A stretch of 64,000 nt of DNA from a candidate division TA06 bacterium B3_TA06. Its GTDB lineage: Bacteria > Hydrothermota > Tepidihabitantia > B3-TA06. Location of the stretch: positions 62,001 through 126,000 of the forward strand of contig NJBO01000001.1 in NCBI GenBank assembly GCA_005223075.1. The letters run 5' to 3'. The notes under the pieces are model-generated. The model ran no database searches. It was given only the letters and a program-made list of their open reading frames with translations, and was not told the DNA's origin. The translations under genes were made by a program, and so were the position numbers. Shown one piece after another: positions 1-64,000 of the stretch (the first letter of the stretch is position 1; every line of letters begins with the position of its first letter).

Positions 1-65
1 AACGCCCTCTCCAGAAGATCCTTACGTCGAAAGGATATCTTGAGCTTTTTTTGAAGTTCTCGCAC
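1..65 (-). CDS. rnc: Probable 5' end of ribonuclease III (partial, runs off window)
   Basis: Twenty-one codons are visible before the window edge, beginning with GTG at 65. The peptide VRELQKKLKISFRRKDLLER matches the typical RNase III N-terminus, a helix that precedes the THxS motif of the endonuclease domain. RNase III cleaves double-stranded RNA in rRNA and mRNA processing. The GTG sits one base beyond the 3' end of the tRNA-Leu gene, and no ribosome binding site is visible outside the tRNA, so translation might start after tRNA cleavage. The call rests on a short peptide, and the catalytic motif lies outside the window. Confidence 0.45.
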   Translation of the reverse strand, partial: MRELQKKLKISFRRKDLLERA

Positions 66-66
66 A

Positions 67-150
67 TGCCGGGAGCCGGATTCGAACCGGCACGGAGTTT
101 CCTCCGAGGGATTTTAAGTCCCTTGTGTCTGCCAATTTCACCATCCCGGC
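67..150 (-). tRNA. tRNA-Leu (anticodon TAA)
   Basis: Read on the minus strand, the 84-base gene has a perfect seven-pair acceptor stem (GCCGGGA with TCCCGGC), discriminator A, a D-loop with AAATTGGCAGAC, anticodon loop CTTAAAA, a long class II variable arm, and the T-loop GTTCGAATCC. The long variable arm and TAA anticodon identify leucine. The CCA end is not encoded; the next bases are TGT. The probable rnc start follows one base later. Confidence 0.97.
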
Positions 151-236
151 CTAAGGCTGATTTTAACGGGAGAATACTGAGATGTCAATGTCAGAACCAA
201 CCACAGATTTCGCAGATTACACAGATTAAATAAGAT

Positions 237-376
237 GTCATCGCGACCGACCGAAGGGAGGGTGGCGATCTCCTAGCACCATCCTATAAGCATAAGGGTT
301 GATGCTATGAATCAAAGGTCTCTGCTATGAGATTGCTTCGTCCTGCATCCCTTCGGTCTACAGGCCTCGCAACGAC
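237..376 (+). repeat. Inverted-repeat intergenic element, family REP-A copy 1
   Basis: The element is bounded by GTCATCGCGA and TCGCAACGAC, an imperfect terminal inverted repeat. Inside are GGTGGCGATCTC and GAGATTGCTTCGTC, which also pair. A better-preserved copy lies at 6518-6677, and related decayed copies lie at 23043-23158 and 23640-23747. No gene is visible in the stretch. Confidence 0.7.
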
Positions 377-386
377 AATAAGGTGG

Positions 387-1739
387 CTACCGAATCAGAA
401 TCACCTTCTGAGTTTTGTGTACCGCGCCACACTCAAGTCTGAAGAAGTAAACTCCGGGTGAGAAGTCATGGTGTGTTACGGGCCAGGTGATGGTGCCGGA
501 CGCGCCAGTTGCATGTACCTCATCCACCTTCCTGCCAGTCACGTCGAAGACCTGGGCGTGAAAGCCTTGGGGTTGATCCGTGTAACGCAGCACTATCTGT
601 GGGCCGATGGAAGTTACCAGCTTCCAGCCCCATGTTTCAATAACCGGTTCCTCGATAGCAGCATCCACGTAACCCAGGGAATCGGTCTTGATTAACCAAA
701 GGTCATAATCTTCGGTATCTGAATAGTAGGTAGATCCTGCCATAATGTAGCCGCTATCCGAAATTTGCTCCACCCACCACAGGTAACCCATTCCATAAGT
801 ATTTGTCCATAGCGTACTCCACTCGGCATCGATCTTCATCAATATGGGACTATAGCCCGCTAGGACGTAGCCTCCGTCTTCTGTCGCGACTAGAGGCTTA
901 AGCTCTGCTGGAAACATCTCTTCCCAGTGCCGAGTATAAAGAATCTCTCCAGATGCATTTGCCCTGAGCAAACAAATGCACATATGGAAAGGCTCTATCT
1001 CCGTGGAACCAGCAATAATGTAGCCACCATCATCCATTTCCTCAACGTAGATCCCTCTATCGAGACCTTCGGCAACACAGGTACTCTCCCAAAGAATATC
1101 TCCTATAGAATCGGTCTTCACTAGAAAAAGATCGAACTCGCTTGTAGCCCCTGTAATTATATAGCCTCCATCCGAGGTCTGCTTAACGCACGAAGACATT
1201 TCATATTCGTATCCTTCGCCCTTATAGGTTCTCTCCCAGATAACCTCCCCGAGAGAATCAATCTTGATGAGGCAAACCTCACTACTTTTTGCTCCCGCAA
1301 TTATGTAATTACCCCCTGTGATTGGCTCTATCCAGTAACCTCCTTCATATGTTCGCGTCCACAAAGTATCCCCAAAGGAATCGGTTTTAAGAAGCCAAGA
1401 TATAGGCTTCTCTAACCCGAATGAACAAGTTACCCCAAGAATAATGTAACCTCCATCTGCAGTTTGATGCACAACTCTCCCCACGTCATGTTCTTCTCCT
1501 CCGTAGATTCGCGTCCATAGAGTATCTCCCTCCGCATCGGTTTTAAGCAACCAAAGATTGTTCTTTTCAGCGCCAAAGGAACGTGTAAATCCTGTAATGA
1601 TATAGCCCCCATCAGAAGTTTGCTGCACGCAGTAACCCCCATCGGCTTCTTCTCCTCCGTATGTCCGTATCCAACCAGCGGCGGCTGTGGTAGATACAAG
1701 GACTGCGGCCATGACCACCAGCAAGCTAAATCTTTTCAT
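387..1739 (-). CDS. Secreted repeat protein with C-terminal sorting-like domain
   Basis: A 450-residue protein with an N-terminal signal peptide (basic start, hydrophobic run, AAA before residue 22). The body holds about seven degenerate repeats of some 50 residues, with the pattern TYGGEE..D.G..V.QTSDGGYIITG followed by LWLLKTDS.GDTLWTR, which suggests a beta-propeller. The last ~80 residues form a small beta domain with FSPGVYFFRLECG and a basic tail ending VILIR, like Bacteroidetes-type secretion sorting domains. It probably acts outside the cell or on the surface; the ligand is unknown. The ATG at 1739 has a GGAGG ribosome binding site. A 484-residue relative lies at 49593-51047. Confidence 0.8.
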   Translation of the reverse strand: MKRFSLLVVMAAVLVSTTAAAGWIRTYGGEEADGGYCVQQTSDGGYIITGFTRSFGAEKNNLWLLKTDAEGDTLWTRIYGGEEHDVGRVVHQTADGGYIILGVTCSFGLEKPISWLLKTDSFGDTLWTRTYEGGYWIEPITGGNYIIAGAKSSEVCLIKIDSLGEVIWERTYKGEGYEYEMSSCVKQTSDGGYIITGATSEFDLFLVKTDSIGDILWESTCVAEGLDRGIYVEEMDDGGYIIAGSTEIEPFHMCICLLRANASGEILYTRHWEEMFPAELKPLVATEDGGYVLAGYSPILMKIDAEWSTLWTNTYGMGYLWWVEQISDSGYIMAGSTYYSDTEDYDLWLIKTDSLGYVDAAIEEPVIETWGWKLVTSIGPQIVLRYTDQPQGFHAQVFDVTGRKVDEVHATGASGTITWPVTHHDFSPGVYFFRLECGAVHKTQKVILIR

Positions 1740-1764
1740 CTTTGCACCTCCAAGTTACATTAAA

Positions 1765-1792
1765 ATATTACCTTAGTATTGAGGCTTGTCAA
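1765..1792 (-). promoter_or_regulatory. Promoter of the 450-residue secreted protein
   Basis: On the minus strand TTGACA (1792-1787) is followed after 16 nt by TAATAT (1770-1765). The leader is about 20 nt and carries GGAGG before the ATG at 1739. Confidence 0.8.
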
Positions 1793-1796
1793 GTCT

Positions 1797-1895
1797 TTTT
1801 ACCCCACACGTCTGCTTCACCCAACTGGGGCACAGGCGCAGCCGCGCGGGGACCACGACGCTCCGTCCAAAGACGGAGCGCATAGATCTTGCACA
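1797..1895. repeat. Dispersed hairpin repeat R1, copy a
   Basis: Contains CCCCACACGTCTGCTTCACC, a segment ending GCGCGGGGACC, and the hairpin GCTCCGTC-CAAA-GACGGAGC. The same arrangement occurs at 4197-4315 and 49518-49578, and in inverted orientation at 32243-32332 and 51909-51991. No coding sequence is visible here. Confidence 0.7.
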
Positions 1896-1947
1896 GGCTG
1901 GAGCACCCGACTGGGCACGCTGAACCTGTGCTACATTAGCAACTGGG

Positions 1948-3060
1948 TTACGGTTTGAACACAACCTTGATGCCGCGGCGGTGGATAACCGTGCGGATGG
2001 CCTTGCGCCAATCGGACAACAGAAACTTGTGAGTGACGAGCTTCTCGATGCCCTCCATTTTGAGAAGAAGCTCTACCGCCCGCTTGAAATCAGCATCCGA
2101 GTAGATGTAACTCCCCAAGAGCTTCACCTCACGGAACCAATGGGGAGAGAAATCATGCTTCATCTCGCCTGGTGAACCCAAAAGCAAAAGTTTGCCGCCC
2201 TCTCTTGCAGCCCACGACGCCTGCTGTAGGCTGGTTTTGCTTCCAGCGGCGTCTACCACCACATCAAAACCACCCCGCCAGCCCGGCGGTCCGATGATGG
2301 CTTTGTAGGATTTGGCACCAACCTGCCGCGTTGCGTCCCAAACATCAGAGTATACTCTATCCGCCCCAAGCTCTATTGCCAGTTCGGCCTGCAATGGATA
2401 CCGCGCCGCCACATGAATCTCAGCTTTATAGCCGAGTATCCGTAACAGTCTTATTGTAATCAGGCCTATGGTTCCTGCGCCGATAACAAGCGTCTTTCCG
2501 TCATTTGACAGATCAAAGTTCCGCAGTCCCCGCAGCGCCACAGCCAGGGGTTCGGTTAAAACCGCCCGCTCGTCCGGCACCCTCTCAGGGACAGGATGAA
2601 CCTTATCTGGATGAGCCCAAATCCACTCACCCCATCCACCCACGAGGTCGCGGCAGAAGCCAAGCATCCCCGGGGCAAAAGCCCCCTCCGCAGTATTCTG
2701 GCAAATCTCCTCATCCCCGCCCGCGCACGCATCACACCGCTCCATCCCCCGTTCACGGCAGGCAAGGTTGGGGTTCACCACAACCCGTTTTCCATCTACC
2801 TCACCCAGAATCTCGTGGCCGAGGACAGCCGGAAAGGAGAAAAAAGGCGAAAGACGCGGCGAGTTCTTCCCGTAAAGCAGGGCGATATCCGAACCGCAGA
2901 TACCGCAAAGACGTACCTTAACCCGCCTCCAACCCGGTAGAGGGGAAGGTTCAGAAATATCTACTAAACGGAGAGGAAGAAAGGAGACCGGATAACGTTT
3001 GCCCAGGACCTTGGCTAAGAGATATCGAGGTATAGAGACACGGCAGCGCAGCGCCTTCAT
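1948..3060 (-). CDS. Zinc-dependent medium-chain alcohol/polyol dehydrogenase
   Basis: A 370-residue member of the zinc-binding MDR (alcohol/sorbitol/threonine dehydrogenase) superfamily, which oxidises a secondary alcohol or sugar alcohol with NAD(P). The catalytic zinc site shows as CGICGSD (Cys55), GHE (82-83) and TEP (Glu170). Four structural-zinc cysteines lie at 101, 109, 112 and 120. The Rossmann motif GAGTIG is at 194-199. The start overlaps the upstream class II aldolase gene by 4 bp, so the two are co-translated and probably handle consecutive steps of one carbohydrate pathway. The substrate cannot be read from the sequence. Confidence 0.85.
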   Translation of the reverse strand: MKALRCRVSIPRYLLAKVLGKRYPVSFLPLRLVDISEPSPLPGWRRVKVRLCGICGSDIALLYGKNSPRLSPFFSFPAVLGHEILGEVDGKRVVVNPNLACRERGMERCDACAGGDEEICQNTAEGAFAPGMLGFCRDLVGGWGEWIWAHPDKVHPVPERVPDERAVLTEPLAVALRGLRNFDLSNDGKTLVIGAGTIGLITIRLLRILGYKAEIHVAARYPLQAELAIELGADRVYSDVWDATRQVGAKSYKAIIGPPGWRGGFDVVVDAAGSKTSLQQASWAAREGGKLLLLGSPGEMKHDFSPHWFREVKLLGSYIYSDADFKRAVELLLKMEGIEKLVTHKFLLSDWRKAIRTVIHRRGIKVVFKP

Positions 3061-4133
3061 TCCATAGGGACTTGCTTGATGAGCTTCCCGTCGATACGAT
3101 CGAGGATGTGGGCAAGGTTTCGTCCGGTAACGGTCAGTCCGTGGTTTTTGAGCCCTACCACCGCGCTGGCTGGATCAGGGCTTTGGCGCACCTTTTCTGC
3201 AACCGCCTGGCCAAGCTGATAGGTTCCACAGGGGTACTGGAATTGGGTGGTGGGCACCCCCTGCATCCAGGCGTGGACGTGGATGATGGCTCCCACCTCG
3301 GGGTGCGCACGGTATATCATCAAGTGTTCGATGGCGTCCACCGAGACCCTGCGCGGCTCAACGCTCGGCGGCACTGAGAGGACGATGGCGTTCTCCAGAG
3401 GGTCGTAATCCTTGACCAAAAGGATCTCCCTGCCGATCTCACGCAACTTTGACTTATCCACTCCGGAGGCGCTCATCCAGAAACGGCTTCCATCCTTGCG
3501 CACCGAAAGGTTTCCGTAGGAGAGCCCTCCGATCCCGTAGAGGCGCTTGACATGGCGAAAATCCTCCGCCGAAAGGATCTCTTCGATGGGAAAGGCGGCG
3601 GGCAAAAGGCTCCATTCGCCCAGCTTGCACCCTGCCGCAGAAAGCGCGCGGGTAAGCTCATCCCCTTCCCAAAGCTCGGGCTCGAGGTCTTGCTCGAATC
3701 GGTTGTTAACCACGAGAACCGAGGAGGCCATGGGGTTAATCCGCTTAAACAGTCTTTCTGCGAACCCTTCCCCTTCCGACTCCACAAAGTGCCCAAGATC
3801 CAGGGTCAAAAAGTGGGCCTGGATGCCAGGGATATACACGAGAAGCATGTTGGAAAGCGCCCGCACCAGGTAGGGGTACCATGCCCGGATGGGGTCTTGG
3901 GAAACCTCGGATGCCTCCAACAGCGAGAGCACGAATGTGGCCTGTGCCTTACGTCGGTATGACTTGACAGCGTCATTGGAGATGAAGTTGAGCACCAGCC
4001 GAGGGGAGCGTGAAATCCGGCTATAATGGTAGCCGTGTGCCTCAAGGACCTTCCTGAGCTTTTGTGCAAGGGCATCAAGAGAAGGGGTAGGTTTCCCGTG
4101 GAAGCGGAACACCAGGTTATCTTGTTTCAGCAT
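3057..4133 (-). CDS. Class II aldolase/adducin-domain protein with unknown N-terminal domain
   Basis: A 358-residue protein in two parts. Residues 1 to ~180 match nothing I recognise; they contain a stretch like a small alpha/beta domain. Residues ~185 to 350 are a class II aldolase domain with GLSYGNLSVR, WMSASGVDKS, zinc ligands HVH (285-287) and KNHGLTVTG (His331). Family members cleave phosphorylated sugars or epimerise pentulose phosphates. The usual family length is ~200-250 residues, so the N-terminal addition is unusual. It is the first gene of a two-gene operon with the dehydrogenase and has its own promoter at 4165-4192. Confidence 0.8.
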   Translation of the reverse strand: MLKQDNLVFRFHGKPTPSLDALAQKLRKVLEAHGYHYSRISRSPRLVLNFISNDAVKSYRRKAQATFVLSLLEASEVSQDPIRAWYPYLVRALSNMLLVYIPGIQAHFLTLDLGHFVESEGEGFAERLFKRINPMASSVLVVNNRFEQDLEPELWEGDELTRALSAAGCKLGEWSLLPAAFPIEEILSAEDFRHVKRLYGIGGLSYGNLSVRKDGSRFWMSASGVDKSKLREIGREILLVKDYDPLENAIVLSVPPSVEPRRVSVDAIEHLMIYRAHPEVGAIIHVHAWMQGVPTTQFQYPCGTYQLGQAVAEKVRQSPDPASAVVGLKNHGLTVTGRNLAHILDRIDGKLIKQVPME

Positions 4134-4164
4134 GTTACGCTGCTTTTTTCCCTTTCATTTCTTA

Positions 4165-4192
4165 ATTATCTCCACTGGCTTTGGATTGTCAA
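4165..4192 (-). promoter_or_regulatory. Promoter of the aldolase-dehydrogenase operon
   Basis: TTGACA (4192-4187), a 16-nt spacer, then GATAAT (4170-4165) on the minus strand. The leader before the ATG at 4133 contains a seven-codon ATG-to-TAA mini-ORF, which may be chance. Confidence 0.7.
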
Positions 4193-4196
4193 GGAT

Positions 4197-4315
4197 ATTC
4201 ACCCCACACGTCTGCTTCACCCGACTGGGGCGCAGGCGCATCCGTGCGGGGACCCCATAGCGGCCGCAGGCCACACTGCGATCTTTCGTCCGAAGGACGA
4301 AAGGAGCATTAAAAA
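4197..4315. repeat. Dispersed hairpin repeat R1, copy b (most complete)
   Basis: Holds both modules of the family: CCCCACACGTCTGCTTCACC through GTGCGGGGACCCC, then the hairpin CTTTCGTCC-GAA-GGACGAAAG followed by GAGCATTAA. It fills the gap between two minus-strand genes. Confidence 0.75.
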
Positions 4316-4359
4316 CCCAATGGAATCGGTTTTGAGAGAGAGTCCAAGTACCTGTCCTT

Positions 4360-5079
4360 CTACCATATCCCTGGAAACAACCTGTACTTAACCTTCGCAG
4401 CATACTCTTTGTATCCATTCAACTCTTCCTGCAGTGTCTTGTCTTCCAGATAGGTTCTTGTTATTGCGAGGATTATCATCACACCGGCCGGGATCAGCGC
4501 ATAAATTGAACCGATTACGAAAGGAAGGTGAAGCGAACCTATCAGCATCCCTACGTAACCCGGATGTCGCACAAACCTGTAAGGACCGGTGCTTATAACT
4601 TTCTGGTCCCTATCTTTCTGGATACGCACCGTACTCTCAAAGAAGGGATTTGACAGCATCGCCCATAGGGTGAGCGCAAAAGCAAACACGTAAACGGCTA
4701 TACCAATAACTACGAAATAGGCAGGCAGCAGCGTCCAGCAAAACTTGCCTACATCCAACCCGGCCACAACCGGCATAACGATAAGTCCTAATATGAAATA
4801 GATGAGCAACAATATCTTATCCCAGGTCTTTGTTCCTTCCTTTGCTTTCGCCCTCTCGTGCGCAAGACCCGGTGTACACGTAATCATAATAATCGCTCCT
4901 GCCAGCGCCCCCACGAGAGCCATCCCGAAATATATCCACCCTCTAACGATGTTGAGTTTCCATGCCGCAAGAAAGAAACAAACTCCGCCAATGATTGCCG
5001 CCCGTAGCGACATCAAGGCTCCGATTACACCCCTGGCGGTCACCCTTGGCCTTGCTTGGATTTCTGATCTCTTATTCAT
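4360..5079 (-). CDS. Isoprenylcysteine/phospholipid methyltransferase-family membrane protein
   Basis: A 239-residue integral membrane protein with about six hydrophobic segments. The C-terminal region has TGPYRFVRHPGYVGM and a later EE..GYKEYAAKV motif, the SAM-binding signature of the ICMT / phospholipid methyltransferase superfamily. These enzymes methylate lipid-linked or membrane substrates; in bacteria the substrates are mostly unknown. The ATG at 5079 has GGAGG seven bases upstream. It lies downstream of hicB and the hicA remnant on the same strand and may be read through from the hicB promoter. Confidence 0.8.
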   Translation of the reverse strand: MNKRSEIQARPRVTARGVIGALMSLRAAIIGGVCFFLAAWKLNIVRGWIYFGMALVGALAGAIIMITCTPGLAHERAKAKEGTKTWDKILLLIYFILGLIVMPVVAGLDVGKFCWTLLPAYFVVIGIAVYVFAFALTLWAMLSNPFFESTVRIQKDRDQKVISTGPYRFVRHPGYVGMLIGSLHLPFVIGSIYALIPAGVMIILAITRTYLEDKTLQEELNGYKEYAAKVKYRLFPGIW

Positions 5080-5132
5080 ATAAAGCCTCCAAGACTGAAT
5101 CTATGCCGAGCAACACACCGGGAGCTCCTTTT

Positions 5133-5207
5133 TTAGCAATTCCACCATCCTGCCTTCTTGAGCGCTTTTACGAGTTGTGATCCGGAAATAACCGGAAGCT
5201 TAGCCAC
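5133..5207 (-). pseudogene. hicA: Truncated hicA toxin remnant
   Basis: A GTG overlapping the hicB stop opens a 24-codon frame reading AKLPVISGSQLVKALKKAGW, then WNC and a stop. The peptide is the standard HicA N-terminus, up to the helix before the catalytic histidine region. HicA is normally an ~60-80 residue mRNA interferase; here the dsRBD-like core with the GSH motif is missing. The overlap and order (hicB then hicA) match real hicBA operons. The toxin must be inactive, leaving hicB as an orphan antitoxin. Confidence 0.6.
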
Positions 5208-5418
5208 TCCTTACCTCAAAGGGATAGAGCACCACTTCCCCTACACTTTCCGGAAGATCATCTGAACCGAAACTCTCCAGATAAAGTTCTACCGCTTCCT
5301 TGAGATTGGCCTGCGCCTCCTCGATGGTCTTGCCCTGACTGACCACCCCCAACTCCACGCAGTGGGCCACGTACCAGCGCTCTTCCTTCACCACGATAGC
5401 AGTAAACTTCTTGGTCAT
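5200..5418 (-). CDS. hicB: HicB-family antitoxin-like protein (orphan)
   Basis: A 72-residue protein with the HicB-like partial RNase H fold pattern: FTAIVVKEERWYVAHCVELG, then SQGKTIEEAQANLKEAVELY. It lacks a C-terminal DNA-binding domain, as in short HicB proteins. HicB binds and neutralises the HicA RNase. Its partner is reduced to a fragment immediately downstream. GGAG precedes the ATG at 5418. A second, decayed copy of its first codons and upstream region lies at 6344-6373. Confidence 0.8.
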   Translation of the reverse strand: MTKKFTAIVVKEERWYVAHCVELGVVSQGKTIEEAQANLKEAVELYLESFGSDDLPESVGEVVLYPFEVRSG

Positions 5419-5436
5419 TCAACTCCTTTTGGGGTT

Positions 5437-5465
5437 ATTGTAGTGTGTAGGCGGTGTATTGTCAA
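5437..5465 (-). promoter_or_regulatory. hicB promoter
   Basis: TTGACA (5465-5460), a 17-nt spacer, TACAAT (5442-5437) on the minus strand, then AAAAGGAG before the hicB ATG. The second hicB copy at ~6.37 kb keeps the ribosome binding site but has lost the -35 box in a deletion. Confidence 0.75.
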
Positions 5466-5500
5466 CCGCTCAGAAGCCCAAGAGAGTCGGTTTTGCCTAT

Positions 5501-5549
5501 GGAGTGCAATGACCACGTCATTGCAGCAACAACACGGTTGTTGCACTCC
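5501..5549. repeat. Three-way-junction palindrome, copy 1
   Basis: Forty-nine bases that fold completely: outer stem GGAGT/ACTCC; first arm GCAATGAC-CAC-GTCATTGC; second arm GCAACAAC-ACG-GTTGTTGC. Both arms have eight pairs and three-base loops. The copy at 6422-6470 is identical except for one loop base (CAC to TAC). Confidence 0.85.
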
Positions 5550-5639
5550 AAATCAAACGTAGGGACCCGGTCCGCAGATGAAATGATAACATGCTTGCGC
5601 CCCCGTCGGGTGTCGGGTAGAGGGATGGGGTGAGGGGTG

Positions 5640-5667
5640 TTGATTAACCTCCCAATCTGAGTAAACT
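5640..5667 (+). promoter_or_regulatory. mntA-hepT promoter
   Basis: TTGATT, a 16-nt spacer, TAAACT. The 19 bases around the -10 (CCCAATCTG.GTAAACTTA) recur at the metG promoter, 6970-6988. GGTGA precedes the mntA ATG. Confidence 0.65.
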
Positions 5668-5683
5668 TAGCATAGGTGAAGTT

Positions 5684-5974
5684 ATGAAAACCCTCGAAGA
5701 GATAAAGGCGACGTTAAGGAGGCATAAACCCCTTCTCAGGGAGAAGTTCAAGGTAAACCAGATTGGGGTTTTTGGCTCATACGCCAAGGGTGAGGAATCC
5801 CAGGCAAGTGACGTGGATATACTGGTAGAATTCAATCAACCTATCGGCTGGGAGTTTGTTGACCTGAAGGAGTTCCTCGAAGAGATTCTGGGCCAGGATG
5901 TGGACCTCGTCACGGTTAAAGCCTTGCGAGCTTCGCTAAGGGGAAATATCCTGAAAGAGGTAAGCTACGCGTGA
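5684..5974 (+). CDS. mntA: MntA-type nucleotidyltransferase antitoxin
   Basis: A 96-residue minimal nucleotidyltransferase. The signature GVFGSYAKGEESQASDVDIL gives the GS motif and the paired aspartates (DVD) that bind metal and ATP. In the HEPN-MNT toxin-antitoxin family this protein AMPylates the HepT RNase next to its active site. It overlaps hepT by four bases (GTGA), the usual order. The pair lies between two copies of the hicB 5' region. Confidence 0.9.
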   Translation: MKTLEEIKATLRRHKPLLREKFKVNQIGVFGSYAKGEESQASDVDILVEFNQPIGWEFVDLKEFLEEILGQDVDLVTVKALRASLRGNILKEVSYA

Positions 5975-6312
5975 AAGGAAGGTCTTGCAAGATCCTTGTC
6001 GAGGAGATAGCCGAAGCTATCGACAAGGTTGAACGCTACACCCATGGTCTGACCTTCGAGGTCTTCAAGGATAACGACATGGCAATAGATGCAGTCCTAA
6101 GAAACCTGGAAGTTATCGGCGAAGCTTCAAAGGGCATACCACCAGAGGTGAGAGAAGGGTATCCTGACATTCCTTGGAAAAGGATGATCGGCTTACGTAA
6201 TATTGTAATCCACGAATACTTTGGAATTGACGTAAGTATTATCTGGGAGATAGTAACCAGGAATTTGCCTCAAACGAAGCCCCTGATTACACAGATGCTG
6301 AAACGGATTTAA
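5971..6312 (+). CDS. hepT: HepT-type HEPN ribonuclease toxin (DUF86)
   Basis: A 113-residue all-helical HEPN protein. The RX4-6H catalytic motif is visible as RNIVIHEYFG near residue 85, with the conserved IGEASKGIP and IPWKRMIGLRN segments before it. The tyrosine after the histidine (HEY) is the residue modified by MntA in studied systems. The GTG start at 5971 overlaps the mntA stop. The gene is full length with an intact motif, so the toxin is probably functional. Confidence 0.9.
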   Translation: MKGRSCKILVEEIAEAIDKVERYTHGLTFEVFKDNDMAIDAVLRNLEVIGEASKGIPPEVREGYPDIPWKRMIGLRNIVIHEYFGIDVSIIWEIVTRNLPQTKPLITQMLKRI

Positions 6313-6343
6313 CACCGCTATCCCAGGAATAATCCAGGCTTGC

Positions 6344-6373
6344 TCCACCACAATGGCTGTAAACTTTGGTCAT
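6344..6373 (-). pseudogene. Decayed second copy of the hicB 5' end
   Basis: On the minus strand, AAAAGGAGTTGAATGACCAA repeats the hicB ribosome binding site and start. With one base deleted, the following codons read TAIVVE, then diverge. The upstream side repeats the hicB leader and continues into the second three-way-junction palindrome. This is a duplicated fragment, not a gene. Confidence 0.65.
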
Positions 6374-6421
6374 TCAACTCCTTTTGGGATTGTTGTTGTG
6401 TTTGAGCGGTGTATTGCCTAT

Positions 6422-6470
6422 GGAGTGCAATGACTACGTCATTGCAGCAACAACACGGTTGTTGCACTCC
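6422..6470. repeat. Three-way-junction palindrome, copy 2
   Basis: Same 49-base structure as 5501-5549, with loop TAC in place of CAC in the first arm. The flanks (GCGGTGTATTG on the left, CCAAATCAA on the right) are also shared, so the duplication extends beyond the palindrome. Confidence 0.85.
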
Positions 6471-6517
6471 AAATCAACCCCATCCTGAAACATAATGTGG
6501 TTTACTTCTCCCACTCC

Positions 6518-6677
6518 GTCATTGCGACCGACCGTCCGCCTCCAAAGGAAACGGGGAAGGGTGGCGATCTCATTGCTCTCACTCAGGCGTATGAGATTGC
6601 TCCCTTCGTTCGCCCTCCGGAACTCCGCAAGCGTCGTCCTCCGGAGCTTTGGGTGTCTCCGACACCCTCGCAATGAC
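6518..6677. repeat. Inverted-repeat intergenic element, family REP-A copy 2
   Basis: Bounded by GTCATTGCGA and TCGCAATGAC, a perfect 10-bp terminal inverted repeat, with internal GTGGCGATCTCAT and ATGAGATTGC. It resembles non-coding MITE/REP-like elements and has no coding capacity. It is part of the 680-base gene-free stretch between hepT and metG. Confidence 0.75.
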
Positions 6678-6736
6678 AATAAAGAAGTGCTTGCCCCGTC
6701 ACCTTTACGTCCAACCCGGCATACATTCCTCGTGTC

Positions 6737-6893
6737 CAGCTTTCGGGTAACTTCTGACCAGTTTTTGACCAGCATAATTTCTTTGGCGTGTCCTACTTTT
6801 GTCCCCCTTTCGTCCATCTTTCAACCAGCTTCTGACCAGCTTATTTTTGTAAGGTTGTCCAACTTGTGGGTAATTTTTGGCCAGCTTTTGGGG
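6737..6893. repeat. Degenerate 11-bp tandem repeat (about 14 units)
   Basis: Read in 11-base steps, the stretch gives related units such as TGACCAGTTTT, TGACCAGCATA, CTGACCAGCTT and TCAACCAGCTT. On the other strand the unit is close to TGGTCAAAAGC, the same as at 22555-22620. A fortuitous reading frame crosses it, but the composition looks non-coding. Confidence 0.65.
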
Positions 6894-6959
6894 AGTTTTT
6901 TTGGAGGCATCTGGTGACGTGTTGGGTTCAAATATGAAGAGAAAGATGCGTCCCAAGGC

Positions 6960-6987
6960 TTGCCTTAAGCCCCAATCTGCGTAAACT
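6960..6987 (+). promoter_or_regulatory. metG promoter, leaderless type
   Basis: TTGCCT, a 16-nt spacer, TAAACT ending at 6987. The metG ATG begins five bases later, with no ribosome binding site possible in between. Confidence 0.65.
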
Positions 6988-6992
6988 TAAGG

Positions 6993-8555
6993 ATGAAGAA
7001 ACCCTTGAAGAAAGAGCCGTTTTACATAACCACGCCTATCTACTACGTTAACGCCGAGCCGCACATCGGCCATACCTACACCACGGTGCTGGCCGACACG
7101 CTCGCGCGCTTCTGGCGCCTTTACGGCTCCGACGTCTACTTTTTGACAGGCACCGACGAGCACGGCGACAAGATCATGCAGGCGGCAAAGAAAGAAGGCG
7201 TCGAGACCCAAGCCTACGTTGACCGCATCGCCGGAATATTCAAGAGCACCTTCGAGGAGCTGGGGTTTTCTAACAACCGGTTCATCCGCACCACAGATGC
7301 AGACCACGTGAAGGTTGTGCAGGAGATCCTGCAGAAGGTCTATGATAAGGGTGACATCTACTTCGGCTCCTACGGCGGCTACTACTGCGTGGGCTGCGAA
7401 CGATTCTACACCGAGAAGGAGATAGTGGATGGTAAGTGCCCTGACCATCAGACCGAACTCAAGTATATCTCTGAGAAGAACTACTTCTTCAAGATGAGCT
7501 TCTACCAGGACTGGCTGATCAAACATATCGAGGAGAATCCCTCGTTCATCGAGCCGGAGAGCCACCGCAACAAGGTTGCCTCGTTCCTCTCCGAGCCGCT
7601 GGGTGATTTGTGTATATCCAGACCCAAGGAGCGCCTGCCCTGGGGGATTCCACTGCCGTTCGACTCCAACTACGTCACCTACGTGTGGTTCGACGCGCTC
7701 ATAAACTACCTGACTGCAATCGGTTACCCGGACGGGCCGGACTTTCGTAAATATTGGGATAACTGCTATCACCTGATCGCCAAGGACATCCTTATCCCCC
7801 ACGCCATCTACTGGCCCACGATGCTTAAAGCGATGGGCGCGGGCCCGTACAAGGGGCTACGTGTTCACGGCTGGTGGCAGGTGGACGAGGCCAAGATGAG
7901 TAAGTCTTTGGGCAACGTGGTGAGACCCTTGGATATGAAGGCCAAATACGGGTTCGAGTCGTTCAGGTATTTCTTGCTTCGCGAGATGAGCTTCGGGCTG
8001 GACTCTTCTTTCAATGAAGAGCTTCTGGTGGAACGCATCAACTCCGACCTGGCCAATGATTTCGGGAATCTGGTTTCCCGCGTCCTGGGTATGACCGAGC
8101 GCTATCAGGACGGCATCGTGCATAAGGTGGAAGGAGAGGAGGGTAGACTGCAAGCGATCAGTCAGGATATCTCCGAGGAGCTTCCTAAGCTAATGGAAGC
8201 CTTCAGGTTCCGGAAGGCTATCTTAAAGATCTGGGAGCTGGTCACCGGTTCAAACGCGTTCGTTGAGGAGTCCGCACCGTGGGTGCTCAACAAGGAAGGC
8301 AAGACCGATAAGCTGGCCGGTGTGCTCTACGCGTTGCTGGAATCACTTAGACTGCTTTCGGTCTTCCTCACCCCGTTCATGCCTGAGACGTGCGCCAAGC
8401 TCCGCACCAAGCTGGGGCTCCAGGCTCTGGATAACGCCGTTGGATACAATGAGTTAGTCAAGTGGGGACGCTTGAAGGACGGTGTCAAGATCGAGAAAGG
8501 AGCGGCCCTGTTCCCGCGGGTGGAGTACTCTGCCGAAGAGTGCTCAGCGGAGTAA
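6993..8555 (+). CDS. metG: Methionyl-tRNA synthetase
   Basis: A 520-residue class I synthetase that charges tRNA-Met. The HIGH motif appears as PHIGHTYT (residues 23-30) and KMSKS is exact at 301-305. A zinc knob with CVGC and GKCPDH lies near residues 130-155, one knuckle as in the Thermus-type enzymes. The anticodon-binding helical domain follows; there is no C-terminal dimerising tRNA-binding domain. The ATG at 6993 lies five bases after the -10 box, so the mRNA is probably leaderless. Confidence 0.97.
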   Translation: MKKPLKKEPFYITTPIYYVNAEPHIGHTYTTVLADTLARFWRLYGSDVYFLTGTDEHGDKIMQAAKKEGVETQAYVDRIAGIFKSTFEELGFSNNRFIRTTDADHVKVVQEILQKVYDKGDIYFGSYGGYYCVGCERFYTEKEIVDGKCPDHQTELKYISEKNYFFKMSFYQDWLIKHIEENPSFIEPESHRNKVASFLSEPLGDLCISRPKERLPWGIPLPFDSNYVTYVWFDALINYLTAIGYPDGPDFRKYWDNCYHLIAKDILIPHAIYWPTMLKAMGAGPYKGLRVHGWWQVDEAKMSKSLGNVVRPLDMKAKYGFESFRYFLLREMSFGLDSSFNEELLVERINSDLANDFGNLVSRVLGMTERYQDGIVHKVEGEEGRLQAISQDISEELPKLMEAFRFRKAILKIWELVTGSNAFVEESAPWVLNKEGKTDKLAGVLYALLESLRLLSVFLTPFMPETCAKLRTKLGLQALDNAVGYNELVKWGRLKDGVKIEKGAALFPRVEYSAEECSAE

Positions 8556-8617
8556 CACATCCGAAGGGGAGTATAGTACATTTAGGGTAAACACGTCTCC
8601 AATCAGTCTTACTACTC

Positions 8618-9862
8618 TTATTGAGAAATGATCTCTATCTCTCCGACTTCACCGTCAGGGGTTACCAGATAGCATTCCGAAGGCTCTAACCACATTCCCC
8701 TTATGACTTTTTCTTTATTCGGATTGTCGTAAGTCTGTTCTGGAGCACCAGCTTTTGACGCCACTAAAGTCGGTTGTTCGACATAGACCCTAACTCCCCA
8801 ACAAGCGTAATAATACACAAACCAGCCTCCACCACAATCGTAGTAACTTCGCGCATCACAGCCAGCTTCATCCCAACCTAAGTATGGAGCGCCGGTTGAT
8901 TTATCCCAGATGCCGACGAAGAATTCTTTGCTTTGGAAAGTGTGACTCACGCTATGTTCATACCAGCCGATACCTTGGGAAGCTCCATCTTTAAGAGTAA
9001 TCCAGTGACCATCTGGCCAGTAATAACCTCCACTCTGCTCGTAATCGTCGAAAGCATCGATGTCAAAACTGTACTGTGACTGGCCATGTATATAGATCCT
9101 TACTTTCGTGACTCTAGCAGCACTCCAGCCAGACGGCCTTGTGAATCTAACCATTAACCAGCCGTAGTCAACGCACCTCCTTCCAGTCTCGAAGCTTCCA
9201 TCGTCATAGGAAAGCCATTGGCCTCTTTCAGTCGTAAACTGCCAGACATCGCCCGTAGTTGTTGCACCTTTATCATCCTTTGCCACAATCTTCCAGTAGT
9301 ACGTGGTGTTATATTCGAGACTGCCTGGATCATAGTTCGTAGTTGTGCGGTCAGATGCAACTAAAGATGGACTTGATGATGTCCCAAAGTAGACATCGTA
9401 AGTTACCGGATCACCATCAGGGTCACCGCCAGTCCAGCTGAGGTTAACATCAAGAGGTTGATCAGTGGCACCATTGGCTGGAGAAGGATTGCCTGGGGCA
9501 CTTGGCGGCTGGTTGTAATCCACAAATACAGTGACCACATCGGAGGTCCCTACGTTATCCGAAGGGTCATACGCCTTTGCAAAGACGGTATGCATGCTGC
9601 TGTCAGACACAGTGGTAGGATCCCATTCATATTCCCATGGAGATTCGGTATCAGAGTAACACATAGCTCCGTCAACATGGAATTCGACCTCAACCACCTC
9701 TTTGTTGTCATCGGCATCGGCTCGTATTATTACTGGATCTGAGATAGTCGCGTTATCGAGGGGATACGTAATGCTTACGGCGGGTGGTTCTTTATCGCAG
9801 CCTGTGGTTAGCATCAAACCGAGCACAACTGCTGCGGCTAAAACAGCCTTTCTATAGATCAT
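8618..9862 (-). CDS. Lipoprotein with Ig-like and fibronectin type III domains
   Basis: A 414-residue lipoprotein: the signal peptide ends in the lipobox LTTGC (Cys22). Residues ~27-115 form a bacterial Ig-like domain (VSITYPLDNATISDP to DVVTVFVD). Residues ~120-210 look like a fibronectin type III domain (LDVNLSWTGGDPDGDPVTYD, TTYYWKIVAKDDKG). The remaining 200 residues are aromatic-rich and of unknown fold. It is probably anchored to a membrane and faces the periplasm or outside. Unlike its secreted relatives it lacks the GVYF.R sorting tail, consistent with lipid anchoring instead. Confidence 0.8.
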   Translation of the reverse strand: MIYRKAVLAAAVVLGLMLTTGCDKEPPAVSITYPLDNATISDPVIIRADADDNKEVVEVEFHVDGAMCYSDTESPWEYEWDPTTVSDSSMHTVFAKAYDPSDNVGTSDVVTVFVDYNQPPSAPGNPSPANGATDQPLDVNLSWTGGDPDGDPVTYDVYFGTSSSPSLVASDRTTTNYDPGSLEYNTTYYWKIVAKDDKGATTTGDVWQFTTERGQWLSYDDGSFETGRRCVDYGWLMVRFTRPSGWSAARVTKVRIYIHGQSQYSFDIDAFDDYEQSGGYYWPDGHWITLKDGASQGIGWYEHSVSHTFQSKEFFVGIWDKSTGAPYLGWDEAGCDARSYYDCGGGWFVYYYACWGVRVYVEQPTLVASKAGAPEQTYDNPNKEKVIRGMWLEPSECYLVTPDGEVGEIEIISQ

Positions 9863-9924
9863 TTTCGCCTCCTCTTTGAGGGCTTGTTTAGCTTCCCTTT
9901 CATTGTAAAGAAATCCTCTATCTC

Positions 9925-9952
9925 ATAATACGTCCCTTCTGGCAGGTGTCAA
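9925..9952 (-). promoter_or_regulatory. Promoter of the Ig/FnIII lipoprotein gene
   Basis: TTGACA (9952-9947), a 16-nt spacer, TATTAT (9930-9925) on the minus strand. The leader is ~55 nt and ends with AAAGAGGAGG before the ATG at 9862. Confidence 0.8.
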
Positions 9953-10020
9953 GGAACTGATTCCTCCATACTTTTTCTTCCAACATGGCAACTATCTCCT
10001 GAACAATCTACCCTATAGGA

Positions 10021-10049
10021 TTGACAAACCCCTCTTTATCGGATACAAT
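10021..10049 (+). promoter_or_regulatory. rpsT promoter
   Basis: TTGACA, a 17-nt spacer, TACAAT. The leader carries AAAGGAG seven bases before the ATG at 10075. Confidence 0.85.
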
Positions 10050-10074
10050 TATAGTCTAACGCTAAAGGAGAAGC

Positions 10075-10317
10075 ATGCCTGTTATTAAAAGTGTATTGAA
10101 GAATGTAAGGCAGAACGCCAAAAGACGAGCGGTCAACCGTGCACGTAGGTCTCGTCTGAAGACTGAGATCGCTAAGTTCACTGCCGCGACCAAGAAGGAC
10201 AAAAAGAAGCTTTATCCTGCGGTGCAGGCCGTGATCGACAAGACCGTGCGCGAAGGCGTGATCCACCGCAACAAGGCTGCACGACTTAAATCAAGACTGG
10301 CAAGCCAGATAACTTAG
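10075..10317 (+). CDS. rpsT: Small ribosomal subunit protein bS20
   Basis: An 80-residue, strongly basic helical protein. It begins MPVIKSVLKNVRQNAKRRAV and continues through NRARRSRLKTEI to GVIHRNKAARLKSRLASQI, the standard S20 pattern that binds 16S rRNA helices 9 and 44. Length is normal. It is a single-gene transcription unit with its own promoter and a strong terminator. Confidence 0.97.
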   Translation: MPVIKSVLKNVRQNAKRRAVNRARRSRLKTEIAKFTAATKKDKKKLYPAVQAVIDKTVREGVIHRNKAARLKSRLASQIT

Positions 10318-10358
10318 GCTTCCCCATTCATGTCCGGGGGCGCTGGGAAAAAAGAGAT

Positions 10359-10389
10359 TGGCCGGGATCTGTGACCCCGGCCAGTTTTT
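10359..10389. terminator. Bidirectional intrinsic terminator
   Basis: Stem TGGCCGGG/CCCGGCCA with an eight- to nine-base loop, followed by TTTTT on the plus strand and, read the other way, by AATCTCTTTTTT. It separates the convergent rpsT and PIN/TRAM genes. Confidence 0.85.
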
Positions 10390-10394
10390 AAGAC

Positions 10395-10937
10395 TTAAGT
10401 TCGGTATTTGGGACGGGCGAACACCATGCGTCCGGCAGGTGTGTTCACTACCCCCTTGATCACAACCTCCAGATAGCGGTTGATGTGCTCTGCACCCTCC
10501 TCAACTACAACCTTTATCCCGTTTGAGAAGTAACCAACCCCCTCATCCGCTTCCTTACCCAGTTTGACGATGCGCACCACCGTCTCATCTCCCGGTCTGA
10601 AGTGGGGCACGAAACGCTCAAACAGCGCATCTATGTCTATAACCCGAACCCCTTCCCGGCGCAGCTTCTCAGCGTTGAGTTCCTTTGAGAGTTTGAAAAA
10701 CACCGCCTTCTTTGCATGGGTTAAGGCAAGTGCCTTATCGCTTGAATCCAGATCAGAGACAAACTCGATCTTTACATCAGAACATTTACCTAACCGCTCT
10801 ATACCTGAGGCTGTCTCATCATCCAGAGGAGGAACATAAACCTTCCCCCTCAAAAGCTGCATCTCGAATAAAGACAGCACACGTCCATCCACTAATGCGT
10901 CTCGTTCGATTACGTACTTTTCTTTCCTTGCAAACAT
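10395..10937 (-). CDS. YacL-like PIN/TRAM-domain protein (membrane-less, degenerate PIN)
   Basis: A 180-residue protein aligned to the cytoplasmic half of YacL/PilT-type proteins. Residues 8-110 are PIN-like (VDGRVLSLFEMQLLRGKVYV, RREGVRVIDIDALF). Residues ~115-178 are a TRAM domain (GKEADEGVGYFSNGIKVVVE, PAGRMVFAR), which binds RNA. Family members normally have four N-terminal membrane helices and a TND motif; both are absent, the TND position reading FKLSKEL. The first catalytic aspartate of the PIN domain also looks replaced. It may bind RNA without cutting it. It is the last gene of the long minus-strand operon, with AGGAGG before its ATG. Confidence 0.7.
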   Translation of the reverse strand: MFARKEKYVIERDALVDGRVLSLFEMQLLRGKVYVPPLDDETASGIERLGKCSDVKIEFVSDLDSSDKALALTHAKKAVFFKLSKELNAEKLRREGVRVIDIDALFERFVPHFRPGDETVVRIVKLGKEADEGVGYFSNGIKVVVEEGAEHINRYLEVVIKGVVNTPAGRMVFARPKYRT

Positions 10938-10947
10938 CAGTCCTCCT

Positions 10948-12336
10948 TCAGGGGTTTCGCAGGTATTCGAGGGCTTCTCGAATCGATCTTACCCCGATGG
11001 CTTCAATACCCGTAACACCCGTAACACCCTTAACACCCGTAACGCCCTTAACTTCCCCGAGGTTACGCTTGGGTATCAATGCCTTACTAAATCCCAGTCG
11101 CGCCGCCTCGCGCAGACGCAGCCCTGCCTGAGCCGCTGCTCGTACCTCGCCACCAAGACCCACCTCACCGAAGCAGACAAGATCATCCGGTAGTTTGCGA
11201 TCCTTTAGTGAAGAGGCTACAGCCAGCAGGACCGCGAGGTCGCATGAGGGCTCCTCGATGGATATGCCTCCTACAACATTCAGGTAGGTGTCAAGAGAAA
11301 GAGCGGAGATACCGCCGCGTCTTGCCAATACGGCAAGCAGCATTGCGAAGCGGTGGCGGGGGAAGCCGGTGGTAACCCTCTGAGGCGAAGGAAATGGTGT
11401 AGGAGCTGTAAGCCCCTGGACTTCGACCAGCAGAGGCCTTGTTCCTTCCATGACCACGGTGACTGCGGCCCCTGGGGGACGCTCTGTCTGATCGGAAAGG
11501 AAGATAAACGATGGATTCTCGATATCCACTAGCCCCCTGGAGGTCATCTCAAAAAGCCCTATCTCGTTGGTTGAGCCAAAACGATTCTTGACCGCACGCA
11601 GGATGCGGTACTGCCGGAAACGCTCGCCCTCAAAATAGAGCACCGTATCCACAATGTGCTCCAGGGTACGCGGCCCTGCCAAGGTGCCGAACTTGGTGAC
11701 GTGGCCTATGATAAGGGTGGTGACGCCTTCTGATTTAGCCAACCTCTGGAACCGTGCCGCACTCTCTCTTACCTGTCCCACACTTCCTGGTGCTCCATCA
11801 AGTGCTGAGGTAGTCATCGTCTGGATAGAATCAACCACCAGAAAGATAGGCCCAAGCTCCTTGACCCTTGTCTCGATGGCTTCGGTCTCGGTCTCCGCAA
11901 GGAGATAAAGGTTGTCTACATCAATCCCCAACCGCTGGGCGCGAAGCTTGAGTTGGGCAAGCGACTCCTCGCCCGATCCATAAAGAATCGGGCCTGCCGA
12001 TGCGAGTCGCCAGGCAAGTTGAAGCGCAAGGGTTGATTTACCGATCCCTGGATCGCCCCCAAGAAGGATTACCGATCCTGGGACAAGCCCACCGCCGAGT
12101 ACCCTGTCAAACTCAGGATGCGATGTAGGTAGACGAGGCCTCTCCTCCAGCTGGACCTCATTCAGGAGGGTAGGCTTGGCAGCCTGGCTTACTTCGACAG
12201 ACCATTTGCGTCCTCTCTTGACAGCACGTTCCTCTACGAGGGTGTTCCATTCCCCGCAGGATGGACAACGCCCCATCCAACGAGAGGCCTCATACCCGCA
12301 GCTCTGGCAAACAAAGATCGATTCGCGTTTCCTCAA
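10948..12336 (-). CDS. radA: DNA repair protein RadA
   Basis: A 462-residue RecA-like ATPase that drives branch migration in recombination. The N-terminal zinc finger is CQSCGYEASRWMGRCPSC (residues 10-27), Walker A is GGDPGIGKST (~93-102), the RadA motif is KNRFGSTNEIG, and a Lon-protease-like domain follows. Near the C-terminus a 9-nt DNA repeat encodes an extra (V-K/T-G) run, unusual for RadA. The start is TTG at 12336, overlapping the mlaD stop as TTGA. The overlap argues for translational coupling within the long operon. Confidence 0.95.
   Translation of the reverse strand: MRKRESIFVCQSCGYEASRWMGRCPSCGEWNTLVEERAVKRGRKWSVEVSQAAKPTLLNEVQLEERPRLPTSHPEFDRVLGGGLVPGSVILLGGDPGIGKSTLALQLAWRLASAGPILYGSGEESLAQLKLRAQRLGIDVDNLYLLAETETEAIETRVKELGPIFLVVDSIQTMTTSALDGAPGSVGQVRESAARFQRLAKSEGVTTLIIGHVTKFGTLAGPRTLEHIVDTVLYFEGERFRQYRILRAVKNRFGSTNEIGLFEMTSRGLVDIENPSFIFLSDQTERPPGAAVTVVMEGTRPLLVEVQGLTAPTPFPSPQRVTTGFPRHRFAMLLAVLARRGGISALSLDTYLNVVGGISIEEPSCDLAVLLAVASSLKDRKLPDDLVCFGEVGLGGEVRAAAQAGLRLREAARLGFSKALIPKRNLGEVKGVTGVKGVTGVTGIEAIGVRSIREALEYLRNP
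11008..11052. repeat. In-gene tandem repeat, five 9-bp units, in radA
   Basis: Five consecutive units of (A/G)CCC(G/T)TAAC keep the radA frame and encode alternating VTG and VKG. The 16-base string ACCCGTAACACCCGTA also occurs in comF (52702-52717) in a different reading frame. Confidence 0.85.
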
Positions 12337-13109
12337 AACACTTTCACTTCAACTTTTAAGTAACGCTCAGGGTTCTCCCGGATGTCCTTGATTAGAATCT
12401 TGAGTTCCTCTGTGGCCTCTTTAAGGTTCACATACACCGTATCATCTCCCATCAGCCTTCCCAAAGAACCTTCGCCACGCTGGAGTCTTGTAAGGATAGA
12501 ATCAAGACTCTGTGCAGAAGAGGCCAGATCGTCTATAGCTTGTCCCATCTTCTCACCGCGATCAACAACAGGTTTAATACCCCGTTTAGCCTCATCAAAC
12601 AGATCCGTAATCCCCTCTTCAACAGCCGTCTGAATACCTTCCATCTCCACCTCGGATAAGAGACCTTCTATGCGAATAAGCGTTCGCTGCAGGTGTTCAA
12701 GAGAGAAGTCATCTATATACATCCCTTTGAACACTATGTTCGTGTCCCTGGCCATGATGTCGGATTCGCCTAAATCCACCTTAATATACTTCTCTCCAGT
12801 AAAAAGCGAACGGGTACGCATGGTAATGCGGGAGTCTATTGGGATATCGATGTCTTCTTCGATGTTCAGGGTAAGCATTATATCCTTTTTGCCGATCTCT
12901 ACATCCGTCACCTTTCCCTTGATTACCCCGGCCACATCAACCGGGTCGCTCATGCGCAGTCCACCTACATCCTTGAGGCGAACCTTTACCTCGTAGGTTT
13001 TGCGTAACGACCAGTAATCCTTAAGCCAGTTGATACCGAAGAGCAAGATTAAGAGCCCGAAGAAAAGAAAGAGTCCTGCTGCTATCTCTCGCCTGCGTTC
13101 GTTATTCAT
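12333..13109 (-). CDS. mlaD: MlaD/MCE-domain lipid-transport protein
   Basis: A 258-residue protein with one N-terminal membrane helix (GLFLFFGLLILLFGINWL) and an MCE domain at about 37-120 (YEVKVRLKDVGGLRMSDPVD, ITMRTRSLFTGEKYIKVD). A helical C-terminal tail follows. It is the periplasmic substrate-binding ring subunit of an Mla-type ABC system that moves phospholipids between inner and outer membranes. The gene overlaps mlaF by 8 bp and radA by 4 bp. Confidence 0.92.
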   Translation of the reverse strand: MNNERRREIAAGLFLFFGLLILLFGINWLKDYWSLRKTYEVKVRLKDVGGLRMSDPVDVAGVIKGKVTDVEIGKKDIMLTLNIEEDIDIPIDSRITMRTRSLFTGEKYIKVDLGESDIMARDTNIVFKGMYIDDFSLEHLQRTLIRIEGLLSEVEMEGIQTAVEEGITDLFDEAKRGIKPVVDRGEKMGQAIDDLASSAQSLDSILTRLQRGEGSLGRLMGDDTVYVNLKEATEELKILIKDIRENPERYLKVEVKVF

Positions 13110-13809
13110 AAAGTTCCTCCAATCGGGTAGTGCGTCGCGGACGGCTCAGGGTATAGTCCTTTAGAAAGTAGACGTCCTGTCCGGCGCGCCTTGCAAGCCC
13201 CATGTCGTGGGTGACGATCAAGGAAGTTACCTCAAGCCGTTCGCTAAGTTCTATGATGAGTTTGGTGATGCGCGTGGCCACCGCCGGGTCAAGAGCGGTG
13301 GTGGGTTCGTCGTAGAAGATGTATGCCGGCCCGGCGGCGATAGCACGCGCGATAGCCACAAGTTTCTTCATCCCCCCGGAAAGCTGAGCGGGGTACTTAC
13401 GTCTTACCTCCCTATCAAGTCCAACCAGAGCGATCTTTTCGTCGATGATCCGGTTGCGTTCTTCCCAGGCAAGTCCTTTGCCGTCCAGGGCAAGAGCGAT
13501 GTTGTCTGCAACGGAGAGGGAATCCAGGAGTGCTGATCCCTGAAATACATACCCTATCCTCTGTCGAACGCGGGTCAGTTCCTTTTTGAAGCGAGGCTTT
13601 GCCATAAGTCTTGTCACATCATCCCCATCTATAAGAACCTTTCCAGAATCGGGAACGAGCAACCCCAGTATGCACTTGAGGAACACGGTTTTACCTGAGC
13701 CCGACTTGCCAAGTATGAACACCCTGCGGCCGTCGTGTGCCTCGAAACTAACGTCGGCAAGCACCTTCTGCCGAGAGAAGCCCTTGGAGAGCCCGGAAAC
13801 CTTTATCAT
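13102..13809 (-). CDS. mlaF: Mla-type ABC transporter ATP-binding protein
   Basis: A 235-residue ABC ATPase. Walker A is GKSGSGKT (~34-41), the signature is LSGGMKK, Walker B is YIFYDEPTTALDP, and the switch histidine is in VTHDMG. The position between permease and MCE genes, with overlaps on both sides, identifies it as MlaF, which powers retrograde or anterograde phospholipid transport. Confidence 0.93.
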   Translation of the reverse strand: MIKVSGLSKGFSRQKVLADVSFEAHDGRRVFILGKSGSGKTVFLKCILGLLVPDSGKVLIDGDDVTRLMAKPRFKKELTRVRQRIGYVFQGSALLDSLSVADNIALALDGKGLAWEERNRIIDEKIALVGLDREVRRKYPAQLSGGMKKLVAIARAIAAGPAYIFYDEPTTALDPAVATRITKLIIELSERLEVTSLIVTHDMGLARRAGQDVYFLKDYTLSRPRRTTRLEELYE

Positions 13810-14537
13810 CTGAACACCCAGAAGGCAACGCCAAAATCTATAACCATAATCAGTGCCGCGGCGGTAACCACCGAATAGGTAACCGAACGTCCAACCCCTT
13901 CCGCCCCCACGCCGGTCTCAAACCCGTAGTAGGATGAAACAGAACCCATAGTAAGCCCGAACAACAAGGTTTTCAACAGGCCGCCCAGTACGTCATTGAG
14001 GATCACGTAGCGCCGCAGACCGAAGACGTAGTCGGCTATCGGAATGTTCAGGATCACCTTGGCGGAAACCGCGGCCGCGACAAGCGAGATGAAATTTCCG
14101 TAGATCACCAGTGCGGGAACCACGATCACACCCGCAATTATTATGGGCAGTGCAAGATAGTGAACCGAGTTGATGCCCATGGTTTCCAAAGCGTCTATCT
14201 GCTCGGTAACCTTCATGGTGCCTATACGGGCGGTGATGTTCGAACCGACCCTGGCCACAATAAGAAGCGAGATAATCACCGGGGCAAGCTCGATAAGGAT
14301 CGTACGTCCACCGGTAGCGCCAACGTAGAACTTGGGCAAACCGGCCTCGAGCTGATAGCTAACCATAAGTGCAACAACCATCCCTATGAATACCGCTGTA
14401 AATGAAACGACAGGCAGCGACAGAAGCCCGAGATGGTAGACCTGGTCGAGTATGAGTTTAGGCCGACGAAGGACATACCCCATCCCACCGAACGCCCGGA
14501 AGGTGAAGATCAGATACCGGCCAAGCTGTCGAATCAA
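13806..14537 (-). CDS. mlaE: Mla-type ABC transporter permease
   Basis: A 243-residue MlaE permease with about six membrane segments and the conserved VARVGSNITARIGTMKVTEQ and IDALETMGIN segments. It forms the membrane channel to which MlaD and MlaF bind. The start is TTG at 14537, overlapping the dnaB stop as TTGA; the next frame-wise methionine would remove conserved sequence. Confidence 0.93.
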   Translation of the reverse strand: MIRQLGRYLIFTFRAFGGMGYVLRRPKLILDQVYHLGLLSLPVVSFTAVFIGMVVALMVSYQLEAGLPKFYVGATGGRTILIELAPVIISLLIVARVGSNITARIGTMKVTEQIDALETMGINSVHYLALPIIIAGVIVVPALVIYGNFISLVAAAVSAKVILNIPIADYVFGLRRYVILNDVLGGLLKTLLFGLTMGSVSSYYGFETGVGAEGVGRSVTYSVVTAAALIMVIDFGVAFWVFR

Positions 14538-15985
14538 TCTAAAGGCTCCTCTGTTACTGAAGGTGCTATCCTCTCAGGTTCTTCTCTCGCTGTGTAGTCT
14601 TCAAAACGCATGTATTTATCCAAAAACACCATTCTAAATTCGCCAGTAGGCCCATTTCGTTGTTTTGCAATAATTATTCTAGCTATCTTTGCTTCAGTCA
14701 CTACTATTTCCTCTCTATCCTCTTCTGTGTCTTCTTCTCTGTGCTTTTCTTCTTTGCTAGTTTGATAGAATCCAGGCCGATATATCAACATAACAAGATC
14801 GGCATCTTGCTCAATGGAACCGGACTCTCTGAGATCGGCCAGTTGTGGCCGCTTGTCTTCCCTCATCTCAGGACGCCGGGAAAGCTGCGAGATTGCGACC
14901 ACAGGGACGTTGAGCTCCTTGGCCAGGGCCTTGAGAACTCTACTGATCTCGGTAATCTCCTGTTGACGGTTGCGCTGACCTGCAAACCCGGCTGATGCGT
15001 CCATAAGCTGCATGTAGTCAACGATAAACATCCCTACCTCACCTTCTGCATGAAGCCTTCTCGCCTTGGCCTTAAGCTCCAGTACGGTAAGCGACGCGGA
15101 ATCGTCTATGAAGATCTGAAGTTCATTAAGTCTCCCCATAGCCTCCGAGATACGTCTATACTCATCCATGCTCAAACGCCCGGAACGCATCTTTGAAAGT
15201 CTGACCCCGGCCTCTGAGCAGATGATCCGCTCTGTAAGCATCTCAGTGGTCATCTCTAGACTGAATATACCTACCCTTATGCCCGTATGCCTGGCGGCTT
15301 CTACGACTATGTTGGTAGCAAGAGATGACTTACCCATAGAGGGTCTGCCTGCGATGATTACGAGTTCACCTTTCTGGAAACCGGATGTCCATTTATCCAA
15401 ATCAGTAAAACCTGTCCGTATACCTGTGATGTAACGTCCCTCCTGTTTGGCCATGTCAATATTGCGCATAGCAGGTACAAGAAGGTCCTTGAGCGCCACG
15501 AATCCCCGCCGCAGCTTGGACTCCTTGATCTCGAAGATCAGATTCTCAGCCTTATCGAGCATCTCATCCACGGGCTGGCTAGAGTCATAGGCGTCCTGAA
15601 CGATCCGGGTGGCAATACCTATAAGTCTGCGCTGGACCCACTTCTCATAGACTATGCGAGCATGCTCCTCGACGTGTGCAGGCGCCACTACGTTCTCGGC
15701 GAGGGAAGAGAGATACCCCAGCCCTCCTGCATCGGAAAGCTTCTTTTGCCGCTTGAGCTCCTCGATTACAGTTACGAGATCGGCGGTCTCGTTGCGCTCG
15801 AAGAGCCCCTGCAGCGCCTCGGCGATAAGCCGGTTCTTACGGTCGTAGAAGCAGGAGGGACGAAGGGTCCCGAACGCCTTGTACATGGCCTCCTGCGAGA
15901 TAAGCATCGCGGCTAAGACCGCTGCCTCAGCTTCAGACGCGTGGGGTGGGACTCGCAACCCATCTCTTTCTAGTGGTTCAGCCAC
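14534..15985 (-). CDS. dnaB: Replicative DNA helicase DnaB
   Basis: A 483-residue hexameric helicase that unwinds DNA at the fork. The N-terminal helical domain (HASEAEAAVLAAMLIS) is followed by a RecA-like motor with Walker A IIAGRPSMGKSS, Walker B MFIVDYMQLM, and the LADLRESGSIEQDADLV motif. After IYRPGFYQ an acidic stretch (SKEEKHREEDTEEDREEIVV) replaces the usual short loop. The start is GTG at 15985, overlapping coaBC by 8 bp. Its location inside an envelope/repair operon rather than next to rplI is uncommon. Confidence 0.96.
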   Translation of the reverse strand: MAEPLERDGLRVPPHASEAEAAVLAAMLISQEAMYKAFGTLRPSCFYDRKNRLIAEALQGLFERNETADLVTVIEELKRQKKLSDAGGLGYLSSLAENVVAPAHVEEHARIVYEKWVQRRLIGIATRIVQDAYDSSQPVDEMLDKAENLIFEIKESKLRRGFVALKDLLVPAMRNIDMAKQEGRYITGIRTGFTDLDKWTSGFQKGELVIIAGRPSMGKSSLATNIVVEAARHTGIRVGIFSLEMTTEMLTERIICSEAGVRLSKMRSGRLSMDEYRRISEAMGRLNELQIFIDDSASLTVLELKAKARRLHAEGEVGMFIVDYMQLMDASAGFAGQRNRQQEITEISRVLKALAKELNVPVVAISQLSRRPEMREDKRPQLADLRESGSIEQDADLVMLIYRPGFYQTSKEEKHREEDTEEDREEIVVTEAKIARIIIAKQRNGPTGEFRMVFLDKYMRFEDYTAREEPERIAPSVTEEPLD

Positions 15986-17159
15986 GGCTCTCCTTCCTTT
16001 GCATAAGTTCGGCGGTCACCTCAACCAGCCTTTCCGCCAGCTCTTCCTTGCTCGTTCGTGGGACCTCAATCTCCTCGCCGCCTGAATAGATAATCACAGC
16101 CTCGGTTTGTTCTCTACCTATAACCTCAGCCGGATTGGCCACTATCGCGTCGAGCTTCTTTAAGGTAAGTTTTTCAAGCGCCGCAGCCCTCCAGTCTTCC
16201 GCGGCTTCAACAGAGAAACCAATACGAACGGTTGATGAATCTGCAAATGCGGACAGAATGTCTGGGGTTTTAGAAAGGGTTAAGGTGAGCTCCCTATCCT
16301 TGATTTTATAGCCCGGAGTCTGTTGTGGTCTGTAGTCTGCGATAGCTGCTGCCATGAGCAATACATCGGTAGATGGCATAAGGGATGTAAGCTGTTCAAG
16401 CATCTGGGCTGCCGAGTTCACCCTGATGATCTGGACCCCACAGGGCAGTGGCACGCTCACCTGGCCTGCGAGGAGTGTCACATCGGCTCTGGCCCTGGCA
16501 AACGCCCTGGCAAGTTCTGCACCCATCCTGCCGGATGATCGGTTGGTAATAACCCTTACCGGATCGAGCTCCTCCTCTGTCCGACCACAGGTAATAACCA
16601 CCGTTTTACCTCCAAGAATCGGATGTGTTCGGAGCAACCTCTCGGCAGCGAGCACGATTTCTTCAATCTCAGCAAGCCGACCCTTACCGACTATCCCGCA
16701 TGCAAGCTCGCCCTCGCCAGGTTCAACAAACCCGGCACCGCGCCCCTTGAGTGTGGCTATATTCTCCTGGGTAGCCGGATTCCGCCACATCCCGGTGTTC
16801 ATGGCCGGTGCAAAAAGCAAGAGCTTCGGGTCTGCCGCCAGAATAAGGCTTGAGAGCAGATCGTCGGCCAGACCATGAGCAGCCTTTGCAATGATGTCCG
16901 CGGTTGCAGGGGCTATAAGAACAAGACGGGTGCCTTCAAGAAGCGAGATATGTGAAAGCGCCTCCCGCCTTGCCCACAGGTTATCGTAGACCCCATCGGT
17001 GGTCAATGACTCGAATGTAACACGCCCGATGAAATGCTGGGCCGCCTCTGTCAAAACCACAGGTACTCGAAATCCCCTTTCACGAAGCCTGCGAAGGATG
17101 AAGGGGGCTTTGTACGCGGCTATTGACCCGGTTACTCCCAACAGAAGTCGCTCGTTCAT
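15978..17159 (-). CDS. coaBC: Bifunctional phosphopantothenoylcysteine decarboxylase/synthetase
   Basis: A 393-residue fusion that makes 4'-phosphopantetheine for coenzyme A. The N-terminal flavin-dependent decarboxylase (CoaC) shows TGSIAAYK, APAMNTGMW and the active-site segment GELACGIVGKGRLAE. The C-terminal synthetase (CoaB) shows ITCGRTEEELDPVR and TNRSSGRMGAELA. Length is normal. The ATG at 17159 overlaps the end of rpoZ. Confidence 0.95.
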   Translation of the reverse strand: MNERLLLGVTGSIAAYKAPFILRRLRERGFRVPVVLTEAAQHFIGRVTFESLTTDGVYDNLWARREALSHISLLEGTRLVLIAPATADIIAKAAHGLADDLLSSLILAADPKLLLFAPAMNTGMWRNPATQENIATLKGRGAGFVEPGEGELACGIVGKGRLAEIEEIVLAAERLLRTHPILGGKTVVITCGRTEEELDPVRVITNRSSGRMGAELARAFARARADVTLLAGQVSVPLPCGVQIIRVNSAAQMLEQLTSLMPSTDVLLMAAAIADYRPQQTPGYKIKDRELTLTLSKTPDILSAFADSSTVRIGFSVEAAEDWRAAALEKLTLKKLDAIVANPAEVIGREQTEAVIIYSGGEEIEVPRTSKEELAERLVEVTAELMQRKESRG

Positions 17160-17347
17160 TCTTCCTTCTCTTCAACCTCTCCACGCAGGGTGCGTGCCAG
17201 CCCCAAGCGATATGGGTTTTCTACCACATCAATTCGTCCCTCTGCCACCTCCTCGATCAGGCGGCGTGTTTCCCTCGAGGCCATCGCCAAAAAGTGATAC
17301 TTGTTTTCGTAACGCTCCCAGATCTTCTCAAGGGAGGTTTCTTGCAT
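17156..17347 (-). CDS. rpoZ: RNA polymerase omega subunit
   Basis: A 63-residue protein with NKYHFLAMASRETRRLIEE, the conserved omega core that clamps the beta-prime C-terminus. The start is taken as the ATG at 17347, which has GGAGGA upstream and forms a TGATG junction with the gmk stop; a TTG one codon earlier is also in frame. The gmk-rpoZ-coaBC order is widely conserved in bacteria. Confidence 0.9.
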   Translation of the reverse strand: MQETSLEKIWERYENKYHFLAMASRETRRLIEEVAEGRIDVVENPYRLGLARTLRGEVEEKEE

Positions 17348-17952
17348 CAATCCTCCGTTAGTTTAATCTTTTTAATTCGCGCAGCGCGAGCGCGTTCCGC
17401 ATCAAGGATAGCCTGAAGCAAAGCGAGGCTTGCAGAAAGCGAATCGTTCACCACCACGTAATCGAACTCCCTAGCCCGTTCGATCTCAGCCTCGGCACGC
17501 GCAAGGCGCACCTCGATCGTCTCGCGATCGTCCCGTCCCCTTGCGGTAAGCCTGCGGCGCAGCTCGGAAAGGCTGGGCGGCAGCAAAAAAACGGTAACGC
17601 TCTCAGGGTAACGCTCCTTCAGATGAAGCGCTCCATTAATGTCCATATCCAACACAACGTCAAACCCCGCTGCGAGCAGCTCCTGGACCTGGGCTTTAGG
17701 AGTGCCGTAGCGATAACCGTAAACCTCCTCCCATTCAAGCAAACCATCCTGCTCGGCCAGGCTCGAAAACTCCTCGTCGCTTACGAAATGGTAGGCCTTG
17801 CCGTCTTCTTCCTTACCGCGCCTCGGCCGGGTGGTTGCCGAAACCGAGTAGCGAACCTTGTCATCGCGCCGCACAAGCGAGCGGCACAATGTTGTCTTCC
17901 CCGCACCTGAGGGAGCCGAAAGTATAAACAAAAATGGGTTCCTACTCAACAT
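17347..17952 (-). CDS. gmk: Guanylate kinase
   Basis: A 201-residue kinase that converts GMP to GDP. The P-loop is LSAPSGAGKTTLCRSL (~11-26), the GMP-binding region shows SVSATTRPRRGKEEDGKAYHF, and the lid has RLTARGRDDRETIEVRL. Length and motifs are typical. It overlaps yicC by 11 bp and forms TGATG with rpoZ. Confidence 0.96.
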   Translation of the reverse strand: MLSRNPFLFILSAPSGAGKTTLCRSLVRRDDKVRYSVSATTRPRRGKEEDGKAYHFVSDEEFSSLAEQDGLLEWEEVYGYRYGTPKAQVQELLAAGFDVVLDMDINGALHLKERYPESVTVFLLPPSLSELRRRLTARGRDDRETIEVRLARAEAEIERAREFDYVVVNDSLSASLALLQAILDAERARAARIKKIKLTED

Positions 17953-18814
17953 TCTGGACTTGCTCGCGAATCTTTTCTACCTCTTCTTTCATAGCTATAA
18001 CGAAGTGGGTAATCGCGGTATCGTTCGCCTTAGATCCGATGGTGTTGGTCTCCTTCATCATCTCCTGGGTGATGAAGTTCAGCCTTCGGCCGTTGGATTC
18101 CTTGGCCCGAAGTGTCTCCCTAAAGAGTTTTATATGGTTTTCAAGTCGAACGCACTCCTCATGGATATCGAACCGCTCCGAGAAATAGAGAACCTCCTGC
18201 AACAACCGGTTGCGGTCAGGTTCAATCTTCATCTCTTCCAGAAGCTCCAGAAGCTTGGCGCGTTTCTTCTTGATTCGTCCAGGGATCCTGCGCTTAACAG
18301 CACTCAGATTGCTGTTGATGACTTTAAGGCGTCCTCTTAGATCCTTCTCAAGGTTCCTTCCTTCGGCGCGGCGCATCCTTACCAGATCCTTAATAGCACG
18401 ATCAACCAAGCGCTTCGTGTATTTCCAGAGCCTGGCCGTCTCCACATCACGAGACTCTTCCTTGATAAGACCGGGGATTCGGAAGAGTAGCTCAGGGGTT
18501 ATTTCTTCAGATACAGGCACCCGCTTTCGCAATTCCTTTAGAAGATGCAGAAAATCGTCAAGAACTTCCTGGGCAAGAACCAGACGCTTGCCGTTGGATT
18601 CTTCAAGGTGGACAGTAACACTCACCGAGCCGCGATTTAGGTTCTCTTTTATCACCTGTTTGATCTTTTCCTCGTAACCTGCCAACTGATCAGGCAGCTT
18701 AACACTCACCTCAAGATAGCGGTGATTTAGTGAATGCACCTCCACTGTTAGACGTAATCCCTCCGGTTTGATGGGAGCAACGGCCCTTCCTTGTCCGGTC
18801 ATGCTGTTGACCAT
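17942..18814 (-). CDS. yicC: YicC-family endoribonuclease
   Basis: A 290-residue YicC-like protein beginning MVNSMTGQGRAV, with NHRYLEVSVKLP near residue 30 and the C-terminal signature GRRLNFITQEMMKETNTIGSK. The family cleaves RNA and has been linked to small-RNA turnover. The ATG at 18814 with AAGGAG upstream is preferred over the GTG one codon earlier. Its place upstream of gmk is conserved across many phyla. Confidence 0.92.
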   Translation of the reverse strand: MVNSMTGQGRAVAPIKPEGLRLTVEVHSLNHRYLEVSVKLPDQLAGYEEKIKQVIKENLNRGSVSVTVHLEESNGKRLVLAQEVLDDFLHLLKELRKRVPVSEEITPELLFRIPGLIKEESRDVETARLWKYTKRLVDRAIKDLVRMRRAEGRNLEKDLRGRLKVINSNLSAVKRRIPGRIKKKRAKLLELLEEMKIEPDRNRLLQEVLYFSERFDIHEECVRLENHIKLFRETLRAKESNGRRLNFITQEMMKETNTIGSKANDTAITHFVIAMKEEVEKIREQVQNVE

Positions 18815-19257
18815 CACAAGGCTCCTTGAAATACGAACGTCACAGGCCCATCATTGACCAGTTCAACCTCCATGTGCGCACCAAAAACACCCTCTTTAAC
18901 ATCTATCCCAGCTGAACGAAGCGTATCAACAAAGACTCCCACAAACTCTCGAGCTCGATCAGGTTCCATCGCCGGATCGAAAGAGGGTCGCAGACCCTTT
19001 GCAAGATTGGCGGCAAGGGTAAACTGGGAAACAACAAGAATGCTTCCTCCGACATCTTTAAGTGAAAGATTCATCTTGCCGTCGGCATCGGTGAAGAACC
19101 GGTGTCTCGGAAGTCGCTCGGCGAAGCGGACAATCTCTTCGGCGCTGTCCCCTTTCTCCACTCCAAGTAGAACCAAGAGCCCCTTCGAGATCGAAGCCTT
19201 TTGGTTTCCATCCACCCTGACCGCTGCCCGGCTTACTCGCTGAACGACCGCCCTCAC
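18814..19257 (-). CDS. dtd: D-aminoacyl-tRNA deacylase
   Basis: A 147-residue DTD that removes D-amino acids and glycine from mischarged tRNA. It starts MRAVVQRVSRAAVRVDG and holds the two family motifs, SQFTLAA (usually SQFTLY) and NDGPVTF. The start is GTG at 19257, overlapping the stop of the upstream gene as GTGA. Confidence 0.95.
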   Translation of the reverse strand: MRAVVQRVSRAAVRVDGNQKASISKGLLVLLGVEKGDSAEEIVRFAERLPRHRFFTDADGKMNLSLKDVGGSILVVSQFTLAANLAKGLRPSFDPAMEPDRAREFVGVFVDTLRSAGIDVKEGVFGAHMEVELVNDGPVTFVFQGAL

Positions 19258-19868
19258 TCCTCTTCCTTCTTGAGCAAGGACAGCAGTTTGTGCCCGAAAG
19301 CCTCAGCAGCACGAGGGCCGGAGGCGGTAACTATCTTTCCTCTGCATACCACGTCTTCTGTCAGGTAGTTGGCTTCTCCGGCCTTCAGTTCGGAAGCGAC
19401 GGAGGAAAAGCAGGTCGCATCTATGCCTTTCAGTATACCTGCACGTGCAAAGACGACTGGAGCAAGACAGATAGCTCCGAGGATCTTATCGGCCTCTTTG
19501 AACTCGCCTGCCAATCGAATCAAGGTGCTGTCGCTCCAGAGCGTCCTGGCACCCGCCCCCCCCACGATCACCAGAGCAACGTAATCGTCGGCATTGGCCT
19601 GCGAGATTAAAAGATCAGGCTTCACCTTCGCGCCCAGCATACCCTTCGCAACGCTGGTGTCGGTTGAGGCTATTACGCCGGCAAATCCACCCTCTTCCAG
19701 AATCTTCTTGGGAGTGGCAAGTTCCTCATCTCGAAATCCCTGGTGAGCGATCACAAAAAGAACCTTGGATCGAGATTCAGGAAGGCTCACCGATTCGGCC
19801 TCACTTGCAGACGGCTTAGATCCGCAGGCCAAAGCCGCCAACACTAAGACCGGCAACAATCTACGCAT
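19254..19868 (-). CDS. DJ-1/PfpI-family lipoprotein
   Basis: A 204-residue protein with a lipobox (LAALAC, Cys15), so it should be lipid-anchored in the envelope. Residues ~34-200 are a DJ-1/PfpI domain with the nucleophile elbow GAICLAPVVFA and the segment VIVGGAGARTLW. Cytoplasmic DJ-1 homologues act as glyoxalases, chaperones or amidases; a lipid-anchored form is unusual and its role is not known. AAAGGAG precedes the ATG. It is in the long operon upstream of dtd. Confidence 0.85.
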   Translation of the reverse strand: MRRLLPVLVLAALACGSKPSASEAESVSLPESRSKVLFVIAHQGFRDEELATPKKILEEGGFAGVIASTDTSVAKGMLGAKVKPDLLISQANADDYVALVIVGGAGARTLWSDSTLIRLAGEFKEADKILGAICLAPVVFARAGILKGIDATCFSSVASELKAGEANYLTEDVVCRGKIVTASGPRAAEAFGHKLLSLLKKEEE

Positions 19869-19884
19869 GAGCTTATCTCCTTTC

Positions 19885-20142
19885 TTAAGGCTTGTAGTCT
19901 AACGGCCGAATCTCAAATATTACTCCGTCATCGTCAGGACAGGCCGCACGGGTAACCTGTTTATTCTTCTCCCAGAAGAACGCCCCGCCGGTCTGAATGG
20001 TAAGGATCAAGGGAAAGATGGAGGCGAACGCGGAGGTGCAGATGCCTTCAGGTGTCAGGTCTCCAACAACATATTCATCGCCGACCTTATGAAAACCCTG
20101 GTTGCAGCGGCCTGCTGCTACCTTACAGCTGACCTTCTTCAT
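19885..20142 (-). CDS. TIGR04076-family small protein
   Basis: An 85-residue protein with HKVGDEYVVGDLTPEGICTS, then a GGAFFWEKNKQVTRAACPDD segment, characteristic of the TIGR04076 family. Three cysteines are conserved (CNQG, GICTS, AACPD), suggesting metal binding or redox chemistry, but no function is established. AGGAGG precedes the ATG at 20142. It sits between archease and the DJ-1 lipoprotein. Confidence 0.85.
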   Translation of the reverse strand: MKKVSCKVAAGRCNQGFHKVGDEYVVGDLTPEGICTSAFASIFPLILTIQTGGAFFWEKNKQVTRAACPDDDGVIFEIRPLDYKP

Positions 20143-20150
20143 ACGTCCTC

Positions 20151-20585
20151 CTACACGTCAAACACTACGCGTGCCCGCCAGAGATTCCCCTCTTTTCCAT
20201 AGAGGAAATCCTGGTAGGTCACCGTCTTAACCTCATGCAACAGGTTGTGGCGTCCTAAATCGAGCATCTCGCCGCAGACCACCGCCTCCAACCTGTATTG
20301 ATCTCCCACTTTTGAAAGCCTCACACCCTCTGCATGATGCACAAGAAAACCTTGCGTTATAACACAATACAACAGTTCACGCAGCCAGTCAAGAAAACGT
20401 TCCTCAACGCTTTCGGATCTCGCCTCGATCCTACGCTGCTCGCTCTCGCCTACACTTTCCGGTTCGACTATCTGCGCAAGCAACGCCTCTGCTGCGTTGG
20501 CAAAAAGCTCCTCTTCGCTTGCTCCACGGATAAGGAGCTCCAGGTCGCTTGTATGCTCAAGCGCCTCCCAAACTGACTCGTTCAC
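20151..20585 (-). CDS. Archease
   Basis: A 144-residue archease: WEALEHTSDLELLIRGAS at the N-terminus, FLDWLRELLYCVITQGF in the middle, and HEVKTVTYQDFLYGKEGNLW at the C-terminus. Archease activates the RNA ligase RtcB in RNA repair or tRNA splicing; no rtcB is visible in this window. The GTG start at 20585 overlaps the phosphoesterase stop as GTGA. Confidence 0.92.
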   Translation of the reverse strand: MNESVWEALEHTSDLELLIRGASEEELFANAAEALLAQIVEPESVGESEQRRIEARSESVEERFLDWLRELLYCVITQGFLVHHAEGVRLSKVGDQYRLEAVVCGEMLDLGRHNLLHEVKTVTYQDFLYGKEGNLWRARVVFDV

Positions 20586-21346
20586 ACCTTAAGCGGCGTA
20601 GGGAATAGCACCCGATGCTGTTCTGTATTGATGAGGGCGTAGCGGCCTCGGAACATGGGACCCGGATTGACTACAACCGTGGGACCTATACTGTCCTGTC
20701 CGGGCGTACCGTGAGCGTGACCGCAGAAACAGAACGCAGGTTGATGCTTCTCTATCACCTCGTTTATTACCTTCGCTCCCACATGATCGTCTATAGCGGG
20801 ATCAAGGTCAACCCTTGAGATAGGAGGGGTATGAACAAGCAGTACGGTTTGATCAGGATCGGAGCCAAACCCGGAAGATAAATGCTTCTTGAGTGTTTTC
20901 CCTTTCAAACAATAAAAGCTCGCGTCCACATCAACCGGTCCAACAGCTCCACCCCAGCCAATAAAGGTGTAGCCCGCTACCTCGAAAGGCTCGGTTTGAA
21001 CGTTATGCACGTTGGGAAAACCCTTCGCCGTTTCATTAAGCCGGGCGGTTGGAGCATCCAGATGCCCGGGAACGAACACAACCGGCACCCCGAATCCTGT
21101 AAGATTGATGAAGAACTCGCGGTAGATCAGCTCATCTATAACGCCATCATGTTCCGATTCCGCCTTGGACTTGCGCGGGGCTTTACCGGTCGAGCGAACC
21201 TTTTGCCATTCGGCTTCGCGTTCTGCTGAATCCAAGATATCACCGGCAAAAACAATCAGGTCTAAACGTTGATCCTCCAGTGCCTCCTCAAGAAGAGGCC
21301 ATACGCGATTTCCTCCATGATAGTCCGCAAACAGAGCGATTTTCAT
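20582..21346 (-). CDS. Calcineurin-like metallophosphoesterase
   Basis: A 254-residue metallophosphoesterase. Metal-binding motifs are FADYHGG (D-x-H), FAGDILD (GD), PGHLDAP (in place of GNHD) and CGHAHGTPG (GHxH). It resembles archaeal-type YfcE/ICC-like phosphodiesterases; the substrate is unknown. I start it at the ATG at 21346 (MKIALFADYHGG), because the in-frame TTG 36 bases upstream is the -35 box of its promoter. It heads the ~11-kb minus-strand operon. Confidence 0.85.
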   Translation of the reverse strand: MKIALFADYHGGNRVWPLLEEALEDQRLDLIVFAGDILDSAEREAEWQKVRSTGKAPRKSKAESEHDGVIDELIYREFFINLTGFGVPVVFVPGHLDAPTARLNETAKGFPNVHNVQTEPFEVAGYTFIGWGGAVGPVDVDASFYCLKGKTLKKHLSSGFGSDPDQTVLLVHTPPISRVDLDPAIDDHVGAKVINEVIEKHQPAFCFCGHAHGTPGQDSIGPTVVVNPGPMFRGRYALINTEQHRVLFPTPLKV

Positions 21347-21354
21347 ATCAGAGA

Positions 21355-21382
21355 AGCTTAATCGTGAATCGGGAATTGTCAA
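21355..21382 (-). promoter_or_regulatory. Promoter of the long minus-strand operon, near-leaderless
   Basis: TTGACA (21382-21377), a 16-nt spacer, TAAGCT (21360-21355) on the minus strand. The ATG at 21346 follows eight bases after the -10 with no ribosome binding site. Confidence 0.65.
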
Positions 21383-21395
21383 GGGAACTGATCAC

Positions 21396-21423
21396 TTGAC
21401 TCTACCCCATAGAGGTGTAGGAT
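21396..21423 (+). promoter_or_regulatory. Aminotransferase promoter, leaderless type
   Basis: TTGACT, a 16-nt spacer, TAGGAT. The ATG at 21429 follows after five bases. Its -35 lies 13 bases from the divergent -35 at 21377-21382, so both polymerases compete for the same 85-base region. Confidence 0.65.
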
Positions 21424-21428
21424 TGTGT

Positions 21429-22547
21429 ATGGATGTCACTCAACTCTTTCCCCGCACCAGAGGCATCATCTACTTCAACCACGCATCCAGCTCTCCACTT
21501 GCTGTCCCTACACGCAAGCGTATGAAGGCGTTGATTGATGAACTCAAGCTTGGGGATAAATCGTGGGATTTCTGGAGCACCGAGCTTTCCGAGTTTCGCG
21601 GCGAGTCGGCAAAACTTCTTAAAGCCCAGCCTTCCCAGATAGGTTTCATCCCCAACACCTCAATGGGACTTTTAGCTGCCCTTTACTCCATACCATGGCA
21701 GGAGGGCGACAACATCGTGTTGATCAAGGACGGCTTCCCTGCAAACATCGTCCCGTGGGAGCAGAATCTGCCGCAGATAGAGAAACATCAGATAGAGATT
21801 GAAGACGACAGACCGCTTGAGGATAGGATTCTGGATGCAACCAATGAACATACCCGTGCAGTGGCCATAGACTGGGTTGACTTCTTTACAGGTTACAGGG
21901 TTGATCTTAAGAAAGTTGGGGATTTCTGCAACGCTCAAGGCATCTTCCTGGTGGTTGACGGTATCCAGGGTGCGGGTGCTTTAGAGCTTGATCTTTCAAA
22001 GCTTCACGTGGACTTCTTTGCCGCCGGGTCTGCCAAATGGCTCCTGGGTCCGGTGGGCGCCGGGATCCTTTATGTGAACGCCAAGACCATGTCTCGGCTG
22101 AAGCCCGCGTTTGCGGGATGGATGAGCCTTTCCTGGAAAGACTTCAACATCTTCGACCCCCTGCCTCCTCTCAAACAGGGCGCGGGCCGGTTCGAGCCCG
22201 GCTCCTATCCTGGAGTCCCGCTCGTAGGGTTCGTTGAGAATCTGAAGATCCTGAACTCGGTAGGGATAGCAAAGATTAACGAGAGGATCTTCCAGACCCG
22301 CAGATTCCTGTTGGAAGGTTTAAAACAGATGGATGCGGAGATTCTCTCACCCTTCAAGGAGGATCACGCCTCAGGCATACTCACCTTCCGGTTTCAAGGT
22401 AAGGATTCAAAAGAGCTGTTCGAGGAACTTAGTGATGCCCGCATCATCGTCTCACTGCGCAAAGGTGCTATCAGGCTCTCCCCACACTTCTACAACACTG
22501 CCGAGGAGACCGAGAAGGTGCTCAAAGTCATCCGGGATTTCGCCTGA
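21429..22547 (+). CDS. Class V aminotransferase (cysteine desulfurase/isopenicillin N epimerase-like)
   Basis: A 372-residue PLP enzyme of fold type I. It shows YFNHASSSPLAVPT at the N-terminus, the cofactor aspartate in VVDGIQGAG (Asp177), and the Schiff-base lysine in GSAKWLLGPVG (Lys203). The C-terminal segment ISVSLRKG-like (IIVSLRKGAIRLSPHFYN) matches the NifS/epimerase branch. The persulfide-forming cysteine loop of true cysteine desulfurases is not evident, so an amino-acid lyase or transaminase role is as likely. The ATG at 21429 is chosen over an in-frame TTG that is the promoter -35. Confidence 0.85.
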   Translation: MDVTQLFPRTRGIIYFNHASSSPLAVPTRKRMKALIDELKLGDKSWDFWSTELSEFRGESAKLLKAQPSQIGFIPNTSMGLLAALYSIPWQEGDNIVLIKDGFPANIVPWEQNLPQIEKHQIEIEDDRPLEDRILDATNEHTRAVAIDWVDFFTGYRVDLKKVGDFCNAQGIFLVVDGIQGAGALELDLSKLHVDFFAAGSAKWLLGPVGAGILYVNAKTMSRLKPAFAGWMSLSWKDFNIFDPLPPLKQGAGRFEPGSYPGVPLVGFVENLKILNSVGIAKINERIFQTRRFLLEGLKQMDAEILSPFKEDHASGILTFRFQGKDSKELFEELSDARIIVSLRKGAIRLSPHFYNTAEETEKVLKVIRDFA

Positions 22548-22554
22548 AAAAAAT

Positions 22555-22620
22555 AGGACAAAAGCTGGTCAAAAGTTGGTCAAAAGTGGGTCAAAAGCTG
22601 GTCAAAAGTTGGACATTTTG
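22555..22620 (+). repeat. 11-bp tandem repeat with phased A tracts
   Basis: Units close to TGGTCAAAAGT follow each other with AAAA at 22560, 22571, 22582, 22593 and 22604, an exact 11-bp period. More diverged units continue to about 22670, followed by short CAGCTGACGG repeats. A-tracts in phase with the DNA helix bend DNA. The same unit, inverted and more decayed, occurs at 6737-6893. Confidence 0.8.
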
Positions 22621-22819
22621 CGGGTCCGATGCCGAATAAGTTGGTCAAAAGCTACCCAAAAGGTGGACAAATAACAGCTCACAGCTGACGGCTGACAGCT
22701 GACGGCAGGTGGCGCGACTGCGTCGCGAATGCAAAAGTCAAAATGCAAATTGCAAAGTGTAAAATGATGGGGCGGGAAGCAGACGTCTGGGGTAAAAAAG
22801 TCGGCCCGTTTAATTATTC

Positions 22820-22878
22820 GGGCGGACCTGATACCCTATGGGATAAAAATATCCCAAGGGGCACACTGAGGTCAGCCC
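22820..22878. repeat. Nested hairpin repeat R2, copy 1
   Basis: Outer arms GGGCGGACCT and AGGTCAGCCC enclose an inner hairpin TGGGATA-AAAA-TATCCCA. A near-identical copy lies at 23432-23490, and a decayed third at about 23776-23820 shares CCCTATGGGAT and ATCCCAAGGGGCAC. Confidence 0.85.
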
Positions 22879-22898
22879 CTACGAACTTTGTCGCTAAA

Positions 22899-23158
22899 TC
22901 CCCCCTACCCCCCTTGCAGAAGGGGGGCTGCAGAGTTGTCCTCCTTGTTAAGGGGGAATTAAAGGGGGATTCACCCTCACCCGGCTGTCGCCGCCCCCTC
23001 CCGTCGAGGGAGGGGGCCACCTCCCCCTTGATGGGGGAGGGTAGGGTGAGGGTGGCGATCCTATGACACTCTGCCCAAGACACTCAGGTGGTTGCCCTGT
23101 GTTTCAGATACTGCCATGGGATTGCCACGCAAGGCTTCGCCTTGCTCGCAACGACGAA
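22899..23158. repeat. GC-rich inverted repeats and REP-A-like fragment
   Basis: Runs such as CCCCCCTACCCCCCTT and AAGGGGGGCTG, then CCCTCCCGTCGAGGGAGGG and ACCCTCAC/GTGAGGGT, form several G/C-rich palindromes typical of non-coding intergenic repeats. From 23043, GGTGGCGATCC to TCGCAACGACG resembles family REP-A. No gene is visible. Confidence 0.55.
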
Positions 23159-23234
23159 TTGGGGGCGGTCTTGTGTCCGCTGAAAAAACGTAGGGGTCGG
23201 TCTTCAGACCGGCCCGAAAAGAGTTATACAGGCT

Positions 23235-23408
23235 CTAGGTTTTGTGATTATGCGATTGGTTTCCCAAACGTTCCAAGATTATGAGGATAGGCTCTATTAA
23301 ATGGATGAGTTCTGCGGTTGATATTACAATAGGTTTCCCTTTATTCATGGCTACAGCACCTTGGATATCGGCAAGTGCCGACTTAGCTTTTTGTAATTCT
23401 ATTGTCAT
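23235..23408 (-). CDS. Small hypothetical protein (57 residues)
   Basis: A 57-residue frame begins with ATG at 23408 behind a strong AAAGGAGGAG ribosome binding site. It reads MTIELQKAKSALADIQGAV, then NKGKPIVISTAELIHLIEPI and a hydrophilic C-terminus. The composition, an amphipathic N-terminal helix followed by a second helix, looks like a real small protein; no family is recognised. It is flanked by two copies of repeat R2, which could mean the block moved together. It may be a surviving small gene or a decayed fragment. Confidence 0.5.
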   Translation of the reverse strand: MTIELQKAKSALADIQGAVAMNKGKPIVISTAELIHLIEPILIILERLGNQSHNHKT

Positions 23409-23431
23409 TTCTCCTCCTTTAGACTTTATTC

Positions 23432-23490
23432 GGGCTGACCTGATACCCTATGGGATAAAAATATCCCAAGGGGCACACTGAGGTCAGCCC
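23432..23490. repeat. Nested hairpin repeat R2, copy 2
   Basis: Perfect outer arms GGGCTGACCT/AGGTCAGCCC and perfect inner arms TGGGATA/TATCCCA. It lies just upstream of the 57-residue gene, whose ribosome binding site is ~20 bases away. Confidence 0.85.
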
Positions 23491-23639
23491 ATACATACTT
23501 AATCCGAAAAAAAACTCCTCCTCCTTGATGGGGGAGGCTGGGAGGAGGTGAGGCGGTTTCCCCTCCCCCTTTGTCCCCCTCCACCGAGGAGGTGGAGATT
23601 ACTGTTCGGGCGCACCTAAAGGTACGCCCCTACATTCTT

Positions 23640-23820
23640 GCGGAGCAATCTCATGGCACTGCATTGAGACACAGAGGTGATCGCCAAGGGTATTCGGTTA
23701 GTGCTATGGGATCGCCACGGGAGCTAGAAGCTCCCTCGCGATGACGAATTTGAGAGGTCGTTGCCCGCTTTGTCCCCCTACCCTATGGGATGCAGTAAAA
23801 TTGGCATCCCAAGGGGCACG
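23640..23820. repeat. Decayed REP-A element and third R2 copy
   Basis: GGAGCAATCTCATGG to TCGCGATGACGAA (23642-23747) resembles family REP-A in the opposite order. It is followed by CCCTATGGGAT and ATCCCAAGGGGCAC (23781-23816), a partial R2. Up to the buk promoter at 23974 I see nothing else except the fragment GCCTCGCAGTGACGGGCGAGG. Confidence 0.5.
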
Positions 23821-23973
23821 CTGTCCACCAGGGAGGGAAAGTTACCTGTTGAATGCAGGGCACCAAGATTATCCCTGCTGTGTTCCTTCGGTGCTTTGGC
23901 TTCCTGCGGAAGCCTCGCAGTGACGGGCGAGGTTCCCAAAGAAAACGAAGCTTTTGTTTGGGGTGTTTTCGGC

Positions 23974-24001
23974 TTGACATTGGGCGTGGAATCCGTATCC
24001 T
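23974..24001 (+). promoter_or_regulatory. Promoter of the buk-ptb-fabH operon
   Basis: TTGACA, a 16-nt spacer, TATCCT. The leader ends with AAGGAGGAAC before the GTG at 24021. Confidence 0.75.
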
Positions 24002-24020
24002 CAACCCCAAGGAGGAACAT

Positions 24021-25091
24021 GTGTCAGAGTTACGAGTTCTCGCAGTAAATCCTGGCTCCACTTCAACGAAGATAGCCGTTTATGAGGGAAAGGAAGAACT
24101 TTTTTCGGTAAATCTCACGCATCCGGCGGCCCAGATAGCCAAGTACGCAAAGATAATGGATCAGTACGAGTTCCGTCGCGACGTGATACTGGAGACTTTA
24201 GCCGAGAAGGGTATTGATACCTCCACACTCTCCGCAGTGGTAGGTAGAGGAGGACTCATGCGCCCGATCCCTGGTGGGACCTACCGGGTGAACGAGGCGA
24301 TGCTTCGCGATCTTCGCGCCGGCTTGCAGGGCGAGCATGCCTCCAACCTGGGCGGGCTCATCGCTTATGCCGTCGCCGAACCTTTAGGGATCCCGGCGTT
24401 CATCGTGGATCCGGTGGTGGTGGACGAACTGGAGCCATTTGCTCGATATACAGGCCGGCCGGAGATAAAACGCCGCAGCATCTTCCATGCCCTGAACCAC
24501 AAGGCAGCCGCGCGCAAAGCCGCCGCCGAGATGGGCAAGAAATACGAAGAGGTCAACCTTATCGTAGCCCACCTGGGAGGGGGTATCTCCATCGCCGCGC
24601 ATCGCAAGGGCAAGGTGGTCGACGTCAACAACGCCCTGAACGGAGACGGGCCTATAGCGCCTGAACGTGCAGGCTCCCTGCCTGCCTGGGACCTGGTATG
24701 CTTTGTGCTCGACAACAACTACACCAAACAGGACATGAAGAAGCTCCTGGCGGGCAAGGGCGGCGTGGTTGCCTATCTGGGGACAAACGATATGAGGAAG
24801 GTGGAAGACAGGATCAAGGCAGGTGACAAAGAGGCAGCCGAGGTTCTGGGAACGGTTGCCTATACCTGCTCCAAGGAGATAGGTGCTCGCGCCGCGGTGC
24901 TTTGCGGCAAGGTGGACGCTGTGGTTCTCACCGGTGGGCTTGCCTACGACAAGCAGTTTGTGGATTGGGTCAAAACCCGTGTGAAGTTCATAGCGCCATT
25001 AAAGGTCTACCCAGGGGAGAACGAGATGCAGTCCCTGATCGAGGGGGCGCTGCGGGTTCTTGCAGGAGAGGAAGTTGCTCAAGAATACTAA
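24021..25091 (+). CDS. buk: Butyrate kinase
   Basis: A 356-residue acetokinase-family enzyme that converts butyryl- or branched acyl-phosphate plus ADP to the acid plus ATP. Motifs include VLAVNPGSTSTKIAVYEG at the N-terminus, VGRGGLMRPIPGGTY, HLGGGISIAAHRKG and VLTGGLAYD. Length fits butyrate kinase (about 355) and not acetate kinase (about 400). The GTG at 24021 has AAGGAGGA upstream; an open frame extends further 5' through repeat DNA but is not coding. The next gene is ptb. Confidence 0.95.
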   Translation: MSELRVLAVNPGSTSTKIAVYEGKEELFSVNLTHPAAQIAKYAKIMDQYEFRRDVILETLAEKGIDTSTLSAVVGRGGLMRPIPGGTYRVNEAMLRDLRAGLQGEHASNLGGLIAYAVAEPLGIPAFIVDPVVVDELEPFARYTGRPEIKRRSIFHALNHKAAARKAAAEMGKKYEEVNLIVAHLGGGISIAAHRKGKVVDVNNALNGDGPIAPERAGSLPAWDLVCFVLDNNYTKQDMKKLLAGKGGVVAYLGTNDMRKVEDRIKAGDKEAAEVLGTVAYTCSKEIGARAAVLCGKVDAVVLTGGLAYDKQFVDWVKTRVKFIAPLKVYPGENEMQSLIEGALRVLAGEEVAQEY

Positions 25092-25115
25092 AAAGGACGA
25101 ACCCAAGGAGGCTTG

Positions 25116-26030
25116 ATGCCTATCAAGAAATTGTCAGAGCTAGTAGAGAAGGTAAAGAGTCTGCCCAAGATGCGGGTGGCGGTGGCGGCTGGGGAAGACC
25201 CTCATACCATCGAGGCGGTGGCCCGCGGAGTAACAGAACAGATGATTGATGCCACCCTGACCGGCCACGAAACCCACATCAAAGAGGTAGCCTCTGAGTA
25301 TAAGATTGACCCTGCTATCTTTAAGATTATTGACACCACGGATGAGAAGGCCGCCGCTCAAAAACCGGTTGAACTGGTCAATACAAGGAAAGCCGACTTC
25401 CTGATGAAAGGTCTTATGGACTCAGCCGTCTACATGCGCGCCATACTGGATAAGGAAAAGGGCCTTCTTCCTGCAGGCAAACTCCTTTCACACGTCACCG
25501 TTCTCGAGGTGCCTTCATACCACAAGCTTCTTATAACAACAGACGTAGCTGTTCTTATAGCCCCTGATCTCAAACAGAAGATTGCCATGATAGGCTACGC
25601 GGTGGATATCGCCCATCGCTTGGGGATAGAGCGTCCCAAGGTGGCTATCCTGGCTGCTGTGGAAAAGGTCAATCCCAAGATGGACGCCACCATCGAAGCG
25701 GCGATACTTACCCAGATGAACCGCCGCGGCCAGATAAAAGGATGCATTGTGGACGGCCCACTGGCCATGGACCTTGCGGTTTCAGAAGAGTCAAAACACA
25801 TCAAGGGCGTGGAAAGCGAGGTGGCTGGCGACGCCGACGTGCTCATCTTCCCGGATATCGAGGCGGGCAACATCTTCTATAAAGCAGTAGCCCACCTGGC
25901 AGGCGCCCACCTGGCCGCTATAGTCACCGGAGCAAAGGTGCCTTGTGTTTTAACCTCTCGCGGCGACGATGAGGACTCCAAGTTCTACTCGCTCGCTCTC
26001 GCCGCTTTGATGGCCAGGAAAGGAGAGTAA
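25116..26030 (+). CDS. ptb: Phosphate butyryltransferase
   Basis: A 304-residue phosphotransacylase that exchanges CoA for phosphate on butyryl- or isobutyryl-CoA. It has the PTA/PTB fold signatures KADFLMKGLMDSAVYMRAIL, SHVTVLEVP, VDGPLAMDLAVS and GDADVLIFPDIEAGNI. The ATG at 25116 has AAGGAGG upstream. With buk it completes the substrate-level phosphorylation route from acyl-CoA to acid plus ATP. Confidence 0.94.
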   Translation: MPIKKLSELVEKVKSLPKMRVAVAAGEDPHTIEAVARGVTEQMIDATLTGHETHIKEVASEYKIDPAIFKIIDTTDEKAAAQKPVELVNTRKADFLMKGLMDSAVYMRAILDKEKGLLPAGKLLSHVTVLEVPSYHKLLITTDVAVLIAPDLKQKIAMIGYAVDIAHRLGIERPKVAILAAVEKVNPKMDATIEAAILTQMNRRGQIKGCIVDGPLAMDLAVSEESKHIKGVESEVAGDADVLIFPDIEAGNIFYKAVAHLAGAHLAAIVTGAKVPCVLTSRGDDEDSKFYSLALAALMARKGE

Positions 26031-26035
26031 GGTAG

Positions 26036-27022
26036 ATGAAGTTTTTTAGAAGATTTAAGATTCTGGGGACGGGGGCATACTTACCTGAGAAGGTGCTGAC
26101 GAATGCGGATCTGGAGAAGATAGTTGATACCTCTGACGAGTGGATAAAAACCCGCACCGGCATCGAGAAGCGCCATATAGCTCGAGAGGATGAGGCAACC
26201 TCTGATCTCATCATAGAGGCTGCCAAGGAGGCTTTAAGGAACGCTGGGCTTGCCGCATCCGCCCTGGGTGCCATCATTATAGGAACCATCTCGCCGGATA
26301 CCTTCTTTCCCTCCACCGGTTGCTGGGTGCAGAAAGGACTCGATGTTCCCGGCATCCCTGCGTTTGACGTCTCGGCGGCCTGCTCAGGATTCCTTTACGG
26401 GCTTGAGGTAGGCTCTTTAATGCTCTCCTCAATCGCGAAGCCCATCCTTGTTGCAGGCGCAGATATTCTATCAAAGATCACCAACTGGGAGGATCGCGGT
26501 ACCTGCGTACTCCTGGGTGACGGCGCAGGCGCTGTCATCATAGCTCCTACGGATGAGGATCGCGGGTTTCTTTCTTCCATTTTAGGCGCGGACGGCTCAC
26601 TGGGGGAACTGCTCATACAGCCGGCCGGAGGCTCGCGCATGCCAGCATCACACGAGACGGTGGATAAGAAATTGCACTTATTGTACATGAAGGGCAACGA
26701 GATTTTTAAGTACGCGGTGCGAACCATGGGTGATGCTGCGATCCAGGCGATCAAGCTGGCCGGTGTCGATCCGGATAATATCTCTTTATTCATCCCGCAC
26801 CAGGCCAACACCCGCATAATCGAGGCCACCTGCAGACGCGCCAAGGTGCCTTTAGATAAAACCCACATCACCATCAGCTGGCACGGCAACATGTCTGCAG
26901 GAACCATACCGATAGCCTTCCATGACGCGATCTCAAAAGGACTTATCAAACGCGATGACCTGGTACTTTTTGCCGCATTCGGCGCCGGCTTCACCTGGGG
27001 CGCTTCGGTATTGAGGTATTAG
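26036..27022 (+). CDS. fabH: Beta-ketoacyl-ACP synthase III
   Basis: A 328-residue KAS III that condenses an acyl-CoA primer with malonyl-ACP to start fatty acid synthesis. The catalytic triad is visible: Cys in VSAACSGFLYGL, His in FIPHQANTRII, and Asn in SWHGNMSAGTIP. The usual YGN is WHGN here and the following residues are small, which may affect primer choice. Placement after buk/ptb and before the oxidoreductase suggests primers made from branched 2-oxoacids. Confidence 0.94.
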   Translation: MKFFRRFKILGTGAYLPEKVLTNADLEKIVDTSDEWIKTRTGIEKRHIAREDEATSDLIIEAAKEALRNAGLAASALGAIIIGTISPDTFFPSTGCWVQKGLDVPGIPAFDVSAACSGFLYGLEVGSLMLSSIAKPILVAGADILSKITNWEDRGTCVLLGDGAGAVIIAPTDEDRGFLSSILGADGSLGELLIQPAGGSRMPASHETVDKKLHLLYMKGNEIFKYAVRTMGDAAIQAIKLAGVDPDNISLFIPHQANTRIIEATCRRAKVPLDKTHITISWHGNMSAGTIPIAFHDAISKGLIKRDDLVLFAAFGAGFTWGASVLRY

Positions 27023-27032
27023 AGAAAGACAA

Positions 27033-28178
27033 ATGGCATACCCGTCGGTTGACCAGCTTCAAAAATTACTGGCCAAAGAGGTATTCCATTATGCTAAGGA
27101 TACAAAGAAGGCTGCTGGTCGTGCCCTAGGCACGTTTGTCGAAATAATCACATTCTACTACTTGAAGTTTTGGGGTTTTGAACGTTACATTGCAATTGAA
27201 CGGCCTTTACCCGAATACGCAAATGATGATCTTACTCACAACGTCGAATACAGTCTTCACCCTGCTTACGACAAGAAGATGGTTGAATTCAAGGATGACG
27301 ATCTTCCCTTGACTGCCAAGAAAATAGCTGGACATAAGGAACTTACACCAATAGGAATTCCCGGAGACTCAATTAAAAAGTCGAAGGTATTGCTATCAAA
27401 GGATTTAACTCTCCGAAACTCGTGTACGATTTGTGACCTCCGTGACCTTTTTTTGAACGCCTATCTTGATAACTTCTCGCAAGGCATAGCGCGTTGCGCA
27501 ATATCTTTCTTACACCGTAAGCCTTTTGCCATTTTTGAATGCAAACGTGTGGGCGTTGAAGAAGGTGTAAAAAAAGGGCCACAGACTATAGAAAAAGCGA
27601 AACAAGGTGCCTACGTTGCCAGAACCGTCTCGTCTTTACAGAAAATGCGTTATGCCGACGGCAGACTAGGTGGTTTGATTGAGAAGAAAGATGGAACGTT
27701 TTGCCTTCAAGAATACTACTCCTTGCTCGCTAAGGTAATTGCATCCAACGATCCAGAGCTTCTAGCCGATTTCATTCTAACGATTGGGGTTGTCAGCAAT
27801 CACGGCAACTGGTTTACTTCCGAAAACCATAACAAAGAACTGAAAGTCCTGGCTCAGTCTTATGATTGGCTTTTGTTTCTTACCGATGAAGGGATTGCTC
27901 AATTCATTGATGACCTTCTGCTGCATCCAAAAAAGGAGTTTTCTCCAGTACGCAACGCTTTACTAGCAAGCTATACTGGAAAGAAAGTGGTCAATAAATT
28001 TACAAAGGTCAAGATTGCTTTGTCTGCTGACGCTGAATTACAGTCTTATTTTAGTGTGAATGCGCAAGCCATTGAGGGGTGGTTTATTGTTATCGCACCA
28101 GCCCAAAAGAATCTTGCCATGCTAAGAAGTGAGCTGAAAACACTCAAAAGTAAAGACTGGCCGAGGATTCATTCGTGA
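27033..28178 (+). CDS. Putative type II restriction endonuclease
   Basis: A 381-residue protein I cannot place in a named enzyme family. Residues ~165-172 read FAIFECKRVG, the E-x-K core of the PD-(D/E)xK nuclease fold, with a candidate aspartate about 20 residues earlier (LDNFSQGIA). A conserved-looking helix GTFVEIITFYYLKFWGFERY lies near the N-terminus. The gene overlaps the adenine methyltransferase by 4 bp (GTGA), the typical layout of a type II restriction-modification pair. It is clearly more AT-rich than fabH and the oxidoreductase on either side, so it was probably acquired. Confidence 0.6.
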   Translation: MAYPSVDQLQKLLAKEVFHYAKDTKKAAGRALGTFVEIITFYYLKFWGFERYIAIERPLPEYANDDLTHNVEYSLHPAYDKKMVEFKDDDLPLTAKKIAGHKELTPIGIPGDSIKKSKVLLSKDLTLRNSCTICDLRDLFLNAYLDNFSQGIARCAISFLHRKPFAIFECKRVGVEEGVKKGPQTIEKAKQGAYVARTVSSLQKMRYADGRLGGLIEKKDGTFCLQEYYSLLAKVIASNDPELLADFILTIGVVSNHGNWFTSENHNKELKVLAQSYDWLLFLTDEGIAQFIDDLLLHPKKEFSPVRNALLASYTGKKVVNKFTKVKIALSADAELQSYFSVNAQAIEGWFIVIAPAQKNLAMLRSELKTLKSKDWPRIHS

Positions 28179-28759
28179 CGGCTGGACGGAAACAAAATAC
28201 ATTGAGTCAGGATTGGGGAACACCGCAAGAATACGTAGATGCCGTCAAACAGGTGTTTGGGGGGGGAATTGAACTAGACCCATGCTCCAATAAGTTTTCA
28301 ATTGTGCAAGCCAAGACAGAATACCAACTACCTTCACATGATGGTCTCTCTGAATCATGGGATTTCAAGCGCATATACGTCAATCCTCCTTATGGTGCCG
28401 ACAGAGAAAGGGGTACAACGATAAAGGATTGGCTCCGCAAGTGTGCAGAAGCACACAGGAAATATGAATCAGAAGTGCTTGCTTTAATTCCAGTAGCAAC
28501 AAACACTTCGCATTGGAAGAACTACATATGGGGACGAGCAGCAGCAGTATGTTTTCTCTACGACACGAGACTTCGGTTCCTGGTAAATGGGGTAAATTGG
28601 GGTAAAGGTGCGCCGATGGCCTGCGCTATGATTTACTGGGGTGTGAATTATGATGCTTTTTTTGAAACTTTCATTCGATTCGGAGCGGTTGTTGATATCC
28701 GGTCGCTTATAGAAAAGCGAATCGGACAAAAACATACCAAGATGATGCTGCCTTTATGA
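28175..28759 (+). CDS. DNA N6-adenine methyltransferase (phage Dam-like)
   Basis: A 194-residue protein of the phage-type Dam family. It shows DWGTPQEYVDAVKQVFGGG, then IELDPCSNK, and the catalytic NPPYG motif at about residue 70. ALIPVATNTSHW and DTRLRFLVNG follow, as in the family. It methylates adenine in a short DNA site and should protect the host from the overlapping restriction enzyme; phage members can also act alone. The start is GTG at 28175. AT-rich like its partner. Confidence 0.8.
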   Translation: MTAGRKQNTLSQDWGTPQEYVDAVKQVFGGGIELDPCSNKFSIVQAKTEYQLPSHDGLSESWDFKRIYVNPPYGADRERGTTIKDWLRKCAEAHRKYESEVLALIPVATNTSHWKNYIWGRAAAVCFLYDTRLRFLVNGVNWGKGAPMACAMIYWGVNYDAFFETFIRFGAVVDIRSLIEKRIGQKHTKMMLPL

Positions 28760-28890
28760 AGATCAAACCTGATAAGATTAGCGGGATTAACAATAAGATT
28801 TTGACGAATGGTGATTTGTCAAAGATGTCATTCAGATTTTTTAACTTTGGTCTGAGCGGACGAAAGTTCTCTCAAACCAGTAACAACTAA
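28756..28890 (+). CDS. Small hypothetical protein coupled to the methyltransferase
   Basis: A 44-residue frame begins with an ATG that overlaps the methyltransferase stop as ATGA and ends just before the ribosome binding site of the oxidoreductase gamma gene. It reads MKIKPDKISGINNKILTNGD, then LSKMSFRFFNFGLSGRKFS and a short tail. It is basic and matches no family I know. It may be a third small component of the restriction-modification unit or the stump of a larger gene cut off by the insertion event. Confidence 0.35.
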   Translation: MKIKPDKISGINNKILTNGDLSKMSFRFFNFGLSGRKFSQTSNN

Positions 28891-28899
28891 GGAGGCTAG

Positions 28900-29460
28900 A
28901 TGCTTGAGATCCGCTTCCACGGCCGGGGCGGCCAGGGAACGGTGATTGCTTCAAAAGTGCTGGCGGTCGCCGTGGCCAAGGAAGGAAGATACGTTCAGAC
29001 CTTCCCGGAGTACGGCGTCGAACGCCGCGGAGCACCGGTGGTCGCCTTCACACGTATCGACACCGAACCAATCTACATCCGATCCAAGATCTATGCGCCC
29101 GATCATCTGTTGGTGCTTGACCCAACTTTGATTGCTGCAATCGATGTCACCGAAGGACTCAAATCAGGCGGATGGATCATAATCAACACCGAGAAAAAGG
29201 CCGCCGACTTCCCCCAGTTCAAAGACTTCAAGGTGGCTATAGTGGATGCAACCTCTATCGCTCTCAAACACAGAATCGGATCAAAGGCGGCGCCTATTGT
29301 CAACAGCGCTATCCTGGGGGCGTTTGCAAAGATCACCGGTTTCGTGGGAATCGAGGCGGTGCGCGAGGCGGTGCATGAACTCTCGCCGGTCAAGAAGGAC
29401 GAAAACGTGAAGGCGGCCCAGGAGGCCTACGATGTCGCCAAAGCCCCGGAGGAGAAATAA
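28900..29460 (+). CDS. porG: 2-oxoacid:ferredoxin oxidoreductase, gamma subunit
   Basis: A 186-residue gamma subunit with the signature IRFHGRGGQGTVIASKVLA, then YVQTFPEYGVERRGAPVVAF. It is one of four subunits of an enzyme that decarboxylates pyruvate or branched 2-oxoacids to acyl-CoA, passing electrons to ferredoxin. AAGGAGG precedes the ATG. Pyruvate and 2-oxoisovalerate enzymes share this layout; the adjacent buk/ptb/fabH genes make the branched-chain substrate plausible. Confidence 0.9.
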   Translation: MLEIRFHGRGGQGTVIASKVLAVAVAKEGRYVQTFPEYGVERRGAPVVAFTRIDTEPIYIRSKIYAPDHLLVLDPTLIAAIDVTEGLKSGGWIIINTEKKAADFPQFKDFKVAIVDATSIALKHRIGSKAAPIVNSAILGAFAKITGFVGIEAVREAVHELSPVKKDENVKAAQEAYDVAKAPEEK

Positions 29461-29744
29461 TGAGTGAAGAGATCAAATGGGAGAAAGAATCGGACATGCC
29501 GTTGATGGCGATGTCGCTTGGCCGCATGACGGTCAACAAGACCGGCTCCTGGCGAAACCTGCGCCCGGTGATTGATAAAGAAAAATGCAACAAGTGCGGC
29601 ATCTGCTGGAAGTTCTGTCCCGACGTCTCCATCGAGATCGACTCCGAAGACTACCCTGTGGTCATCCTCGATTTCTGCAAGGGATGCGGCATCTGTGCGG
29701 TGGAGTGTCCCAAGGACGCAATCGGCATGGTCAAGGAGGCCTGA
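29460..29744 (+). CDS. porD: 2-oxoacid:ferredoxin oxidoreductase, delta (ferredoxin) subunit
   Basis: A 94-residue protein with two 4Fe-4S motifs, CNKCGICWKFCP and CKGCGICAVECP, which carry electrons from the thiamine site to free ferredoxin. It overlaps gamma by one base (TAATG) and alpha at TGATG, so all four subunits are translationally coupled. Confidence 0.92.
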   Translation: MSEEIKWEKESDMPLMAMSLGRMTVNKTGSWRNLRPVIDKEKCNKCGICWKFCPDVSIEIDSEDYPVVILDFCKGCGICAVECPKDAIGMVKEA

Positions 29745-30898
29745 TGCAGAAGGTAATGATGGGCAACCACGCCCTGTCCTGGGGAGCGCTGCTCTCGCGC
29801 GCCGAGGTGATTGCCGCCTATCCCATCACCCCGCAGACCGAGGTTGTGGAGCTTCTTTCAAACATGTGCGCGGACGGCTCGCTGAAAGCGGAGTTCATCA
29901 AGGTGGAGAGCGAGCACTCGGCAATGGCCGCATCCATGGGTGCATCGGCAGCGGGTGCGCGCACCTTCACCGCAACCTCTGCCCAGGGACTCGCCCTCAT
30001 GCACGAGGTGCTTCACTGGGCTACGGGCGCACGCTTGCCAATCGTGATGGGCAACATCAACCGGGCCATGGCTCCGCCCTGGACCATCTGGACCGATCAG
30101 ACCGACTCCATTGCCCAGCGCGATACCGGCTGGATTCAGATATACACCTCATCCATCCAGGAAATCCTTGATTCGGTGATCCAGGCCTACAAGATCGCGG
30201 AACAGATCTATCTCCCTGCAATGGTGGTTCTGGACAGCTTCGTGCTCTCTCACACCAACGAGAACTGCGAGGTGCCTGACCAGGACAAGGTGGACGCCTA
30301 TTTGCCCCGCTTCGAAAACGCCTACCGACTTAATACCGATAAACCTGCTGCATTCGGCGGGCTCACCGGTCCTGACTGGTACTACGAGCTACGCTACAAG
30401 ATCGAGCGCGACATCCAGAAGGCGCTGCCACTGTTTGAGGAGACCGGCAAGGAGTTCGGAGAGATGTTCGGCCGCTACTACGGCCTGGTCGAGACCTACA
30501 AGCTGGACGACGCGGATATTGTTCTCGTCACCTCTGCATCCATCGCGTCAACGGCAAGACCGGTGATCGACCAGATGCGCTCCGAAGGTCACAAGGTAGG
30601 ACTTATAAGGATTCGCGTGTTCCGTCCCTTCCCGTCAGAGCTTCTGCGCAAGCTGCTTTCCGGTCGCAAGAAGGTGCTGGTCGTAGACCGTAACATAAGC
30701 TTCGGCATGTCAGGCGCGTTCTACGCCGAGGTCAAGGCGGCGCTCTACAACGTTAAGGGTAGACCTCCGATGTGGGGCTACATCGCCGGACTTGGCGGAC
30801 GCGACGTTCCTGTGGATGTGATCAAGGGGATGATTGAACAGACCATGAAGGAGGATCATCCCACCCAAGACATCATCTGGATAGGAGTGAAGAGATGA
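29744..30898 (+). CDS. porA: 2-oxoacid:ferredoxin oxidoreductase, alpha subunit
   Basis: A 384-residue alpha subunit. The pyrimidine-binding domain begins GNHALSWGALLSRAEVIAAY with PITPQTEVVE, followed by FIKVESEHSAMAAS and GARTFTATSAQGLALMHEVL. The C-terminal domain shows VGLIRIRVFRPFP and VLVVDRNISFG. The ATG at 29744 forms TGATG with the delta stop; longer frames upstream run through the delta gene out of phase. Confidence 0.93.
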   Translation: MQKVMMGNHALSWGALLSRAEVIAAYPITPQTEVVELLSNMCADGSLKAEFIKVESEHSAMAASMGASAAGARTFTATSAQGLALMHEVLHWATGARLPIVMGNINRAMAPPWTIWTDQTDSIAQRDTGWIQIYTSSIQEILDSVIQAYKIAEQIYLPAMVVLDSFVLSHTNENCEVPDQDKVDAYLPRFENAYRLNTDKPAAFGGLTGPDWYYELRYKIERDIQKALPLFEETGKEFGEMFGRYYGLVETYKLDDADIVLVTSASIASTARPVIDQMRSEGHKVGLIRIRVFRPFPSELLRKLLSGRKKVLVVDRNISFGMSGAFYAEVKAALYNVKGRPPMWGYIAGLGGRDVPVDVIKGMIEQTMKEDHPTQDIIWIGVKR

Positions 30899-31809
30899 GA
30901 TACACGATACCCGAACAGGAGATAATGTGTGCAGGCCACAAGGCGTGCCAGGGATGCGGTGCTGCTAATGCCATGCGCTTTGCACTCAAGGCCCTTGGAC
31001 CAAAGACGATGCTCACCTTACCTGCATGCTGCTGGTCGGTGATAGACGGCCCCTTCCCCTACTCCTCAGTGGGTGTTCCTCTTTTCCATACGGCCTTTGA
31101 GACCGCTGCAGCTGTCGCGTCGGGCATCCGGGCCGGGCTTGATATGCGCGGCGATACCGAGACCAACGTGGTCGCCTGGGCAGGAGACGGCGGAACCTTT
31201 GACATTGGCATCCAGGCCCTTTCAGGAACGGTGGAACGCAACGACAACGTCATCTACGTCTGCTACGACAACGAGGCCTACATGAACACAGGTGTGCAGC
31301 GCTCCTCGGCCACGCCCTGGGGCGCGGTAACGTCCACCACCCCACCGCGCCACTTCAAGCAGGAGCGCAAGAAGGACATGATGGCCATCATGGCCGCGCA
31401 CGGCATACCCTACACCGCGTCGGCATCGGTAGCCTACGCAGAGGACCTCATCCGCAAGGTTAACAAAGCCAAACAGATCACGGGTTCCAAGTTCCTACAT
31501 ATCATCGCGCCCTGCCCCCCAGGCTGGAGAAGCTCCCCTGAGATCACCATCCAGCTTGCAAGGTTGGTTGTTCAGACCCACATGTTTCCCCTCTATGAGA
31601 TATACGAAGGCCGCTACTACAAGCTTTCGATGGATCCAAAGAAGAAGCCCATCACTGAGTACCTGAAACCGCAAGGGCGTTTCCGCCATCTGACTGAAGA
31701 GCAAGTAGCCGAGATAGACCGGCAGGTTGACGAACGCTACGCCTGGCTAAAGGAGCAGGCCGAGCGCTCCAAGCCGTGGTTTGAGGCGAAGAAGGAAAAG
31801 AAAGACTGA
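30895..31809 (+). CDS. porB: 2-oxoacid:ferredoxin oxidoreductase, beta (thiamine) subunit
   Basis: A 304-residue beta subunit. The N-terminal CAGHKACQGCGAANAMR and the later CCWSV hold the cysteines that bind the proximal iron-sulphur cluster. The thiamine diphosphate motif is AGDGGTFDIGIQALSGTVER followed by YDNEAYMNTGVQRS. It closes the operon with a hairpin and an intrinsic terminator after the stop. Confidence 0.93.
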   Translation: MRYTIPEQEIMCAGHKACQGCGAANAMRFALKALGPKTMLTLPACCWSVIDGPFPYSSVGVPLFHTAFETAAAVASGIRAGLDMRGDTETNVVAWAGDGGTFDIGIQALSGTVERNDNVIYVCYDNEAYMNTGVQRSSATPWGAVTSTTPPRHFKQERKKDMMAIMAAHGIPYTASASVAYAEDLIRKVNKAKQITGSKFLHIIAPCPPGWRSSPEITIQLARLVVQTHMFPLYEIYEGRYYKLSMDPKKKPITEYLKPQGRFRHLTEEQVAEIDRQVDERYAWLKEQAERSKPWFEAKKEKKD

Positions 31810-31810
31810 T

Positions 31811-31848
31811 TAAATCCTCCTTTTGGCCTCCGGCCAAAAGATCGGAAG
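31811..31848. repeat. R1 hairpin module, inverted copy
   Basis: ATCCTCCTTTTGGCC-TCC-GGCCAAAAGATCGG is the inverted form of the R1 hairpin module (compare 4282-4314). It follows the porB stop and precedes the terminator. Confidence 0.65.
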
Positions 31849-31858
31849 AAGACAATTA

Positions 31859-31888
31859 GGGGCAGCAATGCTGCCCCCTTCTTTTTAT
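31859..31888 (+). terminator. Intrinsic terminator of the oxidoreductase operon
   Basis: Perfect nine-pair stem GGGGCAGCA/TGCTGCCCC with a one-base centre, followed by CCTTCTTTTTATT. Confidence 0.85.
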
Positions 31889-31957
31889 TCTCCCATCTTG
31901 CGCCATCTACGATGGCGACGCCGCAGGTGAAAAGGATGCCGAGTTCGTTTTACAGAC

Positions 31958-31985
31958 TTGACAAAGCATGAAACTGAGTTATAAT
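31958..31985 (+). promoter_or_regulatory. Strong promoter of a candidate small RNA
   Basis: Consensus TTGACA, a 16-nt spacer, consensus TATAAT. No gene starts within the next 380 bases, but a terminator-like hairpin lies 34 bases after the -10. Confidence 0.8.
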
Positions 31986-31991
31986 TACTCC

Positions 31992-32046
31992 TTAATTGAA
32001 ACATGACAACCTCCCTGGAAAGGCCCCTTCCCGGGGCCTTTCTTTG
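31992..32046 (+). ncRNA. Candidate small RNA, about 55 nt
   Basis: Begins about seven bases after a consensus -10 box and ends in a perfect nine-pair hairpin, AAAGGCCCC-TTCCC-GGGGCCTTT, then CTTTG. The only possible start codon (ATG at 32003) has no ribosome binding site, and its frame would read through the hairpin. The short U run is weak, so the structure could also be an attenuator for a longer transcript. The sequence matches no RNA family I know. Confidence 0.5.
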
Positions 32047-32242
32047 TATATCGCCCCGATGCCGACCGCCACCTCAAGACAAGCCCCCCGCGACGAAGCG
32101 GATATCATAATCACTTTCATCAGTTAAATATATTGAGTTAGTCGAATCTGCGAAATACGTTGGGGGGTTCTATTAAGGTTGCAACGATCCTTAGACGCTC
32201 ATCCACGCCAGTCCCTTCCCACCAAGGGAGCAGAAATTATTT

Positions 32243-32332
32243 TCCAAATCTTTGTTCCGAAAGAACAAAAGGAGGATATAATTCGGGGTCCCCGCGACGG
32301 CGCAGCCGATGCAGTCACTTCGTGGGGTGATT
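32243..32332. repeat. Dispersed hairpin repeat R1, copy d (inverted)
   Basis: AATCTTTGTTCCGAAAGAAC and AAAAGGAGG form the hairpin module, followed by ATTCGGGGTCCCCGCGAC and CTTCGTGGGGTG, the inverted form of the CCCCACACGTC module. The gene-free stretch 32047-32242 before it holds nothing I recognise. Confidence 0.7.
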
Positions 32333-32339
32333 AAAACGC

Positions 32340-32367
32340 TTGACAGGCTTTACACGTCGTATACAAT
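32340..32367 (+). promoter_or_regulatory. alr operon promoter, leaderless type
   Basis: TTGACA, a 16-nt spacer, TACAAT. The alr ATG at 32373 comes five bases later. Confidence 0.8.
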
Positions 32368-32372
32368 AGATT

Positions 32373-33539
32373 ATGCCACAGAGAGGACGCGTATGGGCCG
32401 AGATAGATATCGACGCCCTCGTGCATAACTACCGTCTTATCCGGGAGACGGTGGGCGAGGCCAAGGTGCTTGCCGCGGTCAAGGCCGAGGCGTACGGTCA
32501 CGGCGGGCGCGAGGTAGCAAGGGTGCTTGAAAACCTTGGGGTCGAGTACTTCGGTGTGGCAAGCACCGAGGAGGCGATTGACCTCAGAACCAACGGCCAG
32601 ATAAGGCGACCGATACTTGTGCTCTCCCCTGTCCCCTACCGTGAGATAGGGGCCATCTTCGACTACACCCTGACTCCCACTGTCACAGAAGAGGGTTTCG
32701 CCAAAGCTCTGGCCCAGGAGGCCAACCGCAGGGGCAAAATTCTGGGTGTGCACGTAGAGGTAGATACGGGTATGGGCCGCACCGGCGTCAGTCCGAAAGA
32801 GGCGCCCGCACTCATCTCGCTTGTCATCAACAAACCCGGCCTGCGGCTTGAGGGTGTCTTCACCCACTTCCCTGCAGCTGAGACTGATAAGGAGTTTACA
32901 GAAAAACAGGTCTCGATCTTCGATCAACTTATCGCACGGCTGCGCAGCGAAGGAATCGAGGTGCCTGCGCTGCATTCGGCGAACTCTGCGGCTATCTTCA
33001 AATACCCTCAGGCTCGCTATGACATTGTAAGGCCTGGCCTTGCGCTTTACGGAATCGAGCCTGAAGGAATGGAGGCTTCCCTTGACCTTGCGCCGGTGCT
33101 GACACTTCGGACGCGGATCGTGAACCTTCGGCGTCTTCCCAAAGGCGCAAGCATAAGCTACGGCAGAACGTATGTTCTGGAGCACGAGACCCTTGTGGCG
33201 ACGGTTTCGGTTGGCTACGGCGACGGCTACCCACGGGCGCTGTCAAACAAAGGCGAGGTGCTTTATGGCGGCAAACGCTACCCGATCATCGGCACGGTAT
33301 GCATGGACCTCATGATGCTGGATCTCTCAAAGGCTTCGGGTGCAAAGATTGGTGAGGAGGTAACGTTGATCGGTCGGGACGGCAAAGCGCTCCTTACGGC
33401 AGACGAGGTCGCCGGCTGGGCTTGCACCATCCCTTACGAGATAACCACGCGCATAAGCCCAAGAGTGCCCCGCATCTATAGAACCTCTAAACGCATCCTT
33501 GGAGCACGCACGCTCCTTGGATCAACCACAGGCTTATGA
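32373..33539 (+). CDS. alr: Alanine racemase
   Basis: A 388-residue PLP enzyme of fold type III that makes D-alanine for peptidoglycan. The PLP lysine is in AAVKAEAYGHGG (Lys37; the usual VKADAYGHG has one conservative change). It also shows HVEVDTGMGRTGV, RPGLALYG and GTVCMDLMMLD. Length is normal. It is the first gene of an operon whose remaining members are mostly small unknown genes, and the next gene overlaps its stop by ATGA. The mRNA is probably leaderless. Confidence 0.95.
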   Translation: MPQRGRVWAEIDIDALVHNYRLIRETVGEAKVLAAVKAEAYGHGGREVARVLENLGVEYFGVASTEEAIDLRTNGQIRRPILVLSPVPYREIGAIFDYTLTPTVTEEGFAKALAQEANRRGKILGVHVEVDTGMGRTGVSPKEAPALISLVINKPGLRLEGVFTHFPAAETDKEFTEKQVSIFDQLIARLRSEGIEVPALHSANSAAIFKYPQARYDIVRPGLALYGIEPEGMEASLDLAPVLTLRTRIVNLRRLPKGASISYGRTYVLEHETLVATVSVGYGDGYPRALSNKGEVLYGGKRYPIIGTVCMDLMMLDLSKASGAKIGEEVTLIGRDGKALLTADEVAGWACTIPYEITTRISPRVPRIYRTSKRILGARTLLGSTTGL

Positions 33540-33859
33540 ACGAAGAAATGAAAAACGAGGAGCAGAAAAACTCCACAGAAAAAAAGAAAGAATATAAGCC
33601 GCCCCGTTTTCTGGAGCTGGTGCTCTCGGTGGCTGCTGGTGCGCTGCAGGCCCTGGAGTTGGGGGTACCGGACAAGGAGGGCAAGAAAGAAAAACCCAAC
33701 CTGGAGCTTGCCCGCTACTCGATAGACATGCTGGAGCTTCTGAGGAACAAAACCAATGGCAACCTGGAGGAGGAGGAGGAAAGATTCATGCAAGAGATGC
33801 TGCATCAGTTAAGATTGAGATACGTGGAGGCCGCCAAACAATCGAAGGAGGCGAAATGA
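33536..33859 (+). CDS. DUF1844-family protein
   Basis: A 107-residue protein with a charged N-terminus and the DUF1844 core: FLELVLSVAAGALQALELG, NLELARYSIDMLELLRNKT, GNLEEEEERF and LHQLRLRYVE. The family is widespread and its function unknown. It overlaps both neighbours by four bases. Confidence 0.85.
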   Translation: MNEEMKNEEQKNSTEKKKEYKPPRFLELVLSVAAGALQALELGVPDKEGKKEKPNLELARYSIDMLELLRNKTNGNLEEEEERFMQEMLHQLRLRYVEAAKQSKEAK

Positions 33860-34023
33860 ATGCAGATCATTCCGGGGAAGTTAGGACCCTGAAAAAAATC
33901 TTTGATCAGAATAATCCGGCCGCCTACTGGATCTTGTGGGGGCTGGCAAAGAAGTTATCACAACGTTTGCGTGAAACAGACCAGCGGCTCAAGGCCATAC
34001 TGGCCCTGATCCGCCGATTCTAG
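33856..34023 (+). CDS. Small hypothetical protein (55 residues) in the alr operon
   Basis: Starts at an ATG overlapping the DUF1844 stop (ATGA) and runs 55 codons to TAG at 34023. It reads MNADHSGEVRTLKKIFDQNN, then PAAYWILWGLAKKLSQRLRE and TDQRLKAILALIRRF. An amphipathic basic helix with a central hydrophobic stretch is likely. The tight overlap, together with GGAGG before the next start, supports it as real. No family is recognised. Confidence 0.6.
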   Translation: MNADHSGEVRTLKKIFDQNNPAAYWILWGLAKKLSQRLRETDQRLKAILALIRRF

Positions 34024-34034
34024 GAGGTAGTTGT

Positions 34035-34760
34035 ATGCAACAGCAAGAAAAACCAAGAGCACAGCAAGCCAAAGAGGTGCGCTACGACTCCTCTGGCAAG
34101 AAGATAGTAACCCGGACGCGCAGCAGGGAAACCGAAAGTGCAATCCTTGCCATCAACGACAAGCTGGATCAACTCGTGGGCATTCTTTCATCCACCCTTC
34201 CGACCAGACTTGGTGCGGAACTGCGTGAAGCCGTTGGAGGGGGCCAAGAACTCCAGCGTTTGATAGAGGTTGTATCCAAAGAGCTTCCTGACCGTATCAA
34301 GAAGGACTCGGACCAGATCGTATTCGAGAAGGCGGAGATGCTTTCGATAGTGATCTCCACAAGCATCCAGCATCTTAACGATGCGTTTAAGTCCTACCAG
34401 GAGTCCATCCTTCAAGCCCTGGAAAGTCTGGCTCAATCACACGAGAAAACCAGCGAAGCACTAATCAAGATCAACCCCTTGCTTGCACAGCTACATGCAA
34501 CCATCGCGGGGCGCGAAAAAACCCAATCTCCTCCAACCCAGTCTTCGCCAACCCCTGAGAAACCTTCAGAACCTGCTCCCAGCGCCATGACTCAAAAAGA
34601 AACCCCACCCTCCTCACCGCCAACGTCCTTTGGGGAACCGGAAGAAAAACCCCCCGAAGAAGAGAAATCGGATCTTCCCGGATGGCTGCAAGCAAAACGG
34701 GACGATTTGGACTCCTCTTCTGAGCCAAAAACGCCGGACTCGCCCAGCGGGGTAAGTTAG
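34035..34760 (+). CDS. Hypothetical protein with helical core and Pro/Glu-rich tail
   Basis: A 241-residue protein. Residues ~35-155 are predicted helical, probably coiled coil (SAILAINDKLDQLVGILSST, HLNDAFKSYQESILQALESL). Residues ~160-241 are rich in P, S, E and T and likely disordered. No family is recognised. AGGAGG precedes the ATG. It could be a scaffold or polar-localisation protein, but nothing in the sequence says which. Confidence 0.6.
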   Translation: MQQQEKPRAQQAKEVRYDSSGKKIVTRTRSRETESAILAINDKLDQLVGILSSTLPTRLGAELREAVGGGQELQRLIEVVSKELPDRIKKDSDQIVFEKAEMLSIVISTSIQHLNDAFKSYQESILQALESLAQSHEKTSEALIKINPLLAQLHATIAGREKTQSPPTQSSPTPEKPSEPAPSAMTQKETPPSSPPTSFGEPEEKPPEEEKSDLPGWLQAKRDDLDSSSEPKTPDSPSGVS

Positions 34761-34764
34761 TTAA

Positions 34765-35443
34765 GTGCGTATCTACACCCTTGGGACCGAAAACCGATCC
34801 GAACCGGAAATCGCAAAGATCCTTTCCAAGTATCAGATTCAGGTCTTGGCAGACATCCGCCGTTCTGCCGCCTCTCCCATCAAACATTTAAGGCGAGAAA
34901 ACATCCAGAATATCTGCAAAAACAACAAGGTTGAGTACATATACCTGGGCAACGAACTAGGATCTGAACGTGAGACCGGGAGAGTGAATAACCTGGACCC
35001 AGCGCTATACGAACGGGGGATCGCCATCCTTAAACGCCTGGCGCGTACCCGGGGGCTTTTGATACTGTGTTCCGAACACACACCCGAAAAGTGCAACCGA
35101 CGTTTGATTGCCGCCGAACTGGCAAAGGACGGTGCCGAGGTGTTCCATCTCCTGGAACTGGAGAAGCTCTGGAGACCAACGAGGAAGAAAGCCGGTGTTT
35201 ACGGTAAACGTCCCTCAAAGCGAAAACGCTCCCGAGAGGATAGGGGACGAAAAGACCACAGACGAGGCAGATCAAAATCTTCAGAACCCGGCAAAGAACG
35301 CCCCGTCCTCAAGAAGAAAACCTCCCGGTCCAAGATGGACAAGATTTCCTAACTCCCTCGCAAATCTTAGGTTACATCATATAGACAATATTGATTTTGA
35401 AGGACCCGATGCAATCGAGGCCTTTTTGAGGTCTAAAGGATGA
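34765..35443 (+). CDS. DUF488-family protein, probable frameshift in the C-terminal part
   Basis: The first ~135 residues are DUF488: IYTLGTENRSEPEIAKIL, LADIRRSAASPIKH, and LLILCSEHTPEKCNRRLIAA with its cysteine/histidine-type motif. The same frame then turns into an improbable run of K/R and stops at 35352. The +1 frame carries a normal-looking linker (TVNVPQSENAPERIGDEKTT) and a tail (LANLRLHHIDNIDFEGPDAI) ending at 35443, where its TGA overlaps the next ATG as ATGA. A +1 shift near 35190-35230, biological or a sequencing error, would join them. Function of DUF488 is unknown. Confidence 0.6.
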
Positions 35444-36729
35444 AGCGATTACTATTAGTAAATCCATGGATACACGACTTCGCCGCGTTTGACTTCTGGC
35501 TCAAGCCTCTCGGTCTTCTGAGAATTGCCGGTGCATTAAGAGAGGCGGGGGCAGAGGTGCATCTTCTTGATCTACTTGACCGCAACCATCCCTGGCTGCA
35601 TGAACGCACCAAGACCGACGAGTGGGGACGCGGCAAGTTCTTCGCCGAGGAGATCGATAGACCGGGGATAGTTGAAAACGTCCCTCGTAAGTTCAGAAGA
35701 TACGGGTTGCCCAAGGGAATACTCGATGAGAAGTTATCCGAACTTCCCGATGCGGACGCCGTTCTCGTGACTTCGAGTATGACCTACTGGTACACCGGGG
35801 TCAGAGAAACAATCGAGGTCCTTCACAAGAGATACTATGGGGTGCCGATAATACTTGGCGGAATCTATGCAATGCTTCTGCCTGAACACGCACGGAAGAA
35901 CTCAGAGGCGGATGTAGTCCTTAAAGGGGGCCTTGCAGAGATCAAAGAGAGGCTCGAGAAGCTCGTTGGTCTTAATCTGCTCGAAGAAACGCCCTTTCCT
36001 GCCTGGGACCTCTATTCGAAACTCGACTACGCGGTGACGACGATCTCGCGCGGCTGCCCGTTCCGCTGCACCTACTGCGCATCGCATCGGCTTGAATCCC
36101 ACTACCTTCCCAGCAAGTTGAAGGATATCACTGTGGAGTTAAAGTACCTTGCCGATCTCAAGATACGAAGAATCGCCTTCTACGACGACGCCATGCTCTT
36201 TCATCCGCAATTTGACGAGATAATGCGGAAGATAATCAAGATGGATGCGGCTCTAGAACTCCATACTCCCAACGGGCTGCACGTGAACCAAATAACGCCT
36301 AAAAGGGCGAGATTGATGAAGCAGGCCGGATTCCGCTCATTATACCTGAGCCTTGAGACGGTAGACGAGCGACTTCTAAAAATTACCGGGGCCAAGGTCT
36401 CGCCGGATGCGTTCAAACAAGCGGTTAGAGTGCTTAAGGATGCAGGTTTTAGTGACGAACTTCACGCCTACGTTTTATTCGGTCTGCCGAGCCAGACTGG
36501 GGAGAGTGTCAAAAGAACCCTCGATCTTGCACTCTCCCTAGACGTTAAGCCTCATCTTGCCGAGTTCTCTCCTGTTCCTGGAACCCTTGAGTTCAAACGA
36601 AGCGGCCTTGATGATAACGCTGACCCATTGCTTACCAACAACACGGCATGGTGCAATCAGGGAAAGCTCAGGGATTCGTGGGAAAGATTAAAGGATTATC
36701 TCAAGGAAAAGATTGAAGAATCGGCTTGA
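35440..36729 (+). CDS. Radical SAM protein with B12-binding-like N-terminal domain
   Basis: A 429-residue protein. Residues 1-165 look like a cobalamin-binding domain (LLVNPWIHDF, GLLRIAGALREAGAEV, VPIILGGIYAML), and a radical SAM core follows with RGCPFRCTYCASH at ~200-212 binding the 4Fe-4S cluster. Such proteins are often methylases or C-C bond-forming enzymes on unreactive carbons. The expected DxHxxG cobalamin motif is not evident, so B12 use is uncertain. It is the last gene of the alr operon and converges with the acetyltransferase. Confidence 0.85.
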   Translation: MKRLLLVNPWIHDFAAFDFWLKPLGLLRIAGALREAGAEVHLLDLLDRNHPWLHERTKTDEWGRGKFFAEEIDRPGIVENVPRKFRRYGLPKGILDEKLSELPDADAVLVTSSMTYWYTGVRETIEVLHKRYYGVPIILGGIYAMLLPEHARKNSEADVVLKGGLAEIKERLEKLVGLNLLEETPFPAWDLYSKLDYAVTTISRGCPFRCTYCASHRLESHYLPSKLKDITVELKYLADLKIRRIAFYDDAMLFHPQFDEIMRKIIKMDAALELHTPNGLHVNQITPKRARLMKQAGFRSLYLSLETVDERLLKITGAKVSPDAFKQAVRVLKDAGFSDELHAYVLFGLPSQTGESVKRTLDLALSLDVKPHLAEFSPVPGTLEFKRSGLDDNADPLLTNNTAWCNQGKLRDSWERLKDYLKEKIEESA

Positions 36730-36738
36730 GCGAAAAGT

Positions 36739-37254
36739 CTAGGCCTCTGCCACCATCTTCACGAAACCTTCCCCCTCGAGTCTAAGCCGTTCGGTAATCC
36801 TGAACCCGAGCTTCTCGAATGCCCTTATCGCCCTCTTGTTATCGGCAGCGGTGAAAAGATAGAAAAGCTCCAGATCAAAGCGTTTTGCCGCCTCGACGAG
36901 AACGAGCCTCGCCGCCTCGCTGCCGTATCCCCTGCCCCAGTAGGCGGGATCAAAGAGAACGATGGAGAACTCTGCCTTCCGCTTCAGCCTGTCTATATCG
37001 GTAAGGCTCACCTCACCTATCAGCTTGCCTTCCAGGGTGTGAATCCACAACCGCCACTCCTTGGAAGATCGCTCCTGCTCTTCAAAACGCAACCTTACCT
37101 CCTCAAAGCCGGGTTCTTTCGGCCAGACATCTGCCCATCGGAGCACATCGGCCTGAAACCGCTTGGCGTAGAACTCACGCAGGAGCCGGGGATCGCGTGC
37201 ACGCAGCACAACCGACTTCCCTCGCATGGGAGTGAAGTTCACATCAGGCTTCAT
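36739..37254 (-). CDS. GNAT-family N-acetyltransferase
   Basis: A 171-residue acetyltransferase of the RimJ/RimL type: GKSVVLRARDPRLLREFYAK at the start, EFSIVLFDPAYWGRGYGSEA as the acetyl-CoA loop, and AADNKRAIRAFEKLGFRI. The substrate is unknown. I start at the ATG at 37254, where the domain begins; TTGACG lies upstream with a weak -10 (GAGAAT) seven bases before that ATG. An open frame continues another 79 codons upstream but has no GNAT similarity. Confidence 0.75.
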   Translation of the reverse strand: MKPDVNFTPMRGKSVVLRARDPRLLREFYAKRFQADVLRWADVWPKEPGFEEVRLRFEEQERSSKEWRLWIHTLEGKLIGEVSLTDIDRLKRKAEFSIVLFDPAYWGRGYGSEAARLVLVEAAKRFDLELFYLFTAADNKRAIRAFEKLGFRITERLRLEGEGFVKMVAEA

Positions 37255-37440
37255 TAGATTAATTCTCTTCAATATCTCAGAAACGTCAAGGTATTTGGGG
37301 GATATCTGCGTCAACTTGACGACCTGGGCTTCTTTTCTATGATAAAAAGCGCTATCCATATGCAAAAGCCAAGGGAAAGCGGAGGGATAAAAACCATCCA
37401 TAAGGATCATACCCTGACCAGAAATATCTAGACCAGGGAC

Positions 37441-37468
37441 TTGACACCATCGGTGATTTGTATATACT
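37441..37468 (+). promoter_or_regulatory. Promoter of zinc-ribbon gene 1
   Basis: TTGACA, a 16-nt spacer, TATACT. The leader holds TAGGAGGAGG before the ATG at 37491. Confidence 0.85.
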
Positions 37469-37490
37469 AAAGCCGCTAGGAGGAGGCGCA

Positions 37491-37766
37491 ATGAGTTATG
37501 CTTACTGTCAAAGCTGTGCCCGGGTCATTCATAACCCAAGAGACCTCGGCACAGAAGCGGACGGTTCCTTAAATCATGATTTCTGCAGAAGGTGTTACGC
37601 AGAGGGTTGTTTTACTGAACCCAGACTCACACGCCGGCAGATAATCTCAAGGATCGTCCCTTTATGGATGAAAGAAAATAACCTGACCTATCGTGAGGCG
37701 TTGGTTGACGTCAACCATTTCATCTCCGGGCTGCGTCGCTGGCAGACCCACAAGACGTGGACGTGA
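37491..37766 (+). CDS. Small zinc-ribbon-domain protein 1
   Basis: A 91-residue protein with CQSCARVI, FCRRCY and a GTEADGS turn between them, the pattern of the putative zinc ribbon family (zf_ribbon). The C-terminal half is helical (PLWMKENNLTYREALVDVNH). A paralogue of similar length lies 120 bp downstream with its own promoter. The family is often found as a stand-alone small protein; function is unknown. Confidence 0.75.
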   Translation: MSYAYCQSCARVIHNPRDLGTEADGSLNHDFCRRCYAEGCFTEPRLTRRQIISRIVPLWMKENNLTYREALVDVNHFISGLRRWQTHKTWT

Positions 37767-37802
37767 TCTAGGAACACAACCATCTGGATACGTCTTCCTG
37801 GG

Positions 37803-37830
37803 TTGACACGTCTCCAACTTCCGCTATGAT
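37803..37830 (+). promoter_or_regulatory. Promoter of zinc-ribbon gene 2 and the VOC gene
   Basis: TTGACA, a 16-nt spacer, TATGAT. The leader holds AAAGGAGGAG before the ATG at 37887. Confidence 0.85.
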
Positions 37831-37886
37831 ACCAAGTGTCAAAGGCTTCATGGCTCACGCAAAACATCTAACCAAAGGAGGAGATC

Positions 37887-38165
37887 ATGCAGATGCCTGA
37901 AGGAGTGATATGTCAGAGTTGCTTGATGCCGATGACTAAACCCGAGCACTTCGGCACCGAGGCAGACGCCTCTCAAAGCAAAGAATACTGCACCCACTGT
38001 TACCAGAAGGGGCAGTTCACCAATCCTGAGATGAGCATGGAAGATATGGTCGCATACCTCGCTCCCAACTGGGGAGAATGGACCCAAAGGCCTGATCTGA
38101 CCGCTGAGCAGGCAAAGCCTGAGATCAGCGGAATGCTTTCAAACCTTAAGCGCTGGAAAGCGTAA
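37887..38165 (+). CDS. Small zinc-ribbon-domain protein 2
   Basis: A 92-residue paralogue of the preceding gene: CQSCLMPMTKPEHFGTEADA, YCTHCYQKGQFTNPEMS, then a helical half ending MLSNLKRWKA. The four cysteines are kept. The first protein shares GTEAD, the second CxxC and the RRW/KRW ending. It is probably co-transcribed with the VOC gene nine bases downstream. Confidence 0.85.
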   Translation: MQMPEGVICQSCLMPMTKPEHFGTEADASQSKEYCTHCYQKGQFTNPEMSMEDMVAYLAPNWGEWTQRPDLTAEQAKPEISGMLSNLKRWKA

Positions 38166-38174
38166 GGAGGAGTG

Positions 38175-38525
38175 ATGTCCAAGATAGTTCACATCGAGAT
38201 CCCGGCGCCGGATCTCGAGAAGGCAGCCGAGTTCTACTCTAAGGTATTCGGCTGGAAGGTTGAGATGACACCTGAGATGGACTACGCTATGTGGTCTGCG
38301 GGTGAAGATGCGGTAGGCGGCGGGTTCAGCAAACAAGCCAAGCCCTCCACCGAGGGTGCCCTCCTGCATATCGGAGTGGATGACATCGAGGCCAAGCTTG
38401 TCGAGATCGAGGCAGCGGGCGGAAAGATAGTCGCCCCCAAGACCAAGATCTCGGACGAGTGGGGCTACTACGCCGAGTTCCTGGACGTCTTCGGCAACAA
38501 GCTCGGCCTGTGGTCCAAGAAGTAA
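38175..38525 (+). CDS. VOC (glyoxalase/bleomycin resistance) family protein
   Basis: A 116-residue single-VOC-module protein: VHIEIPAPDLEKAAEFYSKV, FGWKVEMTPEMDYAMW, and YAEFLDVFGNKLGLW. VOC proteins bind divalent metal and act as isomerases, dioxygenases or binding proteins; the substrate is unknown. The ATG at 38175, with AAGGAGGA upstream, is preferred over the GTG just before it. Confidence 0.88.
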   Translation: MSKIVHIEIPAPDLEKAAEFYSKVFGWKVEMTPEMDYAMWSAGEDAVGGGFSKQAKPSTEGALLHIGVDDIEAKLVEIEAAGGKIVAPKTKISDEWGYYAEFLDVFGNKLGLWSKK

Positions 38526-38573
38526 CCAGTAACACACCGTAACACACCTACATAGGATTCGTTCAGTAAATTT

Positions 38574-38606
38574 AAGGGGTGCCTTAAAGCACCCCTTATT
38601 GTTATT
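38574..38606 (+). terminator. Intrinsic terminator after the VOC gene
   Basis: Stem AAGGGGTGC/GCACCCCTT with loop CTTAAA, followed by ATTGTTATT. It lies between convergent genes and may serve both. Confidence 0.8.
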
Positions 38607-38618
38607 CTTGAAGATCTC

Positions 38619-40019
38619 TTATCTCGCCAGGATAGCCTTTACGGTAACCGATTCATTGCCTGCGACAAGTCTTGCAAAGTAGACCCCTGCAGATACCTTG
38701 TTAGCATTCCATGTAAATGTGGACTGCGACGAGTTCAGCGCGAATGTTTCAACTGCCCGGCCATCAACCGAGTAGAAGGTTAGCCTACCTTGCATACTGG
38801 CGGGAAGGCTGTAGTTGAGTGTAGGGGTTGCCGAAAGGTTTCCGACTATTTCCAGAGTGAGAGAGGAAACCGTTGGGATTTCTGCTACCGCCGGGATGTC
38901 GTCCTGCTCGTACTTGATGGTACGGAAATCGTAATCACTGCCGTCGTAGTAAAGCCCTGTCACGTAAAGGTAATGTGAACCATCCACCGCTATACCTTGA
39001 GCCATGTCATCATCACCTGAGTCAAAATCCTTCTCCCAGCTGAAGGTGCCTTCTTTGTCATAGCGAACAGTAAGAAAATCAACATCAACGCCATTATCGC
39101 GGCCACCTGTAACATACACGAAGTATTCATCAACCGCTACGCCGCGGGCTTCCTCATGCTCACTACCTCCATACCTTTTCTTCCACTGGAAGTTGCCGTC
39201 CGTATCATACTTGACAGTAAAGAAATCGTAGTCACCGCCGCTGTTCCTAGAGCGGCCTGTAACGTATAGGTTCGCATCAGCATCTACCGCTATACGGTAG
39301 GCTTCGTCGTTGTAGTTCTCGTCACGTGCATCGCTCCACTGGAAGTTGCCGTCCGTATCGTACTTGATGGTGAGATAATCGTCGTCCGTACCGTTGTTTG
39401 TGTAACCTGCCACGTAGACGTTACCTGCAGCATCCACTGCCACGTCTTGACCAATTGATCCGTTACCGAACTCGTCGTAAGGGTGGGACCACTGGAGGTT
39501 ACCGCCTGAATCATACTTGATGGTACGGAAACCCACACCACCGACATCGGAGCCGCCTGTTACGTAGACGTTACCCAAAGCATCCACGGCTACGCCAGAG
39601 GCAATGTCAGTAGAAAGGCCGTCCCAGGACTCTCTCCAAACCTGATTACCGTCACGATCGTATTTGATAAGAAGATAATCCCAATTGCTGCCGTTCCAGG
39701 CCCAACCTGCCACATATACGTTGCCTGAGGCGTCCACATCTACGTCCCAGCCGAGATCAATGTCGTCCTCGTCGAAGAGCTTGTTCCATACGACGTTGCC
39801 GTCAGTATCATACTTGATAGTGCGGCAAGCAGCAGTGCCTATATCTCCATAGTAACCTGTGACATAGGCGTTGCCCGCAGCATCAGCCGCTATGGCCAAG
39901 GGCTGGTCATTGCCGCCTGACTCGTAGGGTTGGTTCCAAACCTCAGTCGGCGGTCCGGCAAAGGCAACGGTCACCATTGCGCAGGCTGTTACGGTGAACA
40001 CTAGGAACGCTTTTTTCAT
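38619..40019 (-). CDS. Secreted SBBP-repeat beta-propeller with sorting-like tail
   Basis: A 466-residue protein with a signal peptide (cleavage near AFAGP) and about seven SBBP-type repeats: a core of AVDA.GNVYV.G followed by DF.TIKYD.DGN..W. These form a beta-propeller. Residues ~385-466 are the C-terminal sorting-like domain, with SAGVYFARLVAGN and ending KAILAR. It is a surface or secreted protein, probably a binding scaffold. GGAGG precedes the ATG. Confidence 0.85.
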   Translation of the reverse strand: MKKAFLVFTVTACAMVTVAFAGPPTEVWNQPYESGGNDQPLAIAADAAGNAYVTGYYGDIGTAACRTIKYDTDGNVVWNKLFDEDDIDLGWDVDVDASGNVYVAGWAWNGSNWDYLLIKYDRDGNQVWRESWDGLSTDIASGVAVDALGNVYVTGGSDVGGVGFRTIKYDSGGNLQWSHPYDEFGNGSIGQDVAVDAAGNVYVAGYTNNGTDDDYLTIKYDTDGNFQWSDARDENYNDEAYRIAVDADANLYVTGRSRNSGGDYDFFTVKYDTDGNFQWKKRYGGSEHEEARGVAVDEYFVYVTGGRDNGVDVDFLTVRYDKEGTFSWEKDFDSGDDDMAQGIAVDGSHYLYVTGLYYDGSDYDFRTIKYEQDDIPAVAEIPTVSSLTLEIVGNLSATPTLNYSLPASMQGRLTFYSVDGRAVETFALNSSQSTFTWNANKVSAGVYFARLVAGNESVTVKAILAR

Positions 40020-40045
40020 ACCGTCCTCCTTGGTTGGTTTGGTGA

Positions 40046-40122
40046 CTTGATAGTTGCTATCAAGCCGCCTTTTACGGTCAATTCCAGTATGTTTATAATA
40101 CAGCGTTTCTATGGGATGTCAA
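40046..40122 (-). promoter_or_regulatory. Promoter and leader hairpin of the SBBP protein gene
   Basis: On the minus strand TTGACA (40122-40117), a 16-nt spacer, TATTAT (40100-40095). The leader contains CTTGATAG-CAA-CTATCAAG (40046-40064), a perfect eight-pair hairpin 26 bases before the start, which could be an operator or mRNA-stabilising stem. Confidence 0.75.
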
Positions 40123-40220
40123 GGTATCTCCAAGCAGAGGAGTCAACTGCTTAGGTTTAGCTTTTTGATACTTGTGAGTTCTCCCAGTACGTCAAACACC
40201 TGAGGTTGAATCATTGCTAC

Positions 40221-40248
40221 TTGACGCTGAGCTCGCCCCGTGTAGAAT
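40221..40248 (+). promoter_or_regulatory. Promoter of the zinc-ribbon/TM gene, leaderless type
   Basis: TTGACG, a 16-nt spacer, TAGAAT. The ATG at 40254 follows after five bases. Confidence 0.75.
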
Positions 40249-40253
40249 AAACT

Positions 40254-40781
40254 ATGAGCGACGAAGCTACCACGTGTCCCAAGTGCGGCTCAGATGAGCT
40301 AGTGGACTGGGGGACAAACCTCAGGATGTGCCGGCGATGCCATGAGGTATTCCTCCTCACACAAGAGGAAATCGAGGATAAAGAAGAAAGCCTTCAAACC
40401 GCCTCAGAGCGCGCCGAAAGATTCCTTGAGTCCTTACGCGCAGACCGTGAAAAAGCAAAGAAAGGATACGAAACAGAGAAGGAGCTCACCTCGGTCTCGG
40501 ACGAAGAACTGGAGAAAAGGTTAGAAACCCCTTCAGAGCCTTCCACCCAGACAGAGACACTCCAAGAAGTAACGGTAGAACCTGAGGCGAGCGCTACTCA
40601 TGAGTTCGAGGAGTTCTACGCAAACCTGAAGGTAGAACAAGCAAGACAAGCGGAAACGCACGCGGCAAAGCCCGAAATCCAGGTGCAAAAAAAGAAATCG
40701 TCTGCCAGAAAAGCGATAGTCTGGGTTGTCGTCGCCGTACTCATCTGGCTTGTTCTAGTAATCATCTGCAGCCTCCGGTAA
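40254..40781 (+). CDS. Zinc-ribbon protein with C-terminal membrane anchor
   Basis: A 175-residue protein. Residues 8-30 are a zinc ribbon (CPKCGSDELV and CRRCHEVF). Residues ~35-150 are charged and probably helical or disordered. Residues ~155-172 are one membrane helix (AIVWVVVAVLIWLVLVIIC). The ribbon should face the cytoplasm. No family is recognised. The mRNA appears leaderless. A 43-residue membrane protein follows five bases after the stop. Confidence 0.65.
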   Translation: MSDEATTCPKCGSDELVDWGTNLRMCRRCHEVFLLTQEEIEDKEESLQTASERAERFLESLRADREKAKKGYETEKELTSVSDEELEKRLETPSEPSTQTETLQEVTVEPEASATHEFEEFYANLKVEQARQAETHAAKPEIQVQKKKSSARKAIVWVVVAVLIWLVLVIICSLR

Positions 40782-40785
40782 GGTT

Positions 40786-40917
40786 ATGAAAGAAAATTCC
40801 CAAGAAAAACAGAAGAAATCTCGAAGGAACACTTGGCTTGCAGTACTTGTATTCATTCTTCTTATAGTGGTGATAGGAATAATATTTGCGCTTATCGATC
40901 TCATCTTCTCGTTCTGA
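40786..40917 (+). CDS. Single-helix membrane miniprotein (43 residues)
   Basis: Starts with ATG at 40786 behind AAGG and reads MKENSQEKQKKSRRNTWLAV, then a hydrophobic helix LVFILLIVVIGIIFALI, ending at TGA 40915-40917. The basic tail before the helix predicts a cytoplasmic N-terminus. Its layout (charged tail plus one helix) echoes the C-terminus of the preceding protein, so the two may associate. No family is recognised. Confidence 0.6.
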   Translation: MKENSQEKQKKSRRNTWLAVLVFILLIVVIGIIFALIDLIFSF

Positions 40918-40937
40918 CCATACCCTCAAAGGCAAGC

Positions 40938-40965
40938 TTGACAACGAGGCTTGGAGGAATAAGAT
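40938..40965 (+). promoter_or_regulatory. Promoter of the 240-residue envelope protein gene, leaderless type
   Basis: TTGACA, a 16-nt spacer, TAAGAT. The ATG at 40972 follows after six bases. Confidence 0.75.
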
Positions 40966-40971
40966 AGGGGT

Positions 40972-41694
40972 ATGAATCGTAAGCGCTTCGTGCCAGATGG
41001 ACCAAAAGCGAAGCGGCCTACCTTTATCACCCTTCTGCTACTTGCAATGGCGTGTGTGGCATTTGGACAGTCCTATGTACACCGTCCGGATGCAAGTGTT
41101 GCCATCCATGGCTCTTACGGGGTCGGCCTGCACCTGGCTCCTGGGGGTGGATTGCTTGCAGGATTAAGTGTCGGGTTCTTCGACCGCTTCCAGATCGGGC
41201 TTTCGTACGGAGGCGGAAACATCATCGGTTCGGGTCCGATCGAGTGGTATGACTTGCCTCCTGGAGTGCAGGCCAAGGTTGCCATCCTTGATGAGGCAAG
41301 CTTCCCACTTTCACTCGCTGTCGGGTTCGACTCCCAGGACCCGGTTGGCTCGATCGAGGTAAATCAGGCCGGGTTCTACCTCGTTGCAGGGAAGCTGATA
41401 CCTGCAGGATGGGTAGCGTTTGATCTGGGCCTTGGAGCGGGCTACGATCTACTGGACGAGCACGCCTTTCATCTTTATGCTGTGAGTGGAGTCAGGTTGG
41501 GCTATGCATTCAGCATTACTCCTGAGTTAACCGTGTATCCCCAAAGGCAAGCGGATGTCCTGAATCTTGGATTATCTTTTAAGTGGGAGATCTACGAGGG
41601 AACCGGGGCAGGGTTTCTACTTGCAGACATCTTAACCGGCCCGGTCGAGGGCTGGACTAGAAGCGTACGGTTTCAAATCACCCAGGAGTTCTGA
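40972..41694 (+). CDS. Predicted outer-membrane beta-barrel protein
   Basis: A 240-residue protein with a signal peptide after a basic N-terminus (FITLLLLAMACVAFGQ, cleavage near residue 32). The mature part alternates small, aromatic and hydrophobic residues in about eight strand-like segments (GLLAGLSVGFFDRFQIGLSY, AVSGVRLGYAFSI) and ends QITQEF, with the terminal phenylalanine typical of barrels. No family is recognised. The AT-rich 41705 gene follows by 10 bp. Confidence 0.65.
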   Translation: MNRKRFVPDGPKAKRPTFITLLLLAMACVAFGQSYVHRPDASVAIHGSYGVGLHLAPGGGLLAGLSVGFFDRFQIGLSYGGGNIIGSGPIEWYDLPPGVQAKVAILDEASFPLSLAVGFDSQDPVGSIEVNQAGFYLVAGKLIPAGWVAFDLGLGAGYDLLDEHAFHLYAVSGVRLGYAFSITPELTVYPQRQADVLNLGLSFKWEIYEGTGAGFLLADILTGPVEGWTRSVRFQITQEF

Positions 41695-41704
41695 TGGGAG
41701 AAGC

Positions 41705-42157
41705 ATGAAAAAGGCACCTATCCCCGAAGACGACATCGAACGCATTCTTAAAAGTTATGAGTTAGCTTCTCATGGGAAGAAACAACATGTTCTTACACGA
41801 TGGGGAAAAATTTTTGGCATACTACCTATGTCTCTGTACAACCGAATCCAAAAGTACAAAAAAGAGAAGATGCATAAGATTTACATAGATCCCCAAAAAC
41901 TGAGTAGCATGATAAACGTAGTGGTCTTCTATAGGACAATGAAAATCATGCCTTGGTTCTCAAAGAAAAAACCCACATGGAAAAAAGTAATCCAACTTGC
42001 AGAAGAGCATGACTTGATAGCAAAAGATTCAGTGAGGGTAAAAGAGTTGATGCGTTTTATTAGAAAATATAATTTAATCCCTGAACATCGAGTAACACGA
42101 GGTGTCCAGCGACACAAAAGTAATTCTGTGACCTCACATGGAGGATTTAATGAGTAG
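41705..42157 (+). CDS. Hypothetical basic protein, possibly a transposase N-terminal remnant
   Basis: A 150-residue, lysine-rich protein, more AT-rich than its neighbours. It begins with a helix resembling an HTH region (ILKSYELASHGKKQHVLTRW, then GILPMSLYNRIQKY), seen at the start of some Mu-like transposases and integrases. No catalytic domain follows. A second HTH-like stretch is VKELMRFIRKYNL. Its last 8 bp overlap the start of glnA, so it was either acquired upstream of glnA or is a glnA-linked regulator; I cannot distinguish these. Confidence 0.45.
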   Translation: MKKAPIPEDDIERILKSYELASHGKKQHVLTRWGKIFGILPMSLYNRIQKYKKEKMHKIYIDPQKLSSMINVVVFYRTMKIMPWFSKKKPTWKKVIQLAEEHDLIAKDSVRVKELMRFIRKYNLIPEHRVTRGVQRHKSNSVTSHGGFNE

Positions 42158-43514
42158 CCACGAGGAATTGATCAATAAACTGAAAGAAGGCGGTGTTGAG
42201 TTTGTGGACCTAAAGCTCTCCGATCTTTCGGGGAGATTGCATCACATCACCTTTCCATTAGCAAGACTCCAGACGGCTCTTGCCCAGGGGGTGGGCTTCG
42301 ACGGCTCCTCACTCGGCGGCTTCCGTGACGTTGCCGAATCCGACCTCGTAGTGAAACCGGACACCTCACACCTTTTCATAGATCCATTCTACGAGCGACC
42401 CACTGCAAGCTTGTATGGCGACATCTATGAGCCTGACGGCCAGACGCCCTTTTCCGCCTGTCCCCGGAACATACTCAGAATGGTGGTAGAGTTCATACGA
42501 AAAGAGGGGCTCGCAGACCGCATCTTCGTGTTGCCTGAGTTTGAGTTCTATCTGTTTGACGAGGCTGAGTTCTACCTGGAAACCAGCGCCTCGGGTTATC
42601 TTGTCTCCTCGTGCGAGGCAGAGCCACCTTCGGGACTGCAGAACGCCTACCACATCACGCCTCCCACGGATGCCTTTGCCAATCTACGCAGCGAGATGGT
42701 ACGAGTCATACAGGAAGCAGGGATAGAGGTGAAGTATCATCACCACGAGGTGGGACGCTACGCTCAGGCAGAGATAGAAACGGCTTTGCTTGATATTACT
42801 CGGGCAGGGGATGCGATTCAAACCGTCAAATATCTTATCAAGAACGCTGCTCGAGCCGGGGGGATATACGCCACCTTCATGCCCAAACCCCTTGCAAATG
42901 AAGCTGGCAGCGGCATGCACATCCACATCCAGCTGTGGAAGGACAACCGCAACGTATTCTCATCAGAGAAAGACGAAAACGAGCTTTCCGAGACTGCACT
43001 CATGTTCCTGGGCGGCATAATCAAACATTCAAGGGCCTTGTGTGCCTTCAGTAATCCGACCACCAACTCCTATCGTCGCTTGAGAGGCGGAATCGAGGCA
43101 CCATCGAGGGTGTTCCACTCACGTGCCAACCGCAAGGCCGCTCTCCGGGTACCAGGATACGTGAGGGGAACAAAGGATCTGCGCTTCGAGTATCGGGTGC
43201 CCGACGCAACCTCGAATCCCTACCTTGCTCTTGCAGGAATCCTTCTGGCAGGGCTTGATGGGGTCCGTAAGGCCCTCAATCCCGGCGAACTGGTCGAAGA
43301 TCAACCCGAAGCCGACGACGATCGGTTCCCGCGGCTGCCAGCAAGCCTTACAGAAGCACTTGGGGCACTCAACGCAGATGCCTACTTCCTCGCCGAGCAA
43401 GGCTTATTCCCAAAAGAGTTAATCCATAAATGGATCAAAACAAAGGAGAAAGAGATAGAAGAAATCGAGTCCTATCCTACTCCCGCTGAGTTCGTAAAGT
43501 ATTTCGCGCTTTGA
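42150..43514 (+). CDS. glnA: Glutamine synthetase type I
   Basis: A 454-residue enzyme that forms glutamine from glutamate, ammonia and ATP. It shows the Asp/Glu latch region ([29 protein letters not shown]), the metal-binding GMHIHIQLW, the ATP-site segment [10 protein letters not shown], and RVPGYVR. The adenylylation loop of beta-type enzymes is not evident, fitting the shorter GSI-alpha form. The ATG at 42150 has GGAGGA five bases upstream; an earlier in-frame ATG lacks one. gap follows 31 bp later. Confidence 0.93.
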
Positions 43515-43545
43515 GAGGCGCGAAAAAGAAAAACTAGGAGGAAAC

Positions 43546-44556
43546 ATGGCGGTGAGAGTAGCCATCAATGGCTTTGGTAGAATAGGACGTCTGTTCTTCC
43601 GATCGGCTTTCAGGGACAAAGGGCTCGAGTTCGTGGCGGTCAACGATATCACCGATGCCAAGACATTGGCGCATCTTTTGAAGTATGACTCGGTCCACCG
43701 CGGCGAACGCCTGGATGTAGTTCCCGAAGGTGATGGATTCTCCATCGAGGGACGAGATGTAAAGGTGCTTGCAGAAAAGGACCCGGCCGCCCTGCCCTGG
43801 AAGGAGCTGGGTGTGGACATCGTGGTCGAATCAACCGGGCTGTTCCGGACATACGAGAAGGCCTCTGCCCACCTTGAGGCCGGTGCGAAGAAGGTTGTGA
43901 TCTCGGCCCCGGCCAAGGGCGAGCATCCGGTGCCAACGTTGGTGATGGGTATCAACCATGAAACCTACAAGCCAGCCGAGCATCACATTGTATCCAACGC
44001 AAGCTGCACCACCAATTGTCTGGCCCCTGTGGTGAAGGTGCTTGACGAGGGATTCGGCATCGAGAAGGGCTATATGACCACCATCCACGCCTACACCGCT
44101 GACCAGCGCATCCTCGATGCGCCGCACAGGGATTTAAGGAGAGCAAGAGCCGCTGCACTCTCCATGATTCCCACAACCACCGGTGCAGCCAAGGCGATCA
44201 TCAAGGTGATGCCGCATCTTAAGGGCAAGCTATCCGCAATATCCATTCGTGTTCCTACCCCTAACGTCTCGATCGTTGACTTCGCCGCAGTAGTAAGTAA
44301 AACCACGACCATCCAGGAGGTTAACTCTGCCTTCAAGAAATCCGCCGATGGGAATCTCAAAGGAATCCTCGAATACTCGAGTGAACCCCTGGTCTCGGTC
44401 GATTTTACAACCAACCCTGCCTCAGCAATCTTCGACGCCCCGCTCACCTCTGTAGTGGGGGGTAACCTCGTCAAGGTCTTTGCCTGGTACGACAACGAGT
44501 GGGGTTATGCGAACCGGATAAGGGACCTGGTTCTCTACATGGGGGGGCGGCTATGA
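43546..44556 (+). CDS. gap: Glyceraldehyde-3-phosphate dehydrogenase
   Basis: A 336-residue glycolytic enzyme. The NAD motif is GFGRIG (9-14), the catalytic cysteine is in [12 protein letters not shown] (Cys154), and the tail shows [18 protein letters not shown] precedes the ATG. The gene overlaps pgk by four bases (ATGA), the common gap-pgk operon. Confidence 0.97.
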
Positions 44557-45740
44557 TCCTGCGAAGCGTTTCAGAACTGCCCATAAAACAAGGCGACAGG
44601 GTTCTGGTTCGTGTTGACTACAACATCCCGGTCAACCCCGAAGGCCTGATTACCGATGACGCCCGTATCAAGGGAACGCTTGATACTTTGGGCTACCTGC
44701 TTGAACGCGGGGCCGTGCCAATCATCCTCTCGCACTGGGGCAGGCCGCAGGGAGGTCCCCAGCCTGACATGAGCTTGGCACGCGTCCTGCCAGAGCTCCA
44801 GACCCTTCTTAACCACCCGGTTAACTTCCTTTCCGAATCCTTAAATGACGTAACAAAAGCAAGCATCGATGCAGCTCACCCTGCTGAGATATTCCTGTTG
44901 GAAAATCTTCGCTTCCATCCCGGTGAGAGAAAAAATGATCCCCAGTTTGCCAAGAAATTGGCCTCCTACGGTTCGTATTACGTAAACGACGCCTTCCCGG
45001 TGTCACATCGCGAACAGGCAAGTGTCTCACTTCTGCCTACACTCTTTGCCGACCCGGCTGCTGGATTCTCGCTGATAAGAGAGGTGGAGTACTTCAGCCG
45101 CTTGATACACGCACCGGCGAGGCCCTACGTCGTAATCATAGGCGGTAAGAAGATCCAGGATAAGGTTTGCTCGCTGCGTTTCCTTCTGGATAAGGTGGAT
45201 GAGGTTCTTGTCGGCGGCGGCTCATCCTACACCGTCCAGGTCACACGAGGTCTGCCCATGGGACTCTCCATAGTTGACGAGGATCTGGTGGATGAGATAG
45301 ACGACATCGCCGACTCGCCCAAGGTCAAGCTGCCTATAGACTACATCGCAGCTCCAACCTATGCTGAGCCGAAGAAGAAAAAGGTGGTCAGGGCTGATGC
45401 CTTCCCTGACGATCTCGAGGGCTTTGACATCGGACCCGAGACTCGGAAGGCTTTTGCCTCCTCGATCTCACGGGCCAAGACGGTGCTTTGGTTTGGGCCT
45501 CTTGGGGCCTATGAAGAGCGGGCCTTTGCCGAGGGTTCGCTTGAGGTGGCGAAAGCAGTGGTTGCCGCAACCGAGCGGGGTGCTACTACGGTTACCGGTG
45601 GTGGGGACTCACTGGCCATGCTGCGAGCCTTCGACTTTAAGGATAAGTTAACCCACGTATCCATCGGCGGGGGCGCATGCCTTAAGTTCCTGGAAGGCAA
45701 CAAGCTGCCGGGCATCGTGCCGCTGATCAAAGAACGCTAG
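44553..45740 (+). CDS. pgk: Phosphoglycerate kinase
   Basis: A 395-residue kinase producing ATP from 1,3-bisphosphoglycerate. Motifs include [12 protein letters not shown] (usually VDFNVP), [30 protein letters not shown] and the ATP-site GGGDSLAML. The ATG at 44553 overlaps the gap stop. Upstream in-frame codons lie inside gap and are ignored. Confidence 0.96.
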
Positions 45741-45789
45741 GATTGTAACCACGAAAGGTTACCAAGTAGAGGGGGAAGTATGCCGGAGG

Positions 45790-45817
45790 TTGACAGAGGA
45801 GGGAAAATAGTTAAACT
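45790..45817 (+). promoter_or_regulatory. Promoter of the radical SAM/PRTase island
   Basis: TTGACA, a 16-nt spacer, TAAACT. The leader contains GGAGGA (45826-45831) six bases before a CTG codon at 45838. An inverted repeat GTAACC-ACGAAA-GGTTAC lies upstream at 45745-45762. Confidence 0.75.
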
Positions 45818-45837
45818 TTTAATGTGGAGGATTTATT

Positions 45838-46602
45838 CTGAAGAGACTTCTACTGTCAACCCATAGAGAGTGTCCCTTTAAGTGTAAATATTGCTTCGCG
45901 AAATGGAAGGGGTATCAGTTTCAATTGCATTATAGAGAGGTATTGACAAATAAAGACGGCGTAAACGGTATTGATGTGATCTGTCCTGGCTGTGATAGTG
46001 ATTTATTTGCTTTTGAGGATGCTGTCGAAGTGTTAAGCTCTCTTTCAACCCTTCGCAAGATAATAAGCTTGTCCACAAAGGCAAGCATCCCCAAAAACAG
46101 CCTTGAGAGAATAGCAATGTTAAATAAAGAATTAATTAAGCACGACTCCTTTATTAAGATAAGCGTGGCTTTATCCTCTTTCCATTCAGTAGATTCTATA
46201 GAAGAGGGAACGGCAAACTTCGAGGAAAGATTGCGGAACTTGAAGCTCCTTCAGCACTATGATATCCCTTCTTCTATATACTTAAGACCCCTACTTCCTT
46301 TTGTCTCAGATGAGGAATACAAGCAAATAATAGATGAGACATCTCCCTACACAAGGAAGTATCTGTTGGGTGGTTTATTTGTCGATCGCGAAAGCGAATT
46401 TTACACCAAGTTTCTCCAGGGGAATGGTCACTTAAGGATTAGGGATAAGCAGGTTCAATGGATAACTTCAAAGCCACAGTGGAAGTACGTAGATTTACCT
46501 GAAAAAGAAGATTATGTCCAAAGAAACGTTCATAGTAAAGGAGGGATGGCGTTCCACAGCGATTTGAATTTGTTAGATAGCATCAGGCAGGAGCTTTTCT
46601 GA
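45838..46602 (+). CDS. Radical SAM-family protein with apparent CTG start
   Basis: A 254-residue protein. From CTG at 45838 the frame reads MKRLLLSTHRECPFKCKYCF, giving the radical SAM Cx3Cx2C at residues 12, 16 and 19. No ATG, GTG or TTG exists between the in-frame stop at 45820 and this motif; GGAGGA lies six bases before the CTG (ATT one codon earlier is the alternative). The first internal ATG would delete the cluster. The remainder (VICPGCDSDLFAFEDAVEVL, SSIYLRPLLPFVSDEE) matches no named subfamily. AT-rich; forms a TGATG junction with the next gene. Confidence 0.7.
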   Translation: MKRLLLSTHRECPFKCKYCFAKWKGYQFQLHYREVLTNKDGVNGIDVICPGCDSDLFAFEDAVEVLSSLSTLRKIISLSTKASIPKNSLERIAMLNKELIKHDSFIKISVALSSFHSVDSIEEGTANFEERLRNLKLLQHYDIPSSIYLRPLLPFVSDEEYKQIIDETSPYTRKYLLGGLFVDRESEFYTKFLQGNGHLRIRDKQVQWITSKPQWKYVDLPEKEDYVQRNVHSKGGMAFHSDLNLLDSIRQELF

Positions 46603-47606
46603 TGGAAAGCGCTTTAGTCATAAGCAATATAACTCTTATAATAGTAGCTGCAATACTGGGTCTACTTACAATTAGATGGCTTATTAGTGCCTCGGGAATT
46701 GTGCCCAAGAAGTGGAAGTTTTCATGGTTATTTTACGGCAGAGATGACTCGGAATTGATTACAAAGACTGTAAAAAAGGTCTTAAATGAACAGAAGAAGG
46801 AGGAAGAAACCCGGAGTATTTCACGCTTCAAGGCAAATTGGAAGTATAATGAAGTGTATAACCTCATAGCCCTGCTCTCCAACTGCATAATCAAAACAAA
46901 TAAAGAAGTAAGATATGGAGAAAGCTCGCGTGTATGGACACGATATTACATTAATAGTATGGGGATAGCTAAAAATGAGAAAGCTTTAAGTATTATGGTG
47001 GGAATAATGTCCCAATTGGTGAATAGAGAGATTGTGAATGGACAAACGACATATCCTAGTTATGATTTTATTATTACGCCCAAGGGAGGGAATCCTATCT
47101 TCGGGGAAAAGTTTGCCGAAACCGAAGGGGCACACCTCATCCTTCACAAACATGAGGAGGATAGTTCAAAGTTACATGAGGGAGGTAAGTGGATAAATTT
47201 ACGGATAAATTTTGAAGGATTCAGTGAAATAGCACCTCCTCATAAGAAAAAATTACGCGGGATAGCGATGGATTGCAACGCTTCTGGTTGCACCCAGATC
47301 AGGGAATCCATAAAGGAGTTCAATAAATGCGTAAAAGCTACCCAGGCTAAAGGATATATAGAACCTGTAAGGGATGCGTTTATTCTTTTCAGGCCGGATG
47401 CCAAGAACGATAAGATAGATGATGTACTTGAGGGGGAAGGTATTAAGCTGCATAGAATAATGGATTTCAGCGAAGAGGCCAAGACAGAGTTAAAGGCTTT
47501 GGGTGAGCTAACTTTGGAGAAAAAAAGTGATGTGAATAAGGTTACCCAGTTCATAAAAGAATTCCCCGAATGCATAAAGGTAGAACATAAACTTCTTATT
47601 GAATAA
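46602..47606 (+). CDS. Membrane-anchored phosphoribosyltransferase-like protein
   Basis: A 334-residue protein. Residues 4-30 are a membrane helix (ALVISNITLIIVAAILGLLT). Residues ~85-290 resemble a type I PRTase: YDFIITPKGGNPIFGEKFAE looks like the dimer and pyrophosphate loop, and GIAMDCNASGCTQIRE resembles the PRPP-binding motif, with D-C in place of the usual paired acids. No orotate- or purine-specific hood is recognised. The start overlaps the radical SAM stop (TGATG), so the two products are probably made together. Confidence in the fold is moderate. Confidence 0.55.
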   Translation: MESALVISNITLIIVAAILGLLTIRWLISASGIVPKKWKFSWLFYGRDDSELITKTVKKVLNEQKKEEETRSISRFKANWKYNEVYNLIALLSNCIIKTNKEVRYGESSRVWTRYYINSMGIAKNEKALSIMVGIMSQLVNREIVNGQTTYPSYDFIITPKGGNPIFGEKFAETEGAHLILHKHEEDSSKLHEGGKWINLRINFEGFSEIAPPHKKKLRGIAMDCNASGCTQIRESIKEFNKCVKATQAKGYIEPVRDAFILFRPDAKNDKIDDVLEGEGIKLHRIMDFSEEAKTELKALGELTLEKKSDVNKVTQFIKEFPECIKVEHKLLIE

Positions 47607-47704
47607 TTATCCAATAGATCTGTAAAGGCGAGGCATGCCTCGCCCCTACAAACCCATCCTCTAGGTGTCCGACAGGAACACAGGTGGCTCGCTTGGGGAT
47701 TAAA

Positions 47705-49285
47705 CTACCTGCGCCTCAAGATACCTCCCAGCTCCTTGATGCCGAAAAGCCTGGCGAGTCCGAAGTAGATGAGCGCAAAAAGCACGAATCCTACCCCAAG
47801 CATGAGGAGAACAGGAAGGAAACCCTCGATCCTGTCAATGAAGTAGAAGCGATAGCCCAGATAGATGGGCAGCAACGCGATCACCGCCGCGGCAAGCACG
47901 CGCAGACCGTAGAGCGGATGGTCGCCTGCCTTCCAGACGGGCAACTTACGTTTCAAGAGGGTCATAAGGATGCCCATGGAAAAGAAGGAGCAAAAGGTGG
48001 TGGCAAAGGCAAACGCGCGGAACCGACGGGTTTGAAGAATCACAAAGGCAAGCAAGAGGTTTAAGCTGATATTCAATACCACGCTTCCCAGATTGACGAA
48101 CATGGGGGTGCGTGAATCCTTGAACGCGTAGAATGCCACCGAGAGCGTCCGCACAGAGGAAGCAGCCCAGATACCTGCAACATAGAGCATCAAGGCCTGG
48201 GCCGTGTAGTCTGTATCCAGGGGGGCAAACTCTCCTCGCTGATAGATCACCCTGATGACAGGATGGGCGAATGCGATCACAAAAAGCAGGATAGGGATCA
48301 GGAGAACCGAGATGGTTCGCAGGGAGCGCTGGAGTGATGAGGCAAGTCCTTCCAGATTACCCTCGGCGCGCTGGCGGGAAAACAAGGTAAGGCTTACAGT
48401 TCCCACAGCTGCGCCGAAAAGGGCCAAAGGAAGGTGCATCACCCTGTAGGCATAAGAAAGCCAGGAGACCGAGCCTTGCTCTAGAAGCGCCGCAAGAAAG
48501 GTGTCAACCGCGACCTGAATCTCCACCAATCCAAGACCGATAACTACCGGTATCCAGAGCTTAAGCACCCTGCCGAGATCAGGCGAGCGCCAGTTGACGT
48601 AAGGCCTGTACCGATAGCCCCTCCTCCAGACCGCGATGTAGGGAACAAGGAACTGGAAGAAGACACCAACCAGACCACCGATCGCCATGCCGACGATCGG
48701 ATCTAAGCCCTTAGATATCCAGAAGTTGTAGGTCAGGTAAGCCACGGCGATCGAGCCGAGGTTGAAGAACGCCGAGCTTACCGCGGGCAGAAAGAAGCGG
48801 TTGTGAGCGTTCAGCACACCTGCAGACCATGCGGAGAGCGAGATGAATAAGAGGAATGGGAAGAGGATACGGTTTAGCAGGGTGGTGAGTTCGATCTTGC
48901 CCGGGATGCCCTTGAACCCGTGTCCGATTACTGATACGAGTTGCGGGGAGAAGATAACACCAAGGACGGCCAATGCCCCGACCACAATCAGGAGGGTGTT
49001 GAACAAATTGTTGCTCAGTCGCCACAGATCGCGCCGGTCCTCGCCCTGCATCTTCTCAACGAAGACCGGAACAAAGGATGCGGCCAGCGCGTTCTCGGCA
49101 AAGAAATCTCTGAGAAGGTTGGGTATGCGGAAGGCGATCTCGAACGCATCCTTGGCGAACCCGGCGCCGAAGAGTGAAGCCATCACCACCTCCCGCGCCA
49201 GCCCGGTGAGACGTGAGATACCGGTGGCCAGGGAAAATCCTGCAACCCCTCGGCGAAAGCCCGTGCTCTCCTTAGTCTTATTCAA
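47705..49285 (-). CDS. murJ: Lipid II flippase MurJ
   Basis: A 526-residue protein with about 14 membrane segments that flips lipid II across the inner membrane. The N-terminus (GISRLTGLAREVVMASLFGA, FAKDAFEIAFRIPNLLRDFF, AENALAASFVPVF) is diagnostic. The start is TTG at 49285, six bases after the -10 box TATACT, so the mRNA is probably leaderless with a TTG start. It ends in a converging region with the palindrome GGCGAGGC-AT-GCCTCGCC (47627-47644). Confidence 0.94.
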   Translation of the reverse strand: MNKTKESTGFRRGVAGFSLATGISRLTGLAREVVMASLFGAGFAKDAFEIAFRIPNLLRDFFAENALAASFVPVFVEKMQGEDRRDLWRLSNNLFNTLLIVVGALAVLGVIFSPQLVSVIGHGFKGIPGKIELTTLLNRILFPFLLFISLSAWSAGVLNAHNRFFLPAVSSAFFNLGSIAVAYLTYNFWISKGLDPIVGMAIGGLVGVFFQFLVPYIAVWRRGYRYRPYVNWRSPDLGRVLKLWIPVVIGLGLVEIQVAVDTFLAALLEQGSVSWLSYAYRVMHLPLALFGAAVGTVSLTLFSRQRAEGNLEGLASSLQRSLRTISVLLIPILLFVIAFAHPVIRVIYQRGEFAPLDTDYTAQALMLYVAGIWAASSVRTLSVAFYAFKDSRTPMFVNLGSVVLNISLNLLLAFVILQTRRFRAFAFATTFCSFFSMGILMTLLKRKLPVWKAGDHPLYGLRVLAAAVIALLPIYLGYRFYFIDRIEGFLPVLLMLGVGFVLFALIYFGLARLFGIKELGGILRRR

Positions 49286-49291
49286 CGAACT

Positions 49292-49320
49292 AGTATACAG
49301 CGTGATTACTTAGACGTCAA
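49292..49320 (-). promoter_or_regulatory. murJ promoter, leaderless type
   Basis: TTGACG (49320-49315), a 17-nt spacer, TATACT (49297-49292) on the minus strand; the TTG start codon is at 49285. Confidence 0.7.
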
Positions 49321-49347
49321 GAAGGCATCACCTTGAATGCACCCCGG

Positions 49348-49385
49348 GATAAATGCTCCTTTTGACCAGAGGTCAAAAGATCGCA
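49348..49385. repeat. R1 hairpin module, inverted copy
   Basis: AATGCTCCTTTTGACC-AGA-GGTCAAAAGATCGC, the inverted hairpin of family R1. The neighbouring GGGGCTGACTTTGGCG resembles the consensus found near repeat R2. Confidence 0.65.
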
Positions 49386-49449
49386 GAGAAAAACGTAGGG
49401 GCTGACTTTGGCGTTTCTAAACGCCGCTTCGCGTAAGTCGACCCGCTTA

Positions 49450-49521
49450 CTATCTTATGAGAACAACCTTCTGTGTTCTGCGTGATGTTTCCCCCTCAAC
49501 CCTGGCGAAGTAGACGCCTTC
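49450..49521 (-). pseudogene. Orphan C-terminal sorting-tail fragment
   Basis: On the minus strand the frame reads EGVYFARVEGETSRRTQKVV, then LIR and a stop. This is the last ~23 residues of a sorting-like domain protein with no gene attached. Its 5' side is cut exactly where repeat R1 copy c begins. The nearest relative is the tail of the 484-residue gene that follows. Confidence 0.7.
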
Positions 49522-49578
49522 ACCCTACGCGTCTGCTTCACCCTAAGGGGGTACAAGCGCATCCGCGCGGGGACCCCG
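49518..49578. repeat. Dispersed hairpin repeat R1, copy c
   Basis: CACCCTACGCGTCTGCTTCA through CATCCGCGCGGGGACCCC matches copies a and b. It abuts the orphan sorting tail, so it either replaced the gene body or came with its loss. Confidence 0.7.
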
Positions 49579-49592
49579 AAAATAGAACTCCG

Positions 49593-51047
49593 TTAGCGTA
49601 GAACGACGACTTTTGTGCGTGCCGAGTAACCCTCGGTTGTAACCCTGGCGAAGTAGACGCCGGAGGGAAGGGAGGAGGGCTGGGAGGAGGGCGTCCAGGT
49701 GCCTTGGCCCTGGATGGTTTCGGTAAGCACGCGGCGGCCGTCTGCGGAGTAGAGGGTAAGGGAAGCTTGGCCGGGGAGATCGTACGCCAGGCGGTTGATA
49801 GTGGTTGTGATTCGAATTGGTGATTCGATTAGTTGTTCGGCGACTCCGGGTTCCTTCTCGTAGCCGTACTCCAGGAGCCAGAAGTCGGCGCCGCCTTCGC
49901 CCCAGGAAGAGGTGAAGCCGGGCAGCATGAAGTTTCCATTAGGGTTCATCTTAGGGAAATAGCACCACTCATCTGCTTCTGCACCGTAGGTCTGGGTACA
50001 CAGGGTGTCGCCAAGCGTATCTATCGCCAATACCCACAGGTCATAGCCGCCGGCGCCGAATGAAGAGGTTCGTGCTGAGATGAGGTACATACTATCACCA
50101 GAAGGGCATATTCCGTAGCCTTTATCATCGCCTTCGCCGCCGTAGAATTTTGTCCATACCGTATCTCCTGCCTCATCCAGCTTCAGAATCAAAACATCGC
50201 TATGCCCGGTCGGATTAGCGGTTCCTATAACGAGATAGCCGCCGTCAGGAGTCTGGCAAGCGCTGTGACCGCGGTCGAAGCTGCCCCATTCGTACAACTG
50301 GTCCCAGATGACCTCACCGGCTGAATCAGTCTTCACCACATAAACATCCCAGTTCTCAGGAGGAGTAATTCCCGAACAACCCACAAACAGGTAGCTTTCA
50401 TCAGAAGTCTGGCAACCCGAGAAGAATAGCTCGCCGCTGTATTCAGGTCGGCCAGGATCGTATTTCTTGCCCAAAAGCCAGGGGATATCACCGGTGGCCG
50501 GGTCGAACTTGAGGACCCACGCATCGGCAGAGCCTCCAGTACCGAAAGACCAGGTGTATCCGACAACCAGGTAGTTGCCATCCAGGGCAGGCACCATGGT
50601 AAATCCGGTATCATGATCCTCGCCTCCGTAAATCTGTTCCCATACCGTTACGCCCGACGAATCTACCCTGATCAGCCAGAAATCAGTGTTGCTAAAGGGA
50701 AAGAGTGTAGTAGTCCATCCAGAGGCAATATACTCGCCATCAGAGGTTTCCAGAACGTCATAAAATCCATTGGCGCGTGCAGTACCGTAGGTTTGTTCCC
50801 ACTCGACGTTGCCTGCCGAATCGGTCTTTACCAAGTAGCCGTCCCAGTCGCCTGCGCCCATGGAGTTGGTAACACCGGCGATGATGTACCCACCGTCAGA
50901 GGTGGGGCATACCGAATAAGCGGTATCCTCCATTGCGCCGCCGTAGGTCTTTGTCCACAGGGTATCAGGGGGCTGGGCAAAAAGAGGGCTTGCAGAAAGG
51001 AGTATAACCATCCCAATAAGGGATGCATACATATAACGCTTACTCAT
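49593..51047 (-). CDS. Secreted repeat protein with C-terminal sorting-like domain
   Basis: A 484-residue protein with a signal peptide (cleavage after SPLFA). It has seven ~55-residue repeats, TKTYGGAMEDTAYSVCPTSD followed by GGYIIAGVTNSMGAGDWDGY and LVKTDSAGNV-type strands, as in the 387-1739 gene, suggesting a beta-propeller. The tail (LTLYSADGRRVLTETIQGQG, LPSGVYFARVTTEG, ending KVVVLR) is a sorting-like domain. The promoter is at 51144-51171; the ribosome binding site is GAGGAG. Confidence 0.82.
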   Translation of the reverse strand: MSKRYMYASLIGMVILLSASPLFAQPPDTLWTKTYGGAMEDTAYSVCPTSDGGYIIAGVTNSMGAGDWDGYLVKTDSAGNVEWEQTYGTARANGFYDVLETSDGEYIASGWTTTLFPFSNTDFWLIRVDSSGVTVWEQIYGGEDHDTGFTMVPALDGNYLVVGYTWSFGTGGSADAWVLKFDPATGDIPWLLGKKYDPGRPEYSGELFFSGCQTSDESYLFVGCSGITPPENWDVYVVKTDSAGEVIWDQLYEWGSFDRGHSACQTPDGGYLVIGTANPTGHSDVLILKLDEAGDTVWTKFYGGEGDDKGYGICPSGDSMYLISARTSSFGAGGYDLWVLAIDTLGDTLCTQTYGAEADEWCYFPKMNPNGNFMLPGFTSSWGEGGADFWLLEYGYEKEPGVAEQLIESPIRITTTINRLAYDLPGQASLTLYSADGRRVLTETIQGQGTWTPSSQPSSLPSGVYFARVTTEGYSARTKVVVLR

Positions 51048-51143
51048 CTAATTCTCCTCGTTTAGATTTTTTAGAGTAAGCTAGGCCGGCACTTTTGGGT
51101 TCCGTGGGGAACTAAAAAGCGTCCGTCACCCACACTTCATTGA

Positions 51144-51171
51144 AATATACACGAAAACTAGAACTTGTCAA
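51144..51171 (-). promoter_or_regulatory. Promoter of the 484-residue secreted protein
   Basis: TTGACA (51171-51166), a 16-nt spacer, TATATT (51149-51144) on the minus strand. The leader is ~95 nt. Confidence 0.8.
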
Positions 51172-51206
51172 GCGTTTTTAGTTCGTGCGCCAAGGGTTTG
51201 GATTCC

Positions 51207-51745
51207 TTACGGACTGTAGTGTATCCGCTCGCCTGCACTGCCGCCTTCTCCTTCAATGCCTTCAGGATCACTGTTGCTTACACGCCACCATGCTGTGTAG
51301 GTAGGGTCAGGCTCGCTGTCGTAGTTGAAGTGGTAAGGGTCGGTACTGGCCCAGGTGCCTACGACGGTAAAGGTGTCAGGGGGGAACCCGGTGATCGTGA
51401 GAATCGCATAACCTGACCAGGCACCATTATAGGCTTCCTTTTGGCCTTCTTGACCTGTGGGTTTCGAGCCGCTGGCCCCCGGCCAAAGCTTAATGGTCCA
51501 GCCACTCGTGGCGCAGGTGAAAGTCGAAGGAGTTATAGTGCTGACGAAAAACGTATCGACGTCTCCAGAGGTGAGGTCCTCAAGCCTGCCTTCACCTTCC
51601 ACATAGTCAAAGGGGTCGCCCTCTAAGAAGGTGAGGAATCCTGAGTTGAACCAGCCGTCCCATCCTTCATAATAGCCGTAGGCGCTTGTAGCGTCCACGA
51701 GCATCACCGCAACCGCGGCGATGATAAGGATTTTTTTTTGCGCAT
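51207..51745 (-). CDS. Secreted protein gene, signal peptide out of frame at an A9 tract
   Basis: The best start is ATG at 51745 behind AAAGGAGG, giving MRKKK then a run of nine A (51739-51731). As written the frame stops after 13 codons. One extra A would give KKILIIAAVAVMLVDATSAY, a textbook signal peptide joined to the body (YYEGWDGWFNSGFLTFLEGD to the end). The body is a ~150-residue beta-rich domain with no recognised family; it has two cysteines and an aromatic core. The gene may be switched by tract length, by transcriptional slippage, or carry a sequencing error. Its promoter spacer holds a ten-base G tract. Confidence 0.6.
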
Positions 51746-51820
51746 CTCGTACCTCCTTTAGGTTTGCGCGTTTTTCTCTCTCCCCGAACCATCTCTCGCC
51801 CTCATTTAGCTGTCCGCCTG

Positions 51821-51848
51821 ATTGTACTCATCCCCCCCCCCATGTCAA
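51821..51848 (-). promoter_or_regulatory. Promoter with a ten-base G tract in the spacer
   Basis: TTGACA (51848-51843), a 16-nt spacer of T, ten G (51841-51832) and ATGAG, then TACAAT (51826-51821), on the minus strand. Tract length changes would move the -35/-10 spacing away from 16. Confidence 0.8.
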
Positions 51849-51908
51849 GTGTTTTTAGACATAACTAAATTAAATAGTATCACCGATTGAACTGAAACCG
51901 GCGGCAGT

Positions 51909-51991
51909 ACAGGTGTAATCTTTTGTCCGAAGGGCAAAAGGAGCATTTTGTTCGGGGTCCCCACAAAGTAGCGAAGTAACTTTGTGGGGTG
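51909..51991. repeat. Dispersed hairpin repeat R1, copy e (inverted)
   Basis: ATCTTTTGTCC-GAA-GGGCAAAAGGAGCATT, then GGGGTCCCCACAAAGT and ACTTTGTGGGGTG, which themselves pair through CCCCACAAAGT/ACTTTGTGGGG. It lies at the 3' end of comF. Confidence 0.75.
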
Positions 51992-51992
51992 T

Positions 51993-52757
51993 TTATCTTG
52001 CTATCCAGGCCCCGCCGACGGTCAGGCCGTAAACCTCACGAGCGCCAGCGTCCAAAAGCACTTCAGCCGCCGCGTCAAGGGTTGAGCCTGAGGTAATCAC
52101 GTCATCCAAAAGGATCAGCTTGCGATCTGCGAGGAGCAAAGGATCAGCGCCTCTCCTCATGCTGAACGCGCCTTCCACGTTGGCCCTGCGCTGCTCGGGC
52201 GTCAGCCGGGTCTGGGTGCGGGTAACTCGTCTGCGTTTAATACAATCAAGCATCTTGATCCCTGTCTGGCTGGAGAGCTCACGCGCAAGCAACTCGCTCT
52301 GATTATAACCCCGCCACCAGCGTTTGGATGCATGCAGGGGGATAGGAACGATTGCATCTGCCGAGCCGAGTAAACCGTCACTTTGCACCACGAGAGCAAG
52401 CCTGCGCGAGAAGAAACGCGCCAGCCTGGAGCGACGGACATACTTAAAGGCATATACGAGCTTGTCTAAAGGATGGGTGAATCTGGCCCAGGCGCGGACG
52501 CGCGCAAGCGCGAGCGGCTTGCGAACGCACTCGGCGCAGATATAGGAGCGGCGCTTGCGTGAAACCGGCCTGCCGCAGAGCTGGCAGAAACCCCGCTCGA
52601 TTGGCTGGATCAAAGCAAGGCAATTATCGCAAACAGGGGCACCGTCTGTATCCTCCTCGCAAACCAGACAGACGGACGGAAAGAAGAACTCCGCAACCGC
52701 CACCCGTAACACCCGTATCCCAAACAACACGCCCCTTAGGGCCTGCGTTCCCTTCAT
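51993..52757 (-). CDS. comF: ComF-family phosphoribosyltransferase-like protein
   Basis: A 254-residue ComF/GntX-type protein. Two zinc knuckles (CLVCEEDTDGAPVCDNC, CQLCGRPVSRKRRSYICAEC) precede a PRTase domain with DAIVPIPLHASKRWWRGYNQ and the PRPP motif LILLDDVITSGSTLDAA. ComF is required for DNA uptake in competence. The ATG at 52757, with GGGGG upstream, is chosen because a longer frame would overlap lgt by 100 bp. Near the start lies an ACCCGTAAC repeat shared with radA. Confidence 0.9.
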   Translation of the reverse strand: MKGTQALRGVLFGIRVLRVAVAEFFFPSVCLVCEEDTDGAPVCDNCLALIQPIERGFCQLCGRPVSRKRRSYICAECVRKPLALARVRAWARFTHPLDKLVYAFKYVRRSRLARFFSRRLALVVQSDGLLGSADAIVPIPLHASKRWWRGYNQSELLARELSSQTGIKMLDCIKRRRVTRTQTRLTPEQRRANVEGAFSMRRGADPLLLADRKLILLDDVITSGSTLDAAAEVLLDAGAREVYGLTVGGAWIAR

Positions 52758-52767
52758 CGGCTTCCCC

Positions 52768-53649
52768 CTATCTTCGGCGAGAAGCTTTCTTGGACTTCTT
52801 GGATTTCTTTGACCTCCCTTGTTCCTTCTTGCGTCTGGCTTCTGCCATCTTTTTGCGCTCGGCAGCAACCCACTGCGGGGTGGGCACCTTCTCCTGAGTC
52901 CGACCGAAGTAAATGGCTAAACCAACTCCTACAATCACAAGACCGATGGCGATCCAGTTGTTCGTCCGCAGGTTAAGGGTATCCTCGTAGTAGCGCAGGA
53001 AGTTTACCCCGAAGCGAAAAGCGCCAAGCCCTGCGAGGAATATGGCAAAAAGCTGTCCCTTACGAAGCCTCACAAGCCTCATAAGGAGAAACAGGATAAC
53101 GAAGAGTAAAATCCCACCGCCTGACTGGAAAAGCTGGGTAGGCCAGATCGAGTGGCCAGGACCGAAGATCGAGGAGGCAAAGGAATGCTCCGGGAACGTA
53201 ACACCGCAGACGTCGGTGGGTTGACCGAAACAGCAGCCGTTGAGGAAACAACCTATGCGGCCGATCCCCTCGCCTAAGGCGATTACCGGAGCGATTGCGT
53301 CCAGCAAGGGAAGCACGGGTATCTTCTTTACACGGAGATATATAAGACCGGCTGCAAGGGCAAGGATGAAGCCACCGTAGTAGACCGCTCCACCTTCCCA
53401 GATCTTAAAGATGGCAGCAGGGTTATCTGCAAACTCCGGCCAGTGCATAAATACATAAGCAAGACGTGCTCCTATCACAACGCCGATTATTACCCAGAAC
53501 GCAAAGTCACTCACCACTGCAGGATCTATAAGGGTGCGGCGTTTCAGGATAAGCCAGAGAAGAATTATCCCTACAACGAAAGCCAGCAAAAGCATCAAGC
53601 TGTAGGTGCGGATTTGAAAACCAGCTATCTGGAAAAGGACAGGATACAT
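52768..53649 (-). CDS. lgt: Prolipoprotein diacylglyceryl transferase
   Basis: A 293-residue membrane enzyme that attaches diacylglycerol to lipobox cysteines, needed for the lipoproteins in this window. About seven membrane segments; the family signature is GEGIGRIGCFLNGCCFG (~130-146). The C-terminus carries a long K/R-rich tail (KKKEQGRSKKSKKSKKASRR) not usual in Lgt. The ATG at 53649 follows its -10 box by six bases, so the mRNA is probably leaderless. Confidence 0.94.
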   Translation of the reverse strand: MYPVLFQIAGFQIRTYSLMLLLAFVVGIILLWLILKRRTLIDPAVVSDFAFWVIIGVVIGARLAYVFMHWPEFADNPAAIFKIWEGGAVYYGGFILALAAGLIYLRVKKIPVLPLLDAIAPVIALGEGIGRIGCFLNGCCFGQPTDVCGVTFPEHSFASSIFGPGHSIWPTQLFQSGGGILLFVILFLLMRLVRLRKGQLFAIFLAGLGAFRFGVNFLRYYEDTLNLRTNNWIAIGLVIVGVGLAIYFGRTQEKVPTPQWVAAERKKMAEARRKKEQGRSKKSKKSKKASRRR

Positions 53650-53655
53650 GACGCT

Positions 53656-53683
53656 ATCCTAGGGAAAAACCTGGTGAAGTCAA
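53656..53683 (-). promoter_or_regulatory. lgt-comF promoter, leaderless type
   Basis: TTGACT (53683-53678), a 16-nt spacer, TAGGAT (53661-53656) on the minus strand, with the lgt ATG six bases on. It is the same -35/-10 pair as the aminotransferase promoter at 21396. Confidence 0.75.
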
Positions 53684-53690
53684 GTAAAGC

Positions 53691-54824
53691 TCAGGAGGAG
53701 GGAGGTGGAGGGATAACCTGCAGCGGGATCGGCATAACGGTGAGCACGAGGATAATGAATGCTGCAACGGCGATTAGGATATCCGAGGCCTTTAGAGGGG
53801 TAATCTCGTCCTCTGCGGGTGGGTGCCTGAATCCGATAAGAAGGGTTATTGCAGCCCACACTAGCCACACCGAGAGCTGCCTGAATCTTACATATGTCCC
53901 GACAACGACTGCAGCCATAAGGCCATAGGTTACGAGTGCCAGCCAGATACGCTTGCGGCCTAAGAGGCCGTAGGCGATGTGCCCTCCGTCAAGCTGGGAG
54001 AGCGGCAGAAGGTTAAGAGAGGTAACGAGGAACCCCAGCCACCCTGCGGTCACCAAGGGGTTCATAACCACCTCCTGGCCGGGTTCAAGCGGCCCTTTGA
54101 TAAGCCACACCAGGAACTTAAAGATAAGCGGCTCCCCGAACTCCAAGGTTCCGGGCTGCATCACATCAACACTGGCAAGCATTATGCCCACTGCGGTGAC
54201 CGGTATCGCTATCAGGAATCCAACGATAGGCCCTGCCGTACCTATACGGATAAGCGTCCGGCGGTTCGGGGTAAGTCCCATTCGGATCACCGCACCCATG
54301 GTTCCGAAGAGAGGAAGGAAGGGGATAAAGAAGGGCGGGGTAGCCTGCACACCGTAATGGCGGCAGGTAAGGTAGTGACCAAGCTCATGGCTGCCCAGTA
54401 TAAGTATCAGGGCCAACGAATACGGCAGTCCCTTTAACAACATCAAAGGATTGGTAAGCACCATCCAGATGAGCCTCCAGAAGCTAAATCCCTCAGGGAT
54501 GCTCTCCAGGGCCATGAGGGCACCCCCAACTGTAGTGGTGATCAGTGTGATCCCCAGAAGTAACCAGTTAAGCCAGTGGCGCTGACGTAGCTTGCGGAGC
54601 GAAAAAAGACCCACCTTCAAGCGGTGAGGTGCAGTCTGTGATCCCTTGTTCGGCTCAAAGAATGGGGTGTAGCCCGCTTCTTTGAAGATCGAACGGATCG
54701 TATCAATGTTCTCGGTTTGAGGTTCATAAATCTGCCCCTCCAGGATGATGAATCGCACACCAGACTTCACTTCACCGATGCGCATGTAAGGCTCGATCCT
54801 TGAGATAAGTTCAGCTACACTCAT
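53691..54824 (-). CDS. Site-2 protease family (M50) membrane metalloprotease
   Basis: A 377-residue intramembrane protease. The zinc site is GSHELGHYL (His146, Glu147, His150) and the third ligand is in NLLPLSQLDGGH (Asp279). Residues 1-80 form a small cytoplasmic domain, followed by about seven membrane segments. The architecture resembles the EGY1/Rv2869c-like class without an inserted PDZ domain. Such proteases cut membrane-tethered regulators or signal-peptide remnants. Near-leaderless: the ATG is 10 bases after its -10. Confidence 0.88.
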   Translation of the reverse strand: MSVAELISRIEPYMRIGEVKSGVRFIILEGQIYEPQTENIDTIRSIFKEAGYTPFFEPNKGSQTAPHRLKVGLFSLRKLRQRHWLNWLLLGITLITTTVGGALMALESIPEGFSFWRLIWMVLTNPLMLLKGLPYSLALILILGSHELGHYLTCRHYGVQATPPFFIPFLPLFGTMGAVIRMGLTPNRRTLIRIGTAGPIVGFLIAIPVTAVGIMLASVDVMQPGTLEFGEPLIFKFLVWLIKGPLEPGQEVVMNPLVTAGWLGFLVTSLNLLPLSQLDGGHIAYGLLGRKRIWLALVTYGLMAAVVVGTYVRFRQLSVWLVWAAITLLIGFRHPPAEDEITPLKASDILIAVAAFIILVLTVMPIPLQVIPPPPSS

Positions 54825-54834
54825 ATCAGGAGTA

Positions 54835-54862
54835 ACTATAGTGAGTTCAAAGCCCTGGTCAA
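54835..54862 (-). promoter_or_regulatory. Promoter of the M50 protease
   Basis: TTGACC (54862-54857), a 16-nt spacer, TATAGT (54840-54835) on the minus strand. The leader can only be a few bases long. Confidence 0.7.
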
Positions 54863-54893
54863 GCCAGGAGACATCGAGTGGATCCCAAGATCT

Positions 54894-55652
54894 TCAATCC
54901 CCAAAGGCCTCGTAGATACCTTTAAGCTGGTCATCAGAGAGTCCGCACTCCTTGCTACTATCCCCGAGAAGAAGAGCGATCCGTGCAGCCTTCTCCGCAA
55001 CCTCTACAAGATCAAGTGTACATGAAAGGTTCGCGCCGGTTGCCACCAGCCCGTGCCCTCGCCAGATTACGCCACAGACACGCCGGATAGCCTCTACAGT
55101 TGCGGCGCCAAGTTCATCGCTGCCAAGGGTTATGTAATCGAGGACCTCCAGGTTGTCATGTAATAGAAGAGCCGCTTCAGGGAACATACGAATAAGGGTA
55201 TCGCGGAGCTCAGCCTTGTCCTTAACAAGATGAGTTAAAGCGATGAGGAAGGTTGGATGGGTATGAAGTAACGCATGATGATCAGAGCGTTCCTTGACGA
55301 GTAGGGCGTGCACCGCAAGGTGGGTGGGAAACTCGCTCGTTACTTCTCCTCCTTCGCTTTCTGCGAGGAAAGAGCTGCCGGAATCCACGATCCCCACAAG
55401 ACACAGGTTCTCTAAAGGATTCTCGGCCAAATCCCGCATCCTGCTGCCGGTGGTGGTGAGCAGAAGCGAGTGCCCCTCAAGTTCAGGCCTTGGGATGTTC
55501 AAAGGAAACCTCTCCCCTATGGGATCAAAGGAGGTCTCCAACCTAAGGGAGAGGTTGCCGCCATTGGCTTCGGCCCAGCCGCGCTCGGCCAGAAGCCCGG
55601 CAACCCTGCAAATCTCAGCCTCATGCTTGCTTAGAGCCTTTCTGAGTGCCAT
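54894..55652 (-). CDS. Class II aldolase (rhamnulose-1-phosphate aldolase-like)
   Basis: A 252-residue class II aldolase: GWAEANGGNLSLRLE near the N-terminus, LLLTTTGSRMRDLAENP, the zinc ligands in HALLHTHPTFLIALTHL, and VIWRGHGLVATGANL. Length and the TTTGSRMRD motif fit RhaD-type aldolases, which cleave rhamnulose-1-phosphate. No other rhamnose genes are nearby, so the substrate is uncertain. It is a separate lineage from the fused aldolase at 3057-4133. Confidence 0.82.
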   Translation of the reverse strand: MALRKALSKHEAEICRVAGLLAERGWAEANGGNLSLRLETSFDPIGERFPLNIPRPELEGHSLLLTTTGSRMRDLAENPLENLCLVGIVDSGSSFLAESEGGEVTSEFPTHLAVHALLVKERSDHHALLHTHPTFLIALTHLVKDKAELRDTLIRMFPEAALLLHDNLEVLDYITLGSDELGAATVEAIRRVCGVIWRGHGLVATGANLSCTLDLVEVAEKAARIALLLGDSSKECGLSDDQLKGIYEAFGD

Positions 55653-55661
55653 ATCCTTTCT

Positions 55662-55689
55662 ATCCTAACGCTAAGTGGAAGAATGTCAA
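55662..55689 (-). promoter_or_regulatory. Promoter of the aldolase gene
   Basis: TTGACA (55689-55684), a 16-nt spacer, TAGGAT (55667-55662) on the minus strand. The ATG is nine bases after the -10. Confidence 0.75.
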
Positions 55690-56161
55690 GATCATAAACG
55701 CCCTTCCCTGGGCGCTGCTTGAGCTCAGACAGCAGAGCCCAAGCATATCTGCTATCCGCTTGAATAAAATGGAGGGTGGCTGCCGAGGAAACCTCAGCAG
55801 CCACCGGATAAGTATGGGAGGAGGGCGTAATTCCTTCCGTTTTCACCTCTCTTCTTTCTCTTTACTAGTTTGAAGATAGCGAGAATAACTCGATCGTCAA
55901 TAGGCAAAATACCCTACCTTCTTTTCTAGGGTAAAATCCTGAGGTAAAGAACACTTGTCTTTCTTAAAAACAACAACTAATTTATGTTATATATACCATT
56001 TATGATTTTCCTGAGAGCTGGATAGTGGCGAGCAGTAAGACCCACGCAGACCAAAAAGGGGCTTTGAAAAGAGCAATGACGTGCTGAAGATTCCCTTCAA
56101 GGTAGAATGTCAAGCACATACAATCCATTCTTAACACGAAAACATAAGCATCCCAGTCTCC
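55690..56161. other. Gene-free stretch with two hairpins
   Basis: No convincing gene is seen. A 31-base hairpin, GGTGGCTGC-C-GAGG-AAA-CCTC-A-GCAGCCACC, lies at 55775-55805, followed on the minus strand by a T-rich run, so it could be a terminator of an unseen transcript. ACCCTA/TAGGGT form a second stem at about 55910-55932. The rest is AT-rich. Confidence 0.6.
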
Positions 56162-56189
56162 TTGACATAAGAGATGCCAAGCGTAAACT
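56162..56189 (+). promoter_or_regulatory. Promoter of the 70-residue hypothetical gene
   Basis: TTGACA, a 16-nt spacer, TAAACT. GGAGG lies five bases before the ATG at 56213. Confidence 0.8.
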
Positions 56190-56212
56190 TCTTGTAAACC
56201 CTGGAGGTCATG

Positions 56213-56425
56213 ATGTGGATTTATTGCGAAAATGACATCGAGATCGAGTGCGAGAGCATTGAGAAGTGGGAAGAAAACCCTTCATTCCTCAGGTTAAAAC
56301 AATGCACGATCCGTAAGAAGATAACATCCAGGAAGGGGATCGCCGAGATCATACTGAACCCGAATCAGATTATAGCCATCGGAAAAGAAAAACTCGACTG
56401 GCATGAACTTCAGCGTATAAGGTAG
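56213..56425 (+). CDS. Small hypothetical protein (70 residues)
   Basis: A 70-residue, predominantly beta protein: MWIYCENDIEIECESIEKWE, LKQCTIRKKI, GIAEIILNPNQIIAIGKEKL. The start at 56213 is preferred to an ATG one codon earlier because of spacing from GGAGG. No family is recognised; it has a clear promoter and ribosome binding site, so it is probably expressed. It stands alone upstream of the surface-protein cluster. Confidence 0.65.
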   Translation: MWIYCENDIEIECESIEKWEENPSFLRLKQCTIRKKITSRKGIAEIILNPNQIIAIGKEKLDWHELQRIR

Positions 56426-56577
56426 ATCGTTGAAGGCTTAAGCCTACAGTAACCTGCAGCAAACCCGTGACACCTTACCTTGATGTGGAAGCTCGGGAAT
56501 GGGGTCGAGCTGCCCAGGTGAGGAAGGCAGCTGTAAGAAATCGGCATCACCGGAGAGGCTGTGGGTCTTGACAATAC

Positions 56578-56605
56578 ACTCTGAGTCGCTAAACTTATTG
56601 TTATA
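56578..56605 (+). promoter_or_regulatory. Promoter of the surface-protein cluster
   Basis: TTGACA, a 16-nt spacer, TAAACT. The ~75-nt leader contains a small stem TTGCC-TTTC-GGCAA and ends with AGGAGGA before TTG at 56689. Upstream (56463-56560) are potential stems GCTCG/CGAGC and AGCTGCC/GGCAGCT. Confidence 0.75.
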
Positions 56606-56688
56606 CTTAAGTGATAGAGATTCGGAAGGCTGAGGTTTGCCTTTCGGCAAAATAGTTGGATGTAAACGATTTCATCCTAGGAGGAATC

Positions 56689-59190
56689 TTGAAGAGTTCG
56701 AGAGTCAGGTTTCTTGCTCCTGGCGTGCTTATACTGCTTGTTTTCATAGGTCTACTTCACGCCGAGCCAGTCGGCCCCGAGATCGCTGCAAAGGTGACCG
56801 AAACCCAAATTGAAACCATAAGCCAGCGTCTGGCGAAAGCGGATTATCTCGGCGCGAGTTATGCTTTATCCGTAAACACCATGAGACCCCTCTACACAGA
56901 GGATAAAGAAGGGTTGCTCGCTTACGTCTTCGAACTCAAGCCACAGGGTTTTATTGTAGTAACGGCGAACACCGATCTTGTGCCGGTTATCGCTTACTCT
57001 AACAACAGCTCCTTCCCCTGGGATGAGGATCCATTAAATCTCCTGCTGCACATGTTAAGAGAAGACCTCAGGATGCGTATGGCGGCACTGGAGATATTAC
57101 CTGAGAGTGTGAAGGTTCGCTACAATACCCAATGGGGAAACTACCTTTCCGGAAACTTAACATTGCTTGCCCCAGGAGACTCCTGGCCGCCTGAAGGACA
57201 AACCTGGACAGGCGGTTGGGTAGAGAGTATGTGGCACCAGAGCTCCCCTTACTGGAACGAATGCCCGATTGATCCGGTTACGAGCGACCGCTGCGTTGTT
57301 GGCTGTGTGGCCACTGCGATGGGGCAGATCATCAACTTCTGGCAGTACCCTGATGCGGTGATCTTTACGGATTCAGACAGTTACACAACCAACACGCGCG
57401 GTATCTTTATCGATGCGCCGGCGGCAAGCATACCTGAGATAGACTACAACGATGGGGCGCCCACCCTTGCGGTTTGCGCGGACATCTCCTATGCGTGCGG
57501 AGTCTCCGTAAAGATGAACTACACAAGCCAGGGTTCCGGGGCATCCCACATCGATTGTGCTGATGCTTACAGAAATTACTTCGACTTTAACCGCGCCCAA
57601 CGGAGGGAAGAGGAGAGCCTGGGCTTCTACGACATCCTTGAGCAGAACATGAAGGACAGTATGCCCGCCCAACTGGGAATCACGGACGCAGGTTGGAATT
57701 ATGCACATTCGATCATCTGCGACGGTTTCCGTGAAACCACAGGCGACGACGAGTGGCATCTCAACTTCGGCTGGGGAGGGAATAACCCAGACCCACTGCC
57801 TTCCTCGTGGTATGTCTTGCCTGCCGGAATGCCAGCGGGTTACACCATAATTTTTGATGGGGTGCTTAATATAGAGGCGCCGAGACGTCCTGGTCCGGGA
57901 GCTCCGGAGGCCGATTTTACCGCCGATCCCCGCTCAGGACCCGCCCCCCTGACGGTGAGTTTTACCGACCTTTCCACGGGCGACCCTACCTCCTGGTCAT
58001 GGGACTTCGGCGATACAAGAACATCCTCAACCCAGGACCCAACCCATGTATACGATAACGAGGGAACGTATACCGTATCCCTTACCGTTCGGAACGCGGA
58101 TGGCGAGGATACCGAGGTAAAAACCAACTACATCACCGTTGGAGGTAGTGCTCCCAGCGCGGACTTTGCGGCTGACCCCCGCTCCGGACCTGCGCCTCTA
58201 AGCGTGGCATTCACCGACCTGTCTACCGAAAACCCGACTTCCTGGGCATGGGACTTCGGCGATACAAGAACCTCCACAATCCAGAATCCAACCCATATCT
58301 ACAACAACGAAGGCACCTACACCGTCTCCCTGACCGCAACCAACGCATACGGCTCGGACACAGAGACCAAAACCGACTACATTGTAGTAAGCAGCACTCC
58401 TCCGCCTCTGGATGCGGACTTCTCTGCCAACCCGAGAACAGGCACAGCACCCCTCGAGGTAACCTTCAGTGATCAGTCAATGGGCAACCCAACCTCCTGG
58501 GCATGGGAGTTCGGCGACGGTGCAACCTCGGATCTACAGAATCCCACACATACCTACCAGAACGCGGGCACCTATACCGTTGCACTTACCGTTTCTGACG
58601 GGAGCGAGCAGGATACCGAGACAAAAGCGGGCTACATCACGGTTACCGAGGCCCTTCAGGCGGCGTTCACCGCCAACCCCTCGATAGGGTACGTACCGCT
58701 TACGCACCGCATGGAGGTAGAGTTCAGCGATCAGTCCACTGGTGCCCCCACCTCGTGGTCTTGGGACTTCGGTGACAATGGGACCTCAACCGAGCAGAAC
58801 CCCACACACACCTATACCTCGGCAGGGGAGTTTACCGTTCGGCTCACCGTCTCCAACGCCGCCGGTTCTAACTCGACAAGCGACACCGTATACTTATTTG
58901 TGCTGCCCAATGAGTTCTTCACCCAGACGGCGGCACTTACCAGCATCGCCCGGAGCGAGATCGAGATACGCTACGGAACGCCTGTATCCACCAACATCGA
59001 ACTCTCGATTTACAACGTCAACGGCCAGTTGGTCAGACGGCTCTTCTCAGAGGAGATTCCAGCGGGTGAATACGAAACCCTATGGGATTTCCGTGACGGT
59101 AAAGGTCTTTTGGTTGGACCGGGTGTATACTTCCTGCGCCTTAAGGCACCAGAAGGGCACGCGGCCTCAAAGATTATAATCACACGCTAA
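56689..59190 (+). CDS. Secreted C10 (streptopain-like) cysteine protease with four PKD domains
   Basis: An 833-residue protein. After the signal peptide (APGVLILLVFIGLLHA), residues ~30-130 resemble the Spi/propeptide inhibitor. The C10 catalytic domain has the nucleophile in VVGCVATAMGQIINFWQYP (Cys206), the histidine in AHSIICDGF (His340) and LNFGWGG. Four PKD domains follow (SWDFGDTRTSSTQDPTHVY type), then a FlgD-like/sorting-like domain ending ASKIIITR. TTG at 56689 behind AGGAGGA is chosen; an upstream in-frame ATG lacks a ribosome binding site. It probably degrades extracellular protein while held on the surface. Confidence 0.88.
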   Translation: MKSSRVRFLAPGVLILLVFIGLLHAEPVGPEIAAKVTETQIETISQRLAKADYLGASYALSVNTMRPLYTEDKEGLLAYVFELKPQGFIVVTANTDLVPVIAYSNNSSFPWDEDPLNLLLHMLREDLRMRMAALEILPESVKVRYNTQWGNYLSGNLTLLAPGDSWPPEGQTWTGGWVESMWHQSSPYWNECPIDPVTSDRCVVGCVATAMGQIINFWQYPDAVIFTDSDSYTTNTRGIFIDAPAASIPEIDYNDGAPTLAVCADISYACGVSVKMNYTSQGSGASHIDCADAYRNYFDFNRAQRREEESLGFYDILEQNMKDSMPAQLGITDAGWNYAHSIICDGFRETTGDDEWHLNFGWGGNNPDPLPSSWYVLPAGMPAGYTIIFDGVLNIEAPRRPGPGAPEADFTADPRSGPAPLTVSFTDLSTGDPTSWSWDFGDTRTSSTQDPTHVYDNEGTYTVSLTVRNADGEDTEVKTNYITVGGSAPSADFAADPRSGPAPLSVAFTDLSTENPTSWAWDFGDTRTSTIQNPTHIYNNEGTYTVSLTATNAYGSDTETKTDYIVVSSTPPPLDADFSANPRTGTAPLEVTFSDQSMGNPTSWAWEFGDGATSDLQNPTHTYQNAGTYTVALTVSDGSEQDTETKAGYITVTEALQAAFTANPSIGYVPLTHRMEVEFSDQSTGAPTSWSWDFGDNGTSTEQNPTHTYTSAGEFTVRLTVSNAAGSNSTSDTVYLFVLPNEFFTQTAALTSIARSEIEIRYGTPVSTNIELSIYNVNGQLVRRLFSEEIPAGEYETLWDFRDGKGLLVGPGVYFLRLKAPEGHAASKIIITR

Positions 59191-59198
59191 GGAGTGGA

Positions 59199-59954
59199 AT
59201 GATGAAACGCACACCTCTTATTTTAGCAGTACTTCTTATCCTGACGGTGTTACTGCCCGGATGTCGTGAACGCATCGTATATACCGGCCCGGGCGACTGG
59301 CTGCTTCTGGCAGATGACCCGGACGATGGAGCAGTGGGCTACAACGCTCACTACCTATATGTTGATGCGGACTTCTCAGATGGCGTCCTGGAGTTCAAAG
59401 TCGAGACGTATGCACCGATCCCTGATGCCTATGATGATGTAATCCTTACGATCTATTTCGATACCGATCAGGATGCTTCAACAGGTCTTTCTACGTCGAC
59501 TCCGGACTGGGGTGCTGAGGCGGTTCCGAACAACATCGGTGCTGACTTCATGATGTTGGCGGGCGCTGAATTCGCAGAAGGCGACAGGATCAACGAGGAT
59601 GAGATCTATGCGTGGGACGGCAATGTCAACGGATGGTCCGAGACGCCCGCAGGTTCGGTACAAGACCCCTATCGCCCGGCAAATACCGACTCGGTAAAGG
59701 GCACCATCAGTTTGGATATCCTTGGCAATCCTACCGGTCAAATTGACGTGGTGGCTATCCTTCTATGCGATCCGGACGGTGAGGCTTACTACGACCACAT
59801 TCCCGATCAAAACGAGGGGCACGTAACCATTGACCTGGAGAGCGGAAGCGCTACGCAGGCTTTCTCGCAAGCAGCGGGTGTTGCCGTTGATGGAGGTTCA
59901 GACAGAAGAGTTTCGCTTATCACAGGCAAAGAATTAATCGAGGAGGCAAGATGA
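59199..59954 (+). CDS. Surface lipoprotein, copy 1 of a duplicated cassette
   Basis: A 251-residue lipoprotein with lipobox LTVLLPGC (Cys22). The mature part begins RERIVYTGPGDWLLLADDPD and carries a beta-sandwich-like region (YFDTDQDASTGLSTSTPDWG, GQIDVVAILLCDPDGEAYYD). It resembles carbohydrate-binding or DOMON-like folds only loosely; no family is certain. A near copy lies at 62014-62772. The stop overlaps the next gene (ATGA), so lipoprotein and PKD protein are translated together. Confidence 0.75.
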   Translation: MMKRTPLILAVLLILTVLLPGCRERIVYTGPGDWLLLADDPDDGAVGYNAHYLYVDADFSDGVLEFKVETYAPIPDAYDDVILTIYFDTDQDASTGLSTSTPDWGAEAVPNNIGADFMMLAGAEFAEGDRINEDEIYAWDGNVNGWSETPAGSVQDPYRPANTDSVKGTISLDILGNPTGQIDVVAILLCDPDGEAYYDHIPDQNEGHVTIDLESGSATQAFSQAAGVAVDGGSDRRVSLITGKELIEEAR

Positions 59955-62005
59955 AACGAACTATCGTCCTTCTTCTGGTAGGGATAAGCCTCGGCCTAGC
60001 CCTACCTACCGCCGCGTCCTCAAAGGGGACGCGGAAGATATACGAAGTAGAACCCACTGCCATTTCCTCCAATAACGCCGCTCTCTCCAGAGAGCCCTCC
60101 CTAATAGAAAGCCAACAGCTTACTGCATCTGAGGCAACCCTTAATAGAGCACCAAACCTTGCGATGCCTCAGGATACCATAGAGCTAATAGAGGATGAGG
60201 CTACCCCGGTAAACTTTGGCTTCAAGATGAGTGCAGGCGATCGAATGGCCGTGAAGCTTACCCCTGGAACCGGGAACTATCCATTCACCGTTACAGCAGC
60301 CTGCTACGTACCTATAGGTTGGAGTGACGATCCTGACAACTGGGACCAACCGTGCTACCTTGTGTTTTTCGACGACGGCGCTGAACCCGGTGCTGAGCTG
60401 GGGCGCAAGGAAGTAGCCGCGGTCCAGGTGGGGGCGTTCAACTGGTTTGACGTGAGCGACCTGGATATCACGATCGAATCCGGGAGCTTCTACTTCGCGG
60501 TCGAGAACAAGGTGAACGACAACCCCGGCCTGGCATTGGACGGCGGTGCTCCACCCAATCATGTCTCGTGGGCGTATGCCGTTTTCGATACGGATCCCGA
60601 GTGGTTACCGTTTGATAGCCTCAGTTTGGCTCCACCGTGGCCCGAAGGCATGTCCTTGGGAGACAGTGTGGATCTTATGCTTCGTGTGAAGGGTGTAGTT
60701 TCAGGTCAGGCCCCTCCGGATGCGGATTTCACCGCCGATCCACGCTCAGGCCCTGCTCCCCTGACGGTGAGTTTTACCGATCTTTCCACCGGCGATCCTA
60801 CCTCCTGGTCATGGGACTTCGGCGATACAAGAACATCCACAACCCAGAATCCAACCCACGTATACGACAGCGAGGGGACGTATACCGTATCCCTTACCGT
60901 TCGGAACGCGGACGGCGAGGATACCGAGGTAAAAACCAACTACATCACCGTGACGAGCGGCCCGCTCCCTGCAGCGGACTTCACGGCTGACCCCCGATCC
61001 GGAACCGAGCCTCTCGATGTAACGTTCACCGACCTGTCCACCGAAAACCCGACCTCCTGGTCCTGGGACTTCGGCGACGGCGGAACCGCCACAACCCAGA
61101 ATCCAACCTACCGCTACGATAACGTGGGCACCTACACCGTCTCCCTGACTGCTACCAACGCATACGGCTCGGACACGGAGACCAAACCAGGCTACATTAC
61201 GGTAATCAGCGCTCCTCAACCTCCGGATGCCAACTTCTCCGCCGACCCTACGAGCGGTCCTGCCCCACTGGACGTTGCATTCACCGACCTGTCCTCGGAC
61301 AGCCCTACTTCGTGGTCGTGGAGCTTCGGGGACGGCGGCTCATCGGCGGATCAGAATCCTCAACACACCTACAACGCGGTAGGGACCTACACGGTGAGCC
61401 TCACCGCTACCAACGCGGACGGTTCGGACACCGAGACCAAACCAGACTACATCACGGTCACCGAGCCTCTTCAGGCGGCGTTCACCGCCAACCCCTCGAT
61501 AGGGTACGTGCCCCTTACGCACCGCATGGAGGTAACATTTACCGATCAGTCTACAGGCGATCCCACCTCGTGGTCTTGGAACTTCGGGGACAATGGGACC
61601 TCGACCGAGCAGAACCCCGCACACGTATATACCTCTGCAGGCGAGTTTAGGGTTCAGCTCACCGTCTTCGATGCGGCCGGCTCTGATTCGACAAGCGACA
61701 CCGTATACTTATTTGTGCTGCCCAGCGACTTCTTTACCCAGACGGCGGCACTTACCAGTATCGCCCAGAGCGAGGTCGAGATACGCTACGGAACGCCCGT
61801 ATCTACCAACATCGAACTCTCAATTTACAACGTCAACGGCCAGTTGATCAGGCGGCTCCTGTCAGAGGAGGTTCCAGCGGGTGAATACGAAACCTTGTGG
61901 GATCTGTGCAATGATAAGGGTCTTCTGGTTGGACCGGGTGTCTACTTCCTGCGTCTTAAGGCACCAGAAGGGCACGCGGCCTCAAAAATCATAGTAACAC
62001 GCTAA
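59951..62005 (+). CDS. Secreted PKD-repeat protein with sorting-like tail
   Basis: A 684-residue protein with signal peptide (LLLVGISLGLALPTAA). Residues ~60-245 form a unique beta-rich domain (VNFGFKMSAGDRMAVKLTPG, SGSFYFAVENK). Four PKD domains follow, and the last ~180 residues are nearly identical to the end of the C10 protease (AALTSIAQSEVEIRYGTPVS to ASKIIVTR). It appears to be a non-protease sibling made by duplication and domain swapping. It probably acts as a surface adhesin or scaffold. Confidence 0.82.
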   Translation: MKRTIVLLLVGISLGLALPTAASSKGTRKIYEVEPTAISSNNAALSREPSLIESQQLTASEATLNRAPNLAMPQDTIELIEDEATPVNFGFKMSAGDRMAVKLTPGTGNYPFTVTAACYVPIGWSDDPDNWDQPCYLVFFDDGAEPGAELGRKEVAAVQVGAFNWFDVSDLDITIESGSFYFAVENKVNDNPGLALDGGAPPNHVSWAYAVFDTDPEWLPFDSLSLAPPWPEGMSLGDSVDLMLRVKGVVSGQAPPDADFTADPRSGPAPLTVSFTDLSTGDPTSWSWDFGDTRTSTTQNPTHVYDSEGTYTVSLTVRNADGEDTEVKTNYITVTSGPLPAADFTADPRSGTEPLDVTFTDLSTENPTSWSWDFGDGGTATTQNPTYRYDNVGTYTVSLTATNAYGSDTETKPGYITVISAPQPPDANFSADPTSGPAPLDVAFTDLSSDSPTSWSWSFGDGGSSADQNPQHTYNAVGTYTVSLTATNADGSDTETKPDYITVTEPLQAAFTANPSIGYVPLTHRMEVTFTDQSTGDPTSWSWNFGDNGTSTEQNPAHVYTSAGEFRVQLTVFDAAGSDSTSDTVYLFVLPSDFFTQTAALTSIAQSEVEIRYGTPVSTNIELSIYNVNGQLIRRLLSEEVPAGEYETLWDLCNDKGLLVGPGVYFLRLKAPEGHAASKIIVTR

Positions 62006-62013
62006 GGAGTAGA

Positions 62014-62772
62014 ATGATGAAACGCACACCTCTTATTTTAGCAACGCTTCTTATCCTGACGGTGTTACTGCCCGGGTGCCGTGAGCGCATCGTCTACACC
62101 GGCCCGGGCGACTGGCTGCTTCTTGTAGATGACCCGGACGACGGGAACGTACCCTATAACGGGCACTACCTCTACGTTGACGCGGACTTCTCAGACGAGA
62201 TCCTGGGGTTTAAAGTAGAGAGCTACGGTTCGATCCCTGACGCGACGCGGGACGTCCAGTTCGCGGTCTACTTCGATACGGATCGAGATGCTACGACCGG
62301 GCTTTCTACATCGACTCCGGGCTGGGGTGCTGAGGCGGTTCCCAACGACATCGGTGCCGACTACATGATGTTCGTGGGGTCCGACACAGCCGACGGCAGT
62401 ATAATTAACGAGAATCTTGTGTTTGCATGGGACGCTACTCTTGTCACCCCAGGATGGTCAGAGGTTGGTCAGACGGGTTCACTCTATCAAGCTACCGATG
62501 CCGATTCGGTCAAGGGAAGTGTTACCAAAGAAGACCTCAACAATCCTACCGGTCAAATTGACGTGGTGGCTATCCTTCTATGCGATCCGGACGGTGAGGC
62601 TTACTACGACCACATTCCCGATCAAAACGAGGGGCACGCAACCATTGATCTGGAGAGTGGAAGCGCTACGCAGGCTTTCTCGCAATCGGCGGGTGTTACC
62701 ATCAACCTAAGCTCAGGTAGAAGGGTTTCACTTATCACAGGCAAGGAATTAATCCTCGAGGAGGCTAGATGA
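62014..62772 (+). CDS. Surface lipoprotein, copy 2 of a duplicated cassette
   Basis: A 252-residue lipoprotein, paralogue of the 59199 gene. The first ~40 codons and the segment encoding GQIDVVAILLCDPDGEAYYD are almost identical, while the middle differs. The pattern suggests tandem duplication followed by local divergence or gene conversion. The TGA overlaps the next ATG. Confidence 0.75.
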   Translation: MMKRTPLILATLLILTVLLPGCRERIVYTGPGDWLLLVDDPDDGNVPYNGHYLYVDADFSDEILGFKVESYGSIPDATRDVQFAVYFDTDRDATTGLSTSTPGWGAEAVPNDIGADYMMFVGSDTADGSIINENLVFAWDATLVTPGWSEVGQTGSLYQATDADSVKGSVTKEDLNNPTGQIDVVAILLCDPDGEAYYDHIPDQNEGHATIDLESGSATQAFSQSAGVTINLSSGRRVSLITGKELILEEAR

Positions 62773-64000
62773 AAAGGCCTATCGCCCTTCTTCTAATTGC
62801 TGCAAGCCTTAGCTTTGCCCTGCCCACCCTGCAAGGCACCCGAGGCACGGACTTCGTTTACTCGGCACGCTGCGAGAACATGGGCTACCTTTGGTTCTAT
62901 ATGGCTTCAGAAGGCTACAAGGATCACGTCATCTTCCAGGACTCCGCCGGAGCAGTCCAGAACACATACGACATCTGGGCGGCAAAGCCCGTGGTCTCAC
63001 TGGGATTCACCCCATGGCACTACCTTGAGTTCTCAGCATACGGTTCCGGCTACTTCTACATGAACGTTGACCCCTCGGCCAACGCATTCGGACTTACCGA
63101 TGTAGGCGGACACGTGAAGGGAAGCATACCGTTCACGCCTCTGGATAAACCCCTGTCCATCGCGATGGCCTTGGACGGATTCTTCCTCATGTCTATCCCC
63201 TTCGAATTCGATGCAGGGGCCAACCAGACAATGAGTCAGTATCTGGGCTACTACCCATTTGAGGAGGCGGGTCCTGAGTTCGGCGGCAGGCTACTCTTCT
63301 CGCTCGAATCCCAGTACATATCTACTCACCTCAATGCAGGCTACTGGTACCGAAGCGCCCATAACTTTGGCCCCGATTCCACCGTCTCCTACCCCCAGAC
63401 CATCATCGGCGGCTTTGCTATTGAATCATCCCCGCTGAAATGGTTTAATCTGTTTGCGGAGTTCAATCTGAACTACGGCCTTACAATGGACTCACCTGAA
63501 GCCAGCCTAACCGGAATATCCACCCATGCCAGCGCAGGTTTGAGATTGCCGATCTACCTTGGAGAAAACTTTGCGTTCCTCTTACACGTTGGCGGCGGCG
63601 CCGACCCGATGAACTTCACTGCCACCTCCTCACTTTACGCAGGTCTGGGTATCGGCGGAGACCTGATCCGCCCCAAGGAGAAGCTGATTGAAGGTCTGGT
63701 CAAGAACGCTGAGACCGGACAACCAATCGAGGGCGCCAAGATTCAGCTCTCAGGGGCTCTGATAGACACCATCTTCTACTCTGATAGCACGGGCCGATTC
63801 GTTCTGCCTGAGCTTATGGAAGGCGACGAGATCAACGCAACCAAGGAAGGCTACCATCCTGAGACGGTTGCAGCCGAGGAGGTCGGCGAGGCACTCACCC
63901 TTACCATTGCTATGGATCCAATAAAGGAGTCCTTTATCGCAGGCATAGTCGCAGACGCCGAAACCGCAGATCCGCTGCGTGCGGTGGTAAGCTTCCATGA
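62769..64000 (+). CDS. Outer-membrane barrel protein with carboxypeptidase-regulatory-like domains (partial)
   Basis: The frame is open from ATG at 62769 to the window edge (410 residues visible). A signal peptide (LLLIAASLSFALP) is followed by ~280 residues of alternating aromatic and small residues typical of outer-membrane strands (VVSLGFTPWHYLEFSAYGSG). From ~residue 297, two Ig-like carboxypeptidase regulatory repeats appear (LIEGLVKNAETGQPIEGAKI, FIAGIVADAETADPLRAVVS). The C-terminus lies outside the window. It is translationally coupled to the second lipoprotein, so the cluster probably makes a joint surface complex. Confidence 0.72.
   Translation, partial: MKRPIALLLIAASLSFALPTLQGTRGTDFVYSARCENMGYLWFYMASEGYKDHVIFQDSAGAVQNTYDIWAAKPVVSLGFTPWHYLEFSAYGSGYFYMNVDPSANAFGLTDVGGHVKGSIPFTPLDKPLSIAMALDGFFLMSIPFEFDAGANQTMSQYLGYYPFEEAGPEFGGRLLFSLESQYISTHLNAGYWYRSAHNFGPDSTVSYPQTIIGGFAIESSPLKWFNLFAEFNLNYGLTMDSPEASLTGISTHASAGLRLPIYLGENFAFLLHVGGGADPMNFTATSSLYAGLGIGGDLIRPKEKLIEGLVKNAETGQPIEGAKIQLSGALIDTIFYSDSTGRFVLPELMEGDEINATKEGYHPETVAAEEVGEALTLTIAMDPIKESFIAGIVADAETADPLRAVVSFH

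Follow-up and report, generated by a model that had tools for sequence, protein, structure and literature searches.

Homopolymer tracts in promoter spacers point to a probable phase-variable family of small exported proteins in Candidatus Stahlbacteria

A locus in a 64,000-nucleotide stretch of contig NJBO01000001.1 (hereafter the window) is probably one of several copies in a family of small exported proteins which is both phase-variable and diversifying, of the type represented by Vlp, PorA and Tp0126. Homopolymer runs of G, C or T recur between the -35 and -10 boxes of the family promoters. Slipped-strand mispairing during replication would lengthen or shorten such a run and so bring the spacer closer to, or further from, the 16-17 nt used by the promoters of this organism; each copy could then be on or off independently, and a population would be a mosaic in its surface or secreted proteins.

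The locus in the window

The gene and all features described here lie on the minus strand. Its promoter comprises a TTGACA -35 box (51843-51848), conserved in all eight paralogues of its own genome, and a TACAAT -10 box (51821-51826), separated by a spacer of 16 nt, the commonest length in the genome. The spacer reads T, ten G (51841-51832) and ATGAG; the G10 tract is the proposed transcriptional switch, and in other family promoters the equivalent position is taken by homopolymers of G, C or T that differ from it in length. The original prediction of a TTGACA/16 nt/TACAAT promoter with ten G in its spacer proved correct base for base. A conserved upstream element, TGATACTATTT (51872-51882), is located 23 nt before the -35 box; it also accompanies family promoters and a gene of the downstream type that stands alone. 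The ribosome-binding site, AAAGGAGG (51752-51759), was called strong, and the start codon is the ATG at 51745-51743.

As had been claimed, the frame opened by this ATG runs into nine A (51731-51739) and stops after 13 codons in the assembled sequence (51704-51745, stop included), and a signal peptide with its body lies one base away. With one base more, the reading frame gives MRKKKI, then LIIAAVAVMLVDATSAYG and a body ending at 51207. In this shifted frame the signal-peptide core and exported-protein body occupy 51207-51728, a translation of 173 aa starting at 51728, and the mature protein, modelled as a ten-stranded barrel-like fold with AlphaFold2, spans 51210-51674. With its 16-nt spacer the window copy is predicted to be transcribed; as assembled, it would be transcribed but its translation would end at codon 13.

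Homopolymer tracts in the family promoters

The family set comprised 27 promoters from seven genomes, in which a run was defined as an uninterrupted stretch of at least seven G, C or T between the -35 and -10 boxes; in the relatives, some -10 boxes depart from the consensus sequence and were placed by visual inspection. Exact-consensus promoters of the window genome served as controls (158 matches, none with the reversed pattern; 96 non-family promoters listed). Runs were present in 15/27 family spacers, against 2/96 of the other promoters (Fisher 3e-10), and in 4/8 family promoters when only the window genome was considered (Fisher 2e-4), both significance levels being overstated because related promoters are counted as independent. 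One of the two control exceptions, C5:95304 (G8, 13-nt spacer), is itself a reduced ninth slot of the family. The downstream-gene promoters in the same slots yielded no run of this length (0/16; 1.5e-4 against the family by the same test and with the same overstatement), and 15 of these 16 have a spacer of 16 or 17 nt. Runs shorter than seven were registered in the remaining 12 of the 27 family promoters.

Spacer length followed a similar pattern. The family spacers range from 12 to 21 nt and fall outside 15-18 nt in 10/27 cases, against 6/96 for the other promoters; 72 of the 96 controls have a 16-nt spacer. The modal length of 16 nt in the genome hints that transcription of family members may depend on tract length.

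The eight copies of the window genome all share TTGACA, TAYAAT and the leader, and most share an upstream element resembling TGATACTATTT. Their spacers include T-G10-ATGAG (16 nt), TACCT-C9-TAGCGCC (21 nt), TA-C7-TAGCACC (16 nt) and CTGGGGTG7TAATGAG (21 nt), the remaining four being C/T-rich (16, 16, 16 and 14 nt). Relatives in other genomes have G11, C10, C8, T7, T8, T9, T11, T12 or G8T8 in the same place. For the promoter tract, the prediction, which the absence of tracts from related genomes would weaken, is upheld by this comparison, because equivalent spacer homopolymers recur across the paralogous family and their length varies with the flanks conserved.

Homopolymer runs in the genome as a whole

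The lengths of the two window runs are in themselves unremarkable for a genome of 2.41 Mb, which contains eight G/C runs and seven A/T runs of at least nine. Two of these eight G/C runs sit within promoter spacers of this single gene family, a placement with a chance probability of about 2e-7. For a G/C run and an A/T run to lie no more than 110 nt apart, as they do in the window, the chance probability is about 0.005, for a coincidence spotted after the fact. A chance origin of the tracts was rejected: their lengths are ordinary, whereas it is unusual for them to cluster in the promoters of one family.

Three further long runs were recorded. A small gene resembling those for lipoproteins (MKKALLAVMAVALVMGFAGCD...) has a G10 next to its TTGACA, at G000:C19:23338-23347, and is an unrelated candidate for tract-dependent expression. 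Another G10, at G000:C5:92995-93004, adjoins a TTGACA upstream of a 404-aa open reading frame, with tandem GTGTTACGG-like repeats before it. An A9 at G000:C21:27402-27410 is in frame near the N-terminus of a membrane-protein reading frame (LERKKNPAFG), another site where a slip would break the gene.

The A9 tract near the start codon

Of the two homopolymer switches originally proposed, the promoter tract holds up, as a feature of variable length found across the family, while the case for the A9 tract is weaker. The start regions of the paralogues usually contain lysine codons with A4-A6, in frame, and the window copy is the sole one out of frame among the eight of its genome; elsewhere, only a more distant relative (L042), read by eye, is shifted, at an A7 after the start codon. 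The A9 frameshift is thus not a family feature, one distant copy being comparable. Since the paralogues are in frame and only these two copies are shifted, the A9 may be a switch that is currently off, a mutation of recent origin or an error of assembly. Taken together, the A9 and A7 frameshifts lend weak support to a second switch, with mutation or assembly error equally likely.

The strongest alternative concerns the number of switches, namely that the promoter tract is real and the A9 is a mere mutation or assembly error. The in-frame A4-A6 of the paralogues and the isolation of the window copy within its genome speak for it; the out-of-frame A7 just past the start codon of the distant relative and the rarity of A/T runs of at least nine (seven in 2.41 Mb) speak against it, and we consider the balance to be roughly even.

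Nine-A runs provoke slippage. It could be, then, that RNA polymerase or the ribosome slips on the A9 and bypasses the frameshift, in which case the tract would tune expression and not stop it. The sequence is a slippery one and a single-base shift is all that is needed, but the paralogues manage without an A9, and such a bypass appears unlikely.

Tract length against constant flanks

The clearest length changes are found among promoters which are otherwise almost the same. In one genome (G005), four promoters differ by 0-3 substitutions and by no indel in 58 flanking bases, yet they carry T8, T11, T12 and G8T8, with spacers of 13, 17, 18 and 20 nt. Likewise, two copies identical over 56 nt downstream (L029/L032) have spacers of 16 and 21 nt, and a further pair (L033/L036) has spacers of 16 and 14 nt.

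All the variation seen lies between paralogues and between species, and in one pair (L040/L053) a T9 is unchanged between two species. These observations, and the existence of tracts just 5-7 long, are what would be expected if the tracts were slowly evolving tuners of promoter strength, differing between copies and fixed within a population. We hold this to be improbable, as pure G10, G11, C9, C10, T11 and T12 are within the length range which is unstable elsewhere, and spacers of 12, 13, 20 and 21 nt exceed fine tuning.

The protein family and its range

Eight full paralogues, the window protein and seven further copies, were found in the window genome, in addition to the reduced slot. Relatives occur in 6/7 other genomes of the same taxonomic family and in 0/53 more distant genomes searched; the named matches are metagenome bins of Candidatus Stahlbacteria / candidate division WOR-3. 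Among the genomes searched, the family thus appears only in one family of this group. A phage-borne origin was considered and rejected, no relative being present in viral contigs.

The window protein had no match in Pfam. Of the 22 members of a wider alignment, one had a hit to an NCBIfam model (E 0.002) and two to a Pfam model (E 0.006), all weakly, and no clear relative of solved structure was identified by sequence. AlphaFold2 applied to this alignment gave a confident model of the mature protein with ten strands (pLDDT 94.8, pTM 0.86), replacing an earlier and poor eight-sequence model (pLDDT 74). The nearest solved folds are the small outer-membrane barrels Ail, OmpW, OmpX, OmpA and NspA, with TM scores of about 0.5-0.63 and a best structural match at E 1.5e-3, none being below 1e-3. 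The protein was not assigned as a membrane barrel of the Ail/OmpX/NspA/OmpW kind. Export of the family protein is well supported by the signal peptides; membrane insertion is not, because most predicted strands lack a distinct hydrophobic side that could face lipid and the family has a low pI (4.05-4.56).

Incomplete copies were also observed. The ninth slot (G000:C5, 95304-95440) has a G8 promoter with a 13-nt spacer, the leader and the signal peptide, and lacks the body, its frame ending right after the signal peptide. Two other copies (L062 and L039) are broken; the latter (G004:C162) has neither -35 nor -10 box and contains one internal stop, having apparently collapsed between two ATGTCTAAAAA stretches.

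Selection and recombination

Across the seven alignable copies, which derive from two genomes, the mature protein has a dN of 0.35 and a dS of 0.32, both of which recombination can distort, with a ratio of 1.07 that becomes 0.92 after columns near gaps are dropped. In these slots the gene that follows has a ratio of 0.31. The bodies of the seven copies contain no stop codon, where neutral evolution would have introduced about 3.3 on each branch of that length. These values are best explained by diversifying selection acting on a protein that is maintained, although a whole-gene ratio near 1 is no proof of it. That the family is instead decaying or under relaxed selection, its spacers drifting in length without function, is highly improbable: it would account for the ratio near 1 and for the truncated, body-less and broken copies, but not for the complete lack of stops in the seven copies, the conservation of -35 box, -10 box, ribosome site and signal peptide, or the fact that the runs are pure and that any of three bases may form them at this position.

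Family copies also appear to have been exchanged by recombination between chromosomal slots. At one slot, 1303 nt of upstream sequence match the sister species G001 at 97.5% identity, and the promoter and body that follow are a different cassette. Draft metagenome bins can misassemble repeated families, and individual cases of slot exchange or truncation may be chimeras, because the assemblies are draft and several junctions are near contig ends. The neighbouring comF gene served as a marker for locating the slot of the window copy in the sister genomes; they contain comF (98% identical in G001) and lack the family gene there, so that the genome set holds no direct orthologue of the window copy.

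At three further loci, two in G001 (L057, L066) and one in G004 (L059), promoter regions are joined to internal parts of family bodies at short homologies; these junctions are either real deletions or assembly chimeras.

Comparison with known systems

Several paralogues which share a conserved promoter and signal peptide and diverge in the mature part, as the eight copies do, are a Vlp-like feature. The Vlp lipoproteins of Mycoplasma hyorhinis form a multigene surface family with a promoter A tract for each member, and Vmm of M. mycoides varies through repeat changes in the promoter spacer (PMC10502178). The present family resembles Vlp in being a multigene family whose members have a promoter homopolymer. 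It departs from both Vlp and Vmm in its unrelated proteins and phylum, in a tract of G, C or T which differs among copies, in copies scattered on the chromosome, and in a switching behaviour that is predicted from sequence. Membership of Vlp by descent is not claimed, because the window protein has no Pfam match.

PorA of Neisseria meningitidis has a poly-G between its -35 and -10 boxes, the spacing of which sets transcription with an optimum of 17 nt (PMC7864442). The window locus shares the position of the poly-G; however, PorA is a single gene with that 17-nt optimum, whereas the genomic mode here is 16 and the protein is unrelated. In Treponema pallidum, the OmpW homologue Tp0126 and the poly-G tpr genes carry poly-G in the -35/-10 spacer, with an optimum of 17 nt demonstrated by reporters (PMC7864442). 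Both the poly-G in this spacer and the small barrel protein have a counterpart here, the latter as a predicted, barrel-like fold, but the sequences are unrelated and membrane insertion of the family protein is unproven. For an uncultivated bacterium, switching by repeat tracts has been proposed in Ca. Mycoplasma girerdii, in which repeat variation was drawn from a metagenome and length variants were counted in reads (PMC5476646). The likeness lies in the inference of repeat-tract switching for an uncultivated organism; unlike the present case, Ca. M. girerdii is a host-associated mollicute with read-counted and mostly dinucleotide repeats which affect reading frames.

A literature search outside most subscription journals returned no paper on phase variation in connection with Stahlbacteria or WOR-3, in agreement with the original suggestion that it had not been described in this group, and a 2025 survey of WOR-3 genomes leaves phase variation unmentioned (PMC12542636).

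More tentatively, and less probably than the main reading, the locus may be part of a Vlp-like combinatorial surface system in a lineage of sediments and similar habitats. Such a system would have at least eight independently switched promoters, a tract base (G, C or T) travelling with promoter-body cassettes exchanged between slots, a second frame switch in certain copies, and an exposed protein under diversifying selection, for which attack by phages or protists is a possible cause. Most known cases of homopolymer-driven surface variation come from bacteria living on or in hosts. If the phase-variable reading is true, uncultured environmental populations would keep the same kind of surface bet-hedging. 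A switchable family is testable in existing metagenomes through tract lengths in reads, and would offer a way into an undescribed family of exported proteins and into the attackers or surroundings that these cells face.

The downstream gene

The next gene on the minus strand (49593-51047) encodes a secreted protein of 484 aa and has its own tract-free promoter (TTGACA 51171-51166). It takes the place where most other slots hold a different secreted gene of about 470 aa or longer. The protein has a weak match to the DUF5122 propeller and a weak match to the Por_Secre_tail C-terminal sorting domain (E 0.0024, below the cut-off), the latter hinting at a type IX-like secretion route.

A gene of the downstream type (MLNISLLALTL...) stands by itself at three other loci (L115 at G000:C13:12283, L112 and L108). 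There TGATACTATTT immediately precedes its promoter, an arrangement that would result if a deletion between two TTGACA boxes had removed the first gene.
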